In this document: positions 1 to 64,000 of the stretch, piece after piece
Numbering within the stretch: the first letter of the stretch is position 1
Layout: each line of letters opens with the position of its first letter
Source: Nitrospirota bacterium
GTDB lineage: Bacteria; Nitrospirota; Nitrospiria; JACQBW01
Length of the DNA stretch: 64,000 nucleotides
Direction: 5' to 3'
Assembly: GCA_016194305.1 (NCBI GenBank)
Contig: JACQBW010000007.1
Coordinates: forward strand, 124,001 to 188,000
Made by a program: the position numbers and the translations under genes
Notes under the pieces: generated by a model
Database searches by the model: none
What the model saw: the letters and a program-made list of their open reading frames with translations, nothing else
What the model was told of the DNA's origin: nothing

Positions 1-47
1 CATGCCTGATGGCTTCAAATTCCCCGCACCTATCCCGTTTCCCCTAA

Positions 48-139
48 CGGAGAGAGGGGGATTTGAACCCCCGAAACAGCTTTTGGCCGTTTACACGATT
101 TCCAGTCGTGCTCCTTCAGCCGGACTCGGACATCTCTCC
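48..139 (-). tRNA. tRNA-Ser (anticodon GGA)
   Basis: Read on the minus strand, the acceptor stem GGAGAGA (139-133) pairs exactly with TCTCTCC (55-49), with discriminator G from position 48. The anticodon arm ACGACT-GGA-AATCGT gives anticodon GGA, reading UCC and UCU. A long variable arm, typical of class II serine tRNAs, precedes a clear T arm (GGGGGTTCAAATCCCCC). The CCA end is not encoded. Confidence 0.96.
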
Positions 140-356
140 TATTTGAATTGGGGCCCGTCCGGGTATACTTCGTGAAATCCTCCGATGTCCAAAACCCGCA
201 CTCGCCCAGGCAAAGCCTGCTGCTCGTTTAATCTAATCAAGCTAAACCATGTTGCCCGACAGGTGAATATAACAAAGTGAATTTACCGCGTCAACCTCAA
301 TCGGGCCACGGCAGGGTGTCTTTGTTAATCAGCCTTAACAAGCAAAAATATTCGCG

Positions 357-563
357 TCACGAGACTTCATAGCCCGCTTCAACAACGGCACCTCTGAGTT
401 GCTGAAGATTGACCAAAGCACTGTCGAATTCGATTTTGACGTTTCCCTGATCAAGAACCACCGATACGCTATTTACGCCATGAAGCTTTTCTAGCGCCCC
501 TTTAACCGACTGAACACAATGCTGGCAGGTCATTCCCGTAACATTGAGGTTTATCGTTTCCAT
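357..563 (-). CDS. copZ: Heavy-metal-associated copper chaperone, CopZ type
   Basis: A 68-residue stand-alone HMA domain with the metal motif GMTCQHC near residues 10-16, where the two cysteines bind one Cu(I). Proteins of this size and fold carry copper in the cytoplasm to a P1B-type ATPase. The gene starts 13 bases after the copA stop on the same strand, so the two are almost certainly co-transcribed, which supports copper rather than mercury as substrate. MerP proteins share the motif but carry a signal peptide, and none is visible here. Confidence 0.88.
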   Translation of the reverse strand: METINLNVTGMTCQHCVQSVKGALEKLHGVNSVSVVLDQGNVKIEFDSALVNLQQLRGAVVEAGYEVS

Positions 564-576
564 ATCTTTATTCCTT

Positions 577-2760
577 TCAACCTAATTTAACCCGTTTTAA
601 CAGGAGAGAATTCGACACAACCGAGACGGAGCTCATCGCCATGGCCGCTCCGGCTACCACCGGATTAAGCATTCCGGCAGCAGCCAACGGAATGCCCAGA
701 ATATTGTAAAAGAAAGCGAAAAAGAGATTCTGCCTTATTTTCCCCAGTGTATGACGTGAAAGGTGAATGGCCTGCACCAAACTCGTCAGATCGCTTCGCA
801 TTAATGTAATATCCGCAATTTCAAGGGCCATATCTGCTCCGCTTCCCATTGAAAAGCTAATATCTGCTACCGCAAGGGCTGGCGCGTCATTCATCCCATC
901 TCCAGCCATACCGGTCAGACTACCCTCTTTTTTGAATTTCATGACCTCTTTTTCTTTGTCGTCTGGAGCCATTTCCGATCGAAATTCCTCAATGCCCACC
1001 CGACGGGCCACCGCTGCCGCCGTGGCCTTGTTGTCCCCCGTTAACATAATCACCCGGATGCCCATCTTTTTGAGATCTGAAACAGCCCGTCCGGAAGTGG
1101 GTTTAATCGGATCGGCCACGCCAATAATTCCAGCTAATTTTCCATTCCTTGCGACCCCGATCACGGTTTTCCCTTCCCCCTGAAATCTTGCGACGTCAAT
1201 ACGACTCTTTTCGTCAATGGATATTGCCTCCTCTTCCAGATACCTGGGCGAACCGAGAACAACACGCTGCCCTTCCATCATGCCCGATACCCCTTTGCCG
1301 GGAACCTCCCTAAATTGAGTCAAATTCAAAGGAGAAATGCCCTTTTCCTTCCCTCTTGCTAAAATTGACAGAGCCACGGGATGGTCAGATCCCTGTTCCA
1401 AGGTCACAGCCGTTTCTATCAAAGATTCATCAGTGTAACCATTTAACGCGATTTCGTTGGTGACCACCGGATTTCCGACCGTGAGCGTGCCGGTTTTGTC
1501 CAGAATAAGGACGTTCATCTTCTCGGCTCGTTCAAGTGCCGCGGCATTTCTGACGAGAATGCCCAACTGGGCACCGCGACCGCTCCCCACCATAATCGCC
1601 GTCGGAGTCGCCAGTCCTAAAGCACAGGGACAGGCAATCACCATCACAGCTACCGCATTGATCAATGCGACTGCCAGATTACCTTGCGCCCAATACCAGC
1701 CGATAAAAGTGACCATACTGGTCGCTATGACCACGGGAACAAAAATTCCGGAAATGGTATCGGCCAGCTTTTGAATGGGTGCTTTAGAACCCTGTGCCTG
1801 CTCAACAAGCCTGATAATCCCGGCAAGAGCAGTTTGTGAACCGACGCCGGTCACCTCGGCTTTGAGCATGCCATTGAGATTGGATGTGCCGGCAAAAATC
1901 TTGCTCCCTTTTTCTTTCATAACCGGCATGCTTTCTCCCGTCAACATCGATTCATTAAGATGTGAGTTTCCTTCGACCACCACGCCATCTACCGGGATCG
2001 TTTCACCCGCTTTAACCATAAACTGATCTCCGATCTTAACTGAGCTGATTTCCTTCTCTTCGACTTTGTCATGAAGAACTAGATGGACTGTTTTAGGTTG
2101 GAGATGCAGAAGCTGTTCAATCGCCGCAAAGCTCTTTCCCTTTGCCCGGGATTCAAGGAGCTTTCCCAAGAGAATCAGGGTCACAATGGTGGCACTGGCT
2201 TCGAAATAAAGGTGCTGATGTAAACCAAAGAACGTGACGGACAGACTGAAGAAGTAGGCCATACTAGTCCCCAGAGCAATCAAGACATCCATATTGGCTC
2301 CGCCCCCTCGTAAGGAATGAAAGGCTCCTGTGTAAAATCGTCCTCCTATCCAGAATTGCACCGGCGTCGCGAGGAGAAGTTGAACCCAGGGGGACAATTC
2401 CCAGGTGAGTCCGAATAACATTAAAATCATTTGGAACAGGAGAGGAAGGGTAAAACCCAGAGAAATGACAAAATGAATTAAATTTTTCCGGTAAGTCCTG
2501 TCGTGACGCGCCTTGTCTTCCTCAGTATTAGAAGCCATTACCATTCGTGCGCCGTAACCCGCTTTCTTGATCCGTTCAATCAGGATGTCGGGGGAAACCG
2601 TTCCGGAGGAGGTCCGAACATAAGCTTTTTCCGCAGCGAGATTAACCGCTGCCTGAACACCTTCTATTTTATTCAGGACTTTTTCAATTCGACTGGCACA
2701 GGCGGAACAGGTCATGCCGTCAATTTGAAGTTCAATGTTCTTAACCGCATCATCAGACAA
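577..2760 (-). CDS. copA: Copper-exporting P1B-type ATPase CopA
   Basis: A 727-residue P-type ATPase. In order: one N-terminal HMA domain with GMTCSAC (about residues 15-21), transmembrane helices from about 93, the actuator domain with TGES (about 274-277), the transport motif CPCALG (377-382) that defines Cu(I) exporters, the phosphorylation motif DKTGTLT (Asp 421), the nucleotide-domain SDHP histidine (about 460), and the hinge GDGMNDAP. Length and domain order match bacterial CopA exactly. It is the first gene of a copA-copZ operon. A perfect 19-bp tandem repeat lies 39-76 bases upstream of its start, where a promoter or operator would sit. No copper-sensing regulator gene is adjacent. 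Confidence 0.95.
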   Translation of the reverse strand: MSDDAVKNIELQIDGMTCSACASRIEKVLNKIEGVQAAVNLAAEKAYVRTSSGTVSPDILIERIKKAGYGARMVMASNTEEDKARHDRTYRKNLIHFVISLGFTLPLLFQMILMLFGLTWELSPWVQLLLATPVQFWIGGRFYTGAFHSLRGGGANMDVLIALGTSMAYFFSLSVTFFGLHQHLYFEASATIVTLILLGKLLESRAKGKSFAAIEQLLHLQPKTVHLVLHDKVEEKEISSVKIGDQFMVKAGETIPVDGVVVEGNSHLNESMLTGESMPVMKEKGSKIFAGTSNLNGMLKAEVTGVGSQTALAGIIRLVEQAQGSKAPIQKLADTISGIFVPVVIATSMVTFIGWYWAQGNLAVALINAVAVMVIACPCALGLATPTAIMVGSGRGAQLGILVRNAAALERAEKMNVLILDKTGTLTVGNPVVTNEIALNGYTDESLIETAVTLEQGSDHPVALSILARGKEKGISPLNLTQFREVPGKGVSGMMEGQRVVLGSPRYLEEEAISIDEKSRIDVARFQGEGKTVIGVARNGKLAGIIGVADPIKPTSGRAVSDLKKMGIRVIMLTGDNKATAAAVARRVGIEEFRSEMAPDDKEKEVMKFKKEGSLTGMAGDGMNDAPALAVADISFSMGSGADMALEIADITLMRSDLTSLVQAIHLSRHTLGKIRQNLFFAFFYNILGIPLAAAGMLNPVVAGAAMAMSSVSVVSNSLLLKRVKLG

Positions 2761-2798
2761 TGGGATACCTCATCGATAAGAATGGATCGTGATTGGGC

Positions 2799-2836
2799 TA
2801 TGATTTCAAGGTAACATTATGATTTCAAGGTAACAT
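2799..2836. repeat. Perfect 19-bp tandem repeat upstream of copA
   Basis: Positions 2799-2817 and 2818-2836 are identical (tatgatttcaaggtaacat). On the copA strand each copy carries TTGAAA, a possible -35 element. The repeat may therefore double a promoter or operator for copA-copZ, but no clear -10 box is visible. Confidence 0.75.
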
Positions 2837-2873
2837 AGGAAAGGTGTCTCTTCAAGAAAGAAGGACAGGAATG

Positions 2874-2937
2874 AGGCGCTCAGGTCGGCTTCAAATCCCA
2901 TTTTCGATTAGATTTTTTGACGGAGAGGGTGGGATTT
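2874..2937. repeat. 64-bp direct repeat, distal copy (tRNA-Ser 3'-end remnant)
   Basis: Identical over 64 bases to 3015-3078. Its right end reproduces the 3'-terminal 17 bases of the neighbouring tRNA-Ser(CGA) plus 47 bases of downstream flank. The two copies are separated by 77 G+C-rich bases. Confidence 0.85.
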
Positions 2938-3014
2938 TTGCTCCCTCGTCGCTCCGCGCCTCTTCCGCAACCGGCCGCCTTCGCTGACGCTCGTATGACT
3001 CGCTTTTCCTGGGC

Positions 3015-3078
3015 AGGCGCTCAGGTCGGCTTCAAATCCCATTTTCGATTAGATTTTTTGACGGAGAGGGTGGGATTT
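3015..3078. repeat. 64-bp direct repeat, proximal copy overlapping tRNA-Ser(CGA)
   Basis: Second copy of the repeat at 2874-2937, offset by exactly 141 bases. Bases 3062-3078 of this copy are the real 3' end of tRNA-Ser(CGA). Confidence 0.85.
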
Positions 3079-3150
3079 GAACCCACGCAGGCCTTACGAC
3101 CTGAACTGATTTCGAGTCAGTCGCCTTCAACCGGACTCGGCCACCTCTCC
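3062..3150 (-). tRNA. tRNA-Ser (anticodon CGA)
   Basis: On the minus strand the acceptor GGAGAGG (3150-3144) pairs with CCTCTCC (3069-3063), with discriminator G. The anticodon stem-loop CTGACT-CGA-AATCAG gives CGA, reading UCG. A long variable arm and T arm are present. The CCA is not encoded. Its 3' end is duplicated at 2874-2937. Confidence 0.96.
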
Positions 3151-3198
3151 CAAAAGACTTTCGTGAATTGACAAAATCCTCTCCTTTCGGGCGAGGAT

Positions 3199-3687
3199 TT
3201 AAGAATGGACTGGATTCTCTTTTTTTGATTCTCTCAAATTCGAAAAAAATTGTTTTAATATTTCCGAGCATTCTATTTCCAAACAACCAGACACCACTTC
3301 GATGCGGTGATTGAATCTCTTGTCATCTGGTATATTTATCAGCGACCCGCATGCTCCGGCCTTAAGGTCAAAACAGCCAAATACCAGGCGAGAGATTCTT
3401 GCCTGGATCAGCGCACCGGCGCACATGGGACAGGGTTCTAGCGTCACGTATAGTGTGGCGTCGGTTAGGCGCCAACGGTCTAAATATCGACTCGCCTCCC
3501 TGATGGCGAGGATTTCTGCATGGGCTGTTGAATCTCTCCCTGATTCTCTTAAATTATGACTTCTCGAAAGAATAGTTCGCCGGTCCTGGACCAGGAGAGC
3601 ACCTACCGGGACTTCTCCTTTTTTAAATGCCAATCTGGCTTCGTCCATAGCCATTTGCATATAGATTTCATCGACTCGCGTGATCAT
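3199..3687 (-). CDS. tadA: tRNA-specific adenosine-34 deaminase TadA
   Basis: Deaminates A34 to inosine in tRNA-Arg(ACG), a tRNA that is itself encoded in this window. The 162-residue protein has the cytidine/deoxycytidylate deaminase zinc site: HAE (His 56, Glu 58) and PCPMC (Cys 86, Cys 89). I chose the ATG at 3685-3687 because a GGGAGA ribosome site precedes it and the protein then begins like other TadA enzymes (DExxMxxAxxEA). The open frame continues upstream to 3813, but that would overlap the divergent PilZ gene. Confidence 0.93.
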   Translation of the reverse strand: MITRVDEIYMQMAMDEARLAFKKGEVPVGALLVQDRRTILSRSHNLRESGRDSTAHAEILAIREASRYLDRWRLTDATLYVTLEPCPMCAGALIQARISRLVFGCFDLKAGACGSLINIPDDKRFNHRIEVVSGCLEIECSEILKQFFSNLRESKKENPVHS

Positions 3688-3804
3688 TTTTCTCCCGGGC
3701 AGGGTGGATAGTAACGGAGTTTTCCCATCCTTGTCAATCCATTTAGTACCGATTTGAAGACCAAAGCGCTTTGACATTTGGGAAATCTTGGATACATTTA
3801 ACAT

Positions 3805-4149
3805 ATGGAACATAACAGAAAATATCCAAGAACCGAAATAGCTTTAAAAGTTGATTTTCGTATCTTGGGACAAAACATGAAAAGAGAACAGACCTTTACC
3901 AAGATATTGGGCGGGGGCGGACTGATGATGACGACACCGTCCCACCTCCCTGCCGGAACAAAGGTCGAAATGAATATCTATCATGATTCGTTTGTCATTC
4001 CGTTTGAAGCTGAAGTGGTCTGGATAGATCCGGCTGAAAAATCGGAAGCACCCGAATATAAATGCGGATTTCAGTATTTGACCGGGTCAAAAAGCGGACT
4101 CATGCATCTCCAGTATCTTGTACAGGCCAGATTGCAAACCACCCAATAG
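3805..4149 (+). CDS. PilZ-domain protein (probable c-di-GMP receptor)
   Basis: A 114-residue single-domain protein. The N-terminal RKYPR fits the RxxxR half of the PilZ c-di-GMP motif. The second half, normally D/NxSxxG, is degenerate (GGGGLMM, around residues 37-43), so binding strength is uncertain. The beta-rich remainder (PAGTKVEMNI, EAEVVW) is typical of PilZ. It lies just upstream of motA-motB on the same strand with a gap of about 230 bases, so a role in tuning stator activity is a reasonable inference. Confidence 0.8.
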   Translation: MEHNRKYPRTEIALKVDFRILGQNMKREQTFTKILGGGGLMMTTPSHLPAGTKVEMNIYHDSFVIPFEAEVVWIDPAEKSEAPEYKCGFQYLTGSKSGLMHLQYLVQARLQTTQ

Positions 4150-4380
4150 ATTTTCCGATTACTTCCTTTCCACTTTCCTTCTCCTAATTTGGCAGGAATT
4201 TTTTGCCGATCGCTGGGGTAATATGGAAAATTCTACCTCCTGAAATTGACTTCGACCTTCGATGACCTCGTATTTTTGCCCCTTGCAAAGCCAATAATCA
4301 AAAGATATTTGCTGCAATAAGTCCTGGCACGTAATTTGCTTATGCCTTATGGCGTAATCATTTACCTACCTGGAGGAAAA

Positions 4381-5169
4381 ATGAACGTATTCCTGATCAT
4401 GGCATTTTTGGCGGCATTTTCACTTTTTTCTTCAACCATATTCCGGAACATTGGTTTCGATCTGATAATCAACTCTGACGCACTCATGATCGTAGGAGGC
4501 GGCACGGTGGTTGCCGTATTCCTTGGGTTTCCGATTAAAAGGTTGAGAAAAACAGTCAATGACCTGTTGGATGCCTTTCGGACCCCGCGCAGCGGAGACG
4601 AAACGGCTAAGGATATTCTGGATATCACCCGGATCTACCGAAAAGGGGATATTCGAAGAATGGAAAAGAAAATCAAGAGCTTGAAAGATGATTTCTTGAA
4701 AATGGGAGTCAGCCTGTTGATTAATAACAAATCCTCCGAAGAGATCCGGTCAATCCTGGAACGAGGAGTGGCGGCCCGAATGATGGATTTTAATTTCAGT
4801 CAAAATGTGCTAAAGACGATTTCTCGTCTGACTCCGTCGTTTGGATTGGCTGGCACAGTCATCAGCCTGATCAAAATGTTTCAAAATATGGAATCACTCG
4901 AAGCCATCGCCCCTCATATGGCCGTCGCCATGATGTCCACCTTTTACGGAGTGATTCTGGCTAATCTATTTATGCTTCCGCTATGCGCCAAGCTGGAAGA
5001 ACACGCTCTCCAGTCGGAAGCCCGAATGCTGAGTATTATTGAAGGAATAGAGGGGATCAATAACAACGATCATTTGATCAATATAGAAGACCGGATAAAT
5101 GGCTATAAACCAACCTGGGAAATAACTCCGGGTTTGATGAAAGAACCGGCCATCGTTTCGGAAATTTAA
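4381..5169 (+). CDS. motA: Flagellar motor stator subunit A (MotA/PomA family)
   Basis: A 262-residue membrane protein with the MotA layout: two N-terminal helices (about 1-22 and 32-54), a large charged cytoplasmic loop, and two C-terminal helices containing the MotA/TolQ/ExbB signature (GLAGTVISLIKMFQNM and MAVAMMSTFYGVILAN). It would form the ion channel of the stator with MotB. I chose the ATG at 4381 because a strong GGAGG lies six bases upstream; the frame is open back to 4336. motB follows after 49 bases. Confidence 0.9.
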   Translation: MNVFLIMAFLAAFSLFSSTIFRNIGFDLIINSDALMIVGGGTVVAVFLGFPIKRLRKTVNDLLDAFRTPRSGDETAKDILDITRIYRKGDIRRMEKKIKSLKDDFLKMGVSLLINNKSSEEIRSILERGVAARMMDFNFSQNVLKTISRLTPSFGLAGTVISLIKMFQNMESLEAIAPHMAVAMMSTFYGVILANLFMLPLCAKLEEHALQSEARMLSIIEGIEGINNNDHLINIEDRINGYKPTWEITPGLMKEPAIVSEI

Positions 5170-5218
5170 GAAAGGCAGGGAGGAATCTAAATCGATTCTT
5201 CCTCCAATACGATTCGAT

Positions 5219-5935
5219 ATGAATATTCCCGATAAAAAGACCGATTCGACCTCCGTGATCTTCCGGAACGATCCGATAAAAGCCCTGAGAGAAAAATCCA
5301 GGTCCACACTCGATCTGGATAGCAATTGGTTGATTACCCTAAGCGATGTCTTGTCCCTACTGCTGGTCTTTTTTGTCATGTTTATGGTCACCGCAAAAAC
5401 CGCCGCAAAATCACAGACTCCTCCTCTCGATACAGGCAAAGATGCGATTTCCTCCGAAAAAAAGTCGGCTTCTTTATCTGAAAACGAAACGATATTAACC
5501 GATGTAAACGCTGAAATAAAAAATCTTAACCTGGAAAACGAAGTCTCCGTTCATCGTACTTCTAAGGCCATTGTCATTACCTTGAAAGAAAAGGTCACTT
5601 TCAAGCCGGGCGAAGCGGAAGTGTTAAGTGCCTCGGAACCGATACTGGATCATATCGCACAATTGATTCAAAGATACCCTTCATTTCTTGTTGAAATCGA
5701 AGGCCACACCGATAATATGCCGATCAAAACAGCTGTCTACCCTTCTAACTGGGAACTCTCGGTCGCCCGTTCGACGGGCGTACTGAAATATTTTATTGGC
5801 CGGCATGGTATCTCCCCGTCTCGTCTCTCGATCAAAGGAAGCGCCGATCAAAAACCGGTTGCATCCAATGATACCCCTGAAGATCGCGCTCAAAACCGGC
5901 GTGTTGAAATCAAACTCAAAGAGAACGACTCTTAA
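5219..5935 (+). CDS. motB: Flagellar motor stator subunit B (MotB family, OmpA-like domain)
   Basis: A 238-residue stator partner of MotA. A short cytoplasmic N-terminus leads to one transmembrane helix (about 37-59) that starts WLITLSDVLSLLL. Asp 43 sits where the ion-carrying aspartate of MotB lies. After a linker, an OmpA-type peptidoglycan-binding domain spans about 120-235 (VEIEGHTDNMP, NRRVEIKL). H+ versus Na+ specificity cannot be read from the sequence. No other flagellar genes are in the window. Confidence 0.9.
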   Translation: MNIPDKKTDSTSVIFRNDPIKALREKSRSTLDLDSNWLITLSDVLSLLLVFFVMFMVTAKTAAKSQTPPLDTGKDAISSEKKSASLSENETILTDVNAEIKNLNLENEVSVHRTSKAIVITLKEKVTFKPGEAEVLSASEPILDHIAQLIQRYPSFLVEIEGHTDNMPIKTAVYPSNWELSVARSTGVLKYFIGRHGISPSRLSIKGSADQKPVASNDTPEDRAQNRRVEIKLKENDS

Positions 5936-6060
5936 AGCAGAACCTCAAACAATCCTTCCAGACAATACGTCTCGTAAAATCATTGGCAGATGAGAGCCAG
6001 GAGTGGTAGGATCTTTCCGACCCTGAATTATTTCTCAAACCTTATCAGTCTAAGCTCTCC

Positions 6061-7287
6061 ATGCCATCTGATCCTGCATTCACCGACACCCCAACGGCGC
6101 CATGTTTTGACGTGATTATCCTTGGCGGAGGTGCCGCAGGACTCATGTGCGCGCTTACGGCTGGACAAAGAGGACGAAGCGTCCTTGTCCTGGAAAGGTC
6201 AGAACGTGTCGGAAAAAAGATTCTGATCTCGGGAGGAGGCCGTTGTAATTTTACCAATCTACAAATCGAGCCGGAAAATTATCTTTCCGCTAATCCACAT
6301 TTTTGCAAATCCGCATTGAGTCGATTTGGACCGCGTGACTTTATCAGCCTGGTTGAAAAATATGGAATCTCTTACCATGAAAAAACCCGGGGACAACTTT
6401 TCTGCGACGGGAAGTCGTCTCAGATTCTCAACTTGCTGCTTGAAGAATGCCGGATCGGAGGCGTACAGATTCGGGAGAACTGCGTAATAAAAAATATCGA
6501 ACGCCGGGATCCCGGCCAGGAAGACTCATTTACCGTTATCACATCCAGAGAGAATTACAGTTCCAAATCTTTGGTCATCGCCACCGGCGGATTATCGCTT
6601 CCGAAAATTGGAGCCACTGATTTTGGGTTTCAGATTGCAAAACAGTTTGGGCTTGAGGTCCGCCCTTGCCGTCCGGGACTCGTTTCCTTGATCCTGAATC
6701 AAAAAGATTTGCACGAAACAAAAGGGTTGGCCGGAACTTCAATGGACGCCCGGGTCTCCTGCAATGGAAGGGTATTCCAGGAACCCGTCCTATTCACCCA
6801 TACGGGGTTGAGTGGACCTGCGATTCTGCAAATTTCGAATTACTGGAAGCCTGGCGATGCAGTGATCTTCAACCTTCTGCCCGATTTCGATCTGGAAGAT
6901 GCCATTTTGAAGTGGCAAATAGAACGACCCAAGGCAGAACTCAAAAATCTCATGAGCGAGCACCTGACCAAACGCCTGGCCGAACAATGGCTTGCTCTCG
7001 CGTTCGAAAATCGGCCGGTCAATCAATATCATCAGAAAGAGATCGCCCTGATCGCCGAGCGATTTCATCACTGGCAAGTCATTCCTTCGGGAACGAGCGG
7101 CTATTCCATTTCCGAAGTCACAGTTGGAGGTGTGGATACTGACGAACTCTCATCCAAGACCTTGGAAACCAAAAAGGTAAAAGGGCTCTACTTCATTGGA
7201 GAAGTGCTGGATGTCACCGGGTGGTTGGGCGGTTATAATTTCCAGTGGGCCTGGTCTTCAGGAAAAGCTGCCGGTCTCTTTGTTTGA
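6061..7287 (+). CDS. FAD-dependent oxidoreductase, HI0933/YhiN (BaiN-like) family
   Basis: A 408-residue flavoprotein. The N-terminal dinucleotide-binding motif is GGGAAGLMCALTAG (about 21-34), followed by the family hallmark VGKKILISGGGRCNFTN (about 48-64). The C-terminus carries the second hallmark, GEVLDVTGWLGGYNFQWAWSSG, which closes the FAD site. The family is widespread and its physiological substrate is generally unknown; the bile-acid role of BaiN should not be transferred. It stands alone between motB and a small membrane protein. Confidence 0.9.
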   Translation: MPSDPAFTDTPTAPCFDVIILGGGAAGLMCALTAGQRGRSVLVLERSERVGKKILISGGGRCNFTNLQIEPENYLSANPHFCKSALSRFGPRDFISLVEKYGISYHEKTRGQLFCDGKSSQILNLLLEECRIGGVQIRENCVIKNIERRDPGQEDSFTVITSRENYSSKSLVIATGGLSLPKIGATDFGFQIAKQFGLEVRPCRPGLVSLILNQKDLHETKGLAGTSMDARVSCNGRVFQEPVLFTHTGLSGPAILQISNYWKPGDAVIFNLLPDFDLEDAILKWQIERPKAELKNLMSEHLTKRLAEQWLALAFENRPVNQYHQKEIALIAERFHHWQVIPSGTSGYSISEVTVGGVDTDELSSKTLETKKVKGLYFIGEVLDVTGWLGGYNFQWAWSSGKAAGLFV

Positions 7288-7407
7288 AATGGTCCGCCGC
7301 GAGAAATAATTCTCTTCTTTCCTCTCTCTGTTTTGTGTAATATCTCCCCAGATTATCTTTTGATGATGTTATTCATAGAGAGAGGATCTTTTGGGAGCGA
7401 TACAAAT

Positions 7408-7695
7408 ATGGTGATATTGTTAATCAGGCTATTCACCCTCCTGCGCCTTGTCCTAACGGGTCTGGTGTTGACTCTCAGCGGAGTTGGATTAGCCGTGTTT
7501 CTGACTTATTATGGAATAAGTAGGGGCATTGTGAATAAGAAACTTCGCATTTTTCGACTCATGAGTATCGAAGTCACCGGAAAGGAAGCAGAACGATACG
7601 GATGGTTCTATGTTGTCACAGGAATGATCGTCTTGGCAATTTCCATTCGAATCATCACAACCCACTATAACTGGATCCTTCGTCTCTTCCGCTGA
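7408..7695 (+). CDS. Small membrane protein of unknown function
   Basis: A 95-residue protein with two predicted membrane segments (about residues 2-31 and 65-85) joined by a basic, hydrophilic loop (KKLRIFRL, GKEAERYG). I placed the start at the ATG at 7408, preceded by GGGAG ten bases upstream and directly followed by the first hydrophobic segment. ATGs at 7363 and 7366 and an upstream start at 7333 are alternatives. It is the last gene before the tRNA-Arg remnant that marks the left edge of the proposed island. No family recognised. Confidence 0.6.
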   Translation: MVILLIRLFTLLRLVLTGLVLTLSGVGLAVFLTYYGISRGIVNKKLRIFRLMSIEVTGKEAERYGWFYVVTGMIVLAISIRIITTHYNWILRLFR

Positions 7696-7713
7696 GGCGA
7701 AATATGAAAAGAG

Positions 7714-7754
7714 TGCGCTCGCAGGAAGTCGAACTCCCGATCCTCAGATTCGTA
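7714..7754 (-). pseudogene. tRNA-Arg 3'-half remnant (attachment-site-like), copy A
   Basis: Matches the 3' half of the intact tRNA-Arg(ACG) at 26277-26317, from discriminator to anticodon, with a few substitutions. Homology to copy B at 11193 continues for about 50 bases beyond the tRNA part (to about 7804), so the pair is a longer repeat of roughly 90 bases. Confidence 0.8.
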
Positions 7755-7836
7755 AGGGCTAACGATTAAAAAACGTAACGCTTGGATTGAGGGCTGGATT
7801 CCCCAGCATGCCTTGTTCTTGTTCCATTACATGCTC

Positions 7837-7989
7837 TTAATAGATTTTTACCTCTTGAATTTCGCCATTGATAATTCCATCTAGAATCGCTTTCTCAGCT
7901 TCCTCTCTTGTTTTGTAACCCACATTTTTTCCATATTTACTAAATAATTTCTTACTATCTTTTAACCAAATAATATATACGATCTCCAT
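7837..7989 (-). CDS. Small hypothetical protein (50 residues)
   Basis: A short frame starting at the ATG at 7987-7989, four bases after a perfect AGGAG site, and ending at TAA 7837-7839. The protein begins MEIVYIIWLKDSKK and ends GEIQEVKIY, with a charged middle (KTREEAEKAI) that would form a helix. The ideal ribosome site and sensible composition argue that it is real. No family recognised. It lies just inside the left edge of the proposed island. Confidence 0.65.
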   Translation of the reverse strand: MEIVYIIWLKDSKKLFSKYGKNVGYKTREEAEKAILDGIINGEIQEVKIY

Positions 7990-8057
7990 TTTTCTCCTTT
8001 GTCACAATTTAGCTGGATTCGCTCGATTCACAAAGGCCTCAATAAGGGTCATCATAT

Positions 8058-8447
8058 TTATTGCCCTGGGCTAATCATGTCTGAATGCTTATCCTTGGAT
8101 ATTCCCCTTGCTTTCATTTTCATGATTGCACTAATTAAGTTTGCTGACGCGACAGCGAAACCACTTTGTGTTCCCAGTGCCGTCTCCCCCAACACTTCTT
8201 TACCGCTTTGGGCTTTGTCAACTATAATAACAGCCTCTAAATGGAACTTGGCATGTTCAGACACTAAATTTGAATATTCGGGAAAACTCCTCCACTTTGC
8301 ACCCTCTCCGTCCAACCATTGACTTAGCGGACACTCGCTTTCAAGCTGAGTCTCTTGAGATTTTAAAGAACCATCTGGATTGCCCAAATAATTTATTAAT
8401 TTCATTTTCCAAAGGACATGTGCATTGACTGCTTCATCAAAATCCAA
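8058..8447 (-). CDS. Stand-alone chemoreceptor zinc-binding (CZB) domain protein
   Basis: A 129-residue protein made only of a CZB domain: AVNAHVLWKMKL (His 9) near the start, ECPLSQWLDGEG in the middle (the Cys of CxxxxW), and EHAKFH toward the C-terminus, giving the three-His/one-Cys zinc site. CZB domains usually sit at the end of chemoreceptors or diguanylate cyclases such as DgcZ and sense zinc or oxidants. Here no signalling domain is attached. It could act in trans on the GGDEF-EAL protein of the same island, but that is speculation. Confidence 0.82.
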   Translation of the reverse strand: MDFDEAVNAHVLWKMKLINYLGNPDGSLKSQETQLESECPLSQWLDGEGAKWRSFPEYSNLVSEHAKFHLEAVIIVDKAQSGKEVLGETALGTQSGFAVASANLISAIMKMKARGISKDKHSDMISPGQ

Positions 8448-8714
8448 TTTGACCTCCTTGTTTGATAAGGATTTTCAGAAAATAGATAAAGTGTATTAAA
8501 ATTAGCCATTCACATTTAAATGCTTTTCTGACATTTTAAATTCCTCAATAGGTAATTATCTTAGATTTATTAGGACACATTTTGGAAAATGACGATATAG
8601 GCTTTTTGCTGAATTTGGCCTAGGAAATTTCTGATTTTTAAATTGGGGGGACTTTTACACGTTATTTTTGGGAAACCAATATTACTACGAGGAGAAGATG
8701 GAATATGTGACTGC

Positions 8715-9197
8715 CTATTTATTCGGGTAGGGATTTGGGTCGATCTCTAAAGTTAAGATATTAGATTTTCCTACGGCCAAAAATTTGTATTTTTCTGATG
8801 TATCAATAATAATGGGATTCTTAATTTTCACAAAGTATCCGGTTTCTCTTAAAATTCCTTCCATTAAATAATTCGTTTCTTCATAAGAACAAAATATTAA
8901 TCCTTTAATTGTTTCATCTTTTTTCATTTTCAAGCTTACCTTGAAAAATGCCCCTTTTGCTGAAAAAGGTGGTTTGGAATACTCTTCTTCAACGCTATGA
9001 AGATAATCAATATTTTCTTTATTAACCAATAGGATAGAATTGCCATTGATACCATCTACGGATTCTGGCTTGAGTACTTTTAAGAATTCCTGACCATCAT
9101 TCAGAAAGTCTGAAAAACGACGATAATGATCGGGAAATTCAATTATACCGATATATCGGGGATTTCCTATTTTAAGTCGAACTTTGACTTCTTGCAC
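8715..9197 (-). CDS. Hypothetical protein (160 residues)
   Basis: A GTG-initiated frame (9195-9197) with AGGAG about ten bases upstream. The protein is soluble, has no signal peptide and no motif I recognise (starts MQEVKVRLKIGNPRYIG; about residues 38-90 are rich in Lys and Glu). It is AT-rich like its surroundings. The first 23 bases of the gene recur exactly at 22055-22077, and its upstream region shares a promoter-like block with the lipoprotein gene at 25590-25967, so parts of this locus have been duplicated within the island. Confidence 0.65.
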   Translation of the reverse strand: MQEVKVRLKIGNPRYIGIIEFPDHYRRFSDFLNDGQEFLKVLKPESVDGINGNSILLVNKENIDYLHSVEEEYSKPPFSAKGAFFKVSLKMKKDETIKGLIFCSYEETNYLMEGILRETGYFVKIKNPIIIDTSEKYKFLAVGKSNILTLEIDPNPYPNK

Positions 9198-9329
9198 CGA
9201 GAAATACTCCTGGTTTTCGTTACTTTTAATACTTATAGTTTTAATCTCTACCCGGTTATTAACCGCTTTTTCTTAAATTAAAATCTGATTTAAAACTTAC
9301 AGAAACATTAGTGATTGCCATATTGTAAA

Positions 9330-9357
9330 AGTGTAGCTTAACCATGCACTTTGTCAA
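9330..9357 (-). promoter_or_regulatory. Promoter-like block shared with 26044-26071
   Basis: On the minus strand TTGACA (9357-9352), a 16-base spacer and TACACT (9335-9330) make a sigma-70-type promoter about 130 bases upstream of the gene starting at 9197. The same boxes with the same spacing occur at 26071-26044, within about 150 bases of diverged homology. The rest of 9198-9697 holds no gene I can support. Confidence 0.5.
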
Positions 9358-9697
9358 TTTGAGCCACTTTCTGGGACCGTCCCATTTGACGTCTAAAACA
9401 TATATTGGTTTCTTGTTTTTCCAATATTTTCTGCTTAGTTTAAATTCGATTGTTTAACGGTAAATATGGGGGGGCACAATTAAACGAACAAAATCCCAAA
9501 AATTTATATGAAACCTTTTATAATCTTGAATGTATTGGAAGGTAATAAACCTGAGGAGTTCTGGAAGAATTGATCAAATATCCGGAAAGAATTCGATACA
9601 GGAAATGTTTCGATGCTGGTAGAATGTAAATGTCCAGGAATAAAAAACTCTCTACATCTATTGAGATAAAACAGAAGATGAAAGGATCAAAATCAAC

Positions 9698-10405
9698 TTG
9701 GATCAGAAAAAACAGAAAATAAATATCGAACTAAATGAAAATAATAGATCCAAGGCTTCAAATCCAAAAGATGCGTTACCCTGGTTAAACAAATCAGTCT
9801 TTATCATTATTGGATTGGTGTTTTTATCCGCGGTTGTTCTTGTATGGCTGTTGAAACATGAAACCAGGCGAGGACCGTCTATCGCTCCCGTCAATTCGGA
9901 TCTGCTTCCAGGCATGCAATTGAGTGATGCCCCGTGGCAACCGGAGTTTAGTCGCCTCCGAGAACGTCTTGATCTAATAGGCTTGCCTGCCCTAAACGAA
10001 GAAGGCTCAGCTCTCCACATTCATCAACACTTGGACGTTGTTATTCATGGCAAATTGGTTCCAGTGCCGGCAGCCATTGGGTTCAACGCTCTTGAACGGT
10101 TTATTTCACCGATCCATACCCACGATGCAAACGGGGTGATCCATATCGAATCACCCAACATTCAGAAGTATACGCTTGGACAGTTTTTAGACATTTGGGG
10201 AGTTCGTTTTTCTTCAAATTGCATCAGCTCTTACTGCGCCGACCCACAAAACTTTCTTAAGACGTTTATCAATGGCCAACCGATGGTGGGAGATCCCAGG
10301 TTAATTGAGTTGACCGACCATCAGGTAATAGTCATTACGTATGGAACACCCGGTGAACTGCCGAATCCCGTTCCCTCGCAATTTCAATTTCCCCCGGGAT
10401 CATAA
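9698..10405 (+). CDS. Membrane-anchored protein with a histidine-rich extracytoplasmic domain
   Basis: A 235-residue protein with a charged N-terminus, one membrane segment (about 34-54, SVFIIIGLVFLSAVVLVWLL) and a C-terminal extracytoplasmic domain. That domain holds two histidine clusters, HIHQHLDVVIHG (about 107-118) and SPIHTHDANGVIHIES (about 137-152), plus a cysteine pair (about 176 and 181). The arrangement suggests metal binding outside the membrane; I recognise the pattern from many uncharacterised bacterial proteins but know no function. The only in-frame start before the helix is TTG, so the start is uncertain. Confidence 0.7.
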   Translation: MDQKKQKINIELNENNRSKASNPKDALPWLNKSVFIIIGLVFLSAVVLVWLLKHETRRGPSIAPVNSDLLPGMQLSDAPWQPEFSRLRERLDLIGLPALNEEGSALHIHQHLDVVIHGKLVPVPAAIGFNALERFISPIHTHDANGVIHIESPNIQKYTLGQFLDIWGVRFSSNCISSYCADPQNFLKTFINGQPMVGDPRLIELTDHQVIVITYGTPGELPNPVPSQFQFPPGS

Positions 10406-10530
10406 ATTCTCTCACTCTTAAAACTAATTAAAGGGCATATTAATCACCACGTGTAAAACCGTTTAATTCGAATTGTACTCTACTTTTTTCTCGTAAGGAG
10501 TGGGCTTTGAGAGCTTCTGGAAGAAGTTTG

Positions 10531-10920
10531 CTACGCGGGCATCGGTGAGCATAACTCAACCAATGTGCCATCCGGGCATCGAACATAAGAAACCGTTTGG
10601 CCCCAAGGTTTAAAAAGCGGCTCTTTAACTGAGACCGCTCCCGCTGCGACTGCCCTGGCATGGGCCTCATGGACAGATTCAGTTATCAACGCAATCTCTA
10701 TGCCTAGTGGAACCTTCGACTCACTCGCCTTTATATAGCCTTCAGGAAGATTTGTCTTCCCCAAATCATGAGTTACAAACGCAAGGGCCGTTTCTCCCGT
10801 TTCCAACTCGCCGTATCCGGAATCGTGAAGGAACCGCCTTTTGATTCCAAATGCCCGTTCAAAAAACTCGATCGACGAGGGGACGTTAGGAACGTAGATA
10901 ATTGTGTATCCGAACCTCAT
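10531..10920 (-). CDS. VOC-family (glyoxalase/bleomycin-resistance-like) protein
   Basis: A 129-residue protein with the paired beta-alpha-beta-beta-beta fold pattern of the vicinal-oxygen-chelate family: it opens MRFGYTIIYVPNVPSSIEFF, and the second half ends SYVRCPDGTLVELCSP, where the glutamate is the usual metal ligand. Such proteins are often metal-dependent lyases, dioxygenases or drug-binding proteins, and the substrate cannot be told from sequence. A second VOC protein lies at 42590-42985 but is not a close copy. Confidence 0.82.
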   Translation of the reverse strand: MRFGYTIIYVPNVPSSIEFFERAFGIKRRFLHDSGYGELETGETALAFVTHDLGKTNLPEGYIKASESKVPLGIEIALITESVHEAHARAVAAGAVSVKEPLFKPWGQTVSYVRCPDGTLVELCSPMPA

Positions 10921-11192
10921 GGTCTGCTCCGTTTGTTTTTGGTAACAAAAAGTTTTTTCCCCTCATCCGTTAATCGGTCCGTATTTGGCGCCATATTACC
11001 CTCAAGATTTCAGCACTAAACTAAGTGGCTCTGATTTCGATGTTTATTTCAAAATAGATTCGATTTTACCCGAAATCGGTAAGAGCCGCAACTCTGGGCT
11101 GACCAAACAACGGGGAAATTAAATGGATGACGATGGACCCGAAATTTGAAACAATTCAAAATGAAAGCGCGAAGCAATCAAGATAAAATTAG

Positions 11193-11231
11193 TGCGCTCG
11201 GAGGGAGTCGAAACCGACCCTCAGATTCGTA
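11193..11231 (-). pseudogene. tRNA-Arg 3'-half remnant (attachment-site-like), copy B
   Basis: Second copy of the tRNA-Arg 3' half, closer to the intact gene in the acceptor and anticodon parts but lacking two to three bases in the T arm, so it cannot be functional. Homology with copy A extends to about 11281. Together with 7714-7754 it brackets 3.4 kb. The gene-free stretch 10921-11379 contains only this and the hairpin at 11299. Confidence 0.82.
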
Positions 11232-11298
11232 GGGGCTAAAGATTAAAAAACGTAACGCCCTGATTTAGGACTGGATTCCCCGTTTTCCGTTTAAAAAC

Positions 11299-11334
11299 AA
11301 AGGGATAGAATCACTGTAATAATTCTATCCCTTT
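11299..11334. terminator. Hairpin, likely terminator or element end
   Basis: AAAGGGATAGAAT (11299-11311) and ATTCTATCCCTTT (11322-11334) are perfect complements: a 13-bp stem with a 10-base loop, ending in a short T run on the plus strand and an A/T-rich flank on the other. It may terminate in both directions. Confidence 0.6.
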
Positions 11335-11379
11335 TCACATTTCATGTGCTTTTTGATTCTTTTTAGTACAAAAATATAT

Positions 11380-12774
11380 ATGGACCCAGCCCGTGGAGCA
11401 ACGATAAAATATCCGTTTTAGATGCCTAAAGGAGGGTTGCGTTTATATATCCGGCCTTTAGTTGGACAACGAGATGTCCTGGCCTTGATGAAATAAGTGC
11501 GCTTTCTCCTGATTAGCACATCGGCCTCTTTTGGGCCGTAAATTTGTCCAGGTTTTGAAAGCGCCGGTTGACCCTGTGGCGTCATCACGGATGTTTCGCG
11601 TTGCAATCCTTGGTGTGAGTTCTCTATTCTTCCTTTACTTTGTAAGAAGTATTCTTTTTATTAATCTTATTAGGCCGCTTTCCGATAGATATCGTCATGG
11701 GCCAACAACGCCCAGACTACTCGAGCATTTTTATTGGCCAGAGCAACAGCAGCAACATTGGTTCCTTTCTTCCGTTTCAAATTGTTTGTCCAGAGACTGA
11801 GTGAGTCTTTCTTGTTTTCGGATCGATATACAACGGCTCGGGCTCCATGAATCAAGAGTGTCCTGAGATAGCGATTCCCTCGTTTGGATAGTTTCCCTAA
11901 AACCTCTTTTCCGCCACTTGAATATTGCCGAGGGACAAGCCCCAACCAAGCAGACAGATGTCGCCCATTTTTGAAGGCCTGGGGATAAGAAACTGCGGCC
12001 AATAAAGCTGTGGCGGTCAACTGACCAATTCCGGGAATGGCAGCGATCTTCTGGCAAACCGGATGTTTCTTGAAATGAACTTCGAGACGTTGATGCATCT
12101 TCTCAATCCGTTTTTCAAGATCAACTAACTGATCGTAAAGATCAAAAAAAGTCTCTCTTCCAAAGGAAGTTAACTGTTCGTGTTGATTTTCAAGAATTCG
12201 GATCAACATTGGGCGAACCTTGGCAGCTGATTTTGGAATCACCAGACCATACTCGGCCAATAATCCCCGAATCTGGTTAATTAAAGCGGTACGATTTTTA
12301 ATTAAAAGAGATCGTGACCGATGCAGCGCCTGAATATCTTCCTGTTCCACTGTTTTGATTGGAACAAATCGCATCGTAGGACGGGTAACCGCCTCGCAGA
12401 TCGCTTCCGCGTCTCGAAAGTCGTTCTTATTTGTCTTCACATAGGGTTTAACAAATCGAGGACTCATCAGTTTCACCTGATGTCCAAACCTTTCAAATTC
12501 CCGGGCCCAATAGTGGGAACTCGCGCAGGCTTCCATACCGATTAGACAACACGGAAGCTTTGCGACCACCTCCAAAAGTTTGTTCCGGGTAACCTTTTTG
12601 GTCAGAACAACTTTTCCGTAATGGTTGATTCCATGTAATTGAAAGTTTAATTTTGCCAAATCAATACCTAAAGTGGTAATTTCCATGATGGACCCTCCCT
12701 TTTTTAGATGAATGTTTCGGAACAACACTCATCTTGCCTCAAGTGAGGCGAATTTGAAAGAGGGCTGGGTCCAT
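11380..12774 (-). mobile_element. IS110-family (IS1111-like) insertion sequence
   Basis: A 13-bp inverted repeat, atggacccagccc at 11380-11392 and its exact complement at 12762-12774, brackets a transposase gene. IS1111-group members characteristically have such sub-terminal inverted repeats, unlike classical IS110, so the true ends may lie a few bases outside. No target-site duplication is expected. The element sits about 100 bases from the tRNA remnant copy B. Confidence 0.7.
11670..12686 (-). CDS. IS110-family transposase
   Basis: A 338-residue DEDD transposase. The N-terminal RuvC-like domain begins with TLGIDLAK (catalytic Asp) and continues with GMEACASSHYWAREF (catalytic Glu) and KNDFRDAEAI (the paired aspartates). 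The C-terminal transposase-20 domain contains AAIPGIGQLTATALLA and LSKRGNRYLRTLLIHGA with the serine/helix-hairpin motif. I start at the ATG at 12684-12686, preceded by GGAGGG; the frame is open 14 codons further. The gene appears intact. Confidence 0.93.
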   Translation of the reverse strand: MEITTLGIDLAKLNFQLHGINHYGKVVLTKKVTRNKLLEVVAKLPCCLIGMEACASSHYWAREFERFGHQVKLMSPRFVKPYVKTNKNDFRDAEAICEAVTRPTMRFVPIKTVEQEDIQALHRSRSLLIKNRTALINQIRGLLAEYGLVIPKSAAKVRPMLIRILENQHEQLTSFGRETFFDLYDQLVDLEKRIEKMHQRLEVHFKKHPVCQKIAAIPGIGQLTATALLAAVSYPQAFKNGRHLSAWLGLVPRQYSSGGKEVLGKLSKRGNRYLRTLLIHGARAVVYRSENKKDSLSLWTNNLKRKKGTNVAAVALANKNARVVWALLAHDDIYRKAA

Positions 12775-12815
12775 TTCATTAGCACAGCACATATTTATAT
12801 CGTTTTCATAATTGG

Positions 12816-13559
12816 TCACTTTGAAGTAAGATTTACCGATAAATTGGTTTTTTTATCGGGAAGTACCGTTATTTCTTCTTCTTGTGCTAAAAGGCCTTCA
12901 TGCCATATTTTGACTTTATATTTTCCGGATGGGATGTTCGAAATATCATATTTTCCCTCTTTATCGGTCACTGCAAAATAAGGATTGTCCATAATAGAAA
13001 TCCACCCTTGCATAAACTTATGAGCATCACACTTAGCGTGGATTATTCCTGCCTTGGTTAGCGGTTTTTTTATGTTTCTCCCACCAGCTGGCATAGCAAC
13101 ATTCAAGATGGTTTGCTCCTCCATATGTAGATGGGTATTGTGAAGTATCGGATCTGAGTTTCTAATTTCGTAAGAATCTCCCACCATAGCTCCCTGAACA
13201 TGTGGTACAAAGTGGCAGTTACGATTTTCAATCACAATGGTCGAGAATATCGGTTTTTTCCCTTGCTGTATATTTTCAAAACTAATAACGACATTTTCTA
13301 TGCCCCGATTTTCTGTATTAATGAGATAGGTTTCGTCCTGAACTGTGGAACCGCAGAATTCACTATTATTGGCTACCGGATTGGAAAGGTTTGCAGGGGG
13401 ATCTCCCTTGTATTTGATGGTGCCAAAAAGCTCCCCTCCATGTTTAACGGGTATAACTTCGTAGGCATGTAGCCTCGATGAATAGAACACCTGCGAGAAC
13501 AACATCAAGATAAATCCAGCTAATAAAAACTTTTTTCTCAAGACTTTGACATTCCACAT
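12816..13559 (-). CDS. Exported cupredoxin-like protein with carboxypeptidase-regulatory-like domain
   Basis: A 247-residue protein with a signal peptide (WNVKVLRKKFLLAGFILML). Residues 37-170 look cupredoxin-like: a histidine in ILHNTHLHMEE and, near the end, HAKCDAHKFMQGW, a Cys-His-Met grouping like a type-1 copper site. The C-terminal 60 residues (TDKEGKYDISNIPSGKYKVKIWHEG) form a carboxypeptidase-regulatory/transthyretin-like domain. I chose the ATG at 13557-13559 because GGAG precedes it and a signal peptide follows. It lies 135 bases downstream of the haem-motif outer-membrane protein, so both may serve an extracytoplasmic electron or metal path. Confidence 0.75.
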   Translation of the reverse strand: MWNVKVLRKKFLLAGFILMLFSQVFYSSRLHAYEVIPVKHGGELFGTIKYKGDPPANLSNPVANNSEFCGSTVQDETYLINTENRGIENVVISFENIQQGKKPIFSTIVIENRNCHFVPHVQGAMVGDSYEIRNSDPILHNTHLHMEEQTILNVAMPAGGRNIKKPLTKAGIIHAKCDAHKFMQGWISIMDNPYFAVTDKEGKYDISNIPSGKYKVKIWHEGLLAQEEEITVLPDKKTNLSVNLTSK

Positions 13560-13694
13560 GAAAATCTCCACTTTTTTAGGTTCTTCTAACCTAACCAAAT
13601 TCGGGAATAAGTTTCGCAAGAACGAATAGTCTTCATTATTCAAATTACATCAAGCGCTTCCGTTCTTCGCACAAAATAACCAAATGTCGGCGTA

Positions 13695-15146
13695 TTAGTA
13701 GGCGAAATCAAATCCTAGGAAGAGCATGTCATTCTTCTGATCCGATCCATCAAAAGCGGTCTTTTTATCGGTCGTTTCATTGAATTCGCTATGAGCCCAG
13801 ATCTCTCCTCGGTTGTGAATGACCAACGCATATCGTGCACCTAGGGTGACACTATCCACGTCATTGTATCCATCGGAGTCGATTGAAGTTGAAATGGATG
13901 GAGAACAATTCGTTAGCCCCACGCAATTTGTAGGCGAAATCGCGTCAAAGGGCTGTGACGTGTTTTTGATTAGATCGTATCTTCCGATTAACACCAGCCT
14001 TGAATTCGCCGTATAATTGGCTTCGACAAATCCTCCCCAGAATTTTGCGGCACTCGTTGCCGGAGCGGTACATCCAGCAGGTGCAGATCCAGACGGGGAA
14101 ACACAGCTCAACAGTTCCTTCGCATCCTCGCCCATCATATAGACTCCGAAAACATTGAGCTTGTTGTCCAGGAAGTTTCCACTTAGGTCAATACCATACC
14201 GGGTGGAAGGTTTGGAATTGGATCCGATATTACCTGCCCCGGCTCCGCCCGTATTGTCATAGACAGTTGGAATTGGCATATTCAGATAGAAAAGACCTCC
14301 TCGGTACCCTGCTGAATATCCTCCTCCTCGCATTGCCTGGGTAAAATGAAAATAATAACCTGTATCATGACCACCATATTGGTTATTGCTAATTAAATTG
14401 ACCGCATATCTGAATATTCCCAAGGAATCCACTTTATGACCCATTAACGACATCAGGCCCTGGTGGTCTCCCAGCGCAAATCCGTTTGAGCTGTATAGGT
14501 TTGTAGATGAGGAATCACCAATTGGCAGGTTAGTCGAGTTATAGGGAGACCCTGGCACGTAATGATATATAACATAAGGTGTGTTCATCGTTAATGTCCG
14601 ATGTTCCGAAAAAGGAATATCAATATCTCCCATGCCTATCTTAAAATTCAGCATGGAAGTTCCATTGAGATTGTCAAAACGAATCCATGCGGATTCCAAT
14701 GAAAAAGTGGCCGCTCCCCCTAATAGCGAATCCTCTCCTGTAGGCACAATCAAGAATGAGATATCCCTGTCCAAGGTGCCAGCACTTAATAAATCCATGC
14801 CAAGAGATCCTTGCCCAGAAATATAGTTATTGACTTCATTTCCATTCGAACCCTGAACGTCGTTCTGGCTGGCGTACATGGCACCCACAGTCGTCCTGAA
14901 TGAGAGAGGAAAGTACCCTTTTTCGAGACTGGTCGGGAGATCTGAATCAGCGCCCATCTGATAGCCGTTATCTCTAAAATTGACTCCGAAATCGTTCAAT
15001 TTTGGAAAAGTCGTATGGCACATCGTACAGGCAACATCATACTTTCTAGCAAATGCTGGAATTGCCATGGCCTCCGGTGGGAATAAAAACAAATAACCTA
15101 CGAGGCCAATCATCATTAACTGAAAAGAGGTTTTAAAATTTAACAT
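13695..15146 (-). CDS. Outer-membrane protein with single c-type haem motif near the N-terminus
   Basis: A 483-residue protein. A signal peptide ending about residue 28 (PEAMAIPAFA) is followed at once by RKYDVACTMCHTTFPKLNDF, a CxxCH haem-attachment motif (about 40-44). The rest is rich in alternating aromatic and polar residues and Gly/Ser/Asn loops, ending in aromatic Tyr as outer-membrane barrels do (DMLFLGFDFAY). It reads as a porin-like barrel carrying one haem in its plug or periplasmic mouth. I have seen similar N-termini in proteins of metal- and nitrogen-cycling bacteria, but function is not established here. Confidence 0.75.
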   Translation of the reverse strand: MLNFKTSFQLMMIGLVGYLFLFPPEAMAIPAFARKYDVACTMCHTTFPKLNDFGVNFRDNGYQMGADSDLPTSLEKGYFPLSFRTTVGAMYASQNDVQGSNGNEVNNYISGQGSLGMDLLSAGTLDRDISFLIVPTGEDSLLGGAATFSLESAWIRFDNLNGTSMLNFKIGMGDIDIPFSEHRTLTMNTPYVIYHYVPGSPYNSTNLPIGDSSSTNLYSSNGFALGDHQGLMSLMGHKVDSLGIFRYAVNLISNNQYGGHDTGYYFHFTQAMRGGGYSAGYRGGLFYLNMPIPTVYDNTGGAGAGNIGSNSKPSTRYGIDLSGNFLDNKLNVFGVYMMGEDAKELLSCVSPSGSAPAGCTAPATSAAKFWGGFVEANYTANSRLVLIGRYDLIKNTSQPFDAISPTNCVGLTNCSPSISTSIDSDGYNDVDSVTLGARYALVIHNRGEIWAHSEFNETTDKKTAFDGSDQKNDMLFLGFDFAY

Positions 15147-15343
15147 GAAAATCTCCCTATAGAATTTTATTTAAAAAAGATTCGGAACATCTCACTAATA
15201 ATTGATTCCTAAAGTGAACAATTGCAATAGAGTTCAGATCTCGCAGTCAACCGAATAACCTTATTAGGAAAACTTGGCTAAAGGTAGAAATCTTTATTTA
15301 AGAGAGATGTCGCCGTGAATAGTTGAAGTAACGAGGGTAATGA

Positions 15344-15688
15344 TCAAATGCGAAGGGAGCAATGAAGGAGATATGTAGATTGGGTCAATAATGAGTGTGT
15401 AAGCCTGTCCAAAACAGGTTGTTCTATTGTCGATGTAGGAGCAGATAAACTTGCCGGAATTAATATCTGGGAGTTCGAGTGATATTTAGTCTTATAATAC
15501 CTTTGGTTCAAATTTACCTGCATGATGGACTTCAAACCATGGGATGCTCCTGCTTTTGTGATTTTAGAACTGTTTATTCCAAAACCAACTCCTTTAAGTT
15601 CGTAATGTTCCCAAAAAACTGAAGATTGAAAGATAAAAAGACAGGCAAAAAAACATATGAATACCTTAAGTAATGGAATAGTCTTCAT
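15344..15688 (-). CDS. Hypothetical exported protein (114 residues)
   Basis: Begins with a convincing signal sequence (MKTIPLLKVFICFFACLFIF), then about 90 residues rich in Ser, Thr and Leu without recognised motifs. No clear ribosome site decides the start. It may be a small exported protein or a degraded gene; support is the signal peptide alone. Confidence 0.45.
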   Translation of the reverse strand: MKTIPLLKVFICFFACLFIFQSSVFWEHYELKGVGFGINSSKITKAGASHGLKSIMQVNLNQRYYKTKYHSNSQILIPASLSAPTSTIEQPVLDRLTHSLLTQSTYLLHCSLRI

Positions 15689-16140
15689 AAGACTAATTAT
15701 AGATAGAAATTATTTCGTGTCAAATTTTTATTCCCGCATTTGGATCCCAAAATAATTGTGACAATTAGGTTTAGGCACAGGTGTTAATTTCAAGCACACT
15801 CAATTACAAGCTCAAAACTTGGATTCTCTAATATGCATGTTTAGTGATTCCAGCTTATTTTAGTAGTTGAAAACCACGAAAGATAAGAACTGAGGATACT
15901 GGAGTAATCTGATAAACTTAGAATGAATAACAAGATAGGACCAACTGGATAGGCAAAATGGTACCGTTGTCGATTACCTGAGTGGGGGCATCTCAGTTTC
16001 CTAAAGTTCGTATGTCGACGTATCTTTTTTAAATTCTTGAGATCATCAACTACTCTCTTCTACAATCACAATGCGCTTACTTCCTATGAAGCACATTTTG
16101 ATCGCACGTCTGCAAGAAAATATGGGTTTTTAAGTTTTTA
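15689..16140. other. Gene-free stretch
   Basis: About 450 AT-rich bases in which I find no supported gene, RNA or repeat. A 65-codon minus-strand frame at 16077-16274 reaches into the next gene and is rejected in favour of it. Confidence 0.5.
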
Positions 16141-16302
16141 CTAATCAATTCCCAGTTTAGGTCCTGAATCGTATTCAGAATCTTTTGGCTCCCAAAGGAT
16201 GGAAACGGTTTTTTCGTGTTGAACAGCCTCAAGGAAATCTGAAATATTGCTTGATTTTTTAGAAAGATTTGCACTATTCAACTCACTAATTATTTGATCC
16301 AC
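16141..16302 (-). CDS. Small hypothetical protein (53 residues)
   Basis: A GTG start (16300-16302) sits seven bases after a perfect AGGAGG. The frame ends at TAG 16141-16143. The protein is acidic and hydrophilic (VDQIISELNSANLSKK at the start, ILWEPKDSEYDSGPKLGID at the end). The ideal ribosome site favours this frame over the longer overlapping one. No family recognised. Confidence 0.55.
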   Translation of the reverse strand: MDQIISELNSANLSKKSSNISDFLEAVQHEKTVSILWEPKDSEYDSGPKLGID

Positions 16303-16651
16303 AGTATTTCCTCCTCTTCTTGATTTAAATAGCCTTTTTCGCTTCGAATCCTATATTTGACAGGGATTTATGGAAATGGTTATTCCGAAATCTTTTTAGC
16401 CTCTTTCATAAAGGCCGATCTTTTATTTATTAGATAGGCATAACCAATACCGAATAATGAAGAGCTCAATAATTTAATATTAGCCTTATAAATCATAGAG
16501 TTGTATAAATTCTGCCTTTGCTAACCTAATTTCAGTTAATAGAATTTATTACAATGATGTGTCAATCTTGTCTGTTTCTCACACTATTGTTTGATTTGGA
16601 TATCTGGTGTGGAAGGAATCGTGTCGAGGTCGTTGATCCCAAGTCCTATTT
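16303..16651. other. Gene-free stretch
   Basis: About 350 AT-rich bases with no frame, RNA or clear repeat that I can support on either strand. Confidence 0.5.
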
Positions 16652-16882
16652 TTACGCATGAGGATAGAGCAAGCCATATAACTTCAGAAAATAGTAGTCA
16701 AATAGAGCTTCGAAAAATTTTCTACCATCTTTTGGGAAATAAGACCTCCCATCGAAGTGTTTAACGCCAACTACCGAAAAAAATGATTGAATTTCTGGCA
16801 CATTAAAGACGACTCTTGACCCTTCGAGACTTATGACGACTTTTTTCTTGTCCAAGTCCATACGGATAACAAAACGATTCAT
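16652..16882 (-). CDS. Hypothetical protein (76 residues)
   Basis: A compact 76-residue protein (starts MNRFVIRMDLDKKKVVISLEG, ends FLKLYGLLYPHA) alternating hydrophobic and charged residues as in a small folded domain. No signal peptide and no motif recognised. It follows the oxidoreductase-subunit-like gene at 16940 on the same strand after 57 bases, so it may be the last member of that operon. Confidence 0.6.
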   Translation of the reverse strand: MNRFVIRMDLDKKKVVISLEGSRVVFNVPEIQSFFSVVGVKHFDGRSYFPKDGRKFFEALFDYYFLKLYGLLYPHA

Positions 16883-16939
16883 GATTTAGCCTGACCTTTG
16901 ACGTCCAACAAAGATGTAATTATTTTTCGAATAATCAGA

Positions 16940-17548
16940 TTATTTTATTTTTTTTAATCTAATGACGGCGGCAGTCAGCCGATCCATTGTCTCCTCGGTA
17001 ATATCTCTGACCGTGATATTAGCTTCATCGTCACCGGAAAAGGAACACATAGCAATCGTATAGCAGGAACTCCCTGCCCGAATAATCTTGAGTGCAATAT
17101 TGGCCTGATGACAATGAACACCGATGAAAAGGCAGACGTCTATTTTATTGTGCCAGATAGTAAGATTGGGGTGATTTGGATTAATTTCGATTTCTGGATA
17201 AACCCGCGGATATTTAGGACGATAGTCCGCCATAGGAATGATTTTTGCCGGAATGGCTTCAGCTAAACGCTTTGTTGCACTTGCGAGTTTGGAGGCTTCT
17301 GGTTTCCAGTCCCAAAGGACAGCCGGACCGGGGAAAAGAGTCGGATGTTTTGCAGAAACGAATTTTTTTGCGGCGGCTTCAATAGCTTGGTCTTCACTAA
17401 CGATCTCTCCCTCAACCAATCCCTGTCCTGGATCGGGCAGAATAACCCCAAGAGTAGCGGCAGCTGGGGAAAGAAATCCTTCCGGACCGGGAAGTACCCG
17501 GTAACGATTGGTTTTAACCTTCGATTCGGGTAATATCGTTTTACTCAT
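16940..17548 (-). CDS. CO dehydrogenase beta / acetyl-CoA synthase epsilon-like protein (possible 2-oxoacid oxidoreductase accessory subunit), copy 2
   Basis: A 202-residue soluble protein that is a paralogue of the product of 18036-18806: both have YRVLxGPEGxLxPAAA near the start, PTLFPGP in the middle, a DYRPxYP segment, and HPNLTIxHNKI followed by HCHxxNxxLKxIRAG. I recognise this type as the family annotated as CO dehydrogenase beta subunit / acetyl-CoA synthase epsilon subunit, a Rossmann-like fold that in some bacteria accompanies ferredoxin oxidoreductases; that link is from memory. A strong GAGGAG precedes the ATG. No catalytic oxidoreductase subunit is in the window. Confidence 0.65.
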   Translation of the reverse strand: MSKTILPESKVKTNRYRVLPGPEGFLSPAAATLGVILPDPGQGLVEGEIVSEDQAIEAAAKKFVSAKHPTLFPGPAVLWDWKPEASKLASATKRLAEAIPAKIIPMADYRPKYPRVYPEIEINPNHPNLTIWHNKIDVCLFIGVHCHQANIALKIIRAGSSCYTIAMCSFSGDDEANITVRDITEETMDRLTAAVIRLKKIK

Positions 17549-17595
17549 CGTACTCTCCTCTTTGATTTAAAAAATCATTTCTTTTTACGGAATGG

Positions 17596-18033
17596 CTAAT
17601 TCCAATCCTCTTTTTCAAAAATATCACGAACGGTTATCGGTCCCCCATTAGGAGGAGCCATGATAACCGGATTAATCCAGGTTTCTTCTCTGATCATTCT
17701 TGAAAGCCAGTTCGTAGAGTCGGAATCAATCACGACAATTTTATAAACCTTATCAGCAAATTCTTCTAATGCTCTTGCTGGAAATGGCTCTTGGGAGTCC
17801 AAATAAAAAGAAGCCGCAGGAAAGTTTATTTTTTTAAACATGGCCATGGCTTCATTTACCGGCCGTTGATCTGAACCAAAGCTGACAAATCCCACAGCCG
17901 CTCGAACGGACTGATCCCCTTCTAATTGACAAGATCCCCCATGAATAAACTCCACTCGGTATCCAGAAACATTCGGTGGAGCTTGTTTTTTAACTGTTGG
18001 CGATACCTTTGTAATCACTCTCTTTCCTCTCAC
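17596..18033 (-). CDS. Protein resembling the C-terminal domain of pyruvate:ferredoxin oxidoreductase alpha subunits
   Basis: A 145-residue protein starting with GTG two bases after the stop of the upstream paralogue, so translation is probably coupled. Features include SVRAAVGFVSFGSDQRPVNEA and, toward the C-terminus, IVVIDSDSTNWLSRMI and ITVRDIFEKEDW, which recall domain II of 2-oxoacid:ferredoxin oxidoreductase alpha chains and the transketolase C-terminal fold. There is no thiamine-binding or iron-sulfur motif. The call is tentative. It lies between two paralogues, which points to one complex or a regulatory set. Confidence 0.5.
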   Translation of the reverse strand: MRGKRVITKVSPTVKKQAPPNVSGYRVEFIHGGSCQLEGDQSVRAAVGFVSFGSDQRPVNEAMAMFKKINFPAASFYLDSQEPFPARALEEFADKVYKIVVIDSDSTNWLSRMIREETWINPVIMAPPNGGPITVRDIFEKEDWN

Positions 18034-18035
18034 GA

Positions 18036-18806
18036 TTATTCTTCGTTTTCATCAAGTCCTGGTTCGAGATCATGTAGAAACCCTGGAGGAATGACTTCCT
18101 CTTTTGAATCAGCGCTTTTATGAATTAAATCCTGGCCGGCGGACATCACGAACATCTTTTTATTGGAGCAACGACGAATCTCTTCTTTCCCGGCCGTTGT
18201 ATAGGCCCATGGAACAATTTTTCCGCTATCTCGGAGTCTAATGATGGCTTCCTTCAATCGGTTTATCGTTTTCACAGTACAAGGCCCCATGGCTGCAACC
18301 GAATCTTCGTGGACATCATTCGCACAAAGAGTAATGGTGTAGCAGTTTGTTCCCGCACGGATCATTTTTAACGTTACATTTACAAAATGACAGTGCGCAT
18401 CGATCAACATGCAGACTTCGATCTTGTTATGCAAAATGGTCAGATTAGGATGGCATGGACTTAAAACGGATTCCGGGTCAATCTTCGGATAAATAGGACG
18501 ATAATCCGGCATGCAAATAATTCTTGCTCCAGGAATTTCCCGTGCCAATGCAAGAACTGCCGTTGCCTTTCTTTGAGTCTCGGGAGTCCAAGCCCAAACC
18601 AAAAGAGGACCGGGAAACAGTGTAGGATTCCTTCGCGTTAGAATTTTTTCTGCGATCACTTCTATGACCTTGTCTTCCGGCAACACCTCTCCTTCAACCA
18701 GACCCATTCCCAGGTCAGGTGGGAGCACCCCCATCAATGCTGCAGCGGGGGGCAATATTCCTTCAGGTCCGGTAAGAACACGATACCTCGTTTCCTTTGT
18801 GGGCAT
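18036..18806 (-). CDS. CO dehydrogenase beta / acetyl-CoA synthase epsilon-like protein (possible 2-oxoacid oxidoreductase accessory subunit), copy 1
   Basis: A 256-residue paralogue of the product of 16940-17548, extended at the C-terminus by about 50 residues (SGKIVPWAYTTAGKEEIRR and an acidic tail). The shared core has GPEGILPPAAALMGVL, PTLFPGP, MPDYRPIYPK and HPNLTILHNKIEVC followed by HCHFVN. The ATG at 18804-18806 has AGGAG eight bases upstream; the frame is open 32 codons further but lacks a better site. It is the first gene of the triplet. Two histidines and several cysteines (including Cys in IEVCML) could bind a metal, but none is proven. Confidence 0.65.
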   Translation of the reverse strand: MPTKETRYRVLTGPEGILPPAAALMGVLPPDLGMGLVEGEVLPEDKVIEVIAEKILTRRNPTLFPGPLLVWAWTPETQRKATAVLALAREIPGARIICMPDYRPIYPKIDPESVLSPCHPNLTILHNKIEVCMLIDAHCHFVNVTLKMIRAGTNCYTITLCANDVHEDSVAAMGPCTVKTINRLKEAIIRLRDSGKIVPWAYTTAGKEEIRRCSNKKMFVMSAGQDLIHKSADSKEEVIPPGFLHDLEPGLDENEE

Positions 18807-19081
18807 AATGAATCTCCTATTAAATTTTCGTTGGTGCATTGAATTGCAAGCAATTAGGATGCCTGCCTTCCAGTATATTGATGACTTAAATCTGAAAAAC
18901 ATTTTAATTTAATTAAATCAATCAGATGGAAGGGGAAGGAAAGAGAAATACTTTCTTGAATTATCTAAATACAGACATCGTCATCGTTTAATGAACTGAA
19001 ATTCTTGCAGGTAATTGGGGAGATCTGCATTTTTTTCAGAAGCAGGAATGGCAAAATGGCCGATTCAGGGGGGGGGGAAGT

Positions 19082-20443
19082 TTATTCCTTAATGCCGTAG
19101 CTTTTGATCTTGTATTGAAGGGCTCTTGTACTTATTCCGAGAATCTTTGCAGCTTTTTCCCTGTGATGCGTCACATCTCGCAAGGTTTGTGCTATGACCT
19201 CCTTTTCAATTTCTTCCAGACTCTTGCCAACGGGAAGGTGAAAAGGTTTTACTTCTACTATAGGTGAATTTTGAATTTCCGCGGGCAAATGTTCAGGCAA
19301 AAGGATTTTATCCCTGACTAGAATGACCTCCCGTTCAATTACATTCTTAAGCTGCCTGATATTACCGGGCCAGGAGTAATCAATCAAAAGGCGCATGGTT
19401 TCAGGTGACGCTGTCTTATCTTCTCTATGATAGATAGAGGCAAATTCGCGAAGAAAATATTCAACCAAAATTGGAATGTCCTCCTTCCGTTCCCGTAAAG
19501 GGGGAAGATGTATCGGCACGACATTAATTCGATAATAGAGGTCTTCGCGAAATATTTTGTTACCCACCGCTTCTATCAGGTTTCGGTTGGTGGCCGCTAT
19601 GAATCGAACATTCACATGAACCAGTTTCGTGCCCCCTAATCTGCGAAATTCCATAGTCTCGAGCACCCGGAGAAAATCGACTTGATTCTTAAAATTTAAT
19701 TCTCCAATTTCGTCAAGAAATAAGACGCCACCGTCCGCCAGCTCGAACCGGCCCATTTTTGACGAAACCGCACCTGTGAATGCTCCTTTCTCATAGCCAA
19801 AAAGTTCACTTTCAAACAACGTTTCAGGAAGAGCGCCGCAATTAAGGGTGATAAAAGGCTGGTCCTTTCTTCCGCTTCTCTGATGGATTGCCCTCGCGAC
19901 TAGCTCCTTTCCGGTACCACTTTCGCCTGTGATGAGAACAGCGGCATCGCTTTCCACCACCTGATCGATAGTTTCATATATCTTTTTTAAGGAATCACTC
20001 TTTCCAATCATTTCTTCAAACCGATTCTTTATCTTTAGGCTTTCCCGCAGGCGGTGATTTTCTTGTGAGAGATATTGTCGTTCTAAAGCTTTATCGATGA
20101 GAAGTATCAATCGCTCTTTTTCAACAGGTTTGGTCAAGTAATCATATGCACCTCCCTTTATAGCATTCACCGCCGTTTCAATTGTCCCATAAGCGGTCAT
20201 GACCACTACTTCGGTTTCAGGAGAGCGTTCTTTTATTTTCTTTAAAACATCGAGCCCATTCATATCCGGTAATTTAAGGTCGGTAATCACCAGATGAAAG
20301 AAATTATTTTCAATTTGTGAAAGTGCCGTTTGGCCGTTTTCAGCTGTATCAGCCTGGAAACCCTGTTTTTCGACTATTCTGGCAATCGCGGCCCGAATAT
20401 TGATTTCGTCGTCAACAATGAGAATGGAAGTCTGTTTTTGCAT
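19082..20443 (-). CDS. NtrC-family sigma-54-dependent response regulator
   Basis: A 453-residue activator: receiver domain (about 5-120, phospho-acceptor Asp 55 in VITDLKLPD), AAA+ domain with Walker A GESGTGKE, the sigma-54 contact motif GAFTGA, Walker B-like [11 protein letters not shown] and the arginine-rich [11 protein letters not shown], then a Fis-type helix-turn-helix ([19 protein letters not shown]). It starts directly after the stop codon of the kinase gene with no gap, so the two form one two-component system. Targets are unknown; no -24/-12 promoter was recognised nearby. A run of ten G residues lies just beyond its stop (19068-19077). Confidence 0.93.
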
Positions 20444-21754
20444 TTAAATTTTCTTGGATTCTGGATATCTATTCGTCGGAAGCTGGACTGTAAACGTCGT
20501 CCCTTTTCCTTCGGCACTTTCGACAAAAATAAACCCTCCATGATCTTCAATAATCCGATGGGATATGGCCAATCCTAGACCTGTTCCTCCCGGACGCGAG
20601 CTGAAAAAGGGTTCAAATATCTTGTTAATTGTCTTTCTATCAATCCCGATGCCTGTATCTATAAACCGGATATTGACCCACTGTTTTCCGCTGAGTCTTT
20701 GTTCTTCCGCCTGAATGGTAAGTTTTCCACCGGAAGGCATCGCCTGAATTGCATTAATCATGATATTTAAAAAAACCTGGGTCATTTGATTTTCGTCGAT
20801 CAGGATTGGAGAAACGTTTACAGATATTTCCGTTTCAATATCTATTCCTTTTTCAAGGGCTTCCGCCCGAATCAGGGTTACGAGATGCTGAAAAATCGGT
20901 TCTAATTTTAATTCCTCTAATGCCAATTGATTAGGATTTGAAAATCGGGCAAAACTGTCGAGTATTCCTTTCAATCTTTTAATCTCTATATGGAGTACGT
21001 CAAGATATCGCCGAATGCTTAGTGCGTCTCCCTGTACCGATGTAATTTCTTCCTCCAACAATCCAAGATTTAAGTCCATCGCGCTTAGTGGATTGCGTAT
21101 TTCATGGGCCACTGCGGCTGAAAGAGTAGAGATTGCCGACAATTTCTCCGAACGTTGGATCTTTTGCTCCAGACGATTGATTTCCGATATGTCTTTTACC
21201 AGAAGAATTAATCCCTCTCTTTTCCCCTCGTTTCTAAGTTCTGATAAAGTCACCCAGAGAACCAGCGACTCTCCATTTCTTTGATAAATCACTTTCTGAT
21301 CATGAAACAGGCTCCCTCCTTCGGATGCTTTATTTAACATTTCGCCAAGGCTTGTTGATTCCGAAACAAGTTCGGTAATCAGATTTCCCAGGACTTTATT
21401 TCCCAATCTCAGGATTTTCTCGGCAGAAGGATTGATCGAAGTAATTTTGCCAGCAGAATTTATTGTAATGACTCCTGTGGGTATACTTTCAAGAATGTTA
21501 CGGGCCAGACTTTTAACACTTTCCAGAGCACTTCTAACTGTATGATAACTCTGATAAGTAGCGATAACCGTGATTCCCAGGATCGTCAAAAGAAATAGGA
21601 ATGCGAGGAAGTATTTTTGTCGCTCGATTCCCAATACGAATATCATGGAAATCGCCGCTACAAACACCCCAATTATTGAGGTAATCAGTCGAACTGGAAT
21701 ATGTCCAAAAAGCGTCTGTTCCGGATTGGGTCTTAGCATCTGAAATGTCCTCAT
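20444..21754 (-). CDS. PAS-containing sensor histidine kinase
   Basis: A 436-residue membrane kinase. Two N-terminal helices (about 20-42 and 48-68) are joined by a very short loop, so it probably senses a membrane or cytoplasmic signal. A PAS domain follows (about 85-190, NILESIPTGVITINSAGKI), then the HisKA box AAVAHEIRNPLSAMD, and an HATPase domain with the N box IMINAIQAMPSGG and GGTGLGLAIS. It is co-transcribed with the NtrC-family regulator that starts at its stop codon. Confidence 0.92.
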   Translation of the reverse strand: MRTFQMLRPNPEQTLFGHIPVRLITSIIGVFVAAISMIFVLGIERQKYFLAFLFLLTILGITVIATYQSYHTVRSALESVKSLARNILESIPTGVITINSAGKITSINPSAEKILRLGNKVLGNLITELVSESTSLGEMLNKASEGGSLFHDQKVIYQRNGESLVLWVTLSELRNEGKREGLILLVKDISEINRLEQKIQRSEKLSAISTLSAAVAHEIRNPLSAMDLNLGLLEEEITSVQGDALSIRRYLDVLHIEIKRLKGILDSFARFSNPNQLALEELKLEPIFQHLVTLIRAEALEKGIDIETEISVNVSPILIDENQMTQVFLNIMINAIQAMPSGGKLTIQAEEQRLSGKQWVNIRFIDTGIGIDRKTINKIFEPFFSSRPGGTGLGLAISHRIIEDHGGFIFVESAEGKGTTFTVQLPTNRYPESKKI

Positions 21755-22022
21755 TTAATTTCCGTATTTTAACATGGCTGATCAAACAATGACATCGTTT
21801 GCTTTACTTTCTCAAGCGCATGATTCTTCTTAATGAGACAGCAAAGCGAACGAGAAGAGGACAGTGTGTAAAAAAGGATTTCCAGTTGTAACCCTAGATG
21901 AAACAACGGATGACGTACATAAGAGCAACAGGAAGATGATCTCGGCATATCGGAGTTGCCACTTTAAACAGTCTATAATTTTTGAAGAAAGTTTACAATC
22001 GAGAGAGTCACGTCTTAATGTG

Positions 22023-22076
22023 TCAGATTCGTAGAATGATTTTTGAGAAAAACTGTCGAACTTTGACTTCTTGCAC
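22023..22076 (-). pseudogene. Fragment of the 5' end of a gene like 8715-9197
   Basis: Bases 22055-22077 equal 9176-9198 exactly: the GTG start and first seven codons (VQEVKVR) of the hypothetical gene at 8715-9197. After this the frame diverges and stops at 22023-22025, giving only 17 residues. The surrounding gene-free stretch 21755-22128 holds nothing else I can support. Confidence 0.55.
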
Positions 22077-22128
22077 CAGACAGTTCTCCGTGTTCTGGCC
22101 ATGACAATAACCATTAGATAGAATGAAT

Positions 22129-24996
22129 TTAAACCCTGTTATTGACCCCTTGTAGCAGGGTTTCAAATACATCTGCGGGAAGAGGACGACTAAAGAGGAA
22201 TCCCTGTATTTCGTCACAGCCATGAGCGAGTAAAAACGCAAGCTGTTCTTCTGTTTCGACGCCTTCCGCGATAACTTTCAATTTCAGACTATGTGCCATG
22301 ACGATTATAGCAGTGACAATGGCTGCATCGTCTGGATTCAGATTGATATCCATGACAAAGGTCCGATCAATCTTAATTTTATCAATGGGAAATCGCTTAA
22401 GGTAATTAAGGGAAGAATAACCTGTTCCGAAATCATCGATAGATAGGTGTATTCCCATCTCTTTCCATTCCCGGAGAGTGTGAATGGTCGATTCTGCGTT
22501 TTCCATAATTGCCCCTTCTGTCAATTCCAATTCAAGGTATTCTGGACCCAGACCGGATTCCCTTAACGTTCTCACAATGGTATCCTTCAGCTCACCATGT
22601 TGAAACTGGTAGCTCGAGAGGTTGACCGCGACAGGTATATGGGCCAAGCCTGAAGTTTGCCAAGCTTTATTTTGCACACAGGCCTTGTGCAAAACCCATT
22701 CGCCAAGACGAAAGATCAATCCTAACTCTTCAGCCAATGGAATAAAAATGCCTGGCGAAATGAGTCCCTTCTCCGGGTGTCGCCAACGGACAAGTGCTTC
22801 CATACCAATAATTTGCCGTGTTCTTATATCCAACATAGGCTGGTAATGAAGCTCGAATTCTTCCCGTTCCAACGCCAGGCGAAGTTCGTTTCCTAAGGAA
22901 AGTTGAGTTAGTGCTCTGGAATTCATTGAACTGGTGAAAAATTGATAGTTATTTCTTCCCTTTGATTTAGCGAAATGCAAAGCCGTATCTGCATTTTTCA
23001 GCAAATTATCCATATTTTCCCCATTAGCTGGGTAAAGGGCAATGCCGATGCTAGCGGTGATAAAAATATTGTGCGGGCTCAATGAAAATGGCTTTGAAAA
23101 TGTTTTAAGGACATTCTCAGCAATAGTACGTAGTTCCTCGATACGATTCACATTAGAAAGCAAAATGATAAATTCATCTCCGCCAAAACATGCCACCATT
23201 TTGTCCTCTGCATTCGGATCTTTGCCTTTGCTATCTATCTTAAAACATTCTGTCAACCGTCCCGAAATTTGGCGCAAAAGTTCATCACCCATAGAACGAC
23301 CCAGCGTGTCATTGATGCGCTTGAAATGGTCAATGTCCAGGACAATAATTCCTAACATTTTCTTGTAGAAGTCAGCAGAAAGGAGCAATTCATTGAGACG
23401 TTCTTTAAATAATAATAGGTTCGGCAATTTGGTCAATTGATCGTAATAGGCTAGAGCATAGGTTTTTTGAACCATGAACGCGTTGGAGAATGCCACTGCG
23501 GCCTGGTCTGATAATTGTCTAATCTGGGAAAGATCTTCTTCGCTATAGTGAGGCGGATAGAAGTTTCCCAGGGTAATAAATCCTTTTAGAGTCCGGTCTA
23601 GAATAATGGGAAAAATAAAAAAATATTTAATGCCGCAAGCCGCCAGGGGCTGAAGGTGAGATGGGAAGTTTTGGTCCCACTTTATTGAAAAATATTGAGG
23701 ATTGTTAATCAACTCTTTCACGGCATCCGAGGTTATTGTGATATTCTCCACCAGGTATTCCTCTTTGGAATCAGAATTCCTAATTGTTGACTGGGCAAGA
23801 CCTGCATCGCCTAAGTAAATCAGGGTAGAGCTAATGTAATTACATGGAAAAATAAAAGGAATATCTCGAATGATGATCTCTGTGATTTTTTTAATATCCA
23901 AGGTAGAAAGAATGGCACGATGAATTTGACCTATCGTAGTCAACGTATTAAATTGCTTGCCAAGTTGGCTAGCCATCTTGTTGAAGGAATCCGCCACTTC
24001 CTCAAACTCGTCACTGCTCTTTACCATCACTTGGTTGCTAAAATCTTTCTCGGCAATTCGACGAGTTCCTTCTTTCAACAACAGGAGCGGCCTGAGATTC
24101 TTTCGAATCTGACCTATGCTAATCAACATGACCATCAAAATTGACATAACAATAATCAAGGGAAAAAGATTCATAAACTGGAGAGCCGATGAGTAAATGT
24201 CAGCTTTAGATTGGGTCACGACGACTGTCCATTTCGGAATATAAAAACGCTCTTTCAAAAACAGCGACCAATAACTTGCCAAATAACCGGTCTTCCCAGA
24301 TTCCCATTCAAACTGACCTGAGGCAGAGCGAGTCATTTGGAGTAATACTTCATTTGAAAATCCTGTAAACGAAGACATTGAACTTATGAGTAAATTATTC
24401 GATTCATCCAGCACAGAGAATTCAGTATTTCCTGTTAGATTGTTTTTGTCTGGAATCCCCCATAGATACAGATCGTTTACAATTCCAAAAAGGAATTGTT
24501 TATTTGAATTATGTTGTATTGACCTGATCATAAGTATGCGAGTTGATAGAGGAGTAACATGATAATTAAGGACAACGGTCTTTCCCATTTCTAAATGAAT
24601 TCTTTCTTCAGGATTTAATGTGGGAAGTTTTTCAATGTGACCAAGCAGGGAAATATTTTTTTCCTGATTTGAAAAAAGCACCAGACTATTGAAATACTCT
24701 TTTACTTGTTCACCCATTTCTTCTGGAATTGGAGAAGACTTTGAATTGTTATTGTGATATTTGGATGAAACCAAATTCATTTCGGCTTCGAGAAATAGCA
24801 GCCGGTCATAAAAAGTCATTCCTAGCGTTTTGTTCATGTCATGAAGATTTTTCTGGCTGTTTTCATGAAGTTGTTTTGTGACCTTGCTGTAACTCAGAAC
24901 GGCAAAAAGAGTGATGGGAATTAGGGCGCAAAGAGAAAATAGGATGAATATTCGAACAGCGACTCTGCTATAGAGGAAACTGAAATTGATCTTCAT
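22129..24996 (-). CDS. Membrane-bound GGDEF-EAL c-di-GMP enzyme with Cache-like, HAMP and GAF domains
   Basis: A 955-residue protein. A helix at about 12-34, a large periplasmic sensor region, a second helix (about 279-297), a HAMP domain (about 300-350), a GAF-like domain (about 365-505), then GGDEF (about 520-690, active-site FGGDEFI intact) and EAL (about 705-950, EALVRW, DDFGTGYSS, KIDRTFV and AEGVE all present). Both synthesis and breakdown of c-di-GMP therefore look possible. It begins 15 bases after the pseudopilin gene, so the operon joins surface structure and c-di-GMP control. The PilZ protein at 3.8 kb is a possible receptor. Confidence 0.92.
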   Translation of the reverse strand: MKINFSFLYSRVAVRIFILFSLCALIPITLFAVLSYSKVTKQLHENSQKNLHDMNKTLGMTFYDRLLFLEAEMNLVSSKYHNNNSKSSPIPEEMGEQVKEYFNSLVLFSNQEKNISLLGHIEKLPTLNPEERIHLEMGKTVVLNYHVTPLSTRILMIRSIQHNSNKQFLFGIVNDLYLWGIPDKNNLTGNTEFSVLDESNNLLISSMSSFTGFSNEVLLQMTRSASGQFEWESGKTGYLASYWSLFLKERFYIPKWTVVVTQSKADIYSSALQFMNLFPLIIVMSILMVMLISIGQIRKNLRPLLLLKEGTRRIAEKDFSNQVMVKSSDEFEEVADSFNKMASQLGKQFNTLTTIGQIHRAILSTLDIKKITEIIIRDIPFIFPCNYISSTLIYLGDAGLAQSTIRNSDSKEEYLVENITITSDAVKELINNPQYFSIKWDQNFPSHLQPLAACGIKYFFIFPIILDRTLKGFITLGNFYPPHYSEEDLSQIRQLSDQAAVAFSNAFMVQKTYALAYYDQLTKLPNLLLFKERLNELLLSADFYKKMLGIIVLDIDHFKRINDTLGRSMGDELLRQISGRLTECFKIDSKGKDPNAEDKMVACFGGDEFIILLSNVNRIEELRTIAENVLKTFSKPFSLSPHNIFITASIGIALYPANGENMDNLLKNADTALHFAKSKGRNNYQFFTSSMNSRALTQLSLGNELRLALEREEFELHYQPMLDIRTRQIIGMEALVRWRHPEKGLISPGIFIPLAEELGLIFRLGEWVLHKACVQNKAWQTSGLAHIPVAVNLSSYQFQHGELKDTIVRTLRESGLGPEYLELELTEGAIMENAESTIHTLREWKEMGIHLSIDDFGTGYSSLNYLKRFPIDKIKIDRTFVMDINLNPDDAAIVTAIIVMAHSLKLKVIAEGVETEEQLAFLLAHGCDEIQGFLFSRPLPADVFETLLQGVNNRV

Positions 24997-25011
24997 ATTC
25001 GAAAGGCTAGG

Positions 25012-25539
25012 TTAGTAATCCGAAGCTAAACCAATGTAGTTCCCATCATTGGCTCGTATAATGTCATCATGGCTGGCTTTGGCCGTTAAGGGCTTCTTAC
25101 TTTGCCCGTCATTTCCCATACTATAAAGGTCATAAGTCGAGTTTATAGGAACAAGAAAATGGTCTTTACGGGCATTCTGCATTACAGTTGATTTCTTTTG
25201 ATTCGCAATTCGAAAGTACTGATAGGGATTTCCCCACGGATCTAAATAACCTGCTTGTCCAGCATCGGCAAGTGTGTCGGGAAATTGGTCTCTTTCTGAG
25301 TAATAGGCTTGAATTTTAAGCTGCAAAATATAAATGTCAGCTTTGGCCTGATCAATTCTCATTTTCTCCTGGTAATTGGAATAAAGGGGTATTGAAATAG
25401 CCGCTAAGATTCCCAGGATTACCAATACAATAGTTAACTCAACTAAGGTGAAACCCTTTGATTCGTCGCGGCAACGGGAATAGATCCGCAAAAGATTTAT
25501 TGAAACCCTAGGGGCCTGTTTTCTAATTAAAATTGTCAC
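25012..25539 (-). CDS. Type II secretion major pseudopilin-like protein (GspG family)
   Basis: A 175-residue prepilin. The class III signal GFTLVELTIVLVILGILAAI begins about residue 29, with cleavage expected after the glycine. GspG hallmarks follow: DPWGNPYQY (about 77-85) and, near the C-terminus, YDLYSMGNDGQS, the calcium-loop region. It ends with an Asn-Asp-rich tail. The leader before the signal is long (28 residues), so the true start may be internal. No other type II secretion genes are nearby; it is an orphan between a lipoprotein and a c-di-GMP enzyme. Confidence 0.82.
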   Translation of the reverse strand: MTILIRKQAPRVSINLLRIYSRCRDESKGFTLVELTIVLVILGILAAISIPLYSNYQEKMRIDQAKADIYILQLKIQAYYSERDQFPDTLADAGQAGYLDPWGNPYQYFRIANQKKSTVMQNARKDHFLVPINSTYDLYSMGNDGQSKKPLTAKASHDDIIRANDGNYIGLASDY

Positions 25540-25589
25540 CTATTTACCCACCCGATACGGCAAGACTTTTTAATCTGAAACGTCTTGTC

Positions 25590-25967
25590 TTATACTTTCC
25601 TTTTCCAGTCGACGCCTTCATTGTTTTTAAATTTAATCGCTCCACCTTTATTTGGAGAAAAGAATAGGGAAAGGGTTTGAGTTTGTTTTTCATTATTTTC
25701 ATCGTACTCACATTCAATCATGTAGAGTGCCCAATTGCCTTTCTGCGGAATCTTTTTAATTTTGGCGATGGTATAAAGGATAACGACTTGTTCTCCCACG
25801 CGAAAAATCACCTGATCATTTGTAACTTCCAGATTACGGTCTTCATAATTGGTTGCCGAAGTAGTCCACCTGCCGACTATATCGGCTGAAGTAGTTACAT
25901 TACTGGATTCACACCCAAAACATATAGCCGCTAAAGCAAGGAAAAGAAGAGTTTTTCTATAAATCAT
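25590..25967 (-). CDS. Small lipoprotein of unknown function
   Basis: A 125-residue protein whose signal peptide ends in a lipobox (LALAAICFGC, Cys 19), so it is predicted to be lipidated. The mature part (GRWTTSATNYEDRNLEV, DQVIFRVGEQVVILYTI) is beta-rich and resembles small lipocalin-like domains, but I cannot assign a family. It is the first gene of the lipoprotein-pseudopilin-GGDEF/EAL operon and has a good sigma-70-type promoter upstream (26071-26044). Confidence 0.75.
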   Translation of the reverse strand: MIYRKTLLFLALAAICFGCESSNVTTSADIVGRWTTSATNYEDRNLEVTNDQVIFRVGEQVVILYTIAKIKKIPQKGNWALYMIECEYDENNEKQTQTLSLFFSPNKGGAIKFKNNEGVDWKRKV

Positions 25968-26043
25968 TGTCTTAATCTTCCTGTTTTTATAGTTAAATCA
26001 GATCTAAAAATTGCAGAAAAATCGGTTATTTCGGTACTATAAA

Positions 26044-26071
26044 AGTGTACCCCATACCTGTACTTTGTCAA
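26044..26071 (-). promoter_or_regulatory. Promoter-like block of the lipoprotein-pseudopilin operon
   Basis: On the minus strand TTGACA (26071-26066), 16 bases, then TACACT (26049-26044), about 80 bases before the lipoprotein start at 25967. The block and its flanks are a diverged copy of 9330-9357. Otherwise 25968-26273 contains nothing I can support. Confidence 0.55.
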
Positions 26072-26273
26072 TTTAAACTACGTCAATTAAATGGACCCGT
26101 TTGGCACCCAATACACAAAACTAGTTCTTGTTTTTCAACTATTTATGAAAAAGTCTGAGAAAAATGGGAAACGATTTATTCGGTATATTCGGTATGTACG
26201 TAAAGAAAACTTCGCTTTCAAGTGGCTTTAATTTTAGAGGGGAGGTCAGACCTTCCGGACAGTATATTTGAAA

Positions 26274-26350
26274 TGGTGCGCTCGGAGGGAGTCGAACCCC
26301 CGACCCTCAGATTCGTAGTCTGATGCTCTATCCAGCTGAGCTACGAGCGC
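26274..26350 (-). tRNA. tRNA-Arg (anticodon ACG)
   Basis: On the minus strand acceptor GCGCTCG (26350-26344) pairs with CGAGCGC (26284-26278), discriminator A at 26277, and CCA is encoded at 26276-26274. D arm, anticodon arm CAGACT-ACG-AATCTG, and T arm GGGGGTTCGACTCCC are all intact. The A34 of this anticodon is the substrate of TadA. Partial copies of its 3' half at 7714 and 11193 mark it as an integration target. Confidence 0.97.
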
Positions 26351-26520
26351 ATTGGAGGGATCATGAAGAACAGGTGTTTATTTTCGCGAATAGGTCAGAT
26401 TGGATCTGTAAAGCCAAATCTTTGGTATCCTAAGCAAAAAACGGTATTATAATCAATTGTGTGTGGAATGGGTAGAATTTTCTTGCATATTTAATAAATG
26501 GGCGTATAGATAATCCTGGA

Positions 26521-26937
26521 ATGACGAACAGGGTGCAATCGATCCGGTCAATCCGGACATGGAGCGGGTCGAAATTTCAATTTGTAATCTGCCTTTTATT
26601 TCTGACAGGTTGTGACAACATTTTTTCGCACGACAGCCCCCCGTCAACCGGAGCCATCTATTCTACTCCGACTGGTGTCTATGCCTCTCCCGGGGCTGGA
26701 ACAGGGAAAATTGTTCTTCAGTGGGATTCGGAGAAAGAATCCAGCTCCTATAATATCTATATTTCTACTACTCCCGGTGTCAGAGAAAGCAAATACAGGA
26801 GCAAGAGGAAAAGTGCTAAGGCTGCTTACCTTTTTACGGGCCTGACATCCGGAAAGACCTATTATTTCACCGTGAGCGCCGGAAATGGCGCGCATGAAAG
26901 TTCTATGTCTGGAGAAGTCTCAGCTACTGTTCCCTGA
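26521..26937 (+). CDS. Fibronectin type III lipoprotein
   Basis: A 138-residue protein. A basic N-terminus and hydrophobic stretch lead to the lipobox LFLTGC (Cys about 31). The mature protein is one fibronectin type III domain: PTGVYASPGAGTGKIVLQW opens it, YNIYISTTPG lies in the middle, and LTSGKTYYFTVSAGNG followed by SGEVSATVP closes it. Such single-domain lipoproteins are usually surface or periplasmic; no partner is adjacent. Confidence 0.8.
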   Translation: MTNRVQSIRSIRTWSGSKFQFVICLLFLTGCDNIFSHDSPPSTGAIYSTPTGVYASPGAGTGKIVLQWDSEKESSSYNIYISTTPGVRESKYRSKRKSAKAAYLFTGLTSGKTYYFTVSAGNGAHESSMSGEVSATVP

Positions 26938-26953
26938 CCGCCTCGTCAAGGCC

Positions 26954-27154
26954 CTATTCTCTCCGTGTTAGGAGCGCTTCCCAGCTCTCTTCTCCCCAAT
27001 CCTTTTTTGCGTTCCTGTTTCCGTCATCACAAATTCGAAGCATAGGATGACCGGTAATGCCTGAATTGAGAACACACCCGTAGCAAATAAAAAAAGAGAG
27101 GACCGGGGAAAATACTCCGTTTTCAGACTGATCTCGACATTTTTCGCACTTCAT
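26954..27154 (-). CDS. Small cysteine-rich, possibly zinc-binding protein
   Basis: A 66-residue frame. If started at the ATG at 27152-27154, preceded by GCGAGA, the protein opens MKCEKCRDQ and has a second pair CYGC about residues 24-27, which together could bind one zinc. The remainder (CDDGNRNAKKDWGEESW) is hydrophilic. No family recognised. The frame is short and I am not sure it is expressed. Confidence 0.45.
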   Translation of the reverse strand: MKCEKCRDQSENGVFSPVLSFFICYGCVLNSGITGHPMLRICDDGNRNAKKDWGEESWEALLTRRE

Positions 27155-27330
27155 TTTTCTCGCCGGTCCAGTTAAATTCAACCTCGTATCAAGTCTAATT
27201 TAACCGTTTTTGGGAGGAATATGCAATGCGCAATTTTTGTCACTCCATCAGAAAGAGTGCGGGCTTTCCTAGATTTATAACTATTTGACAAATAATGATT
27301 TTTTTAAATCTTGAAGTCCAGATGGGCGTA

Positions 27331-27417
27331 CGGAGAGGGAGGGATTCGAACCCCCGGTAGGTTTAACCCTACAACGGTTTTCAAGACCGCCGCCTTAAGC
27401 CACTCGGCCACCTCTCC
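27331..27417 (-). tRNA. tRNA-Ser (anticodon TGA)
   Basis: Acceptor GGAGAGG (27417-27411) pairs with CCTCTCC (27338-27332), discriminator G. The anticodon arm CGGTCT-TGA-AAACCG gives TGA, reading UCA and probably UCG. A long variable arm and T arm are present. CCA is not encoded. It lies 64 bases beyond tRNA-Ser(GCT) and downstream of serS on the same strand. Confidence 0.96.
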
Positions 27418-27481
27418 CAATCCATTTTTAGAGGGGGATATTGTCTCGATTTTTTACTTGAAGTGAATGGGAAAGTTTTGG

Positions 27482-27572
27482 CGGAGAGGAAGAGATTTGA
27501 ACTCTTGATAGAGGTTACCCCCTATGACGGTTTAGCAAACCGTTGCCTTCAGCCGGGCTCGGCCACCTCTCC
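27482..27572 (-). tRNA. tRNA-Ser (anticodon GCT)
   Basis: Acceptor GGAGAGG (27572-27566) pairs with CCTCTCC (27489-27483), discriminator G. The anticodon arm ACGGTTT-GCT-AAACCGT gives GCT, reading AGC and AGU. The variable arm is long, as expected for serine. It starts 26 bases after the serS stop. Confidence 0.96.
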
Positions 27573-27598
27573 TTCAAAATTATCCCAATCTTATCGAT

Positions 27599-28888
27599 TT
27601 AAATACCGACGATCTTTTCCTTTCCGCCCATATAAGGACGAAGGGACTCCGGAATCGTCACCGAGCCATCCGGTTGCTGAAAATTTTCCAGTATCGCGAC
27701 TAACGTTCTTCCCACAGCCAGCGCAGAACCGTTTAAGGTGTGGAGATGCACCGGCCTCCCCTTTTCTCCCGCTCTATATTTGATATCTGCTCTCCTCGCC
27801 TGAAAGGATTCGAAATTGCTGCAAGATGAAATCTCGCGATATCGATTTTGACCCGGAAGCCAAACCTCGATATCAAATGTCTTTGCAGCTGAAAATCCCA
27901 GGTCGCCGGTCGATAATGAAACGACACGGTAGGGGAGATTCAATTTGATGAGAACCGCCTCCGCGTCAGCCAACAGACGATCAAGCTCGTTATATGAATC
28001 ATCCGGACGGCAAAATTTTACAAGCTCGACTTTATTAAACTGGTGCTGGCGAATCAACCCTTTGGTATCTTTTCCGTAAGAACCCGCCTCCCTCCTGAAA
28101 CAGGGAGAATAGGCGACATATGAAATCGGGAGCTCTTTTTCTTCGAGGATTTCACCCTGGTGAATATTGGTCACCGGCACCTCAGCTGTCGGTATCAGAT
28201 AAAAACCCTTGTCTTTTAACCCGAACAGATCTTCTTCAAACTTGGGGAGTTGCCCTGTCCCCGTCATACTTTTTTCATTGACGATAAAGGGGGTTAATAC
28301 CTCGGTATAGCGATGCGTGCCGGCATGCAGATCCATCATGAAATTAATCAGTGCGCGTTCCATGAGCGCCCCATTTCCGCGATAGACGCAGAATCGGGCT
28401 CCGGTTATTTTGGCACCCCGTTCAAAATCTAGTATTCCGAGTTTCTCTCCAATTTCCCAATGCTCTTTCGGAGCAAATGAGAATGATGGAATCGCTCCCC
28501 ATTTTTTAACCTCGACGTTCTCGCTCTCGTTTTTTCCAACCGGGACGGAAGAATGAGGAAAATTCGGCGTATTCAGCAAGAATTGATCGATACGATAATC
28601 GGCTTCCCTGATTTGCTCCTCAAGTAACGCTATTTTCCCCTTAAGATCCTCGCTTTCTTTCCTGATCGCCTCCACTTTTTCGGGCGATACCGCTTTATCC
28701 CTCATCAATTTTGCGAACTGTTCCGAGAACTGGTTTCTTTTTTGCCGGTTCTGATCAAGTAAAAGGTTTATTTCTCTTCTTGCGTGGTCCAGTTTATGAA
28801 ATTGACTGAGATCGAACTCGAATCCCCGCGTCCGGAGCCTCTCAACTACCCAGTCAGGTTGTTCTCTTAAAACCTTAATATCAATCAT
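27599..28888 (-). CDS. serS: Seryl-tRNA synthetase
   Basis: A 429-residue class II synthetase. It begins with the usual [12 protein letters not shown], then the long N-terminal coiled coil (about 30-105) that grips the tRNA variable arm. The catalytic core has motif 2 [20 protein letters not shown] (about 264-283) and motif 3 near [16 protein letters not shown]. Length and motifs match bacterial SerS. Two tRNA-Ser genes follow on the same strand within 270 bases, so enzyme and substrates may share a transcript. Confidence 0.97.
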
Positions 28889-28935
28889 CGTATTGGGGAA
28901 AAGTGTATTTATTTACCTTATTTTAACTGTACAAG

Positions 28936-30369
28936 TCAATCGATTTCAGGAAAATTAAAGGCGAGCAGCTTCAATTCAGTCATCTCTTCAATGGCGTATT
29001 TCAATCCTTCTCTTCCCAGCCCGGACTCCTTCACCCCTCCGTAGGGCATATGGTCCAGTCTAAAGGTTGGAATATCGTTAACAAGCACCCCCCCGACCTC
29101 GCATTCCTCATAGGCCTTGTAGATCTTTCGAATGTCGTGTGTAAAAATTCCCGTTTGCAATCCATAGGAAGATTGATTGATCGCTTCTACTGCCTGATCA
29201 AAATTCTGATAGGGTTCAACCGTCACCAAAGGAGCAAAGACCTCCTCGCAATTGACATTCATTTCAAAGGTTGTTCCCGTTAAGACTGTAGGCTGAAATA
29301 CCGTTCCCTCGCGGAATCCTCCGGCGAGACAGCGAGCACCTCCACTAACCGCATCCGCAATCCATTTTTCTGTCCTGAGCAGCGCATTTTGGTCAATGAG
29401 CGGTCCCACTTGGGTAGTTTCCAGAATCGGATCCCCTGTTTTAAGTCCCTTGACCTTTTCCAGCAGTTGTTCCAAAAAAGGGTCGTAAACTTTCTGTTGA
29501 ACAAAAATTCTCTGTACGGAAATGCAGCTTTGCCCGGCAAACGTAAATCCTCCGGTAACACATCGTCCCGCTGCATATTCAAGTTCGGCATCGTCATCGA
29601 TGATGACGCCCGCATTCCCTCCCAGTTCCAGGACGACCTTTTTCTTTCGGCAGATTTCCTTCAGACGCCATCCGACTCTTCCGCTTCCGGTAAAGGTCAG
29701 CATTTTGATCCGGTCGTCGAGAACGGCCTGCTGAATGTCGTTCACATCGCAGGGAATCACATTAAAAGATCCTTTAGGAAGGTCTGTTTTGGATACGACT
29801 TCAGCCAGAAGGAGTGCGGTCAGAGGGGTCTGTGGTGCTGGTTTCAGGAGGAGAGAATTTCCCGACGCAATGGCAGGAGCGGCTTTATGTGCAACCAAAT
29901 TAATGGGAAAATTAAACGGAGTGATGGCCAGTATTGGACCCAGAGGAAATCGTTTCGTGATCCCGAACCGCTTTTGATTCCCCTTGAGAAGATCGAGCGG
30001 TATGACCTCACCGCCTATTCGTTTTGCTTCTTCCGATGCGGTCAGGAAAGTAAAAATAGCACGTCCGACTTCGACCCGTGCGTCACTGATCGGCTTTCCT
30101 GCCTCGAGAGAAATCGTTTTGGCGAATTCTTCCTTTCGGACGGCAATGCCATCCGAAATTTGATGAAGAATTTCAGAACGTGTAAATGAATCCAGTTTTT
30201 TTGTTTTTTGAAATGCGGAAACGGTATGACCTATCGCTTCTGCAACCTGCCGTCTATCTGCCAGACAGACTGAAGCAACGGGAACTTGCCGGTAGGGGTC
30301 GACGACTTCCAAACATCTGGACGAAAATTCCCATTTTCCTCCAGAGTAGAAAGGTTTGGCAGCGGTCAT
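28936..30369 (-). CDS. NAD(P)-dependent aldehyde dehydrogenase
   Basis: A 477-residue member of the aldehyde dehydrogenase superfamily. The cofactor loop FTGSGRVGWRL, the general-base Glu in LELGGNAGVI and the nucleophile Cys in FAGQSCISVQR are all present, followed by the conserved CEEVFAPL. The overall pattern resembles lactaldehyde or non-phosphorylating glyceraldehyde-3-phosphate dehydrogenases, but the substrate cannot be fixed. It lies between serS and erpA in a long run of minus-strand genes. Confidence 0.92.
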   Translation of the reverse strand: MTAAKPFYSGGKWEFSSRCLEVVDPYRQVPVASVCLADRRQVAEAIGHTVSAFQKTKKLDSFTRSEILHQISDGIAVRKEEFAKTISLEAGKPISDARVEVGRAIFTFLTASEEAKRIGGEVIPLDLLKGNQKRFGITKRFPLGPILAITPFNFPINLVAHKAAPAIASGNSLLLKPAPQTPLTALLLAEVVSKTDLPKGSFNVIPCDVNDIQQAVLDDRIKMLTFTGSGRVGWRLKEICRKKKVVLELGGNAGVIIDDDAELEYAAGRCVTGGFTFAGQSCISVQRIFVQQKVYDPFLEQLLEKVKGLKTGDPILETTQVGPLIDQNALLRTEKWIADAVSGGARCLAGGFREGTVFQPTVLTGTTFEMNVNCEEVFAPLVTVEPYQNFDQAVEAINQSSYGLQTGIFTHDIRKIYKAYEECEVGGVLVNDIPTFRLDHMPYGGVKESGLGREGLKYAIEEMTELKLLAFNFPEID

Positions 30370-30394
30370 CGTCCATTCTCAAGATATCGGAAAA

Positions 30395-30586
30395 TTAATT
30401 CCAGGTAATGACACTCTCCTGTTCCACGGTATTCAGGAGGATAATATCATAGAGCGCTTTTCCCAAATTTTTCAACATCTCGTCATTGGAACGATCCCAC
30501 TCCATATTTCCTGTTTCCTGAAAAAGGTCAAGATATTCAGGATGCTCAACAAACAAGGGGTATGATCTAAATTTCGAACTGGCCAT
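30395..30586 (-). CDS. Small hypothetical protein downstream of erpA
   Basis: A 63-residue acidic protein (starts MASSKFRSYPLFVEHPEYL, ends LNTVEQESVITWN). An AAGG-containing site lies just before the ATG at 30584-30586, and the gene starts 22 bases after erpA and ends 25 bases before the aldehyde dehydrogenase start, filling the gap neatly. No family recognised. The same frame is open back through erpA, but that part is a shadow. Confidence 0.5.
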   Translation of the reverse strand: MASSKFRSYPLFVEHPEYLDLFQETGNMEWDRSNDEMLKNLGKALYDIILLNTVEQESVITWN

Positions 30587-30608
30587 TGACCTTTCTAACA
30601 GAAACCGA

Positions 30609-30938
30609 TTAGGCTCCGAATGATTTTCCACAACCGCATGAAGACTTGGCATTTGGATTTTGAATAGCAAATCCGGCGCCCTGAACCGAATCAACATAAT
30701 CCACCTTGACCCCCTCCAAGAGCGGTGCGCTCTCAGGGTCCACAAAAAGCCTGATTCCATTGCTTTCGTAAACATGATCCCCTTCGTTCGCCTTTTCTTC
30801 AAAGGTCATTCCGTATTGGAATCCCGAACAGCCACCGCCGCTGACCTGAACTCTCAACCCGTATCCTGCTTTCTGTTCCGCGACCAGAATTTCCTTCACT
30901 TTTTCGCCTGCTTTTTCAGTCAATGTAACCATTTGCAT
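30609..30938 (-). CDS. erpA: Iron-sulfur cluster insertion protein, ErpA/HesB family
   Basis: A 109-residue A-type carrier that hands iron-sulfur clusters to target enzymes. The three ligand cysteines are present: one in SGGGCSGFQYGM (about 35-46) and the CGC pair near the end (SSCGCGKSF). The motif FVDPESAPLLEG is typical of the family. It lies 71 bases from the nuoF-like gene upstream on the same strand, which itself needs iron-sulfur clusters. IscA is the nearest alternative name. Confidence 0.92.
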   Translation of the reverse strand: MQMVTLTEKAGEKVKEILVAEQKAGYGLRVQVSGGGCSGFQYGMTFEEKANEGDHVYESNGIRLFVDPESAPLLEGVKVDYVDSVQGAGFAIQNPNAKSSCGCGKSFGA

Positions 30939-31009
30939 TCTCCTCTCTCAAATTAACAAGATGACCCAAAATGTACTATTTTTAATATTAACATTCAACA
31001 TGACCTAAA

Positions 31010-32329
31010 TCAAGGTATGTGTTGAAGAATTCTTGCCTCTTTCTTGTGGCATCCTCCCATTTTGATATGGTCTTCATATTCGCTTCGAAAATTTCGAATG
31101 AGACTCTCGATGGTCACCGAAGCGCCTGTTATGAGACTGCAATAACCGCGCCCTTTGACAACTCCGCAGATCTGTTCAATCGACCGAAGATCCTCCATTT
31201 CGCCTTTTCCCGATTCAATTTTCCGATGCAGATCGGCCAGATGGCTTCCTCCCATCTTGCAAGGAGGACACTGTCCGCACGATTCTTCTGCAAAAAACTC
31301 CGCAATGTGAAGTCCTGCATTTACCAGGCAAGCCGTCTCATCAAATACAACAACTGCACCGGTTCCGAGAGCGGTGCCTTTCTTTTTGAGAGACTCATAA
31401 TCAAGAAGAATATCGATTTCTTCACCTGAAATGAACCCGCAGGAAGGCCCTCCGGGAAGGACTCCTTTTATTTTTCTGCCCCCTGTGATTCCCTGGCCAT
31501 ATTCTTCAATGAGTTCCTTCAAAGAACTCCCCATCGGGAGCTCATAAACACCGGGTTGATTGACATCGCCTGACAGCGAAAAGAGTGCTGTTCCAGTACT
31601 TTCCGGTAATCCAATCTCTTTATACCGGTCTGATCCCATTCTCAGAATATGGGGAATGTTTGAAAGTGTCTCGACATTATTGACAAGAGTAGGTTTGCCA
31701 TAAAGTCCATTATGTACCGGGTAAAACGGTGGCTTCTGGCGCGGAGCCGCCTTTCTCCCCTCGATCACTTCTAACATCGCCGTTTCTTCTCCTGCAACAT
31801 AGGCTATCGGACTTGGAAAGAGAACAATATCAAGTGTCAGTCCTGATTCAAGGATGTTCTCTCCCCAGAGTCCAGCACTCTTTGTTTCACGAAGAGCGGC
31901 ATTCATTAATTCGATTTCTACCTCAAATTTCTGATTAAGATAAAGAAAAATCTTGCCGGCACCCACGGTATAGGCGGCGATCAGGACTCCTTCCAGAAGC
32001 TGATGAGGATTGACTCTCAGAAGGATACGGTCTTTGAATGTGCCCGGTTCTTCTTCAGCACCGTTGCAACAGAGATACTTCAGGGGAACTTCCTTTGAGG
32101 CGACCATTTCCCATTTTTTCCAGGTCGGAAAACCGGCCCCGCCCCTTCCCCGGAGTCCCGAGTTCTTAATTTCACCGAGAATGCGGTCGGGGGTTCCCTC
32201 TTTCAGAATGCTTGTCCAGGTGTCATATCCACCGGACTCACGATATTCACTTAGCGAAATGGATTTCCTGCCCTTTGCGGTATGGAAAGGAACATTCTCT
32301 TTCAACAAAAGGTGTCTTATTTTTTGCAC
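31010..32329 (-). CDS. nuoF: NADH dehydrogenase subunit F-like flavoprotein
   Basis: A 439-residue protein of the NuoF/51-kDa family, which binds NADH, FMN and one 4Fe-4S cluster. Visible are GLRGRGGAGFPTWKKW (NADH/FMN site), CCNGAEEEPGTFKDR, AYVAGEETAMLEVIEG, and the cluster motif ESCGQCPPCKMG with a later Cys (GYCSL). Length fits NuoF. It is not beside nuoE, nuoG or other complex I genes, so it could also belong to an NAD-dependent formate dehydrogenase or hydrogenase. It is followed by erpA and preceded by a small zinc-ribbon protein. Confidence 0.87.
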   Translation of the reverse strand: MQKIRHLLLKENVPFHTAKGRKSISLSEYRESGGYDTWTSILKEGTPDRILGEIKNSGLRGRGGAGFPTWKKWEMVASKEVPLKYLCCNGAEEEPGTFKDRILLRVNPHQLLEGVLIAAYTVGAGKIFLYLNQKFEVEIELMNAALRETKSAGLWGENILESGLTLDIVLFPSPIAYVAGEETAMLEVIEGRKAAPRQKPPFYPVHNGLYGKPTLVNNVETLSNIPHILRMGSDRYKEIGLPESTGTALFSLSGDVNQPGVYELPMGSSLKELIEEYGQGITGGRKIKGVLPGGPSCGFISGEEIDILLDYESLKKKGTALGTGAVVVFDETACLVNAGLHIAEFFAEESCGQCPPCKMGGSHLADLHRKIESGKGEMEDLRSIEQICGVVKGRGYCSLITGASVTIESLIRNFRSEYEDHIKMGGCHKKEARILQHIP

Positions 32330-32363
32330 GGACAGTCAACCCGGAATTGTTAGAATCGACTCC

Positions 32364-32567
32364 TTATCGTTTTGAGGCAATAATGAGCTTTCTGTTTTTT
32401 CCCACCAGAGGAGGTGGATGGTGGCGCCTGTTTTCGTTAATGACCTGGTCAAATATTTCGCCGCAGATTAAACATCTCCAGCCATTGAAATCGATAATCC
32501 CCGTATCGTCATAAAGATCCCTGAATCGCTCAATGACCATTTGACTATGACATCTTTGACATTCCAT
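32364..32567 (-). CDS. Small zinc-ribbon protein
   Basis: A 67-residue protein with two Cys pairs, ECQRCHSQM (about 2-10) and WRCLICGEIF (about 31-40), forming a likely zinc ribbon, then a basic tail. Such small ribbons often bind nucleic acid or partner proteins. It lies 34 bases upstream of the nuoF-like gene and is probably in the same operon. No function assigned. The 250 bases upstream (32568-32820) hold no gene. Confidence 0.65.
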   Translation of the reverse strand: MECQRCHSQMVIERFRDLYDDTGIIDFNGWRCLICGEIFDQVINENRRHHPPPLVGKNRKLIIASKR

Positions 32568-32820
32568 GTATTTGGCTCCTTCCTTAGTCCGACTACTTTA
32601 GTCCGTCTTTGCCAGATACAGGAGCAAGAACCATACCATAATCCAGGGTAATAGAAATATGTAGTAAAAACAATTAGCTAGATCACAAGACCCTTTTCAC
32701 TTTCCACTAGAGTAGAGTCGTTCGTTTAGATGACTTTCCATTTATTATGTTTTTATTTAGTTATTTCAAAAGGTTATAAACTTTTTCAGAATTGAAACGA
32801 CGTTCAAAATTGAAACAGAC

Positions 32821-34161
32821 TCATTTAGCGATATGATAATCCTTCATTTTTCTCCAGAGGGTCGTTCTGCTAATTTTTAGTTTTTCTGAAGTCTCTTTCA
32901 AGTTCCAGTTACACTGACTGAGAACTTTACTAATCAGCTCCCTCTCAATCGCTTCAAGGGGATGTTCCCGGCCAATGGCCCGATCAACATGATCTGCTTT
33001 CAGGATCTGGATATCCTTTGGCAAATGCTCAGGCAAAATGGTATTCCCGTTACACAAGACGAGGGCATGTTCAATGATATTTTCGAGTTCCCGGATATTG
33101 CCGGGATAGTCATAGTTCACGAGAATCTCAATCGTCTTGGGAGAAACCTTTTCTACGGACTTCTCCATTTCCTGGTTGAATTTTTTAACAAAATATTCAA
33201 CCATCAAGGGGATATCATCTCTTCTTTCCCGAAGTGGAGGTAGCGAAATTGGAACAACCCGAAGCCTGTAATAAAGATCTTGCCGGAATTCTTCTTCCTC
33301 CATCGCATTTTTGAGATCTTTATGGGTCGCCGCGATAATTCGAACATCTATTTTAATCGGTTTACTATCTCCGACCCGTTCGAATTCTTCTTCCTGAAGA
33401 ACTCTGAGTAATTTGACCTGGGTCGAGAGAGAAATGTCCCCAATTTCATCCAGAAATATCGTCCCTTCATTGGCAAGTTCAAATCGGCCCTGCTTATTCG
33501 ATATGGCCCCCGTAAATGCTCCTTTCACATGTCCAAACAATTCGCTTTCGAGTATTCCCTCCGCCAGTGCGCCGCAGTTTACCTTGACAAAAGGTTTATT
33601 TCGACGGGGGCTATTATAATGAAGCGCATGTGCAATGAGTTCCTTGCCCGTACCGCTTTCACCTTCTATCAATACCGTTGATTTCGTTTTCGCAAGACCG
33701 GGGAGGAGACTATAAATCTCAAGCATCCTTGGATTCTTTCCTATAATTTTATCTCCCATAAGGAGTTTTGATTCAGGTTCGCGCCCTTTCGCTTCTTCGC
33801 GCGGTGACGTAAAATGGACCACGGCCGCCGTCACTTTTCCTTCTTTATCTTTTATCAAGAAGGTCGAAGCGGTCGCTTTTAATCTCTCTCCCTCCTTTTT
33901 CTTTAGATAAGTGTCTATGCGGCTCAGGGATTCTTCCGTTTCAAGCGTTCTTTCCAAAAGACAGCGATTTTGAGGCATCTCCGTTTCCAAAGGGTGGGAG
34001 CATCTTTTCCCGATAATATCCCGCGCTGAAATACCAAGTATGGATTCTGCCGCCGGATTGAGATATAGAATTTTCAGATCCCTACTGATGGCAACGATTC
34101 CATCGGGAAAGGAATTAAGTATCGAATCCGAACTCAAAAATGGTGGCGTCTCCTGCATCAA
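32821..34161 (-). CDS. PAS-domain sigma-54-dependent transcriptional activator
   Basis: A 446-residue activator without a receiver domain. A PAS domain (about 12-120, NSFPDGIVAISRDLKILYLN) should sense a ligand or redox state, followed by an AAA+ domain with GESGTGKE, the sigma-54 contact GAFTGA and the EIGDIS Walker B region, and a C-terminal Fis-type helix-turn-helix (LKETSEKLKISRTTLWRKMK). An AGGAG precedes the ATG. Its place directly upstream of the zinc-ribbon/nuoF-like/erpA group suggests it may control them, but no -24/-12 promoter was recognised in the gap. Confidence 0.9.
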   Translation of the reverse strand: MMQETPPFLSSDSILNSFPDGIVAISRDLKILYLNPAAESILGISARDIIGKRCSHPLETEMPQNRCLLERTLETEESLSRIDTYLKKKEGERLKATASTFLIKDKEGKVTAAVVHFTSPREEAKGREPESKLLMGDKIIGKNPRMLEIYSLLPGLAKTKSTVLIEGESGTGKELIAHALHYNSPRRNKPFVKVNCGALAEGILESELFGHVKGAFTGAISNKQGRFELANEGTIFLDEIGDISLSTQVKLLRVLQEEEFERVGDSKPIKIDVRIIAATHKDLKNAMEEEEFRQDLYYRLRVVPISLPPLRERRDDIPLMVEYFVKKFNQEMEKSVEKVSPKTIEILVNYDYPGNIRELENIIEHALVLCNGNTILPEHLPKDIQILKADHVDRAIGREHPLEAIERELISKVLSQCNWNLKETSEKLKISRTTLWRKMKDYHIAK

Positions 34162-34180
34162 GCTCCTGAAGCTTCCCCTT

Positions 34181-34200
34181 CTCGCTCACGTCGTTCGCTG
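34181..34200. repeat. Short interspersed repeat, copy 1
   Basis: ctcgctcacgtcgttcgctg, differing from 55299-55318 at two positions. It lies in the 5' leader of the sigma-54 activator gene. It may be a REP-like element. Confidence 0.5.
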
Positions 34201-34314
34201 AGAATAAAATTATTAAGCAATTTCACTATATTAGGATGTCATGCGGGATTTATTACTAATTTGACTAGATTTTAAACTTGTGGGGAGAGGTTGTCAATTA
34301 ACAAAAAGGAAGCG

Positions 34315-35256
34315 CTATAAACCAAGCCTATCAATCGACTGGCAGAGCTGAGCCACCGCGTCGGCAGACTGCAAGACTCCTGATTTTTCTTCCGGAGTCA
34401 ATGATATTTCAATGATTTTTTCAACGCCATTTAATCCCAGCTTAACCGGAACGCCAACAAAAAGATCTTTCACACCATATTCTCCCTGGCAATAGGCCGC
34501 ACAAGGGAGAATCTTGTTTTTATTTTTAAGTATGGCTTCGACCATTTCAACAATAGCCGCAGACGGAGCATAATAGGCGCTTCCCGTTTTTAACAGGCTG
34601 ACGATTTCCGCACCCCCTTCCTTTGTCCTTTTAATGATCTGATCCAATCGGTCTTTCGGAATCAATTCGGTCACCGGAATGCCAACAACGGTTGTATAGC
34701 GAATCGCCGGCACCATCGAATCGCCGTGTCCACCCAGAACAAATGCGTTGACATTTTCGACTGAAACACCGAGTTCCATGGCAATAAAAGTCCGAAACCG
34801 GGCGGTATCCAGAACTCCCGCCATTCCAATGATTCGATTCTTGGGAAATTGGCTCACTTTAGATGCAACATAGGTCATCGCATCCAGTGGATTGCTCACG
34901 ATTATCAGAATCGCTTCAGGTGAAACCTGTGCGACCTGGCGTGTCACCTGTGCAACGATAGCTGCATTTGTTTTGAGCAGATCATCCCGGCTCATACCAG
35001 GCTTTCTGGCAACCCCCGAAGTGATGACGACAATATCCGATCCGGAAGTATCTGAATATTCGTTCGTTCCTTTAATTCGGGTATTAAATCGATAAATGGG
35101 ACTTGATTCCAGGATATCCAGCGCTTTCCCCTGCGGAAGATCGGGAACAATATCAAGCAGAACAAGGTCGGCCATCTCTTTTTCAGCCAACCTTTGCAAT
35201 GTCGATGAGCCGACATTTCCAGCTCCGATGACCGTTATTTTATTCCTTCTTTTCAT
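34315..35256 (-). CDS. mdh: Malate dehydrogenase
   Basis: A 313-residue NAD-dependent malate dehydrogenase of the lactate-dehydrogenase-like type. The Rossmann motif GAGNVGS lies at about residues 10-16, followed by [34 protein letters not shown] with the substrate-binding arginines, [10 protein letters not shown], and catalytic His in [12 protein letters not shown] start at the ATG at 35254-35256, which gives the usual length; the frame is open 17 codons further upstream. It serves the TCA cycle, in either direction. Confidence 0.95.
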
Positions 35257-35373
35257 CTCAGTTCCAGACCGAATAGGCATTTGAAGCTTTTCAGGGTCAA
35301 AATACAATAATCAACTTGGATTTGTCAATTATCGTTTGTAGAAGGCCCTCACCCGCAATAAATCAACGGCGGA

Positions 35374-36552
35374 TTAAGGGTTCACGAAAGGTGGGTTTGA
35401 TATTTGATCTCCAACGATAACCGGCTCAAGGCTCCTGGACACGATCGCCGTAGAGCTCTCTTTTTCGACAGAAATGACCTCCAGATCCGCGATGATCCGG
35501 CGGGGCAGCGATTCGATTCCAGATGGAGAGTAAAAGGGTGCTTTTTTTCCCTCTTTAAATACGACGAAGAGATTTCCAGGCTGGACACCATCCTGACTCC
35601 CTTTGTCGAGATAGACAATGTCATGCTCGCCGTTATTCTCTTTGATATCCTTGGATGCCACAACAACGCCATACATCTGTTTGGGAAATGGTGTTTCATG
35701 AATTACGACATTGATTGGGTCCATGGGATGATAAGGGGCCACCGAGTCTTTGAGACTAATCAACTGGTACGATTTGATAATTTTCGCGGAGTAGGTGTCC
35801 TTCCGGCTTGCCATCGAATTGGGAATAATCTCCAATACCCCTTTAATCCGGATTAATTTTCCCATTAAGCGGCGGGTTTTGGGATGATGAATCGATTTGA
35901 CCTGTTCAAATATCGTGTATTGTTCTCCGAGTTTAAATCGATGTGATCCTTCCGGGATGAGATAAACCACATCACCCTCTCCGAGAAGAAGATGCTCGTT
36001 CTCGGAAGCGACAATGAGACCCTTTCGATCGCTTTCAGAGGACTCTTTTAAGATGAAACCCCCGGTTAAAAGGTCGGAAGTGGTCCAGGCCGTTCCCTTT
36101 TTCGAGTCGTTCTCCAGAGGAGCGGACTCGGTCAATTCTCCATTCTTCGCTTCTTCCTGAATGGACGGTACGGATTCTTTCTCTTCTGTCACCTTTTCTT
36201 CTTTAAGAACCGCGGGTTCCGTTTCGGGCTTTTCGGCAACAGGTTCGATTTTCACTTCGACGGGACTCTCCTCTGTCTTGGTCATCTCCTTTAAGACTTC
36301 TTCAGCAGGGAGAAATATTTTCATGCCGGGATAGATTTTATCAGGATGAGGAATGGCCTGATTTTTACCCCAGAGCTTCGGCCACAAAAAAGGGTCTGTG
36401 TAATGAGACGAAGAGATCGCCCAAAGCGTATCACCTTTCTTCACAATATATTCCGTTCCGGGAAGGGCCTCGGCAAAACCGGAAGAACAAAAAATCAGGA
36501 TCATTAAAAGAGATGAAAGAAAACTCTTGATTTCATAAGATTTTATTGTCAT
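35374..36552 (-). CDS. Exported LysM-domain protein
   Basis: A 392-residue protein with a signal peptide (about 1-28) and one LysM peptidoglycan-binding domain at about 33-83 (YIVKKGDTLWAIS to YPGMKIFLP). Next comes a long Glu/Lys/Pro-rich linker (about 90-150) and a C-terminal region with VVYLIPEGSHRFKLGEQY and HDIVYLDKGSQDGVQPGNLF. Proteins of this plan are common in Nitrospirota and Deltaproteobacteria; their exact job at the cell wall is unknown. It lies between the cyclophilin and mdh genes. Confidence 0.85.
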   Translation of the reverse strand: MTIKSYEIKSFLSSLLMILIFCSSGFAEALPGTEYIVKKGDTLWAISSSHYTDPFLWPKLWGKNQAIPHPDKIYPGMKIFLPAEEVLKEMTKTEESPVEVKIEPVAEKPETEPAVLKEEKVTEEKESVPSIQEEAKNGELTESAPLENDSKKGTAWTTSDLLTGGFILKESSESDRKGLIVASENEHLLLGEGDVVYLIPEGSHRFKLGEQYTIFEQVKSIHHPKTRRLMGKLIRIKGVLEIIPNSMASRKDTYSAKIIKSYQLISLKDSVAPYHPMDPINVVIHETPFPKQMYGVVVASKDIKENNGEHDIVYLDKGSQDGVQPGNLFVVFKEGKKAPFYSPSGIESLPRRIIADLEVISVEKESSTAIVSRSLEPVIVGDQISNPPFVNP

Positions 36553-36601
36553 TTTGATCTCCTCAAACTCTTTTCAAAAGATACCATACCGTCCCTTTTT
36601 G

Positions 36602-37096
36602 TCAAGCCGGAACAATGATCTCCATCTCAATTCGCTCCCGTGGATTGTCCTTTCCATCTCGCGGGAGATTGACAATCTTATCGGCAACCTCCATGCCCGA
36701 TATGACTTCTCCAAAAACGGTATACTGGCCATCCAGAAACAGCGCGTCTGCGACGCAGATAAAGAATTGAGACCCGGCGCTGTTAGGATTTGCCGCCCTC
36801 GCCATGGAAACAATCCCCCTCTTATGGCTCTTCTTGCTGAACTCCGCATTGATCGTATAACCGGGCCCCCCCATGCCATGGGCGGACCGATCCTCTTTAT
36901 GCAATCGGGTATTCGGATCTCCTCCCTGAATCATAAATCCGGGAATAACGCGATGAAAGGTCGTTTCATCATAAAATTTCTTCCCTGCGAGCGAGAGGAA
37001 ATTGGAAACATGTCCCGGCGCGACGTCCGGAAATAACGTAATCTGAATCTCTCCCAGCCTCGTTTTTATGGTTGCACTTTGTTTCTGTTCCGTCAT
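36602..37096 (-). CDS. Cyclophilin-type peptidyl-prolyl cis-trans isomerase
   Basis: A 164-residue single-domain cyclophilin. Active-site stretches are FHRVIPGFMIQGGDP (the catalytic Arg in HRV), AGSQFFIC, and FLDGQYTVFGEVISGMEV. There is no signal peptide, so the enzyme should be cytoplasmic. I chose the ATG at 37094-37096, which has AGGAGA eight bases upstream; the frame is open 17 codons further. Confidence 0.93.
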   Translation of the reverse strand: MTEQKQSATIKTRLGEIQITLFPDVAPGHVSNFLSLAGKKFYDETTFHRVIPGFMIQGGDPNTRLHKEDRSAHGMGGPGYTINAEFSKKSHKRGIVSMARAANPNSAGSQFFICVADALFLDGQYTVFGEVISGMEVADKIVNLPRDGKDNPRERIEMEIIVPA

Positions 37097-37183
37097 GATT
37101 CCATTCTCCTGTATTAGGTCTAACGTGGCTCGCGGAAAGACTCTCACGGCCGCCGTAGGTTATTATTTTGTTTTCAATGTTTT

Positions 37184-37897
37184 TCATTCCCCTGATTCTG
37201 AACGAGGGGTTCCTTCTCCGAAAAGACGAATGCCCCAGATTCCAATCTCATACAGGATCACCAGAGGGATCATCATCAGCATCATGTTAAAGACATCGGG
37301 CGTGGGTGTCAATACCGCAGCGACAATTGAATTAATAAGAATGGCATATTTTCTATTCTTGGCCAGCCAACGGGAAGTAACAAATCCGGCCTTTCCCAGC
37401 AAGATCAACGCAATGGGTATTATAAAGATCAGACCGAACGCCAGCATCAATTTCAATATGAAATCGACATATTGCGTTAAAACAATTTGGGGTTTAATCC
37501 CCTCCTGAACACCGAAGTGGATCAAGTAGTTTAATGCAAATGGCAAAACGATGAAATAGCTAAACGATACGCCGAAAATAAAGAACAGGGATCCCCCGAA
37601 AACAAATGGGATTGCGATACGCCGCTCCTTTTTAAGAAGACCCGGAGAGATAAATCTCCAGGTTTGATAAAGAATAAACGGGAACGATACAAAAAGTGAG
37701 GCAAAAAATGCGATTTTCATGCTAACCCACAGCGCTTCCGCCGGTGAGTTGAAATAAAGATCCGCTGGAAGGAGTCTGCGCAAGCCGTTGAGGAGCGTAT
37801 CAACCTCCTGCAGTGCCACCGCAAAAAAAATGCCCAAGATGATCAGCGACTTGATCACCCGGGACCGGAGCTCGATCAAATGAGCCGTCACCGGCAT
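37184..37897 (-). CDS. tatC: Sec-independent protein translocase subunit TatC
   Basis: A six-helix membrane protein, 237 residues from the ATG at 37895-37897. The N-terminal MPVTAHLIELRSRV is the TatC signature that docks twin-arginine signals, followed by helices beginning at about residue 18 and a conserved FASLFVSFPFILYQTWRFISPGL. The frame is open upstream to an ATG at 37961-37963 (259 residues, overlapping tatA) and to 38026; I prefer the start with normal length and a GGA-containing site. It forms the Tat translocase with the TatA/B protein just upstream. Confidence 0.93.
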   Translation of the reverse strand: MPVTAHLIELRSRVIKSLIILGIFFAVALQEVDTLLNGLRRLLPADLYFNSPAEALWVSMKIAFFASLFVSFPFILYQTWRFISPGLLKKERRIAIPFVFGGSLFFIFGVSFSYFIVLPFALNYLIHFGVQEGIKPQIVLTQYVDFILKLMLAFGLIFIIPIALILLGKAGFVTSRWLAKNRKYAILINSIVAAVLTPTPDVFNMMLMMIPLVILYEIGIWGIRLFGEGTPRSESGE

Positions 37898-37931
37898 GAT
37901 TTTTTCCGGAGACGTGCCGGATTCTTTGGTC

Positions 37932-38159
37932 TTACTCAATTTTTCCGGCTCTTTTTTCAGCATCAACAACGGGATTTCCGGGTTCCTTGATTTTTCCCAG
38001 GACGGAAACCACGGCCTCTTCGACATCCTCCGATTTTCTCCGGAAATCAGCGGTCATCTGTCCAAGAGAGCGCGCCAGGGCGATCATCTTCTCAGGTCCG
38101 AGAACGAGAAATGCGATCACCAGAATGACGAGCAATTCGGAAAAACCGATCCCAAACAT
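37932..38159 (-). CDS. tatA: Sec-independent protein translocase subunit TatA/TatB
   Basis: A 75-residue protein with the TatA/B plan: a short N-terminal transmembrane helix (MFGIGFSELLVILVIAFLVL), the hinge GPEK, an amphipathic helix (MIALARSLGQMTADFRR) and a charged tail. The Glu at position 8 (FSE) is typical of TatB, so it may be the TatB member or a dual-function protein. Only one such gene is seen here, next to tatC. Confidence 0.92.
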   Translation of the reverse strand: MFGIGFSELLVILVIAFLVLGPEKMIALARSLGQMTADFRRKSEDVEEAVVSVLGKIKEPGNPVVDAEKRAGKIE

Positions 38160-38164
38160 AGGCC

Positions 38165-38407
38165 TCAGACCTTCATTTTATTCAATTTGAACTGACGGAT
38201 CATTTCCATCAAATGATCTTTTAAAGCCAGTTTTTCAACATGAATCTTTTTTGCGGAAACCTCTTCGTCCGGAAGGAGATTCTTTCTTTTATTTAATTTC
38301 TCAAGCTGCTTTGAAAGTCTCTCATGGACTTTTTCATCATCCCGGAATTGCGTGTTCTCTTTTCGAAGCTTTTTGACGATCTCTTCGTCCTTTTTCGTAT
38401 ATTGCAT
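38165..38407 (-). CDS. YdcH-like (DUF465) small protein
   Basis: An 80-residue, highly charged helical hairpin protein. FRDDEKVHERLSKQLEKLNKR and the closing EKLALKDHLMEMI match the DUF465/YdcH pattern (FxxLxExHxxLxxxIxxL, KKxKLxLKD). Function of the family is unknown. It starts 45 bases after rimI and ends six bases before tatA, so the genes are probably one transcript. Confidence 0.8.
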   Translation of the reverse strand: MQYTKKDEEIVKKLRKENTQFRDDEKVHERLSKQLEKLNKRKNLLPDEEVSAKKIHVEKLALKDHLMEMIRQFKLNKMKV

Positions 38408-38452
38408 GCATCCCCTCCACTTTAGGAAAATAAATTCAGAGTAGCTTCCCGA

Positions 38453-38908
38453 TTAACCCTCTTCAGGAAGTTTCCACTGGAAGATGACGGCATCTTCTTT
38501 TGGATTTGAATAATAACTTTTTCGAACAGCAATCTGAATAAACCCCGCTTTCTGATAGAGCGACTGAGCCGGCAGATTCGAATGTCTTACCTCCAGAAAA
38601 ATCTTCCGGACATTTTTCATCTTCATTTTTTCGATCAAATAGGCAATCATTTTATTTCCGATCCCTTTTCTTCTGAGATTCGGTTCAACTGCAAAATCCA
38701 GAATATGGCATTCGTCAAAAAGTGACATCATGAAAAGGTAACCTCCGATCTTTCCTTCGCACCGTACCAGAATCTGTTCCGAAAACGGATTCTTCAGATA
38801 CTCATTTTCAAACATCTCTCTCGTCCAGGGATTTGAAAAAGAACGATTGGCGATTTCCAATACCTCCTCCAGGGCATCGCCACTCATTTTTTCAAAAGTG
38901 CAATCCAC
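38453..38908 (-). CDS. rimI: Ribosomal protein S18 alanine N-acetyltransferase RimI
   Basis: A 151-residue GNAT enzyme. The acetyl-CoA loop is PNLRRKGIGNKMIAYLIEKM (motif R/QxxGxG/A, about 78-97), followed by IFLEVRHSNLPAQSLYQKAGF, the hallmark region of RimI that holds the catalytic Glu and Tyr. It overlaps the end of tsaB by 17 bases, a gene pairing widely seen in bacteria. Confidence 0.93.
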   Translation of the reverse strand: MDCTFEKMSGDALEEVLEIANRSFSNPWTREMFENEYLKNPFSEQILVRCEGKIGGYLFMMSLFDECHILDFAVEPNLRRKGIGNKMIAYLIEKMKMKNVRKIFLEVRHSNLPAQSLYQKAGFIQIAVRKSYYSNPKEDAVIFQWKLPEEG

Positions 38909-39575
38909 CTTGCTGCTTTCTTACAGAAGGAAATTCAGGCATGACCAGATCAAGGTCGTTCTCCGGAATTTCCTTTTTCTCCCTAAAATGGCGATATCCG
39001 ATCTGAGCCACGGAGTGCGCCGTAGGGTGCCTGAACAGAGGGGAATAATAGAAACGATGCTCCGACTGCGATTCAAGCCACTCCACCGGAAGTTCGCCCA
39101 ATAAATGGAGCGGGCCCTCAACCTCTTCCCAAAACCGGTTCAACGGGACGATCTTCCCCGGTTGAAGGGGAGCCAGTTGGGAAGGGTCCACGTAATGATA
39201 GAGCGCCATATAAACTTCATTTTTTCTCGCCGGAATCAAAGGACAAATTGGAAAGGAGGTATATCCCATTTGCCCTGCGAATGCTTCCAGGGTCGGCACT
39301 CCTTTAAGAGGCTTTTCCAGACCCGATGCCAGCCCTTTCATCGTCGCCACGCCAACTCTTAATCCTGTGAATGATCCGGGACCGACCGAAACAGACAAAA
39401 GATCAATATCCTTGAGAACAACGTTGCTTTCCTTCAACAAGAGACTGATCATGTTGAGAATCCGCTGAGAATGGTGCATCTGATTCATCAGGGAGATCTC
39501 TCCGACCAGATTTTCGTTTTCAAGAAGTGCAACGCTTCCCATGGATGTTGAAGTTTCAACCGCCAATACCAGCAT
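38892..39575 (-). CDS. tsaB: tRNA threonylcarbamoyladenosine biosynthesis protein TsaB
   Basis: A 227-residue ASKHA-fold protein needed, with TsaD and TsaE, for t6A at position 37 of ANN-decoding tRNAs. It opens MLVLAVETSTSMGSVALL and contains LSVSVGPGSFTGLRVGVATMKGLA, the family signature. I use the ATG at 39573-39575 (the frame is open 29 codons further upstream). It overlaps rimI by 17 bases. Confidence 0.94.
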   Translation of the reverse strand: MLVLAVETSTSMGSVALLENENLVGEISLMNQMHHSQRILNMISLLLKESNVVLKDIDLLSVSVGPGSFTGLRVGVATMKGLASGLEKPLKGVPTLEAFAGQMGYTSFPICPLIPARKNEVYMALYHYVDPSQLAPLQPGKIVPLNRFWEEVEGPLHLLGELPVEWLESQSEHRFYYSPLFRHPTAHSVAQIGYRHFREKKEIPENDLDLVMPEFPSVRKQQGGLHF

Positions 39576-39600
39576 TAGGAGATCTCTTTCAACATCGTCA

Positions 39601-40398
39601 TCAGTCCAAATTGAAAAAATGGGGAGAAAATACAGGCGAAAAGTTGACTTCAAGAAATTCAACAGACAATTCGCCCTCTGGCAATTTGACCTTTATTTTA
39701 TCCGGCCAGACGTTTTTATCTTCTCTATTCTTATATTCAAACTGAAGCAATTCGGCCAGACCCAGTTCGTTCCGGGCAGATTCCTGGTAAATCTCTTCTC
39801 TGGTCGGTTTGTAAAACCTTGTCTCGAGCCATATCCTCTTCTTGATGACCCCTGATTTTCCTTCGATTCGAATGATGGAACAAACGATTTCTTCTCCTTC
39901 TCTTTCCATTACCAGGACTTCATGATCTCCTGCGGAAGGATTTCCTCCCAGCCGTATTTCCTTCATGGTCTTCAACCAGCTGTTCCAGGGTATCAGGTCA
40001 TTCTCCCCCGGACCCGATCTAAATTGCAGACTTTGATGTTCTGCCAAATTTCCCTTGAGCGGCGGATTTCCACCCCAAACCAAACGATAAAGATCGTTTA
40101 CGGCGGTCAGATCCACCAGGGTCCGGCCCAAGGGATCAAATCCCTGAAAACGAACCTTCTCATCCTGGTCAAACGAAAGAATGCCATGTATCTTTTGAAC
40201 GGGGCCCTGTTCCGGACTGAAAGAGACGGCGACCATCCCCTTCATCGACATCCATTTCTTTTCCCGATCAGCAAAAATAATCGGGAGCTCACGAAGCGTC
40301 AGTTTCTTCTCGGGAACTCGGATTTCGTGGTTTGTCGCACAGGAAATCATCAAGCTGAAGGCTCCGGCATAGAATAAAAATCCGATCCACCTGTTCAT
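39601..40398 (-). CDS. Outer-membrane lipoprotein, LolB-like / DUF4292-like
   Basis: A 265-residue lipoprotein with lipobox MISCAT (Cys about 20). The mature protein has KGMVAVSFSPEQGPVQKIHGILSF split around beta strands, DPLGRTLVDLTAVNDLYRLVW and a C-terminal FKIKVKLPEGELSVEF-type strand set, a half-barrel pattern like LolA/LolB-fold lipoproteins. Its start overlaps the radA stop by four bases (ATGA), and tsaB begins 25 bases after its stop. A carrier role for lipids or lipoproteins is an inference from fold. Confidence 0.75.
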   Translation of the reverse strand: MNRWIGFLFYAGAFSLMISCATNHEIRVPEKKLTLRELPIIFADREKKWMSMKGMVAVSFSPEQGPVQKIHGILSFDQDEKVRFQGFDPLGRTLVDLTAVNDLYRLVWGGNPPLKGNLAEHQSLQFRSGPGENDLIPWNSWLKTMKEIRLGGNPSAGDHEVLVMEREGEEIVCSIIRIEGKSGVIKKRIWLETRFYKPTREEIYQESARNELGLAELLQFEYKNREDKNVWPDKIKVKLPEGELSVEFLEVNFSPVFSPHFFNLD

Positions 40399-41750
40399 GA
40401 AAATATCGTTCTCATGACCTCTTCGACGGTTTTAACCGGTATAACCTCCAATGGAAAGGGCCTGGAAATAAACTCCAGGTTATTCATTGGAATCAGGGCT
40501 TTTTTAAACCCCAGCTTGGCCGCTTCCCTGAGCCGCAGGGGAACATCCGTAATCGCCCGGACTTCTCCGGCAAGTCCAACTTCACCCATGATCAAGGTTG
40601 CGGGATCCACTTTGATCTCCTTGAAACTGGACGCCACCGCGGCAAGAATTCCGAGATCAACGGCCGGCTCCTGAAGGGATATTCCGCCGACGACATTGAT
40701 AAAAATATCCTGGCCCTGTAAATGGAGTCCCCCCCGTTTTTCAAGTATGGCCAGAAGGAGAGCCACCCGGCTGGGATCCACGCCGTTTGCCACGCGACGA
40801 GGCACCCCGAGATAGCCCGGTGTTACCAAAGCCTGCAATTCTACCAGAATCGGCCGGGACCCCTCCAAACTTGAAACAACTACGGAACCGGCCGCATTTT
40901 GAGACCTTCCCGAAAGGAAGAGTTCCGAGGGGTTTTTGACTTCAACCAGTCCCTCCGCTTTCATTTCGAAAACGCCAATCTCTTGCGTCGAGCCGAAACG
41001 GTTCTTCACGCCTCTCAGAAAACGGTAAGGATGTCCCTTGTCACCTTCAAAATAGAGGACCGTGTCGACAATATGCTCGAGAACTCTCGGACCGGCAATG
41101 GCTCCGTCTTTTGTAACATGCCCCACCAGAAAGGAAGAGACGCCGGTTTTTTTAGAGTAGACCATCATTTGGGATGCCACTTCTTTGATCTGGCTGACGC
41201 TTCCGGGCGGAGATTGCATTATTGAGGAATAAAGGGTTTGAACCGAATCGAGAATCACTGCCACAGGGGAAATCTTTTTAAAAGCCAAAAAGACCTCTTC
41301 CAGTGAGGTTTCAGCGAGAAGATAGAGCGCTTCACTCCGGATTCCCAGTCTCTTTCCTCTCAATTTAATCTGAGCTAGAGACTCTTCACCCGAAACATAG
41401 AGGATATTTCCATATCGCGCAAGGCGGCTGGATGCTGCCAGAAGCAGTGTCGATTTTCCGATCCCGGGATCCCCTCCGATAAGTGTGACCGATCCCCGTA
41501 CCAGACCCCCGCCCAGGACCCGGTCGAATTCTTCAATTCCTACCGGCAGGCGTTCTTCTTCGGACTGACTGACTTCCGAAAACCTCAAGACTTCGCTTTT
41601 CGATTCCCCGGTTATTTTCCACCGGGTCTCACCCCGCTCGGCCTCTTCAATCAGACTGTTCCAGGCACCACATTCCGGACATCGGCCCATCCATTTCGGA
41701 CTCTGGAAGCCACACTGCTGGCAGTTGTAAGTGGTTTTTAATTTACTCAA
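40395..41750 (-). CDS. radA: DNA repair protein RadA
   Basis: A 451-residue RecA-like helicase acting at recombination intermediates. It has the N-terminal zinc finger (CQQCGFQSPKWMGRCPEC, about 10-27), Walker A GGDPGIGKST, the RadA-specific KNRFGST motif, and a C-terminal Lon-protease-like domain (VVGGISLQEPAVDLGILAAV). All key motifs are intact. It heads a group with a lipoprotein, tsaB and rimI. Confidence 0.96.
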   Translation of the reverse strand: MSKLKTTYNCQQCGFQSPKWMGRCPECGAWNSLIEEAERGETRWKITGESKSEVLRFSEVSQSEEERLPVGIEEFDRVLGGGLVRGSVTLIGGDPGIGKSTLLLAASSRLARYGNILYVSGEESLAQIKLRGKRLGIRSEALYLLAETSLEEVFLAFKKISPVAVILDSVQTLYSSIMQSPPGSVSQIKEVASQMMVYSKKTGVSSFLVGHVTKDGAIAGPRVLEHIVDTVLYFEGDKGHPYRFLRGVKNRFGSTQEIGVFEMKAEGLVEVKNPSELFLSGRSQNAAGSVVVSSLEGSRPILVELQALVTPGYLGVPRRVANGVDPSRVALLLAILEKRGGLHLQGQDIFINVVGGISLQEPAVDLGILAAVASSFKEIKVDPATLIMGEVGLAGEVRAITDVPLRLREAAKLGFKKALIPMNNLEFISRPFPLEVIPVKTVEEVMRTIFS

Positions 41751-41804
41751 TCCTTCCTCCCTTACGACCTGGAATCACCTAGCGCTCACCCTGCCGGTTT
41801 TAAC

Positions 41805-42596
41805 TCAAAATTGAGGATTGTCCGCCAGGAATCTCTTGATTAACGGGATCTGTTTTTCTGCAGCGGCCCGGCCCCGTTTGACCAGGAGAGAACCTTTCTT
41901 GAGATCGAGAAGAGAAATGCCAGAAGCATCCACATTGATCACCACATCTGCAAATTTTTTTTCAACTGCCGTATTTTTCTTGGCGAATAACGTCGCGGTA
42001 TGGACCCCGATCTGGAATAAATTATTCAGTTTCGAAAAAGCCCTGGCGCGGTCATTGACATCCACTCCCAGCGTCATCGTAGCACCCATCGTTTCAATCA
42101 GGGTCAAGACAGGAAGGTTGCTCGCAATTCCCCCGTCCACCAGTATTTTCCCATGTTGATGAAAGGGCGAAAAGATGACCGGGAGGCTGCAACTTGCCGT
42201 CACCGCATCCGCCACCGACCCTTCGGTCAGAATCACCTTCTCCCCGCTTCTCAGGTCCGCCGCCACGACGGCCAGCGGAATTTTAAGATCTTTAAAATCC
42301 TTCTGGCCGATTTTTTGAGTTATGAACTTTAGAAGATTCTTGTTTGCGATCAGACCCTGTCTGGAAAAACTGGGTTTGACCATGCCTCTCCACGAAAGCT
42401 TGAACGCCAGAGTTAGCATTTCTCTCAGAGTGTGCCCCGACGCATACAGTGCGCCAACCAGAGCTCCTCCGCTGGTTCCCGCAATCAGATCAATTCCGAT
42501 TCCTTCAGATTCCAGTACCTCCAGTACGCCGATATGGGCGATACATCTGGCGGCCCCTCCGCTGAGGGCAATTCCTACTCTCGGCCTTTTTAGCAA
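41805..42596 (-). CDS. Patatin-like phospholipase, RssA/NTE-type
   Basis: A 263-residue serine hydrolase. The oxyanion loop GIALSGGAARCIAHIG (about 8-23), nucleophile motif GTSGG (about 40-44) and the catalytic Asp in VDGGIASNLP (about 152-161) form the Ser-Asp dyad. No signal peptide is present, so it probably acts on membrane lipids from the cytoplasm. It overlaps the VOC gene upstream by seven bases. Confidence 0.92.
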   Translation of the reverse strand: MLKRPRVGIALSGGAARCIAHIGVLEVLESEGIGIDLIAGTSGGALVGALYASGHTLREMLTLAFKLSWRGMVKPSFSRQGLIANKNLLKFITQKIGQKDFKDLKIPLAVVAADLRSGEKVILTEGSVADAVTASCSLPVIFSPFHQHGKILVDGGIASNLPVLTLIETMGATMTLGVDVNDRARAFSKLNNLFQIGVHTATLFAKKNTAVEKKFADVVINVDASGISLLDLKKGSLLVKRGRAAAEKQIPLIKRFLADNPQF

Positions 42597-42985
42597 CTGA
42601 CCGGTTTCTCCAGCAAAACAATCTCTTCCCCATCCGGCCCTGAAACCATGGCTGCCCGTTCGCCGGGGACCGGTTCATACGGAGGCTTTACAATTGAAAC
42701 ATTCGCAGACTTCAGCTTCCGGACAGCCAGGTCAAGGTCCCCGACAATCAGTCCAAGGGAGAGGGGGCCCACCCCGTTCGAGTCCCATTCTCGTTTTAAG
42801 GTCTGACCCGGCTTTCCCCCGTAAAGCTCGAGGCACCCATCGCCCGCTCTGAGCCACACGATCATTCTTCCTTTGGGACTGACCTCTCTTTTCATCACCG
42901 GAAGTTCTAAAAGTTTTTCATAAAACAGGAGCGATTTTTCAAGATTGCCACACTGAATGGCGATATGGTGAAGGCGAAATTTCAT
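42590..42985 (-). CDS. VOC-family (glyoxalase-like) protein
   Basis: A 131-residue VOC protein. It opens MKFRLHHIAIQCGNLEKSLLFY (His 7 a likely metal ligand; split here by the usual loop) and ends MVSGPDGEEIVLLEKP with the ligand Glu. A Glu in GCLELYGG lies mid-protein. Methylmalonyl-CoA epimerases and glyoxalases share the layout and the substrate is open. It starts directly after the stop of the DUF507 gene and overlaps the patatin gene, so all three are co-transcribed. Confidence 0.85.
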   Translation of the reverse strand: MKFRLHHIAIQCGNLEKSLLFYEKLLELPVMKREVSPKGRMIVWLRAGDGCLELYGGKPGQTLKREWDSNGVGPLSLGLIVGDLDLAVRKLKSANVSIVKPPYEPVPGERAAMVSGPDGEEIVLLEKPVSC

Positions 42986-43261
42986 TTATCTCTGCTTTTT
43001 CATTTTTTCTTCATTGAAGAATTTCCTGTACAGAATATCCCATTCAGGACTCCCTTCAACCGGACGTCGGGCATAGGAGGCGAGTTTTTGCCGAACGAGG
43101 AGATCAATCTCTTCCTGGACTCTTAATTCCGAGGCAATCATTTTTCGAATCTCTCGTAACACCCTGGATTCCTCCTGAAGAAGGGTTGCCCATTTCTTTT
43201 CTATAAGACTTTCCAGAATCAAGTGGGTTAAGGAAGAAATTTTTTCATCGCTGAGAATCAT
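42986..43261 (-). CDS. DUF507 family protein
   Basis: A 91-residue helical protein. It opens MILSDEKISSLTHLILESL and has VQEEIDLLVRQKLASYARRP and the characteristic VEGSPEWDILYRKFF near the end, a pattern I recognise as DUF507. Function is unknown. It is the first gene of the minus-strand run (DUF507, VOC, patatin, radA), and divergent from the histidine kinase at 43357. Confidence 0.83.
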   Translation of the reverse strand: MILSDEKISSLTHLILESLIEKKWATLLQEESRVLREIRKMIASELRVQEEIDLLVRQKLASYARRPVEGSPEWDILYRKFFNEEKMKKQR

Positions 43262-43356
43262 AGGGTCAGTTTAGACTATTCCCAAAATCATGTCAAATTC
43301 TTAAAGTTTTCAAAGAGTTTGACAATAAACTGCCAGTCCGATAAGATAATTTCCCA

Positions 43357-44859
43357 ATGCCTAAAGTCAAACAACCCTTACATCCTCTCCCTCTTCCCAA
43401 AAAAGGGCTACTTCTTAAATTTATCGTCTCCTATACGATCCTGATTGGCGCGGTATTTCTGGGAGGCGGTTGGCTCCTTTTCTACCATGTCAAGAATGCC
43501 CTGGACGAAGAGCTATCCAAGCGAATTATTGGAATTTCAGAAATCGTTTCAGCGACCACTTCACCCGCTTATCTTAAAAAAATAGGGCCGGGAGATGAAC
43601 ATTCTTATCTCTATAACCACCTGCTCGATTCGATCAAGAAGATCCAGGAAAAATCTCACGTCAACGATATCTTCATATTTGATCAAAGTAACCGGATCAT
43701 TATTGACTCGGATGAAGAGGTCCCTATCGGAAATGTTTATCAATTCCTTAAACTCGACCAGACAGAACTCGAGGAGGTGTGGAATGGAAAGACTTCATCC
43801 TCTATTTTATACAAAGGAAAAGACGGAAAATTTTATAAATCGGGATATGCTCCCATTTTTGACGACCAGGGGCAGATCTTTGCCGTCGCCGGAGTCGAAG
43901 CGGGCGCGGATTTTCTTGAAATTTTAACTGAATTCCGAAGGAATATCTTTCTTCCGGCCTTTTTAATATTTCTCTTTATCATTATCGTCAGCTGGCTCAT
44001 TTCCCGCTCGATCATCAATCCCATCAAACAACTCGTTGCCTCTATGGATCGCATCGGAAAAGAACAGGATTATGCCAAGGTCCTTGTGACAACCGAAGAT
44101 GAAATTGGCTTCTTGAGCAGCCGATTCAATGATATGATCGACCATATCAGTGAAAAGGACGCCCTGCTAAACGAGAGAGTCGCCACTTTGGAACGAATGT
44201 CCGCAACGGTGGCGCATGAAATCAGAAATCCGTTAGGGGCTATCGAACTCAATGCCGAATTTCTGGAAAGAAAAACCGGAGATGAGAAGCTGAAAGTGAT
44301 TACCAGAACGATTATTGAAGAAGTTAAAAATTTGAACGGTATCGTTACGGACTTTCTCGCCTTTTCTAAAGAGCCGCGATTGAACAGAACCCCGGTCGCG
44401 CTGGAACCTTTTCTTCAAAAAATTATCCAGATGGCCTGCGCAGCGCATAAGGAAATTCCAGTCAAGGCAAAACTTGAAATTCCACCCGATTTTCCACTGA
44501 TTGAAATTGACGAAAACGAATTCAGAAAGGCCCTTCTCAATATTACTTTGAATGCCATCGAATCGATGCCGGAGGGCGGGAATCTTTCCATTTCTGTAAC
44601 GCTTCAGGAACGCAAATGTACCCTCATTTTATCGGATACCGGGCATGGCATTCCTGACACAGTTAAATCCATGATATTTAACCCGTTTTTTACAACGAAA
44701 GAAAGTGGAACCGGGCTGGGTCTGGCAATTGCACATAAGATTATCGCGGGTCACCAGGGAACTCTTTCTTTTCTAAGCCAAGTTAATAAGGGAACCGATT
44801 TTGTCATTACGATTCCACTGAGGGGCGGTCAAAAAAATGAAAAAAATATTAATAGCTGA
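43357..44859 (+). CDS. Membrane sensor histidine kinase with periplasmic Cache-like domain
   Basis: A 500-residue kinase: helix at about 20-42, a periplasmic Cache-type sensor (about 43-185, with IFIFDQSNRIIIDSDEEV), helix at about 190-212, HAMP (about 213-265), HisKA box ATVAHEIRNPLGAIELN, and an HATPase domain with ITLNAIESMPEGG and ESGTGLGLAIAHK. Its 3' end overlaps the response regulator by 23 bases, so both are made together. The overlapping downstream genes for a coiled-coil, TPR and barrel protein suggest an envelope role. Confidence 0.93.
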   Translation: MPKVKQPLHPLPLPKKGLLLKFIVSYTILIGAVFLGGGWLLFYHVKNALDEELSKRIIGISEIVSATTSPAYLKKIGPGDEHSYLYNHLLDSIKKIQEKSHVNDIFIFDQSNRIIIDSDEEVPIGNVYQFLKLDQTELEEVWNGKTSSSILYKGKDGKFYKSGYAPIFDDQGQIFAVAGVEAGADFLEILTEFRRNIFLPAFLIFLFIIIVSWLISRSIINPIKQLVASMDRIGKEQDYAKVLVTTEDEIGFLSSRFNDMIDHISEKDALLNERVATLERMSATVAHEIRNPLGAIELNAEFLERKTGDEKLKVITRTIIEEVKNLNGIVTDFLAFSKEPRLNRTPVALEPFLQKIIQMACAAHKEIPVKAKLEIPPDFPLIEIDENEFRKALLNITLNAIESMPEGGNLSISVTLQERKCTLILSDTGHGIPDTVKSMIFNPFFTTKESGTGLGLAIAHKIIAGHQGTLSFLSQVNKGTDFVITIPLRGGQKNEKNINS

Positions 44860-46186
44860 AGATAAAGAATCCATGAGAAAAATGTTAATCGAAGTTTTCT
44901 CGGAAAAGGGATATGCCGTCACGGAATGTCAGGACGGGGATGAAGCCATCGAAAAAATAGGCGACGACGTCTTTGACATTATCCTGACAGACCTGAAAAT
45001 GCCAAAAAAAGATGGCATCGATGTTCTCAAGGCCGCCAAGGGCAAATTTCAAGAAACATCGGTTATTGTCATGACCGCCCATGGCACTATTGAAAATGCG
45101 GTGGAAGCGATGCGTATCGGGGCATTTGACTATATCCTAAAGCCGTTTTCATTAAATGAAATCGAGGTGAAGGTCGAAAGAGCAATTCAGAGAAATACGC
45201 TCTTGACGAGAAATCTGGTTGGAAAGGACTCCGATGATCACTTTGGCGAACTCATTGGGAAAGAGGAGAACATCCAGAAGATTTACAGGATCATTGAAAA
45301 AGTGGCCCCGCAGCCGACCTCTGTTCTGGTTTTGGGCGAAAGTGGCACGGGAAAAGAGATTGTAGCAAGAGAGATTCACAAAAGAAGCACGCGTTCCACA
45401 AAGCCGTTTGTGACGGTGAACTGTGCCTCTCTGGCTGAAACACTTCTGGAAAGCGAGCTCTTTGGACATGAAAAAGGAGCATTTACCGGGGCGCTTTTCC
45501 AGAAGAACGGCCGATTTGAGCTGGCAAACGGAGGAACCCTTTTTCTGGATGAAATCGGAGAAATCAGTCCTGCGATTCAGGTCAAGCTTTTACGTTTCCT
45601 CCAGGAAAAAGAATTCGAACGCGTGGGGGGCACGAAAACGATAAAGGTGGATGTCAGAATTATTGCGGCGACCAATCGGGAAATAAAACAAGAAGTTCTG
45701 GAAAAACATTTTAGAGAGGATCTCTACTATCGGTTAAACGTGGTGACCTTAAAACTCCCTCCCCTCAGAGAAAGACCCGGCGATATCGAACGGCTCTGTC
45801 AGCATTTCCTCAAGAGGTATAATCAGGAACTTAATAAGCAGCATCGCCTCTCTCCAGAGGTCTTAAACCTCTTCACAAAATACCGTTGGCCGGGAAATAT
45901 CCGGGAACTGGAAAATGTCATTGAAAGGGGCGTCGTGCTTTCGGAGGAAGAAGAGATCCGGCTGGCGGATATTCCAGCCGAAATGCTTGAAGAAGGCATC
46001 GGTCTCAAACCGACCTTATCCACGGATGGGCCGCTCAAACTTCCGGATCAGATGGATACTCTGGAACTGGAAATATTGAAAAAGACACTGGAAGAAAATC
46101 ACTGGAACCAAACCAAAACCGCAAAGATTCTTGGATTAAAGCGAAGTTCATTACAATACAAAATGAAAAAATATGGTCTTATATAA
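44837..46186 (+). CDS. NtrC-family sigma-54-dependent response regulator
   Basis: A 449-residue activator with a receiver domain (phospho-acceptor Asp 52 in IILTDLKMPK), an AAA+ domain ([25 protein letters not shown]) and a Fis-type helix-turn-helix (QTKTAKILGLKRSSLQYKMKK). It overlaps the kinase gene by 23 bases upstream and the coiled-coil gene by 14 bases downstream. It is similar in plan to the regulator at 19082, but the sequences differ clearly. Confidence 0.94.
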   Translation: MKKILIAEDKESMRKMLIEVFSEKGYAVTECQDGDEAIEKIGDDVFDIILTDLKMPKKDGIDVLKAAKGKFQETSVIVMTAHGTIENAVEAMRIGAFDYILKPFSLNEIEVKVERAIQRNTLLTRNLVGKDSDDHFGELIGKEENIQKIYRIIEKVAPQPTSVLVLGESGTGKEIVAREIHKRSTRSTKPFVTVNCASLAETLLESELFGHEKGAFTGALFQKNGRFELANGGTLFLDEIGEISPAIQVKLLRFLQEKEFERVGGTKTIKVDVRIIAATNREIKQEVLEKHFREDLYYRLNVVTLKLPPLRERPGDIERLCQHFLKRYNQELNKQHRLSPEVLNLFTKYRWPGNIRELENVIERGVVLSEEEEIRLADIPAEMLEEGIGLKPTLSTDGPLKLPDQMDTLELEILKKTLEENHWNQTKTAKILGLKRSSLQYKMKKYGLI

Positions 46187-46820
46187 AAGACTTGCGCTAT
46201 TGCGGCTGGCTCTTTTGGTCCTTATCTTGTCACTCGCCTCTAACCCTGCGATGTCTGCATCGGAGGAGCTCCAGGTTCTAAAAGGTAAAATGACCGTCCT
46301 GCAGGACCAGATCGCCCAGGAGGAAATCCAGGGGAAAAACCTGGCCATCAAGGAATCTCAGCTGACCAAAAAAATAAAGCTTTTGAAGAAAGACGCCCGT
46401 TCCAAGCCAAGCCTTCTTTCGAATCTCCGGATTGAAAGTTTGCTTAAAGAATTGCGTGAAAACCTGATAATCCAGCAGGAGAACGAAAATCGGCGTTCTC
46501 TTCTCGAAGAGCAGATCATTCAGACAAAAGCGGATCTCGATTCCAAAATGGAAGTTGAGGTCAGCAGGCTGATCGAATCCGCCCGGGAAGCCTTCAAGAC
46601 CGGCGACGAAGCGCGGTCTGACCGATTCTATCAGGAAGCGCTTCACCTGATGGAAGAGCGGAAACAATTTCAAACAGAAGCGATTGTCCTTTCTCCCGCT
46701 CCTCCCCCTTTCGGAGAATTCATCCTGGATGGAAAAGAGTCGCTCGATAAACTAAGGGAAATCGCCGACTTCGCCATTCACGATCTTGAAAATATCCGAA
46801 AGGAAATTAGACTTCTCTAA
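46173..46820 (+). CDS. Exported coiled-coil protein, N-terminal part
   Basis: A 215-residue frame. A signal peptide (about 1-28, LALLVLILSLASNPAMSA) is followed by long coiled-coil stretches rich in Glu, Lys, Leu and Gln (QVLKGKMTVLQDQIAQEE and onward). It ends at TAA 46818-46820 in the middle of a helix. The same frame continues immediately for 81 codons of identical style, so this is probably the larger piece of a gene broken by one nonsense mutation. It begins inside the end of the response-regulator gene. No family recognised. Confidence 0.7.
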   Translation: MVLYKRLALLRLALLVLILSLASNPAMSASEELQVLKGKMTVLQDQIAQEEIQGKNLAIKESQLTKKIKLLKKDARSKPSLLSNLRIESLLKELRENLIIQQENENRRSLLEEQIIQTKADLDSKMEVEVSRLIESAREAFKTGDEARSDRFYQEALHLMEERKQFQTEAIVLSPAPPPFGEFILDGKESLDKLREIADFAIHDLENIRKEIRLL

Positions 46821-47066
46821 GAGAATAAAAAAAGAATTCAGGAAGAAATTGCACTCCGAAAAAACCTGGTCAAGTACCCGGGCCTGCTGGAAAGAGGCGA
46901 GAGCAACCCCCCCTTTCGGATTGAATCGATCGAAAAAGAACTGATTCAATTTGAAAAAAAAGGCAAAATATTGGAAAATAAACTAAGTCAAATTCAGGAA
47001 TCAAGCAAGCTTCTCTCCAGGAAAGTCCGGGAAATCGAGCGGATTATCCAGCAAAAAGAACCTTAA
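46821..47066 (+). pseudogene. C-terminal part of the interrupted coiled-coil gene
   Basis: In frame with 46173-46820 and separated only by its TAA. It encodes about 81 residues of continuing coiled coil (ENKKRIQEEIALRKNLVKY at the start, SRKVREIERIIQQKEP at the end) and closes with TAA at 47064-47066, 13 bases before the TPR gene. Confidence 0.7.
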
Positions 47067-47079
47067 CTAAGGGACCCCC

Positions 47080-47757
47080 TTGAAATATTTTAAACGCATC
47101 TTTTTATTGGCCATTTGTCTTATCACCTCCCTTTTTCTAGTCAACTGTGCATCCCGTCCGATTTCCCAGGAGGGATACCGGGCTCTAGAAAAAGGAAACA
47201 TCGACGAAGCGATCCGCTTCTTTAAAGAGGATCTTCAGCATAATCCGGATGACACCCGGGCGAGAAACAATCTCGCGGTCGCCTATATGCGCCAGATACG
47301 TTATGAGGACGCTTTTAATGAGCTGCAAAAAGTGATCGCTCAAAAGCCGGAAGACGCAAGAGCCCACTATAATTTGGCGCTCGTGTATTATTACAAAAGA
47401 CTTCTAAACGAAGAGATTGAGGAATATCGAAAGTGCATCGCTTTGCTCCCTTCCCATTACGGTGCTCATTTAAATCTTGGGCATGCCCTCCTTTCAAAGG
47501 GGGATAAGGCCGGGGCATTGGAACAATACCAATGGGTCATTGAGAAAAATCCATACAATGCTAAAGTCAATTTCATTCTCGGAATTCTCTATAGTGAATT
47601 AAAAGAGGATCAAAAGGCCATAAAATTATTCAGTCATTATCTCGAGCTTGATCCGCAAGGTCCTTTTGCCAAGGAGGCCAAAAACCATTTGGCAGAACTT
47701 GGAAAGAAACCTTTCACTCCTGATTCTTCGAAAAAGTCGATCAAGGAAAATGAATGA
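47080..47757 (+). CDS. TPR-repeat lipoprotein
   Basis: A 225-residue lipoprotein starting with TTG (47080-47082). Its signal peptide ends in a lipobox (SLFLVNC, Cys about 24). Four or five tetratricopeptide repeats follow, such as ALEKGNIDEAIRFFKEDL, TRARNNLAVAYMRQI and AHYNLALVYYYKRLLNEEI, which mediate protein-protein contacts. The stop overlaps the next gene (ATGA), so it probably works with that outer-membrane barrel protein. Confidence 0.85.
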   Translation: MKYFKRIFLLAICLITSLFLVNCASRPISQEGYRALEKGNIDEAIRFFKEDLQHNPDDTRARNNLAVAYMRQIRYEDAFNELQKVIAQKPEDARAHYNLALVYYYKRLLNEEIEEYRKCIALLPSHYGAHLNLGHALLSKGDKAGALEQYQWVIEKNPYNAKVNFILGILYSELKEDQKAIKLFSHYLELDPQGPFAKEAKNHLAELGKKPFTPDSSKKSIKENE

Positions 47758-48743
47758 AAAACATTCTTCCGGTCGTGTTTTGCTATAGTCTCTTGATTTT
47801 GGGTGCGGGACATTCGGCGCAGGCTGAAAAAATCAGGTCTGAGATTTCTACCGGGCTTGATCTGAAATATGTCGATAATGTGATATCCATCATTGACTCA
47901 AACGGAAATAGTTTGGAAAGGGAACCGGATTTCATTTATGAACCCTATCTGGTTTTTCGGCTAAAGATAAAAGACCCCGTTTATTCGCAAAAAGTTGCGG
48001 TTACTTTTTCTTACGATGGTTATATAGATCATTCTGTACTAGACTATCCCAGTTACGCGCTTCTTTTCGAGCAAGGGATGGGGGAAAATACATTTTTGAC
48101 TTTGAAATACTCCCTCATCCCGTATTTAATCGTGGGAGACGAAGACCCTACGAATGCAAATACGTCGAATCCAATAGATTCCGGCCTCAATTACCGGTTG
48201 CAGAACTTTACGGTCTCAATCGATAGAGATTTAAACAGACAATTGAACGTTTACCTCTATGGAAGAGAAATGCTAAAAGACTACAACATTCCTTTGGCAT
48301 ACCGCACGGCCATCGCCAATAAATTTGGGGGAGACGTCACTTACTATGTGAGCCGGCAGACGCTCTTGTTGCTCGGGATATCTTATGAAATCAATGAATC
48401 TCAAAAAGGAACACCCGTTGGATCGGCCATACCCTATCTGGACGATACCGACTACACCTCTCCCGGGTTTAGCATTCTAGGGCTCCGACATTTGAATTCA
48501 AAAAATATCTTTCGTCTGAAATACCTTTTTAAACTGCGAAATTATGCGACTTCCGATCCTTCAGAATTGCTTCATTTTGCCAGAAATGACCGGATTCATG
48601 ATATCTTGATCTCCAATACTTTTAAATTCAATTCACAATGGTCCTGGAAATCAAGTTATGAACATTTCAGGAGGGATTCTGATCATTCATATGCTGACTA
48701 TACTGAAAACAGCTTGACCATCGGGATAGATTATCTTTTTTAA
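47754..48743 (+). CDS. Outer-membrane beta-barrel protein of unknown function
   Basis: A 329-residue protein with a signal peptide (about 1-24, SLLILGAGHSAQA) followed by alternating strands with aromatic ends (DFIYEPYLVFRLKI, TFLTLKYSLIPYLIV, NIFRLKYLFKLRNY) and a C-terminal ITIGIDYLF-like strand ending in Phe, the barrel-assembly signal. Its ATG overlaps the TPR lipoprotein stop by four bases. No known porin family recognised. Confidence 0.78.
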   Translation: MKNILPVVFCYSLLILGAGHSAQAEKIRSEISTGLDLKYVDNVISIIDSNGNSLEREPDFIYEPYLVFRLKIKDPVYSQKVAVTFSYDGYIDHSVLDYPSYALLFEQGMGENTFLTLKYSLIPYLIVGDEDPTNANTSNPIDSGLNYRLQNFTVSIDRDLNRQLNVYLYGREMLKDYNIPLAYRTAIANKFGGDVTYYVSRQTLLLLGISYEINESQKGTPVGSAIPYLDDTDYTSPGFSILGLRHLNSKNIFRLKYLFKLRNYATSDPSELLHFARNDRIHDILISNTFKFNSQWSWKSSYEHFRRDSDHSYADYTENSLTIGIDYLF

Positions 48744-48764
48744 CGCGTCATTTGACAGGAGTGA

Positions 48765-49526
48765 TTGAAAAAGGCCCATTTAAATAGGAGACCCCTTATT
48801 GGCGTTACACCAGATTTCAACGGAAATCGTCCTGAATTTGGAGGAAATGAACCGACCTGTTTTGTCCGAACCCGGTATCTCAACGCAATTTGGGAAATGG
48901 GCGGAATTCCCGTGATTCTTCCACTTACACAGAAGAAGGGCGCGGCTCGAATTGTCCTTGATAAAATCGACGGCCTGCTCCTGACCGGAAGCGGACCTGA
49001 CATTCCCCCTTCTTATTATAACGAAAGACAGAAATACAAATATCAACTCATTCACCCTTCCCGAACCCAGTCTGAAATGGCTCTGTGCCGCCATGCGCTG
49101 AAAGAAAATCTCCCGATTCTTGGAATATGCGGCGGGACTCAGCTACTGAATGTCACACTAAAGGGATCACTGGTACAGGATATTCCTTCAGAAGTGAGTA
49201 CTTCGATTTCCCACCGGCAGAAAGAAAAATTTGAAAAGACTTCTCACTGGGTCCATATCGCGCCAGACACCTTGCTTTACAAGATTTTGAGAGAATACCA
49301 GATTAAGGTTAATTCCTCACATCATCAGTCGATAAAAAAGACAGGTCGAGATATCAAGATCAATGCAGTCTCTCCGGATGGCGTCATCGAAGGGGTTGAG
49401 ATTCCAGGCCATCCATTCGCACTGGGAGTACAATGGCATCCCGAGTGGATGGTTCAGAAAGATAAACCCTCCAGAAAGATATTAAAAGCTTTTATCGACG
49501 CAGCAAATATTGCCAGACAAAACTAG
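48765..49526 (+). CDS. Gamma-glutamyl-GABA hydrolase-like class I glutamine amidotransferase (PuuD family)
   Basis: A 253-residue peptidase C26 enzyme. RPLIGVTPDFNGN opens the fold, the nucleophile Cys lies in LPILGICGGTQLLNV (about 120-134), and the His-Glu pair in LGVQWHPEWM. The family hydrolyses gamma-glutamyl bonds, for instance in polyamine breakdown; the substrate here is unknown. Translation starts with TTG at 48765-48767, supported by AGGAG five bases upstream. Confidence 0.88.
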   Translation: MKKAHLNRRPLIGVTPDFNGNRPEFGGNEPTCFVRTRYLNAIWEMGGIPVILPLTQKKGAARIVLDKIDGLLLTGSGPDIPPSYYNERQKYKYQLIHPSRTQSEMALCRHALKENLPILGICGGTQLLNVTLKGSLVQDIPSEVSTSISHRQKEKFEKTSHWVHIAPDTLLYKILREYQIKVNSSHHQSIKKTGRDIKINAVSPDGVIEGVEIPGHPFALGVQWHPEWMVQKDKPSRKILKAFIDAANIARQN

Positions 49527-49660
49527 GTCACTCCATTTCCTTTTTGACAAATCTTGTCTTTTTTAATATATTTTTAACAATGGCGTGAATTTATATTTAA
49601 GATTTATTATTTCTAGCTTTTTGTCGTTGCGGGCCCGACTCCATCTGATGAGAAAAAGAA

Positions 49661-51367
49661 ATGATGTCTATTGTTGGAAAGATGGATCTCCTCTTAAAAA
49701 ATTTAAAATCCCATTCCCTGTTCCTGATCGTTGCCTGCCTCGAATTCACAATCGGCTGGGCTGATTTTCATACCAGCTACTGGCTTTCCCTCAGGGTCCT
49801 TTATATCGTCCCGATCTTTCTAGCCACGTGGTACGGCTCCCGTGGCATGGCATTCGGAATTTCCATCATTTCTGCCACCATCGGTTCGCTTGACCTGTAC
49901 CGGGAACTGCTTCCGGGCGCAACAAACTGGATTTTTATTTATAATTTATTGGAAGAAGGACTCCTCTTTTCATTCTTTTTCCTCTTTATTTTCCAATTAA
50001 AAATCCAATACTTCAGGAGTTTCCAGGAAAAAGAAGAACTTCTGAAAGCCAATTCTTTCCTGAATGCCACTTTGGAATCAACAACAGATGGCATTTTGGT
50101 CGTCGACAAGGAAGGGAAAACAATCTATTTGTACAATGATCGATTCCTGACCCTGTGGCAAGTACCACAAAGCCTCGTTCAGAGTATTAAAGAGAGCCGT
50201 GATGACCACCCGTTATTGACCTTCGTAACGTCACAATTGAAAGACCCCGTTTCATTCTTCGAAAAGGTCAGAGAGCTTTACAGCCATCCTGATGCGGAAA
50301 GTTTTGACACCCTCGAATTGGCAGATGGAAGGGTATTTGAACGTTACTCCAGGCCGCAATTGCTCGAGGGCAAGAACTTTGGGAGAGTCTGGAGTTTTCG
50401 GGACGTCAGTGAAAGGAAAAGAGCCGAGATTGAACTTCTCAAATCAATGAAACTGGAGTCCATAGGCCTCCTGGCCGGAGGGATAGCCCATGATTTCAAT
50501 AATATTTTAACGGCAATCCTGGGGAACGTTTCACTTGCCAAACTGGGTATTGATCCTGACAATGCTTCTTCTGTTTATCTTAATGAGACCGAAAAGGCGG
50601 TTCTCAACGCAAGAGATCTGGCCAACCAATTATTAACTTTTACAAAGGGGGGAGCTCCTCAAAAAAAAATCGTTTTCCTCCCTCCCCTTTTAAAGGAAGC
50701 GATTACTTTTGCCCTAAGAGGATCTCACATTCAGTCGAAATTTTATTTTCCTGATAATCTCTGGACCACCGAAATCGACCCCGGGCAGATCACGCAATTG
50801 GCTCATAATCTCGTGATTAACTCAAAACAGGCCACCGGAGAAGGAGGAGAAGTCGTCATTCGGGCTGAAAACATTTTAATGGATGATCTGACAGCACAAA
50901 AGTTCTCATTGGAACCCGGTTTTTATCTCCTGATCTGTTTTAAAGATAATGGCAGGGGAATTCCGGAAAAAGATATTGGCAAGATATTCGATCCGTTCTT
51001 TACGACAAAAGACGGGGGATCTGGATTGGGCCTGTTTTCAGCCTATTCCATTGCCAAGAATCACGGCGGCACCATTACCGTCGAATCGCAACCCGGCCGG
51101 GGCGCATCCTTTCTTGTCTACCTCCCTGCCGTGACCGACAATCCGATTAAAGGGTCTGATACAAAACAGTCTTCCATTACATTTGGATCCGGGAAGATAC
51201 TCCTCATGGACGACGATGAAACAGTCAGAAATATGGCAACCCGGATGCTCCAGACCCTGGGATATGAGGTTTCCGTGGCGAGCAAAGGTGAAGAGGCATT
51301 TGAAATGTATAAGAATGCCAAGAAAACAAACGCGTCTTACGATGCGGTCATTCTTGACCTGACCTGA
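49661..51367 (+). CDS. PAS hybrid histidine kinase, receiver domain cut by frameshift
   Basis: A 568-residue protein. An N-terminal membrane part (about 15-115) precedes a PAS domain (about 127-255), a HisKA box GGIAHDFNNILTAILGN and an HATPase domain (SGLGLFSAYS). It ends partway through a C-terminal receiver domain, just after the phospho-acceptor (SYDAVILDLT). A tandem repeat tgacctgacctgac at 51355-51368 throws the frame into TGA. Removing one five-base unit restores the rest of the receiver (51368-51585). The kinase core is intact; phosphotransfer to the receiver is probably lost unless the repeat varies. Confidence 0.9.
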   Translation: MMSIVGKMDLLLKNLKSHSLFLIVACLEFTIGWADFHTSYWLSLRVLYIVPIFLATWYGSRGMAFGISIISATIGSLDLYRELLPGATNWIFIYNLLEEGLLFSFFFLFIFQLKIQYFRSFQEKEELLKANSFLNATLESTTDGILVVDKEGKTIYLYNDRFLTLWQVPQSLVQSIKESRDDHPLLTFVTSQLKDPVSFFEKVRELYSHPDAESFDTLELADGRVFERYSRPQLLEGKNFGRVWSFRDVSERKRAEIELLKSMKLESIGLLAGGIAHDFNNILTAILGNVSLAKLGIDPDNASSVYLNETEKAVLNARDLANQLLTFTKGGAPQKKIVFLPPLLKEAITFALRGSHIQSKFYFPDNLWTTEIDPGQITQLAHNLVINSKQATGEGGEVVIRAENILMDDLTAQKFSLEPGFYLLICFKDNGRGIPEKDIGKIFDPFFTTKDGGSGLGLFSAYSIAKNHGGTITVESQPGRGASFLVYLPAVTDNPIKGSDTKQSSITFGSGKILLMDDDETVRNMATRMLQTLGYEVSVASKGEEAFEMYKNAKKTNASYDAVILDLT

Positions 51368-51585
51368 CTATTCAGGGAGGAAAGGGAGGGAAACAGACGC
51401 TCAAGGAGTTATTAGCCTACGATCCTGAGGTACGGGCAATCGTCTCCAGCGGGTACTCGAATGACATGGTTCTCTCTAAATACCTGGAATTCGGATTTAA
51501 GGGTTCTGTACCGAAACCTTATCGTATTCAAGACCTCGGCAGAACATTAAACTCAATATTAAAAAACGCGGCAACTGAATCTTAG
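51368..51585 (+). pseudogene. Frameshifted remainder of the hybrid-kinase receiver domain
   Basis: Encodes, in the +1-shifted frame, TIQGGKGGKQTLKELLAYDP onward to VRAIVSSGYSND and FKGSVPKPYRIQDLGRTL, ending at TAG 51583-51585. The SSGYS and VPKPY stretches hold the conserved Ser/Thr and Lys of receiver domains, so this is clearly the missing end of the protein encoded at 49661-51367. Confidence 0.85.
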
Positions 51586-51640
51586 TACAGATCGCCTAAA
51601 AAAGCTGACAAACGGAGTCGCCGGTCAAGCCCATCTCAAT

Positions 51641-53071
51641 CTACGGGTTAGTCAGGGGAATCGTATTTACCGGTCCAAATATGGAAAGGGAATGGTCAAA
51701 TTGGGACGACTTTCCAACGATTAACAGGGTCATCCCGTCGGGGTGTATATATTTCTGGGCAACTCTCAGGACATCCTCGCGAGTCACTTTGGATACATGG
51801 TCTCTGAACTGTTCCATAAAATCTTCCGGAAGATGATAGTATTCGAGTGAGATCTGTCTCGAGACAATCTGCGCCGAATTCGTAAATGAAAATATGAAAG
51901 AATTTAAAAAGGAGTCTTTTGCCAATCGGAGTTCTTCGGCGCTCACAGGCTCGTCTCTCATTTTCTTGATGTTTTCAAGAATTGCCGAAACGGACTGAAT
52001 CGTATTTTTAGACATGGTCTGACTAAAGGCAAAAAAGGTTCCCACCTCAATATTACCGGGATTGAAAACTGTTCCGACAGAGTAGGCCAAACCCTTGCGG
52101 GTTCTGACTTCCTGAAAAAGCCTGCTGGAGAAGGCCTGCCCGCCAAGAATGTCGTTCATCACAGAGAGAGGAAAGTAATCCGGGTTGTTTTGTTTGATTC
52201 CAAGATGCCCGATTCGAATTGAAGACTGCGTGAGGTCCTTTTCAACCAGATTAACGGTTGATTTATATTCCGGATGAATGGGGGTGAATTCTGGAAGCAT
52301 CTCCTTTCTTTTTTCCCAATTCTTAAATTTATTTTCCAGTTTTTGTATCACCTCTTCTGATTTGAAATCTCCGGCAACTCCCAGAATGATGGCATCCGGA
52401 TGAAAATACTTCGAATAGTACTCGATGCAATCCTGGCGTTTAATCTGGGAAATCGTATCCAGTGTCGTCTCTCTTGCAAAGGGGCTCTCCGTCCCATAAA
52501 GCAGTTTTAAAAACTCGCGGCTTGCAATACTGGACGGGTTATCGTTCTTCCGCCGGATATTTTCAACCTCCTGATTCTTCAACAGCTGCAATTTTTCTTC
52601 CGAAAACTTCGGATGCAAGAGAATATCCGAAAACAAATCCAGGCCCTGGTCAAAGTCTTTAGTCAGAACATTCAAACCACCGCCACCGGCTTCACCCCCA
52701 ATCCAGATCGAAATTGAAGCGGAGAGAAATTCCAGCTCTTCATCGACCTCATCACCCGATTTTTCACCGGCACCCCCCGTCCGCATCAAGGCACCGGTCA
52801 TCGAAGCGAGTCCGATCTTGTCGGCCGGCTCATAGATGCTCCCGGCTTGAACCATAAACGAGATATTCACGAGGGGGAGTTCATGATCCTCGAGGAGGTA
52901 AAGCACCATTCCGTTCGACAATTCTGTCCGCTTGCCTTTCGGAGGATGAAACACGAGCGGTTCAAATTGCAGGGAAGGTGGCGTCGCCCGGCATTCTGCC
53001 CCATAGGACGCCAAAAAAACAAAGACCAAAAGAACAAATAAAGATATTTTGAACTGGCTATGGTTTTTCAT
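51641..53071 (-). CDS. M16-family peptidase-like protein, non-catalytic partner
   Basis: A 476-residue exported protein of the M16 (pitrilysin/insulinase) family. It keeps the fold markers, for example LSNGMVLYLLEDHELPLV and GLASMTGALMRTGGAG, but where catalytic members have HxxEH it has none, so it should not bind the zinc. Its gene overlaps the catalytic M16 gene upstream by 14 bases. Such active/inactive pairs form heterodimers that degrade peptides in the periplasm. A signal peptide spans about residues 1-28. Confidence 0.9.
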   Translation of the reverse strand: MKNHSQFKISLFVLLVFVFLASYGAECRATPPSLQFEPLVFHPPKGKRTELSNGMVLYLLEDHELPLVNISFMVQAGSIYEPADKIGLASMTGALMRTGGAGEKSGDEVDEELEFLSASISIWIGGEAGGGGLNVLTKDFDQGLDLFSDILLHPKFSEEKLQLLKNQEVENIRRKNDNPSSIASREFLKLLYGTESPFARETTLDTISQIKRQDCIEYYSKYFHPDAIILGVAGDFKSEEVIQKLENKFKNWEKRKEMLPEFTPIHPEYKSTVNLVEKDLTQSSIRIGHLGIKQNNPDYFPLSVMNDILGGQAFSSRLFQEVRTRKGLAYSVGTVFNPGNIEVGTFFAFSQTMSKNTIQSVSAILENIKKMRDEPVSAEELRLAKDSFLNSFIFSFTNSAQIVSRQISLEYYHLPEDFMEQFRDHVSKVTREDVLRVAQKYIHPDGMTLLIVGKSSQFDHSLSIFGPVNTIPLTNP

Positions 53072-54575
53072 TTTGGACCTTTTCGTTCGAACCCGTTTTG
53101 CTGAGAGTCGCGACTACTTTATTGGCATTCACAAAGTATTTTTGAGCCACCCGGATAATGTCCTCCGCCTTGACATTTTCCAGTTCCTTGCGAATTCTCA
53201 AGAGATATTTCCAATCCCCGGTTAATGCCTCATAATAAGAGAGTTGGCCCGCCAATCCGCTGTTAGATTCCATCCCTCTGATGAGCGATCCATCAAATTG
53301 ATTCTTCAATTTCTGGATTTCGGTCGAGCTCACCGGTTCTGTCTTCAAGAGCGAAATTTCATCATCAATGCCTTGCTCAAGCTCTTCCAGGGAATGAGGT
53401 GCCCTGGGTGCTGCAGTTATGAAGAACAGGCTCGGGTATTTTCCTCCAGGCGTCGCGGAATCTGTCCCGATCGATTGGGCAATCTGTTTTTGGACGACAA
53501 GATGTTTGTACATACGGGACGTACGCCCATCGGACAGAAGAGAGTCGATAATGTCAAAAATAATACTGTCGGCATGACTCACCGCAGGGCGATGGTATCC
53601 GATATAAATTAGAGGATTCGCATCAAATTCAATGTGCGTCCTCCGTTCCCCTTCCTGCCTCGGTTCAACAAAAGGTACCGCCGGCGGAACAGGTCGGGAC
53701 GGAATGCGGCCAAAGGTCTTCTCCATTTCCCGAATGACCTGATCGGGTTGAATGTCTCCGACGATCGAAATGACAATATTGTTAATGCCATAATAGGTTT
53801 TAAAGAAATCTTCTGTCTGCTTGCGGCTTAGTGATTGCACATCCTGCGACCAACCGATCACAGGCAATCCGTACGGATGAACCCAAAACGCCGTACGCAT
53901 GAGCGCTTCATAAAGCTTGCCGTTTGGAGAATTCTCTGTCCGCATCCTCCGTTCTTCCAGAACCACCTGTTTCTCTTTGTAGAATTCTCTCAGTACGGGG
54001 TGGGTCATTCGATCACTTTCAAGTGCAATCCAGAGGGAAAGCCTGTTAGAAGGGAGGCTGACGGTATAATTTGTAAAATCTTTTCCGGTCGACGCATTAA
54101 ATCCGGTCGCCCCGTTCCGCCGGTAGATTTCTCCCACTTCATTCGGTATGGAATAGAGACTCTCTTTTTTTTCAAGCAAATCCATCGTCGCTTCCAGTTT
54201 CTTTATTTTCTCCGCATTTCCAAGTTCACCACGCTCCCGCTCTTCTTTCAACTCGGCAAAGGTCCTATCCAGACTTTCAAGAACGGGTTTCTCTGACGGA
54301 TAGTCTTTGGTGCCGATTTTCTCAGTCCCTTTAAATGCCATATGCTCGTAAAGGTGGGCAATGCCTGTGATTCCCGGAATTTCATTGACAGAACCTGCCT
54401 TATAAGTAATCTGGAAAGAAACGGTCGGAGAAGCATGCCTCTCAACCATTAACAAGACCAGACCATTCTTAAATGAGTGTTTAATCACCCGGCTGGATAA
54501 ATCTTCGGCCCGACTCTCGAACATCGGGGAAAGAAGAACCATAACAAAAAGTATCCGTGCTAACCTTTTTCCCAT
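53058..54575 (-). CDS. M16-family zinc metallopeptidase, catalytic partner
   Basis: A 505-residue exported peptidase with signal peptide (about 1-24) and the inverted zinc motif HLYEHMAFKG (HxxEH, about 65-69). The downstream glutamate that completes the site should lie in the stretch around residues 140-150. A long charged insertion (EKIKKLEATMDLLEKKES) follows the zinc motif. It overlaps the non-catalytic M16 gene by 14 bases, and the two should form a heterodimer. Confidence 0.92.
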   Translation of the reverse strand: MGKRLARILFVMVLLSPMFESRAEDLSSRVIKHSFKNGLVLLMVERHASPTVSFQITYKAGSVNEIPGITGIAHLYEHMAFKGTEKIGTKDYPSEKPVLESLDRTFAELKEERERGELGNAEKIKKLEATMDLLEKKESLYSIPNEVGEIYRRNGATGFNASTGKDFTNYTVSLPSNRLSLWIALESDRMTHPVLREFYKEKQVVLEERRMRTENSPNGKLYEALMRTAFWVHPYGLPVIGWSQDVQSLSRKQTEDFFKTYYGINNIVISIVGDIQPDQVIREMEKTFGRIPSRPVPPAVPFVEPRQEGERRTHIEFDANPLIYIGYHRPAVSHADSIIFDIIDSLLSDGRTSRMYKHLVVQKQIAQSIGTDSATPGGKYPSLFFITAAPRAPHSLEELEQGIDDEISLLKTEPVSSTEIQKLKNQFDGSLIRGMESNSGLAGQLSYYEALTGDWKYLLRIRKELENVKAEDIIRVAQKYFVNANKVVATLSKTGSNEKVQNEKP

Positions 54576-54588
54576 AGGTATCAGACCC

Positions 54589-55233
54589 TTACTTTATCCA
54601 GTTCCTAATTTGTAAAATGTCGTCGCAATAGTAATCCGGCTGAGCGGCTTTGAGTCGATCAGGTTGGGTCAGTCCATAACCCACCGCACAGGAGCTTGCA
54701 CCGGCACTTCTCGCAGCCTGAATGTCATTGACGCCATCCCCGATCATTAAAGTCCTCTCCGGAGCAACCTCGAGGTCTTCGATGACTTCAAGCAACATCT
54801 GCGGATCAGGTTTCAGGCGAGTTTCCGGCAGACTCCCGACAATCAATGTGAAATAATCCCTGATCTTGAGACCATCCATAATCCTGGAGGTATAATCGGC
54901 CGGTTTATTGGTCACAACCGCCCGATGTTTCTGTTCGTAATATTTCAGAACTTCTTCGACACCAGGATAAAAAGTGGTGGAATCAACCAGGTGATTCAAA
55001 TAGTGTCTTCGAAATACCTGTATTGCATTTTCAAATTCGGGTCCCGACTCTATTCCGATTGCCTTTCCCAGCAGTTTCCGGACACCATCTCCGATGTAAC
55101 TGTAAATGGTCTCAACTTCTCTCTCGGGAAATCCAAGTTCTTTCAAACATAAGTTGACAGCGAGGGCCAGGTCTCCTTTGGTGTCGAGAAGGGTGCCGTC
55201 CAGATCAAATATGAGTAGATCAAATTCTTTCAT
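54589..55233 (-). CDS. gph: Phosphoglycolate phosphatase-like HAD hydrolase
   Basis: A 214-residue HAD-superfamily enzyme. Motif I is LIFDLDGTLLDT (nucleophile Asp 10 and acid/base Asp 12), motif II VTNKP (about 108-112), motif III the Lys in RLKPDP, and motif IV MIGDGVNDI. The cap domain between motif I and II is helical, as in Gph. Phosphoglycolate is the likely substrate, but related phosphatases with other substrates look alike. It ends 13 bases before the M16 pair. Confidence 0.88.
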   Translation of the reverse strand: MKEFDLLIFDLDGTLLDTKGDLALAVNLCLKELGFPEREVETIYSYIGDGVRKLLGKAIGIESGPEFENAIQVFRRHYLNHLVDSTTFYPGVEEVLKYYEQKHRAVVTNKPADYTSRIMDGLKIRDYFTLIVGSLPETRLKPDPQMLLEVIEDLEVAPERTLMIGDGVNDIQAARSAGASSCAVGYGLTQPDRLKAAQPDYYCDDILQIRNWIK

Positions 55234-55298
55234 AAATTCCTATCGAAAGTGGCTTGCGTCGCCCCCTCAATCGGCAAAGCCGAATTGAGCCTCCCCGT

Positions 55299-55318
55299 CT
55301 CGCTCACTTTGTTCGCTG
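55299..55318. repeat. Short interspersed repeat, copy 2
   Basis: ctcgctcactttgttcgctg, near-identical to 34181-34200. Just beside it, 55266-55289 forms an imperfect hairpin (ctcaatcggc / gccgaattgag) in the gap between gph and the Rieske-like gene. Confidence 0.5.
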
Positions 55319-55329
55319 GGAAAGTCTTG

Positions 55330-55887
55330 TTAAGGGATTTTGATCACGAAGGGTTCTACCCTCCTGAGTGTCTCATCCACGATATAACTGTTGCCGAGAT
55401 GCCTGACCTCTCCATCCATATTTTGGACATTTTTGGGATCGACGATAATCTCTCTGACTTCGTTAAGATGAACGGCCAGTCTGTCCAGGGCCCAGGTTGC
55501 AGGCCCTCCAACCGCATTTCCCTTCAAATCATAAAGGCTTCCCCAGGTCTGTTCGACAAATTGAGATCGGTCCGGCACCCAGCTGATCAGGGCCTTTTGA
55601 TGAATCAGTTTTTCTGCATATTTATCGCGGGCACTCAGGGCAAATATGGCGTGTTCCTCTTTCACCAGAAAAAAATCATAATCTCTGCGCCAGGCGGTAT
55701 TCACCCCTGCTTGAATCTGATCGATTGAAACGGTTTTGACCTCTGAGAGCTCTTTGTAATCAACCGCAGGGATGAGAAATTTAACCCCGATCCAGACAAA
55801 GGCGAGAAACAACAGAACCGGGAAAACCGTCCCTGTAAGCAGGGAAGAAAAACCTTTCGGAACATCAGGATTTTCCTCTTCTTGCAT
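55330..55887 (-). CDS. Rieske-like membrane protein lacking the iron-sulfur ligands
   Basis: A 185-residue protein with one N-terminal membrane helix (about 17-39) like a Rieske subunit. The soluble part follows the Rieske pattern: IFALSARDKYAEKL where box 1 (CTHxGC) should be, and FVEQTWGSLYDLKGNAVGGPATWAL where box 2 (CPCHGSxYD, then GPAxxxL) should be. All four ligands, two Cys and two His, are replaced, so no 2Fe-2S cluster can form. No cytochrome b gene is next to it. I infer descent from a Rieske protein; a structural role in a bc-type complex or a NirD-like use of the fold are possibilities. Confidence 0.7.
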   Translation of the reverse strand: MQEEENPDVPKGFSSLLTGTVFPVLLFLAFVWIGVKFLIPAVDYKELSEVKTVSIDQIQAGVNTAWRRDYDFFLVKEEHAIFALSARDKYAEKLIHQKALISWVPDRSQFVEQTWGSLYDLKGNAVGGPATWALDRLAVHLNEVREIIVDPKNVQNMDGEVRHLGNSYIVDETLRRVEPFVIKIP

Positions 55888-56013
55888 TCGCCCTGCACTC
55901 CCTTTGTTAAGTTTTTCAATATAAGGGAAATGTCGTCAGGATTCAATTCTTTTTTGCCTTGCATTGGAATACCGATCCACCTAGAATGAGCACTTTTAAA
56001 TTCGGAGGAGAGC

Positions 56014-57291
56014 ATGACTCGATCGCAAATACTCTTTGAAAAAGCCAAAAAGCTGATACCTGGCGGGGTAAACTCTCCAGTCCGGGCATTCAAAGCGGTG
56101 GGTGGAAATCCGTTATTTATCAAAAAAGCACAGGGATCAACCATAACTGATGAAGATGGAAATCGATACCTCGACTTCGTCCTATCATGGGGTCCGATGA
56201 TTTTGGGGCATTCACACCCCCTCATCCTGGATAAAATACGGAAAGGGCTGAATCATGGAACAAGCTTTGGAGCATCGACTTCGCTAGAGATTGATATGGC
56301 CGGGTTAATTCATCAGGCGATGCCATCTATCGAAATGGTCCGAATGGTCAGCTCCGGAACGGAAGCCGCGTTAAGTGCAATCCGGCTCGCCCGCGGATAT
56401 ACGGGAAGAAACAAAATATTAAAATTTGAAGGATGCTACCACGGCCATTCGGACTCACTACTTGTCAAGGCTGGTTCCGGAGCCGCGACGCTTGGGATTC
56501 CTGACAGCGCTGGAATTCCGAGAGATTTTGCAAAACATACCCTGACCGGCACCTATAATGATCTTGGATCGGTCAATCGTTTAGTCAAAAAATTTGGATC
56601 GGATCTGGCGGCCATTATCGTGGAACCCGTCGCAGGGAATATGGGACTCGTTCTCCCTTCAGAAGGCTTTCTGGAGGGGTTAAGGAAAATCTCCTCGCGA
56701 AATGGAAATCTCCTGATCTTTGATGAAGTCATCACGGGTTTCCGTCTTTCCTATGGCGGAGCCCAGGAATATTACGGGATCAGTCCCGACCTCACCTGTC
56801 TGGGAAAAATCATTGGAGGAGGATTGCCGGTCGGAGCTTATGGCGGCAAAAGAAAGATCATGTCCCATATTTCCCCCATGGGTGCTGTCTATCAGGCGGG
56901 AACGCTTTCGGGAAACCCTCTTGCCATGAGAGCCGGAATTGCCGCGCTTCAGCTCCTCAAGAAAAAGAAGCCTTATGATTCACTTGCAAAAAAGACTTCA
57001 TTTCTCGCCGAAGAAATTCGAAAAGCGGGTAAAAAAGAGAACATCGCACTTTCTGTTAACCAGATCGGTTCGCTCTTTACCCCCTTTTTCACTTCCCGAT
57101 CCGTTACCGACTATCCATCGGCAAAGAGCTCCGATACCCGTCGATATGGAAGGTTTTTCAACCTGATGCTTAAGGAAAGGATCTATCTCCCACCTTCACA
57201 GTTTGAAACTTCATTTCTTTCTACGGCCCATTCCGACAGAGATCTGGAAAAAACGATCCTTGCAGTCCGAAAGGTGTTTAAGAAACTTTAA
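56014..57291 (+). CDS. hemL: Glutamate-1-semialdehyde 2,1-aminomutase
   Basis: A 425-residue PLP enzyme of the C5 route to haem: converts glutamate-1-semialdehyde to 5-aminolevulinate. Visible are PGGVNSPVRAFKAVGG near the start, SSGTEAALSAIRLAR, the cofactor-binding FDEVITGFR and the Schiff-base Lys 265 in LGKIIGGGLPVGAYGG. GGAGGAG precedes the ATG. It stands alone between two divergent genes. Confidence 0.96.
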   Translation: MTRSQILFEKAKKLIPGGVNSPVRAFKAVGGNPLFIKKAQGSTITDEDGNRYLDFVLSWGPMILGHSHPLILDKIRKGLNHGTSFGASTSLEIDMAGLIHQAMPSIEMVRMVSSGTEAALSAIRLARGYTGRNKILKFEGCYHGHSDSLLVKAGSGAATLGIPDSAGIPRDFAKHTLTGTYNDLGSVNRLVKKFGSDLAAIIVEPVAGNMGLVLPSEGFLEGLRKISSRNGNLLIFDEVITGFRLSYGGAQEYYGISPDLTCLGKIIGGGLPVGAYGGKRKIMSHISPMGAVYQAGTLSGNPLAMRAGIAALQLLKKKKPYDSLAKKTSFLAEEIRKAGKKENIALSVNQIGSLFTPFFTSRSVTDYPSAKSSDTRRYGRFFNLMLKERIYLPPSQFETSFLSTAHSDRDLEKTILAVRKVFKKL

Positions 57292-57358
57292 AAATAAAGT
57301 GTTTCCAATTAAGATTTGACAATATTCTCTTAAATCTCTAAATTCTAAAAATAAATAT

Positions 57359-58087
57359 TTGAAATCGACGCGTTTAAAATGGGGAGAAAAAAACACGACA
57401 CGATTGAAACTTTTTTCATTGTCGCTCCTGCTGGCAATCGGCACTACGGCTTGTTCCCACGCCCTGCACATCACTAATCTTGATTCCTATGACACTCCTC
57501 CTTTGGTTCCCGCAGCTGATTCGATAAGAATCGGTGTGAAGTCACAAGATTTAGTCCATAAAGATAATTCGAGATATATCGTCGCGATCGTCCAGTCACT
57601 TCAAGATCAATCGGGCGGCATGATCAAACATGTCACCTTTCCGTTTGATCCATCTGTTCAAGAGGGTCAGGTCGATCTGTTGCTCGATATTTCAATTTTT
57701 CCTAAATATTCAGGAAGAAAGAGCAACTTCTTTATCAATTGGCCCGGATTCTTGATTTGGGCGCCGGCAATCTGGGGATATGGGTATCAGGCGGAAATCC
57801 AAACCCATGTCAATATCCAGGACTTAAGGACAAAAAACACCAAAGAAATGACTATTTCGACCAGCTTTTCCTTTAGAGAATCTGAAATGGATCGAACCTG
57901 GACTGAAATCGGCTGGCTTGAAGTAAGCTTGATTCCCTTCTTTAGCGGATTTTATTTTACTCAATACGACCCGGATGTCACAAAAGATTTTATCACGAAG
58001 GTCTCTCCAACCTATGGATTCTTTGTCACCAAAAAAATAATTGAAGCCATAACGGAAGTGAGGACCTATAAAAAACCAGATCTTTAA
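57359..58087 (+). CDS. Hypothetical lipoprotein
   Basis: A 242-residue protein with a lipobox (LLLAIGTTAC). The mature part includes NFFINWPGFLIWAPAIWGYGY and a beta-rich remainder. Two TTG starts are possible: 57359 as given, or 57404, which places the hydrophobic segment directly after MKLFS and gives a shorter, more typical lipoprotein signal; neither has a good ribosome site. No family recognised. The large peptidase-barrel gene follows, and its possible upstream start would overlap this gene. Confidence 0.7.
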   Translation: MKSTRLKWGEKNTTRLKLFSLSLLLAIGTTACSHALHITNLDSYDTPPLVPAADSIRIGVKSQDLVHKDNSRYIVAIVQSLQDQSGGMIKHVTFPFDPSVQEGQVDLLLDISIFPKYSGRKSNFFINWPGFLIWAPAIWGYGYQAEIQTHVNIQDLRTKNTKEMTISTSFSFRESEMDRTWTEIGWLEVSLIPFFSGFYFTQYDPDVTKDFITKVSPTYGFFVTKKIIEAITEVRTYKKPDL

Positions 58088-58211
58088 AAATCGCCTTTCC
58101 AGCGCTTTCCTGAAAGTAATAAAAAACGGGGGTTTCCAACTTAATTTTTGCGGAACACTTGTCCTTGTCTTCTCCCTGTTCGCAGGAGGCTGTGCTGTCA
58201 GTTTCAGGGGA

Positions 58212-61028
58212 GTGCAAAAATTGGATCCTTCGCTCAACTGGAAAACTCTGGGGACTGAACATTTCATCGTTTACTTTCATGACGGAGAAGAAGCTCAGGG
58301 AAGAAAAGCGGCCCAGTATGCCGAAGAGATCCAATTGCTCCTCGTTGAAAAACTAAAATGGCCTCCCGCCTCGGAAAAAACCCACATCGTCCTCCTGGAC
58401 TTTATTGATAGTCCTTATGGCGCCACGCTCCCCTTCCCTCACAATGCAATCTATATTGGTTTGACGCCTCCTTTCGGCAGTCCCGTTCCCTTTCTGGTGG
58501 GTTACGATAACTGGCTGAAGGAGGTCATTGCTCACGAGTATGTTCATGTCCTTCATCTGGATATGCATGAAGGCGTTTCAACCATTATTCGCAAGATCTT
58601 TGGACGTGAACCGTTTCCTGTCCTGGTATTTAACGGTGCATTTCCGAATTTAATCCAACCCGATTGGTTGATCGAGGGCTTGGCAACCTATGAGGAAAGT
58701 GCTCTGGGAGTCAGTGACCGGAGGGATAATCCCTACGCGGAGATGATTTTGAGAATGGCAGTTCTTGAAAATCATTTTCCGACCATCGATCAGGCGGGTG
58801 GAATGGAGAGCTGGCCCGGGAACCAGATTCAATACCTGTTTGGCGCCCGATTCTACGATTTCCTTTCGAAAAGATTTGGCGAGCAAGTTCTCATCAATTT
58901 AAGCAGGGAATATAGCAGCAAGGTTGGACCTTTTTTTGTCGATTCGACCGCAAGAATTATTCTCGGACAATCTTATTCCTCCCTTTGGAATCAGTGGAAA
59001 GATGAGATAACCGTTGCCGCTCTTAAGAAGAGAGCCTCCGTGGTCCAGGAAGGAATCACAAAAACTGACTCACTCACTCATCGAGGAGATTATACCCTGG
59101 GACCCAAAATGAGTCCGGACGGAAATTGGCTGGTTTATACGTCAATCAATGAAGATGAATTCCCTTCTCTACGACTTATCCAGATTCAGACGGGTCAGGA
59201 TCGCAAATTAATTTCCAGAAACCTCGGGTTCGAATCTTCTTGGTCCAGAGATGGAAAGAAGCTTGCCTTTTCTCAGCTGGAAATTTTCAATAACTATTCC
59301 GAATTGAGCGACCTCTACCTCTATGACATGAATAAGAGAAATCTCAGCCGCCTGACCTATGGCAAGAGATTCAGGGACCCTGATTTTAACCCCGATGGCA
59401 GGAGTTTGGTCGCCATTGAAAATCAGAAGGGCAGTACCCGAATTATTCTTTATCAGCTTGATTCGGGTCTCACCGAAACCGTTGACTGGACAGACCCTGA
59501 TACGGTATTGAGTCACCCGAGATGGTCTCCGGATGGAAAAACGATTGTTGCCTCAGGATGGAAAGGCGGCCTGACCGGTCTATTTCTTCTTCAAATGGAT
59601 CAAAAAAAAATGATTCCCCTTCTTCTGGACCGATATATGAATTTGACCCCCGCTTGGACACCTGACGCCAAAAACATTGTTTTTTCCAGTGACCGGGGGG
59701 GAATTTACGATCTCTATTCCTTAAACCTGGAATCCCGGACAATATCTCAATTGACACATCTCCTGGGCGGAGCTTTCACCCCTGAAGTGTCCCCTGATGG
59801 AAAAGGAATCATTTTTTCCGGGTACCATAGTCACGGATTTGACCTTTTTAGAATGAACTGGCCGTCAACCGTAGACCGGAGTCTTGTTAGTTCTGTTCCG
59901 GAAGAACAAATCGCTCTCGAAGACCCGAAACTCCCTGTTAACGCCCTCTCGGAAACCTATTCTTCATGGCCCACCGTTCTGCCCCGATTCTGGATGCCAC
60001 TTGCCGGTGGAGACGAATCAGGCCTTCAACTGGGGGGAATGACCGCCGGCACAGATATCCTGGGCCGGCATCGTTACGATGCACTTTTGTTATATGGTCT
60101 TTCCTCAGGCCGGCCCGCCGGTTCATTTCAATACGACAACAACGCTTTCTACCCAACTTTGCACTTCGGGATGGACTTTCTGCCACTTGTGTACCCCAAC
60201 CTGTTATTAAATTCCCAAGGAAAGGAATTGGACTATTGGGAAAATAGATTTCGAACAGAATTGGACATTTCCTATACCTGGAACCGGGTAGCGAAGGTCA
60301 ATCTCTTAAAAGGAGGGTATATTTATGAATCCTTTTCATCCCTTTCAACCGTTCCACAGGTCGGTCCTCAGCCTCAAACCGGTTCGTTGCGGGGACTCCA
60401 TCTAACTTATTTATTAAATACATCAAAAGAATTTGGATTTTCGATCAGCCCGGAAAAAGGTCGTAAAATTCAAATTCACTCTGCCTGGTTTACAGACCGG
60501 CTCGGAAGTGACTTCAATCAAAACCGATTCGTCGCTTCGTGGCATGAATATATTCCGTTCTTCTTTGATCATCAACTCGTTGCGGCCCGGCTCACTGCCG
60601 CTTCTTCAACGGGGGATCCCCTTGTACAGCGGGCGTTTCAGGTCGGTGGCCCCGATTTTATGGAGGAAACCATTGTTCCGGAACAGAGTGACTTTTTTCT
60701 CAGAGGCTATTCCATACGGCTTCTTAGAGGAAACAAAGCCGCCATAGGTTCATTGGAATACCGATTTCCCATTTATAACATCGAACAGGGTTACCGGTCA
60801 TGGCCCTTCTTCTTCAAACGAGTACACGGTGCTCTCTTTTTTGATATCGGAAACGCCTGGGATCAGGATACTGCCTTACCTGATTTTAGAAGGGGGTTTG
60901 GAGCCGAATTCAAGACGGATATGCTTTTTTCTTACCTGCTACCTCTCAGACTTCGCCTGGGTGTCGGAAGAGGCGTCGATACCCAGGGGGTCACTCAATT
61001 TTATTTTATGACCGGAAACAGTTTTTAG
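58212..61028 (+). CDS. HExxH peptidase / TolB-propeller / Omp85-type barrel protein
   Basis: A protein of at least 938 residues. From the N-terminus: a peptidase-MA-like domain with IAHEYVHVLHLD (His 108, Glu 109, His 112) and the third ligand Glu 155 in WLIEGLATYEES; a TolB-type beta-propeller (about 290-590; repeats such as MSPDGNWLVYTS, PRWSPDGKTIVASG, FTPEVSPDGKGIIFSG); and a C-terminal surface-antigen/Omp85-like barrel (about 640-938, GSLEYRFPIYN, GALFFDIGNAWD). The GTG at 58212 has no signal peptide before it, but the open frame upstream encodes one with a lipobox (FAGGC). The true start is therefore probably earlier, perhaps at a non-standard codon near 58068. It would be an outer-membrane metallopeptidase. 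Confidence 0.85.
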   Translation: MQKLDPSLNWKTLGTEHFIVYFHDGEEAQGRKAAQYAEEIQLLLVEKLKWPPASEKTHIVLLDFIDSPYGATLPFPHNAIYIGLTPPFGSPVPFLVGYDNWLKEVIAHEYVHVLHLDMHEGVSTIIRKIFGREPFPVLVFNGAFPNLIQPDWLIEGLATYEESALGVSDRRDNPYAEMILRMAVLENHFPTIDQAGGMESWPGNQIQYLFGARFYDFLSKRFGEQVLINLSREYSSKVGPFFVDSTARIILGQSYSSLWNQWKDEITVAALKKRASVVQEGITKTDSLTHRGDYTLGPKMSPDGNWLVYTSINEDEFPSLRLIQIQTGQDRKLISRNLGFESSWSRDGKKLAFSQLEIFNNYSELSDLYLYDMNKRNLSRLTYGKRFRDPDFNPDGRSLVAIENQKGSTRIILYQLDSGLTETVDWTDPDTVLSHPRWSPDGKTIVASGWKGGLTGLFLLQMDQKKMIPLLLDRYMNLTPAWTPDAKNIVFSSDRGGIYDLYSLNLESRTISQLTHLLGGAFTPEVSPDGKGIIFSGYHSHGFDLFRMNWPSTVDRSLVSSVPEEQIALEDPKLPVNALSETYSSWPTVLPRFWMPLAGGDESGLQLGGMTAGTDILGRHRYDALLLYGLSSGRPAGSFQYDNNAFYPTLHFGMDFLPLVYPNLLLNSQGKELDYWENRFRTELDISYTWNRVAKVNLLKGGYIYESFSSLSTVPQVGPQPQTGSLRGLHLTYLLNTSKEFGFSISPEKGRKIQIHSAWFTDRLGSDFNQNRFVASWHEYIPFFFDHQLVAARLTAASSTGDPLVQRAFQVGGPDFMEETIVPEQSDFFLRGYSIRLLRGNKAAIGSLEYRFPIYNIEQGYRSWPFFFKRVHGALFFDIGNAWDQDTALPDFRRGFGAEFKTDMLFSYLLPLRLRLGVGRGVDTQGVTQFYFMTGNSF

Positions 61029-61076
61029 GCTTAGATGGCCTCGTTTCATCGTTCCGGATTAGACTCAATCCATTGT

Positions 61077-61907
61077 TCACTCAATATTCAAGTCAGTCAA
61101 GACTGCCTGAAGCGGAATAACGTCCATCGCGTCATTCCGAAAATCCACCCCTTCCATTGAAAATTTGGCAAAACCGGACATTTTAGCCTTGAACGTAAAA
61201 ATAGCCAAAACACCTGAACCCGTTATTCCACTGACTTGTCCCACCCGCGTAAGACCGATGATAATCCGACCTTGTTCAGGTTGATTCGAATTGAGAAATA
61301 AGACCTGTTGGTGATCTTGGGACAGGAAATTGCCTTGCAACACTTTTACCAATTCCAGCAAATTAGGATTATACATCAGGTAAAACGGGGCGGAAAAGAG
61401 TCTTTCGACCTGATTAATGGCAATGGTCAGAAAAACCTGCTCTCCCACGTGGATGAGGCTCGAAGAGGGTGTCCCGACGATTAAAGAAGGGGCTGGATTG
61501 GGAGTAGTCGCGTTTCCATCTGAATGAGTGACCGAATCCGAAGTTGTCGCGTTATTTTGGAAGGTCACTGTCGATTGGGGAGAAAGTTTGGTGAATATGT
61601 CTTTGCGGTCTTCTTTTCTTTCGCTGCCTGAAATAGGAGGCGGGGGCGGGGCGGAATTGTCAGCTTCCGGGCTTTCTTCTTCTTTCAGGTTCAGGGATTC
61701 CGTCTGATGGGAAGGGCGATTGTCCCTGGGACTATTTCGATCCGAATTCAATCCTTGGCTTGACGGTTTTTTCCCGGACGTTGAATCGAGTTGTTTTTCA
61801 ATCCGATTGCTCAGATGATCATACGCCTCCTCATTTGCCGCCGCACAACCTATGATCGGTAATAGAAGCAACCAAAAAGAAACGTTCCAAAATTTCTTTG
61901 TCATCAA
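61077..61907 (-). CDS. Cohesin-domain lipoprotein (second)
   Basis: A 276-residue lipoprotein with lipobox LLLPIIGCAA (Cys about 21). A long Ser/Pro/Asn-rich low-complexity linker (about 28-145, including APPPPPISGS) leads to a C-terminal cohesin-like domain (about 150-276): VGEQVFLTIAINQVERLFSA, NPNLLELVKVLQGNFL, and GSGVLAIFTFKAKMSG, the pattern of type I-like cohesins. It begins four bases after the first cohesin lipoprotein. The linker would hold the domain away from the membrane to bind a dockerin partner. Confidence 0.8.
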   Translation of the reverse strand: MMTKKFWNVSFWLLLLPIIGCAAANEEAYDHLSNRIEKQLDSTSGKKPSSQGLNSDRNSPRDNRPSHQTESLNLKEEESPEADNSAPPPPPISGSERKEDRKDIFTKLSPQSTVTFQNNATTSDSVTHSDGNATTPNPAPSLIVGTPSSSLIHVGEQVFLTIAINQVERLFSAPFYLMYNPNLLELVKVLQGNFLSQDHQQVLFLNSNQPEQGRIIIGLTRVGQVSGITGSGVLAIFTFKAKMSGFAKFSMEGVDFRNDAMDVIPLQAVLTDLNIE

Positions 61908-61911
61908 TGAA

Positions 61912-62550
61912 TCAGGAACCCATCAATTCGCCAGTAACCCAGGTCAAGGGAGGAAGAGGAGCAGGAGGAGCAGGAGGTGGAGTCGGAGCAAGAAGATTAT
62001 TAATTTCGAAATTTGGATTACTGCTTCCGATAGCAATAGCCTTAAAGGTCAGCTGGATCATAACGCCGCTTCCTTTAACTCCCGCTCCATTCTGTTGAGT
62101 AACACCAACCACGAGGCGATTATTGGTATTAGATTGGAGTGCGGCAAGATAATTCACCTTAACACCGCCATTGTCTTCAAAAAAAGTTCCCGGAGCAAAT
62201 GAAACAAAAGTGACCAGGCTGGGGTTAAATACCAGATCAAAGGCTGCCGCCGAAGAAAGACTCGATAAATTAGTGACCTCCACATCCAGAGTAATCGTAT
62301 CCCCTTGAACTGACTTTTTGGTCACGCTAATCAAATTGCTGGTGACATTCGTAGAAGAGGGTAAAAAATCCGGAGTAATGCTTGTACTGACGGGTGCTCC
62401 GGCACCGCCGCCCCCTCCGCTGCTTCCGCCGCAGGCTGAAAAAATCAGAACAAGGGTGCAAATCAAGGCCAGGGATAAGAGCCCCCGAGTCCTCCTGATC
62501 ATCGTTTGAAAAATTGCCAGTGTAAATTTTGCAATTGTCATATTTTCCAT
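61912..62550 (-). CDS. Cohesin-domain lipoprotein (first)
   Basis: A 212-residue lipoprotein. After the signal peptide (LALICTLVLIFSACGG, lipobox Cys about 39) a short Gly/Ser/Ala linker leads to a cohesin-like domain (about 70-190): VQGDTITLDVEVTNLSSLSS, AAAFDLVFNPSLVTFVSFAPG and GSGVMIQLTFKAIAIG. The C-terminus carries a Pro-rich stretch. Its ATG overlaps the stop of the dockerin gene by one base. The GSGV and Leu/Phe strand patterns are shared with the second cohesin lipoprotein. Confidence 0.8.
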   Translation of the reverse strand: MENMTIAKFTLAIFQTMIRRTRGLLSLALICTLVLIFSACGGSSGGGGGAGAPVSTSITPDFLPSSTNVTSNLISVTKKSVQGDTITLDVEVTNLSSLSSAAAFDLVFNPSLVTFVSFAPGTFFEDNGGVKVNYLAALQSNTNNRLVVGVTQQNGAGVKGSGVMIQLTFKAIAIGSSNPNFEINNLLAPTPPPAPPAPLPPLTWVTGELMGS

Positions 62551-64000
62551 TATTGAACCTTTCCAAAATTAATTGCCATAATCGTCAAATCTTTTCCGTC
62601 CACAATCCCGTCGTTATTCAAATCCGTCAGAGCATTCCAATTGGTTTTTGAAGGATCAGACCCAAAGGCACGTCCGAGTTCCTCCAGATCATATCCGTCA
62701 ATTCGGTTAGCCGATGCGGGAATAAGCATGCTGACATTTCCTGCATCCCCGAGTATCGCAGACCTCGTCACAAAAGCGGCGTCGACTCCGCAAACCTTGT
62801 TGCCTGTCGTTGAGACGCAGAATCGATAATGATAGAAAGTATTTGCTAACAGGCCATTTACATCCTGATGAAAGTCGAGGGGAGTGTTTCCGGAAATAAT
62901 CTGACTCGTGGTATTTGTACCGTAGGTCTGGTCTGTGCCGAATTCAAACCATGCGGTTCCAGAATTCCCGTTGGCATTGCCAACCCCGGAAAAATTGGCG
63001 GAGTTTGTGGTCAAAAGCGTTACGGGACCTGACGTCGCATTCGCCAGGAGGGTATAGACTTCAGTCCGGACACTTTCCTCATTTCCCGCTTTATCCGTGG
63101 AAAAAAACTTGAGGGTGGTATCGGCCATAATCGATATCGGTCCTGTATAGAGAAGCGATGTCACCGTCGGAATTGAACCATCTGTCGTAAAATAGGTTTC
63201 AGAACAGCCGGAATTGTTATCTGAACAGGCGAGACTCACTGTTTGACTTGTCCCATAACTTCCTCCCGGCGGGGAAGCCAAGGTCGCAGGAACAACAGAA
63301 TCAATGATATAAGTCTGTGTCTTAACCGGTTCTAAATTTCCAGCGACATCTTTTGAAAAGAATTTTAGTGTCGTATTTGACGATATGAGAATGGGAGTTG
63401 TATAGACGGCTGACGATGTCGTTGGAATCGTTCCATTCGTCGTGTAGTAAGTTGCCGCACAACTGGAAAACTTGATGGTACACATTAAACTGACGCTCTG
63501 CGGTGTGCGATAGGCCCCGGCCGAAGGATTCGCAGCGGTAATCAGGCCGTCGACTGAAAAGGCCGCCGGCAGGCTGATAGAGAGCCCGCCTCCTGCCACA
63601 GGATTCGTCACCGTGACATTATAAGTTCCCACTTGCAGAGAGGTATTGAGCCAGTAAATGGAAATCCTGCTGCTGGAAAGGTAAACAAAAGGATGCGCTG
63701 CCGTAGCCGGTACCGTTGAAGTAACGGCCGTTCCAGTCAGCGTTCCGACTGAAATGGTCGCTCCGGGCACAAAGTTTGTCCCTGATATCGTTAAGGCACT
63801 GCTTGGCGTTATTCCATAGGTTGCACTGGATGGACTCACCCCGGTCAGGGTTGGTTGCGGAATGACTACCGCAAAAGCCGATGCCAGGATTTCAGAAAGT
63901 CCGCCGCCCGCCGCGGGATTCGTCACCGTCACGGGATAAGCCCCCGGTAAGAGAGAGGTGTTTGCCCAGTAGAAGGAGAGTTTACTGCTGGAAAGATAAA
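62550..64000 (-). CDS. Surface protein with IPT/TIG and chitobiase-like repeats and C-terminal dockerin (partial)
   Basis: The frame is open to the window edge, so the N-terminus lies outside. Visible in order: at least two IPT/TIG-type repeats (SSSRISIYWLNTSLQVGTYN, VTVTNPVAGGGLSISL), two chitobiase C-terminal-like repeats (AGAYRTPQSVSLMC, YTTNGTIPTTSSAVYT, GSYGTSQTVSLACSD), a fibronectin-like stretch, and a C-terminal dockerin-like module with NRIDGYDLEELGRAFGS and LNNDGIVDGKDLTIMAINFG, the second a clear F-hand repeat with calcium ligands. The stop overlaps the first cohesin lipoprotein by one base, so dockerin and cohesins are made together. Confidence 0.8.
   Translation of the reverse strand, partial: YLSSSKLSFYWANTSLLPGAYPVTVTNPAAGGGLSEILASAFAVVIPQPTLTGVSPSSATYGITPSSALTISGTNFVPGATISVGTLTGTAVTSTVPATAAHPFVYLSSSRISIYWLNTSLQVGTYNVTVTNPVAGGGLSISLPAAFSVDGLITAANPSAGAYRTPQSVSLMCTIKFSSCAATYYTTNGTIPTTSSAVYTTPILISSNTTLKFFSKDVAGNLEPVKTQTYIIDSVVPATLASPPGGSYGTSQTVSLACSDNNSGCSETYFTTDGSIPTVTSLLYTGPISIMADTTLKFFSTDKAGNEESVRTEVYTLLANATSGPVTLLTTNSANFSGVGNANGNSGTAWFEFGTDQTYGTNTTSQIISGNTPLDFHQDVNGLLANTFYHYRFCVSTTGNKVCGVDAAFVTRSAILGDAGNVSMLIPASANRIDGYDLEELGRAFGSDPSKTNWNALTDLNNDGIVDGKDLTIMAINFGKVQ

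What the first reader, a model, noticed from the sequence alone, without database searches (positions are those of the whole stretch)
61077..64000. Operon of a dockerin-bearing surface protein and two cohesin lipoproteins
Three tightly packed minus-strand genes (one-base overlap, then four-base gap) encode a multi-repeat surface protein ending in a dockerin-like F-hand module and two lipoproteins with cohesin-like domains. Seen: the motifs and packing. Known: cohesin and dockerin bind each other with high affinity and calcium dependence in cellulosomes, and non-cellulosomal pairs occur in many bacteria. Inference: the lipoproteins anchor the surface protein to the outer membrane as a two-receptor scaffold with no carbohydrate-degrading enzyme in sight.
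Basis: partly seen in the sequence, partly recalled or inferred. Interest (0 to 1): 0.7.

Follow-up and report, generated by a model that had tools for sequence, protein, structure and literature searches.

The report
Dockerin-tailed surface protein with lipoprotein cohesins
A bacterium with no visible link to cellulose breakdown carries an operon in which a large surface protein ends in a dockerin plug and the next two genes make lipid-anchored proteins with cohesin sockets; the same plug-and-socket gene pair recurs with many different cargo proteins in distant bacteria, so it looks like a reusable way to fasten exported proteins to the cell, though no binding has been shown.

Summary
The three-gene minus-strand operon is real, and its genes hold up as cohesin and dockerin. 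Both lipoproteins pass Pfam's Cohesin cut-off. The giant protein's tail is sub-threshold in Pfam, but it is a dockerin by profile, predicted fold and relatives, closest to type II, the class that anchors cellulosomes. It is a subtype with loop 1 lengthened by about five residues. The same genome has a second pair: a subtilase with a dockerin tail, overlapping a cohesin-lipoprotein gene. The pair recurs in other families and classes of the phylum and in an unrelated MAG (STD1_102: 12 dockerins, 11 lipoprotein cohesins, 6 adjacent versus 0.11 expected). The cargo changes (subtilase, M6 peptidase, VWA, beta-propeller, RCC1, NHL/Fn3 giants); dockerin and cohesin persist. The likeliest reading is a private tether: the dockerin tail plugs into the lipoprotein next door. 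The 'two equivalent receptors' idea is not supported: c1 belongs with the dockerin-partner lipoproteins, c2 with cohesins at the C-terminus of the type II secretion secretin. Binding and surface exposure are inferred; AlphaFold gave both domains but no confident docking. Non-cellulosomal cohesin-dockerin systems, including adjacent genes in syntrophic sulfate reducers, are published; this is a well-defined new variant.

The parts
62550..64000 (-). C-terminal part of a giant repeat protein (482 aa in the window, 696 aa to the contig end); ends in a dockerin; N-terminus beyond the assembly
   Evidence: NCBIfam choice-of-anchor Z repeats 104.9 bits (cut-off 30) and OmpL47-type domain 43.9 bits (cut-off 40) on the 696-aa form; Pfam CHB_HEX_C_1 114.8 bits, 2 stretches
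63570..63860 (-). choice-of-anchor Z repeat (best stretch inside the window; 3 stretches on the full ORF)
63063..63272 (-). CHB_HEX_C_1 / Fn3_assoc domain (best of two stretches)
62553..62771 (-). dockerin module (73 aa): loop 1 lengthened by about 5 residues (GNVSMLIPASANRIDGYDL), loop 2 canonical (DLNNDGIVDGKDL)
   Evidence: profile E 1.6e-31; alignment of 16; AlphaFold model pLDDT 76.9, pTM 0.66 whose first 12 PDB matches are all type II cohesin-dockerin or scaffoldin complex structures
61912..62550 (-). c1: cohesin lipoprotein of the dockerin-partner group, 212 aa
   Evidence: Pfam Cohesin 33.8 bits; leave-out profile of dockerin-partner lipoproteins 97.7 bits versus secretin cohesins 55.6; orthologue in G007 53% identical over the domain
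62431..62433 (-). c1 lipobox cysteine (LIFSAC, followed by a Gly/Ser-rich linker)
   Evidence: sequence
62032..62313 (-). c1 cohesin domain
   Evidence: residues 80-173
61077..61907 (-). c2: second cohesin lipoprotein, 276 aa (TTG start; ATG at 61904); long linker, then a cohesin of the secretin type
   Evidence: Pfam Cohesin 41.3 bits; secretin-cohesin profile 116.7 bits versus lipoprotein profile 65.2; tree 99/95 with secretin cohesins
61845..61847 (-). c2 lipobox cysteine (LPIIGC)
   Evidence: sequence
61173..61463 (-). c2 cohesin domain
   Evidence: residues 149-245

Best explanation
The operon encodes a surface protein and its own tether. The giant repeat protein is exported and ends in a type II-like dockerin. 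c1, made from the next gene, is a lipoprotein whose cohesin domain holds that dockerin, so the giant is fastened to the (probably outer) membrane by a non-covalent, calcium-dependent plug and socket instead of a transmembrane, sortase or other covalent anchor. Bacteria reuse the same plug and socket for unrelated cargo (proteases, VWA protein, beta-propellers), and in related genomes extend it with proteins carrying both a cohesin and a dockerin. c2 is a second lipoprotein whose cohesin is of the kind at the C-terminus of the type II secretion secretin; it may bind the same dockerin or do a separate job. Shown: gene order, domain identity, recurrence, cargo swapping, two cohesin groups. Inferred: binding, calcium need, membrane side, c2's partner.
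For: Pfam and fold identity. A second pair in the same genome: subtilase-dockerin overlapping a cohesin-lipoprotein gene. Pairs in G002, G007 (two), G025 and G026: every strong dockerin of this subtype among 270 genomes of the class (7 of 7) sits directly before a cohesin lipoprotein. In other classes of the phylum: G368 giant-dockerin then cohesin lipoprotein, with a subtilase-dockerin next door; G383 dockerin / cohesin+dockerin / cohesin lipoprotein; G399; G411. In unrelated MAG STD1_102: 12 dockerins, 11 lipoprotein cohesins, 6 adjacent in either order, against 0.11 expected from random placement of an assumed 2,400 genes. Dockerin and cohesin distances correlate over 13 pairs (r 0.70, p 0.007 with partners shuffled within lineages). 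The giant carries choice-of-anchor Z repeats and the VWA cargo a choice-of-anchor X domain, domains named for homologous proteins with varying C-terminal anchors (meaning of the name from my own knowledge). Type II is the surface-anchoring class in cellulosomes (own knowledge).
Against: No binding data. AlphaFold of a dockerin-cohesin pair read as one chain gave both domains with high confidence but pTM only 0.59, so no confident docking. The first calcium loop is non-canonical. Orthology alone could produce part of the distance correlation. Cohesin domains of the secretin type occur in many genomes where no such dockerin was found, so a cohesin alone does not imply a dockerin partner. Some dockerins and cohesins in STD1_102 have no neighbour partner.
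Confidence: 0.7

Rival explanations
1. Both lipoproteins are equivalent receptors for the same dockerin, making a two-receptor scaffold.
For: Both are cohesin lipoproteins in one operon, conserved together in G000 and G007.
Against: c1 and c2 belong to different cohesin groups, although a single lipoprotein clade is not firmly rejected (AU p 0.125). All other pairs found use a c1-type cohesin only.
Confidence: 0.25
2. The cohesins face the periplasm and hold the dockerin protein there, so the system retains periplasmic proteins or acts during export and does not display them.
For: A lipobox alone does not tell which side of the outer membrane a lipoprotein faces; the secretin's C-terminal cohesin probably lies on the periplasmic side (own knowledge).
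Against: Cargo types (subtilases, giant Ig/Fn3/NHL repeat proteins, choice-of-anchor repeats) are typical of exposed or exported proteins.
Confidence: 0.25
3. The adjacency reflects co-regulation of two surface proteins that do not bind each other; the cohesins bind other ligands.
For: Secretin-type cohesins exist in dozens of genomes of the class where no dockerin of this subtype was found.
Against: The dockerin-partner cohesin group tracks this dockerin subtype across several families, classes and an unrelated MAG while the rest of the passenger changes.
Confidence: 0.1
4. It is a cellulosome-like polysaccharide-degrading complex.
For: Same two modules; CHB_HEX_C_1 domain in the giant.
Against: No multi-cohesin scaffoldin, carbohydrate-binding module or glycoside hydrolase is in the pairs; cargo is proteases and repeat proteins.
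Confidence: 0.02

Closest known systems
Type II cohesin-dockerin anchoring of cellulosomes (e.g. CipA X-dockerin to SdbA/OlpB; PDB 2b59, 5g5d, 2y3n)
   Same: The window dockerin model matches type II dockerins best, and the lipoprotein-cohesin profile hits type II cohesins first; an anchoring role.
   Different: Lipoprotein anchor instead of an SLH protein, one cohesin per anchor, private gene pairs, lengthened loop 1, no cellulosome.
Archaeoglobus fulgidus non-cellulosomal cohesin-dockerin pair (cohesin structure PDB 2xdh; used in PMC9705933)
   Same: Non-cellulosomal pair, with binding reported for the archaeal modules; the cohesin fold is matched here.
   Different: Archaeal; no lipoprotein-passenger bicistron of this design in the papers read.
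Adjacent cohesin/dockerin proteins of syntrophic sulfate-reducing partners of ANME (PMC10553843) and ANME cohesin/dockerin proteins (PMC9012536)
   Same: Diderm bacteria with adjacent cohesin/dockerin genes, S8 protease and Ig/Fn3 domain proteins, read as adhesins.
   Different: There proposed for cell-cell adhesion in consortia; lipoprotein cohesins as private anchors, the loop-1 dockerin subtype and cargo swapping are not described in the text read (supplementary tables not read).
Candidatus Stygibacter cellulosome-like complex, Cloacimonadota (PMC8542988)
   Same: Dockerin-tailed S8 and other peptidases in a diderm.
   Different: One large scaffoldin with tandem cohesins and CBMs and a C-terminal surface domain.

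Membership tests
Cohesin | Pfam PF00963 match above the curated cut-off | tested here: met
   c1 33.8, c2 41.3 bits; cut-off 24.1
Cohesin | nine-stranded jelly-roll cohesin fold | tested here: met
   Model of a homologous pair (L114): the 50 listed PDB matches are cohesins or cohesin-containing scaffoldin structures. The window's own c1 and c2 were not folded.
Dockerin | Pfam Dockerin_1 above cut-off | tested here: not met
   Window tail 16.6 bits versus 22.9; the second dockerin of the genome passes, 25.4-28.5 bits
Dockerin | dockerin fold: two F-hand loop-helix segments | tested here: met
   Model of the window's tail with two helices; first 12 PDB matches are type II cohesin-dockerin or scaffoldin complex structures, best E 2.7e-4; HMM hits to PDB dockerins from 2.7e-14
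Dockerin | two canonical 12-residue calcium loops | tested here: inconclusive
   Loop 2 canonical; loop 1 about 5 residues longer with ligands partly kept
Type II cohesin-dockerin pair | high-affinity calcium-dependent binding between the modules | not testable with these tools
   AlphaFold of a natural pair gave no confident docking (pTM 0.59)
Type II cohesin-dockerin pair | X module before the dockerin | not tested
   The segment before the dockerin was not modelled on its own
Cellulosome | scaffoldin with several cohesins | tested here: not met
   PF00963 and A4 searches find single-cohesin lipoproteins in the own genome, and one cohesin on its secretin by direct reading
Cellulosome | dockerin-bearing carbohydrate-active enzymes | tested here: not met
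   Only two dockerin proteins found in the own genome: the giant (N-terminus missing) and a subtilase
Bacterial lipoprotein | N-terminal signal with lipobox cysteine | tested here: met
   LIFSAC and PIIGC motifs by sequence; no signal-peptide predictor was run

The most novel reading that the evidence does not exclude
Export and anchoring are coupled: the dockerin tail is recognised first by the cohesin domain at the end of the type II secretion secretin (and possibly a pseudopilin-like cohesin protein), then handed through the secretin-type lipoprotein c2 to the anchor c1, so that one module serves as secretion tag and anchor.
Probability: 0.07. Interest if true: 0.85.

Novelty: new variant of a known kind. 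Interest (0 to 1): 0.55.

Why it matters
If binding is confirmed, diderm bacteria use cohesin-dockerin as a general, swappable anchor for exported proteases and giant surface proteins, with the socket encoded beside each cargo. That would give a function to many orphan cohesin lipoproteins, supply new orthogonal pairs for surface display, and pose a concrete question about why the type II secretion secretin carries a related cohesin.

Tried and rejected
Cellulosome: rejected, no scaffoldin and no carbohydrate enzymes in the pairs. Loop 1 as dead: I first read it as having lost its calcium ligands; aligned with relatives it is lengthened by about five residues with ligands partly kept. Complex prediction: no tool takes two chains, so I used a natural pair that lies in one frame (L114, TAA read as Gly) for AlphaFold; domains fold, docking unresolved. 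Tandem repeats at DNA level in the giant: none over the score limit. NCBIfam 'lipo-invert' match to c1 (17.1 bits, cut-off 37) judged a signal-peptide-like chance match. An orphan lipoprotein cohesin in G007 (L028) and one in G004 (L074, at a contig end) have no dockerin neighbour in sight. The window's organism could not be named.

Full report
OBSERVATION. On the minus strand a long ORF ends at 62550, c1 runs 62550-61912 and c2 61907-61077. The giant's stop and c1's ATG share one base; c2 starts four bases after c1's stop if TTG is used, seven if the ATG at 61904 is used. The contig ends 640 bases beyond the window, still inside the giant's repeats, so its N-terminus is unknown.

DOMAINS. c1 and c2 pass Pfam's Cohesin cut-off. 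The tail of the giant is below the Dockerin_1 cut-off (16.6 versus 22.9 bits). Three other results make it a dockerin: a profile of related tails, the AlphaFold model of the window's own tail whose first 12 PDB matches are all type II cohesin-dockerin or scaffoldin complex structures, and HMM matches of the group to solved dockerins. The cohesin profile hits solved type II cohesins first, and the 50 PDB matches listed for a modelled homologous pair are cohesins or cohesin-bearing scaffoldins. In the 16 aligned tails, loop 2 is canonical for calcium binding in most; loop 1 typically reads GN[IV][DS]...P.S..R[VI]DG[YHF]DL, about five residues longer than the standard 12-residue loop.

A SECOND PAIR AND RELATIVES. 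The same genome has a second dockerin, on contig C35: a subtilase whose dockerin tail is followed, with an ATGA overlap, by a 181-aa cohesin lipoprotein. G002 (same family) has that pair too. G007 (another family) holds both modules side by side: subtilase-dockerin, cohesin, NHL/Fn3 giant-dockerin, then orthologues of c1 and c2. G025 (subtilase) and G026 (beta-propeller) have single pairs. Among 270 genomes of the class these seven are all the strong dockerins of the subtype, and all seven sit directly before a cohesin lipoprotein. A wider draw of 396 genomes of the phylum added G368 (subtilase-dockerin, NHL/HYR giant-dockerin, cohesin lipoprotein), G383 (fn3-dockerin, a cohesin-to-dockerin protein, cohesin lipoprotein), G399, G411 (dockerin in a shifted frame, then cohesin lipoprotein) and G410 (cohesin-like and dockerin in one protein); G377 has a canonical-type dockerin with no cohesin seen near it.

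AN UNRELATED GENOME WITH A LARGE SET. The single scan of named genomes found MAG 'bacterium isolate STD1_102'. It holds about 12 dockerins of the subtype and 11 lipoprotein cohesins; six are immediate neighbours in either order, and a seventh pair is split by contig ends. Random placement of 12 and 11 genes among an assumed 2,400 gives 0.11 neighbours on average and never six in 20,000 draws. The cargo there includes a subtilase with PKD and LVIVD repeats, an M6 metallopeptidase, a VWA protein and RCC1 repeats.

TWO KINDS OF COHESIN IN ONE OPERON. With c1, c2 and their G007 orthologues left out of the profiles, c1 scores 97.7 bits with dockerin-partner lipoproteins and 55.6 with secretin cohesins; c2 scores 65.2 and 116.7. 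In the tree c2 and its orthologue join the secretin cohesins (99/95 without long branches); one clade of all lipoproteins is not firmly rejected (p 0.125). The own genome's secretin (L111) ends in such a domain, read by eye and not over the Pfam cut-off. Many ~800-aa proteins of the class carry one, and those read were secretins; most of these genomes have no dockerin of this subtype.

CO-VARIATION. Over 13 neighbour pairs the distances between dockerins and between their cohesins correlate (r 0.70); shuffling partners within lineages reaches this in 0.7% of draws. Orthology explains part of this.

MECHANISM. Best reading: the giant is exported and held by its dockerin in c1's cohesin, c1 being fixed in the membrane by its lipid. 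Shown: gene order, domains, recurrence, cargo swapping, two cohesin groups. Inferred: binding, calcium need, membrane side. c2's partner is open. The choice-of-anchor repeats of the giant fit a protein that uses a dockerin where relatives use other anchors.

KNOWN OR NEW. Non-cellulosomal cohesin-dockerin modules are known in all domains of life (Peer et al. 2009, cited in PMC9012536 and PMC8542988; the paper itself is not held). Adjacent cohesin/dockerin genes were noted in syntrophic sulfate reducers (PMC10553843), peptidases with dockerins in Cloacimonadota (PMC8542988). My searches found no paper on lipoprotein cohesins as private anchors paired with swapped cargo, but only open papers were searched. 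I class it as a new variant of a known kind.

Noticed in passing
L111:871-3216 (own genome, contig C21) and many ~800-aa ORFs of the class: The type II secretion secretin carries a C-terminal cohesin-like domain in many genomes of the class, mostly without detectable dockerins of this subtype; its ligand is unknown.
   Followed up: partly
L120:4678-5235 (STD1_102): Next to a secretin with a C-terminal cohesin lies a short pseudopilin-like protein that is nearly all cohesin and very similar to the secretin's domain.
   Followed up: no
L188:4268-7234 and L190:1-2608: Proteins with a cohesin at the N-terminus and a dockerin at the C-terminus sit between a short fn3-dockerin protein and a cohesin lipoprotein, an arrangement that could build chains.
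   Followed up: partly
L042:6809-8577 and L004:2235-3071: One or two related genes that look ATP-grasp/RimK-like follow the subtilase-cohesin pair in two genera of the family (identification by eye).
   Followed up: no
window 58212-61028: Neighbour gene on the opposite strand joins PD40 beta-propeller repeats to an Omp85-type barrel in one 938-aa ORF.
   Followed up: no
window 51641-54575: Two M16-type peptidase genes in tandem; Pfam run on the first only.
   Followed up: no
PDB 8x39/8x3a: A solved 'Serine protease' chain with four dockerin-like repeats is among the best PDB matches of the dockerin profile.
   Followed up: no
L028:6590-7198 and L118:4381-4962: Orphan cohesin lipoproteins of the c1 type with no dockerin neighbour seen.
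   Followed up: partly
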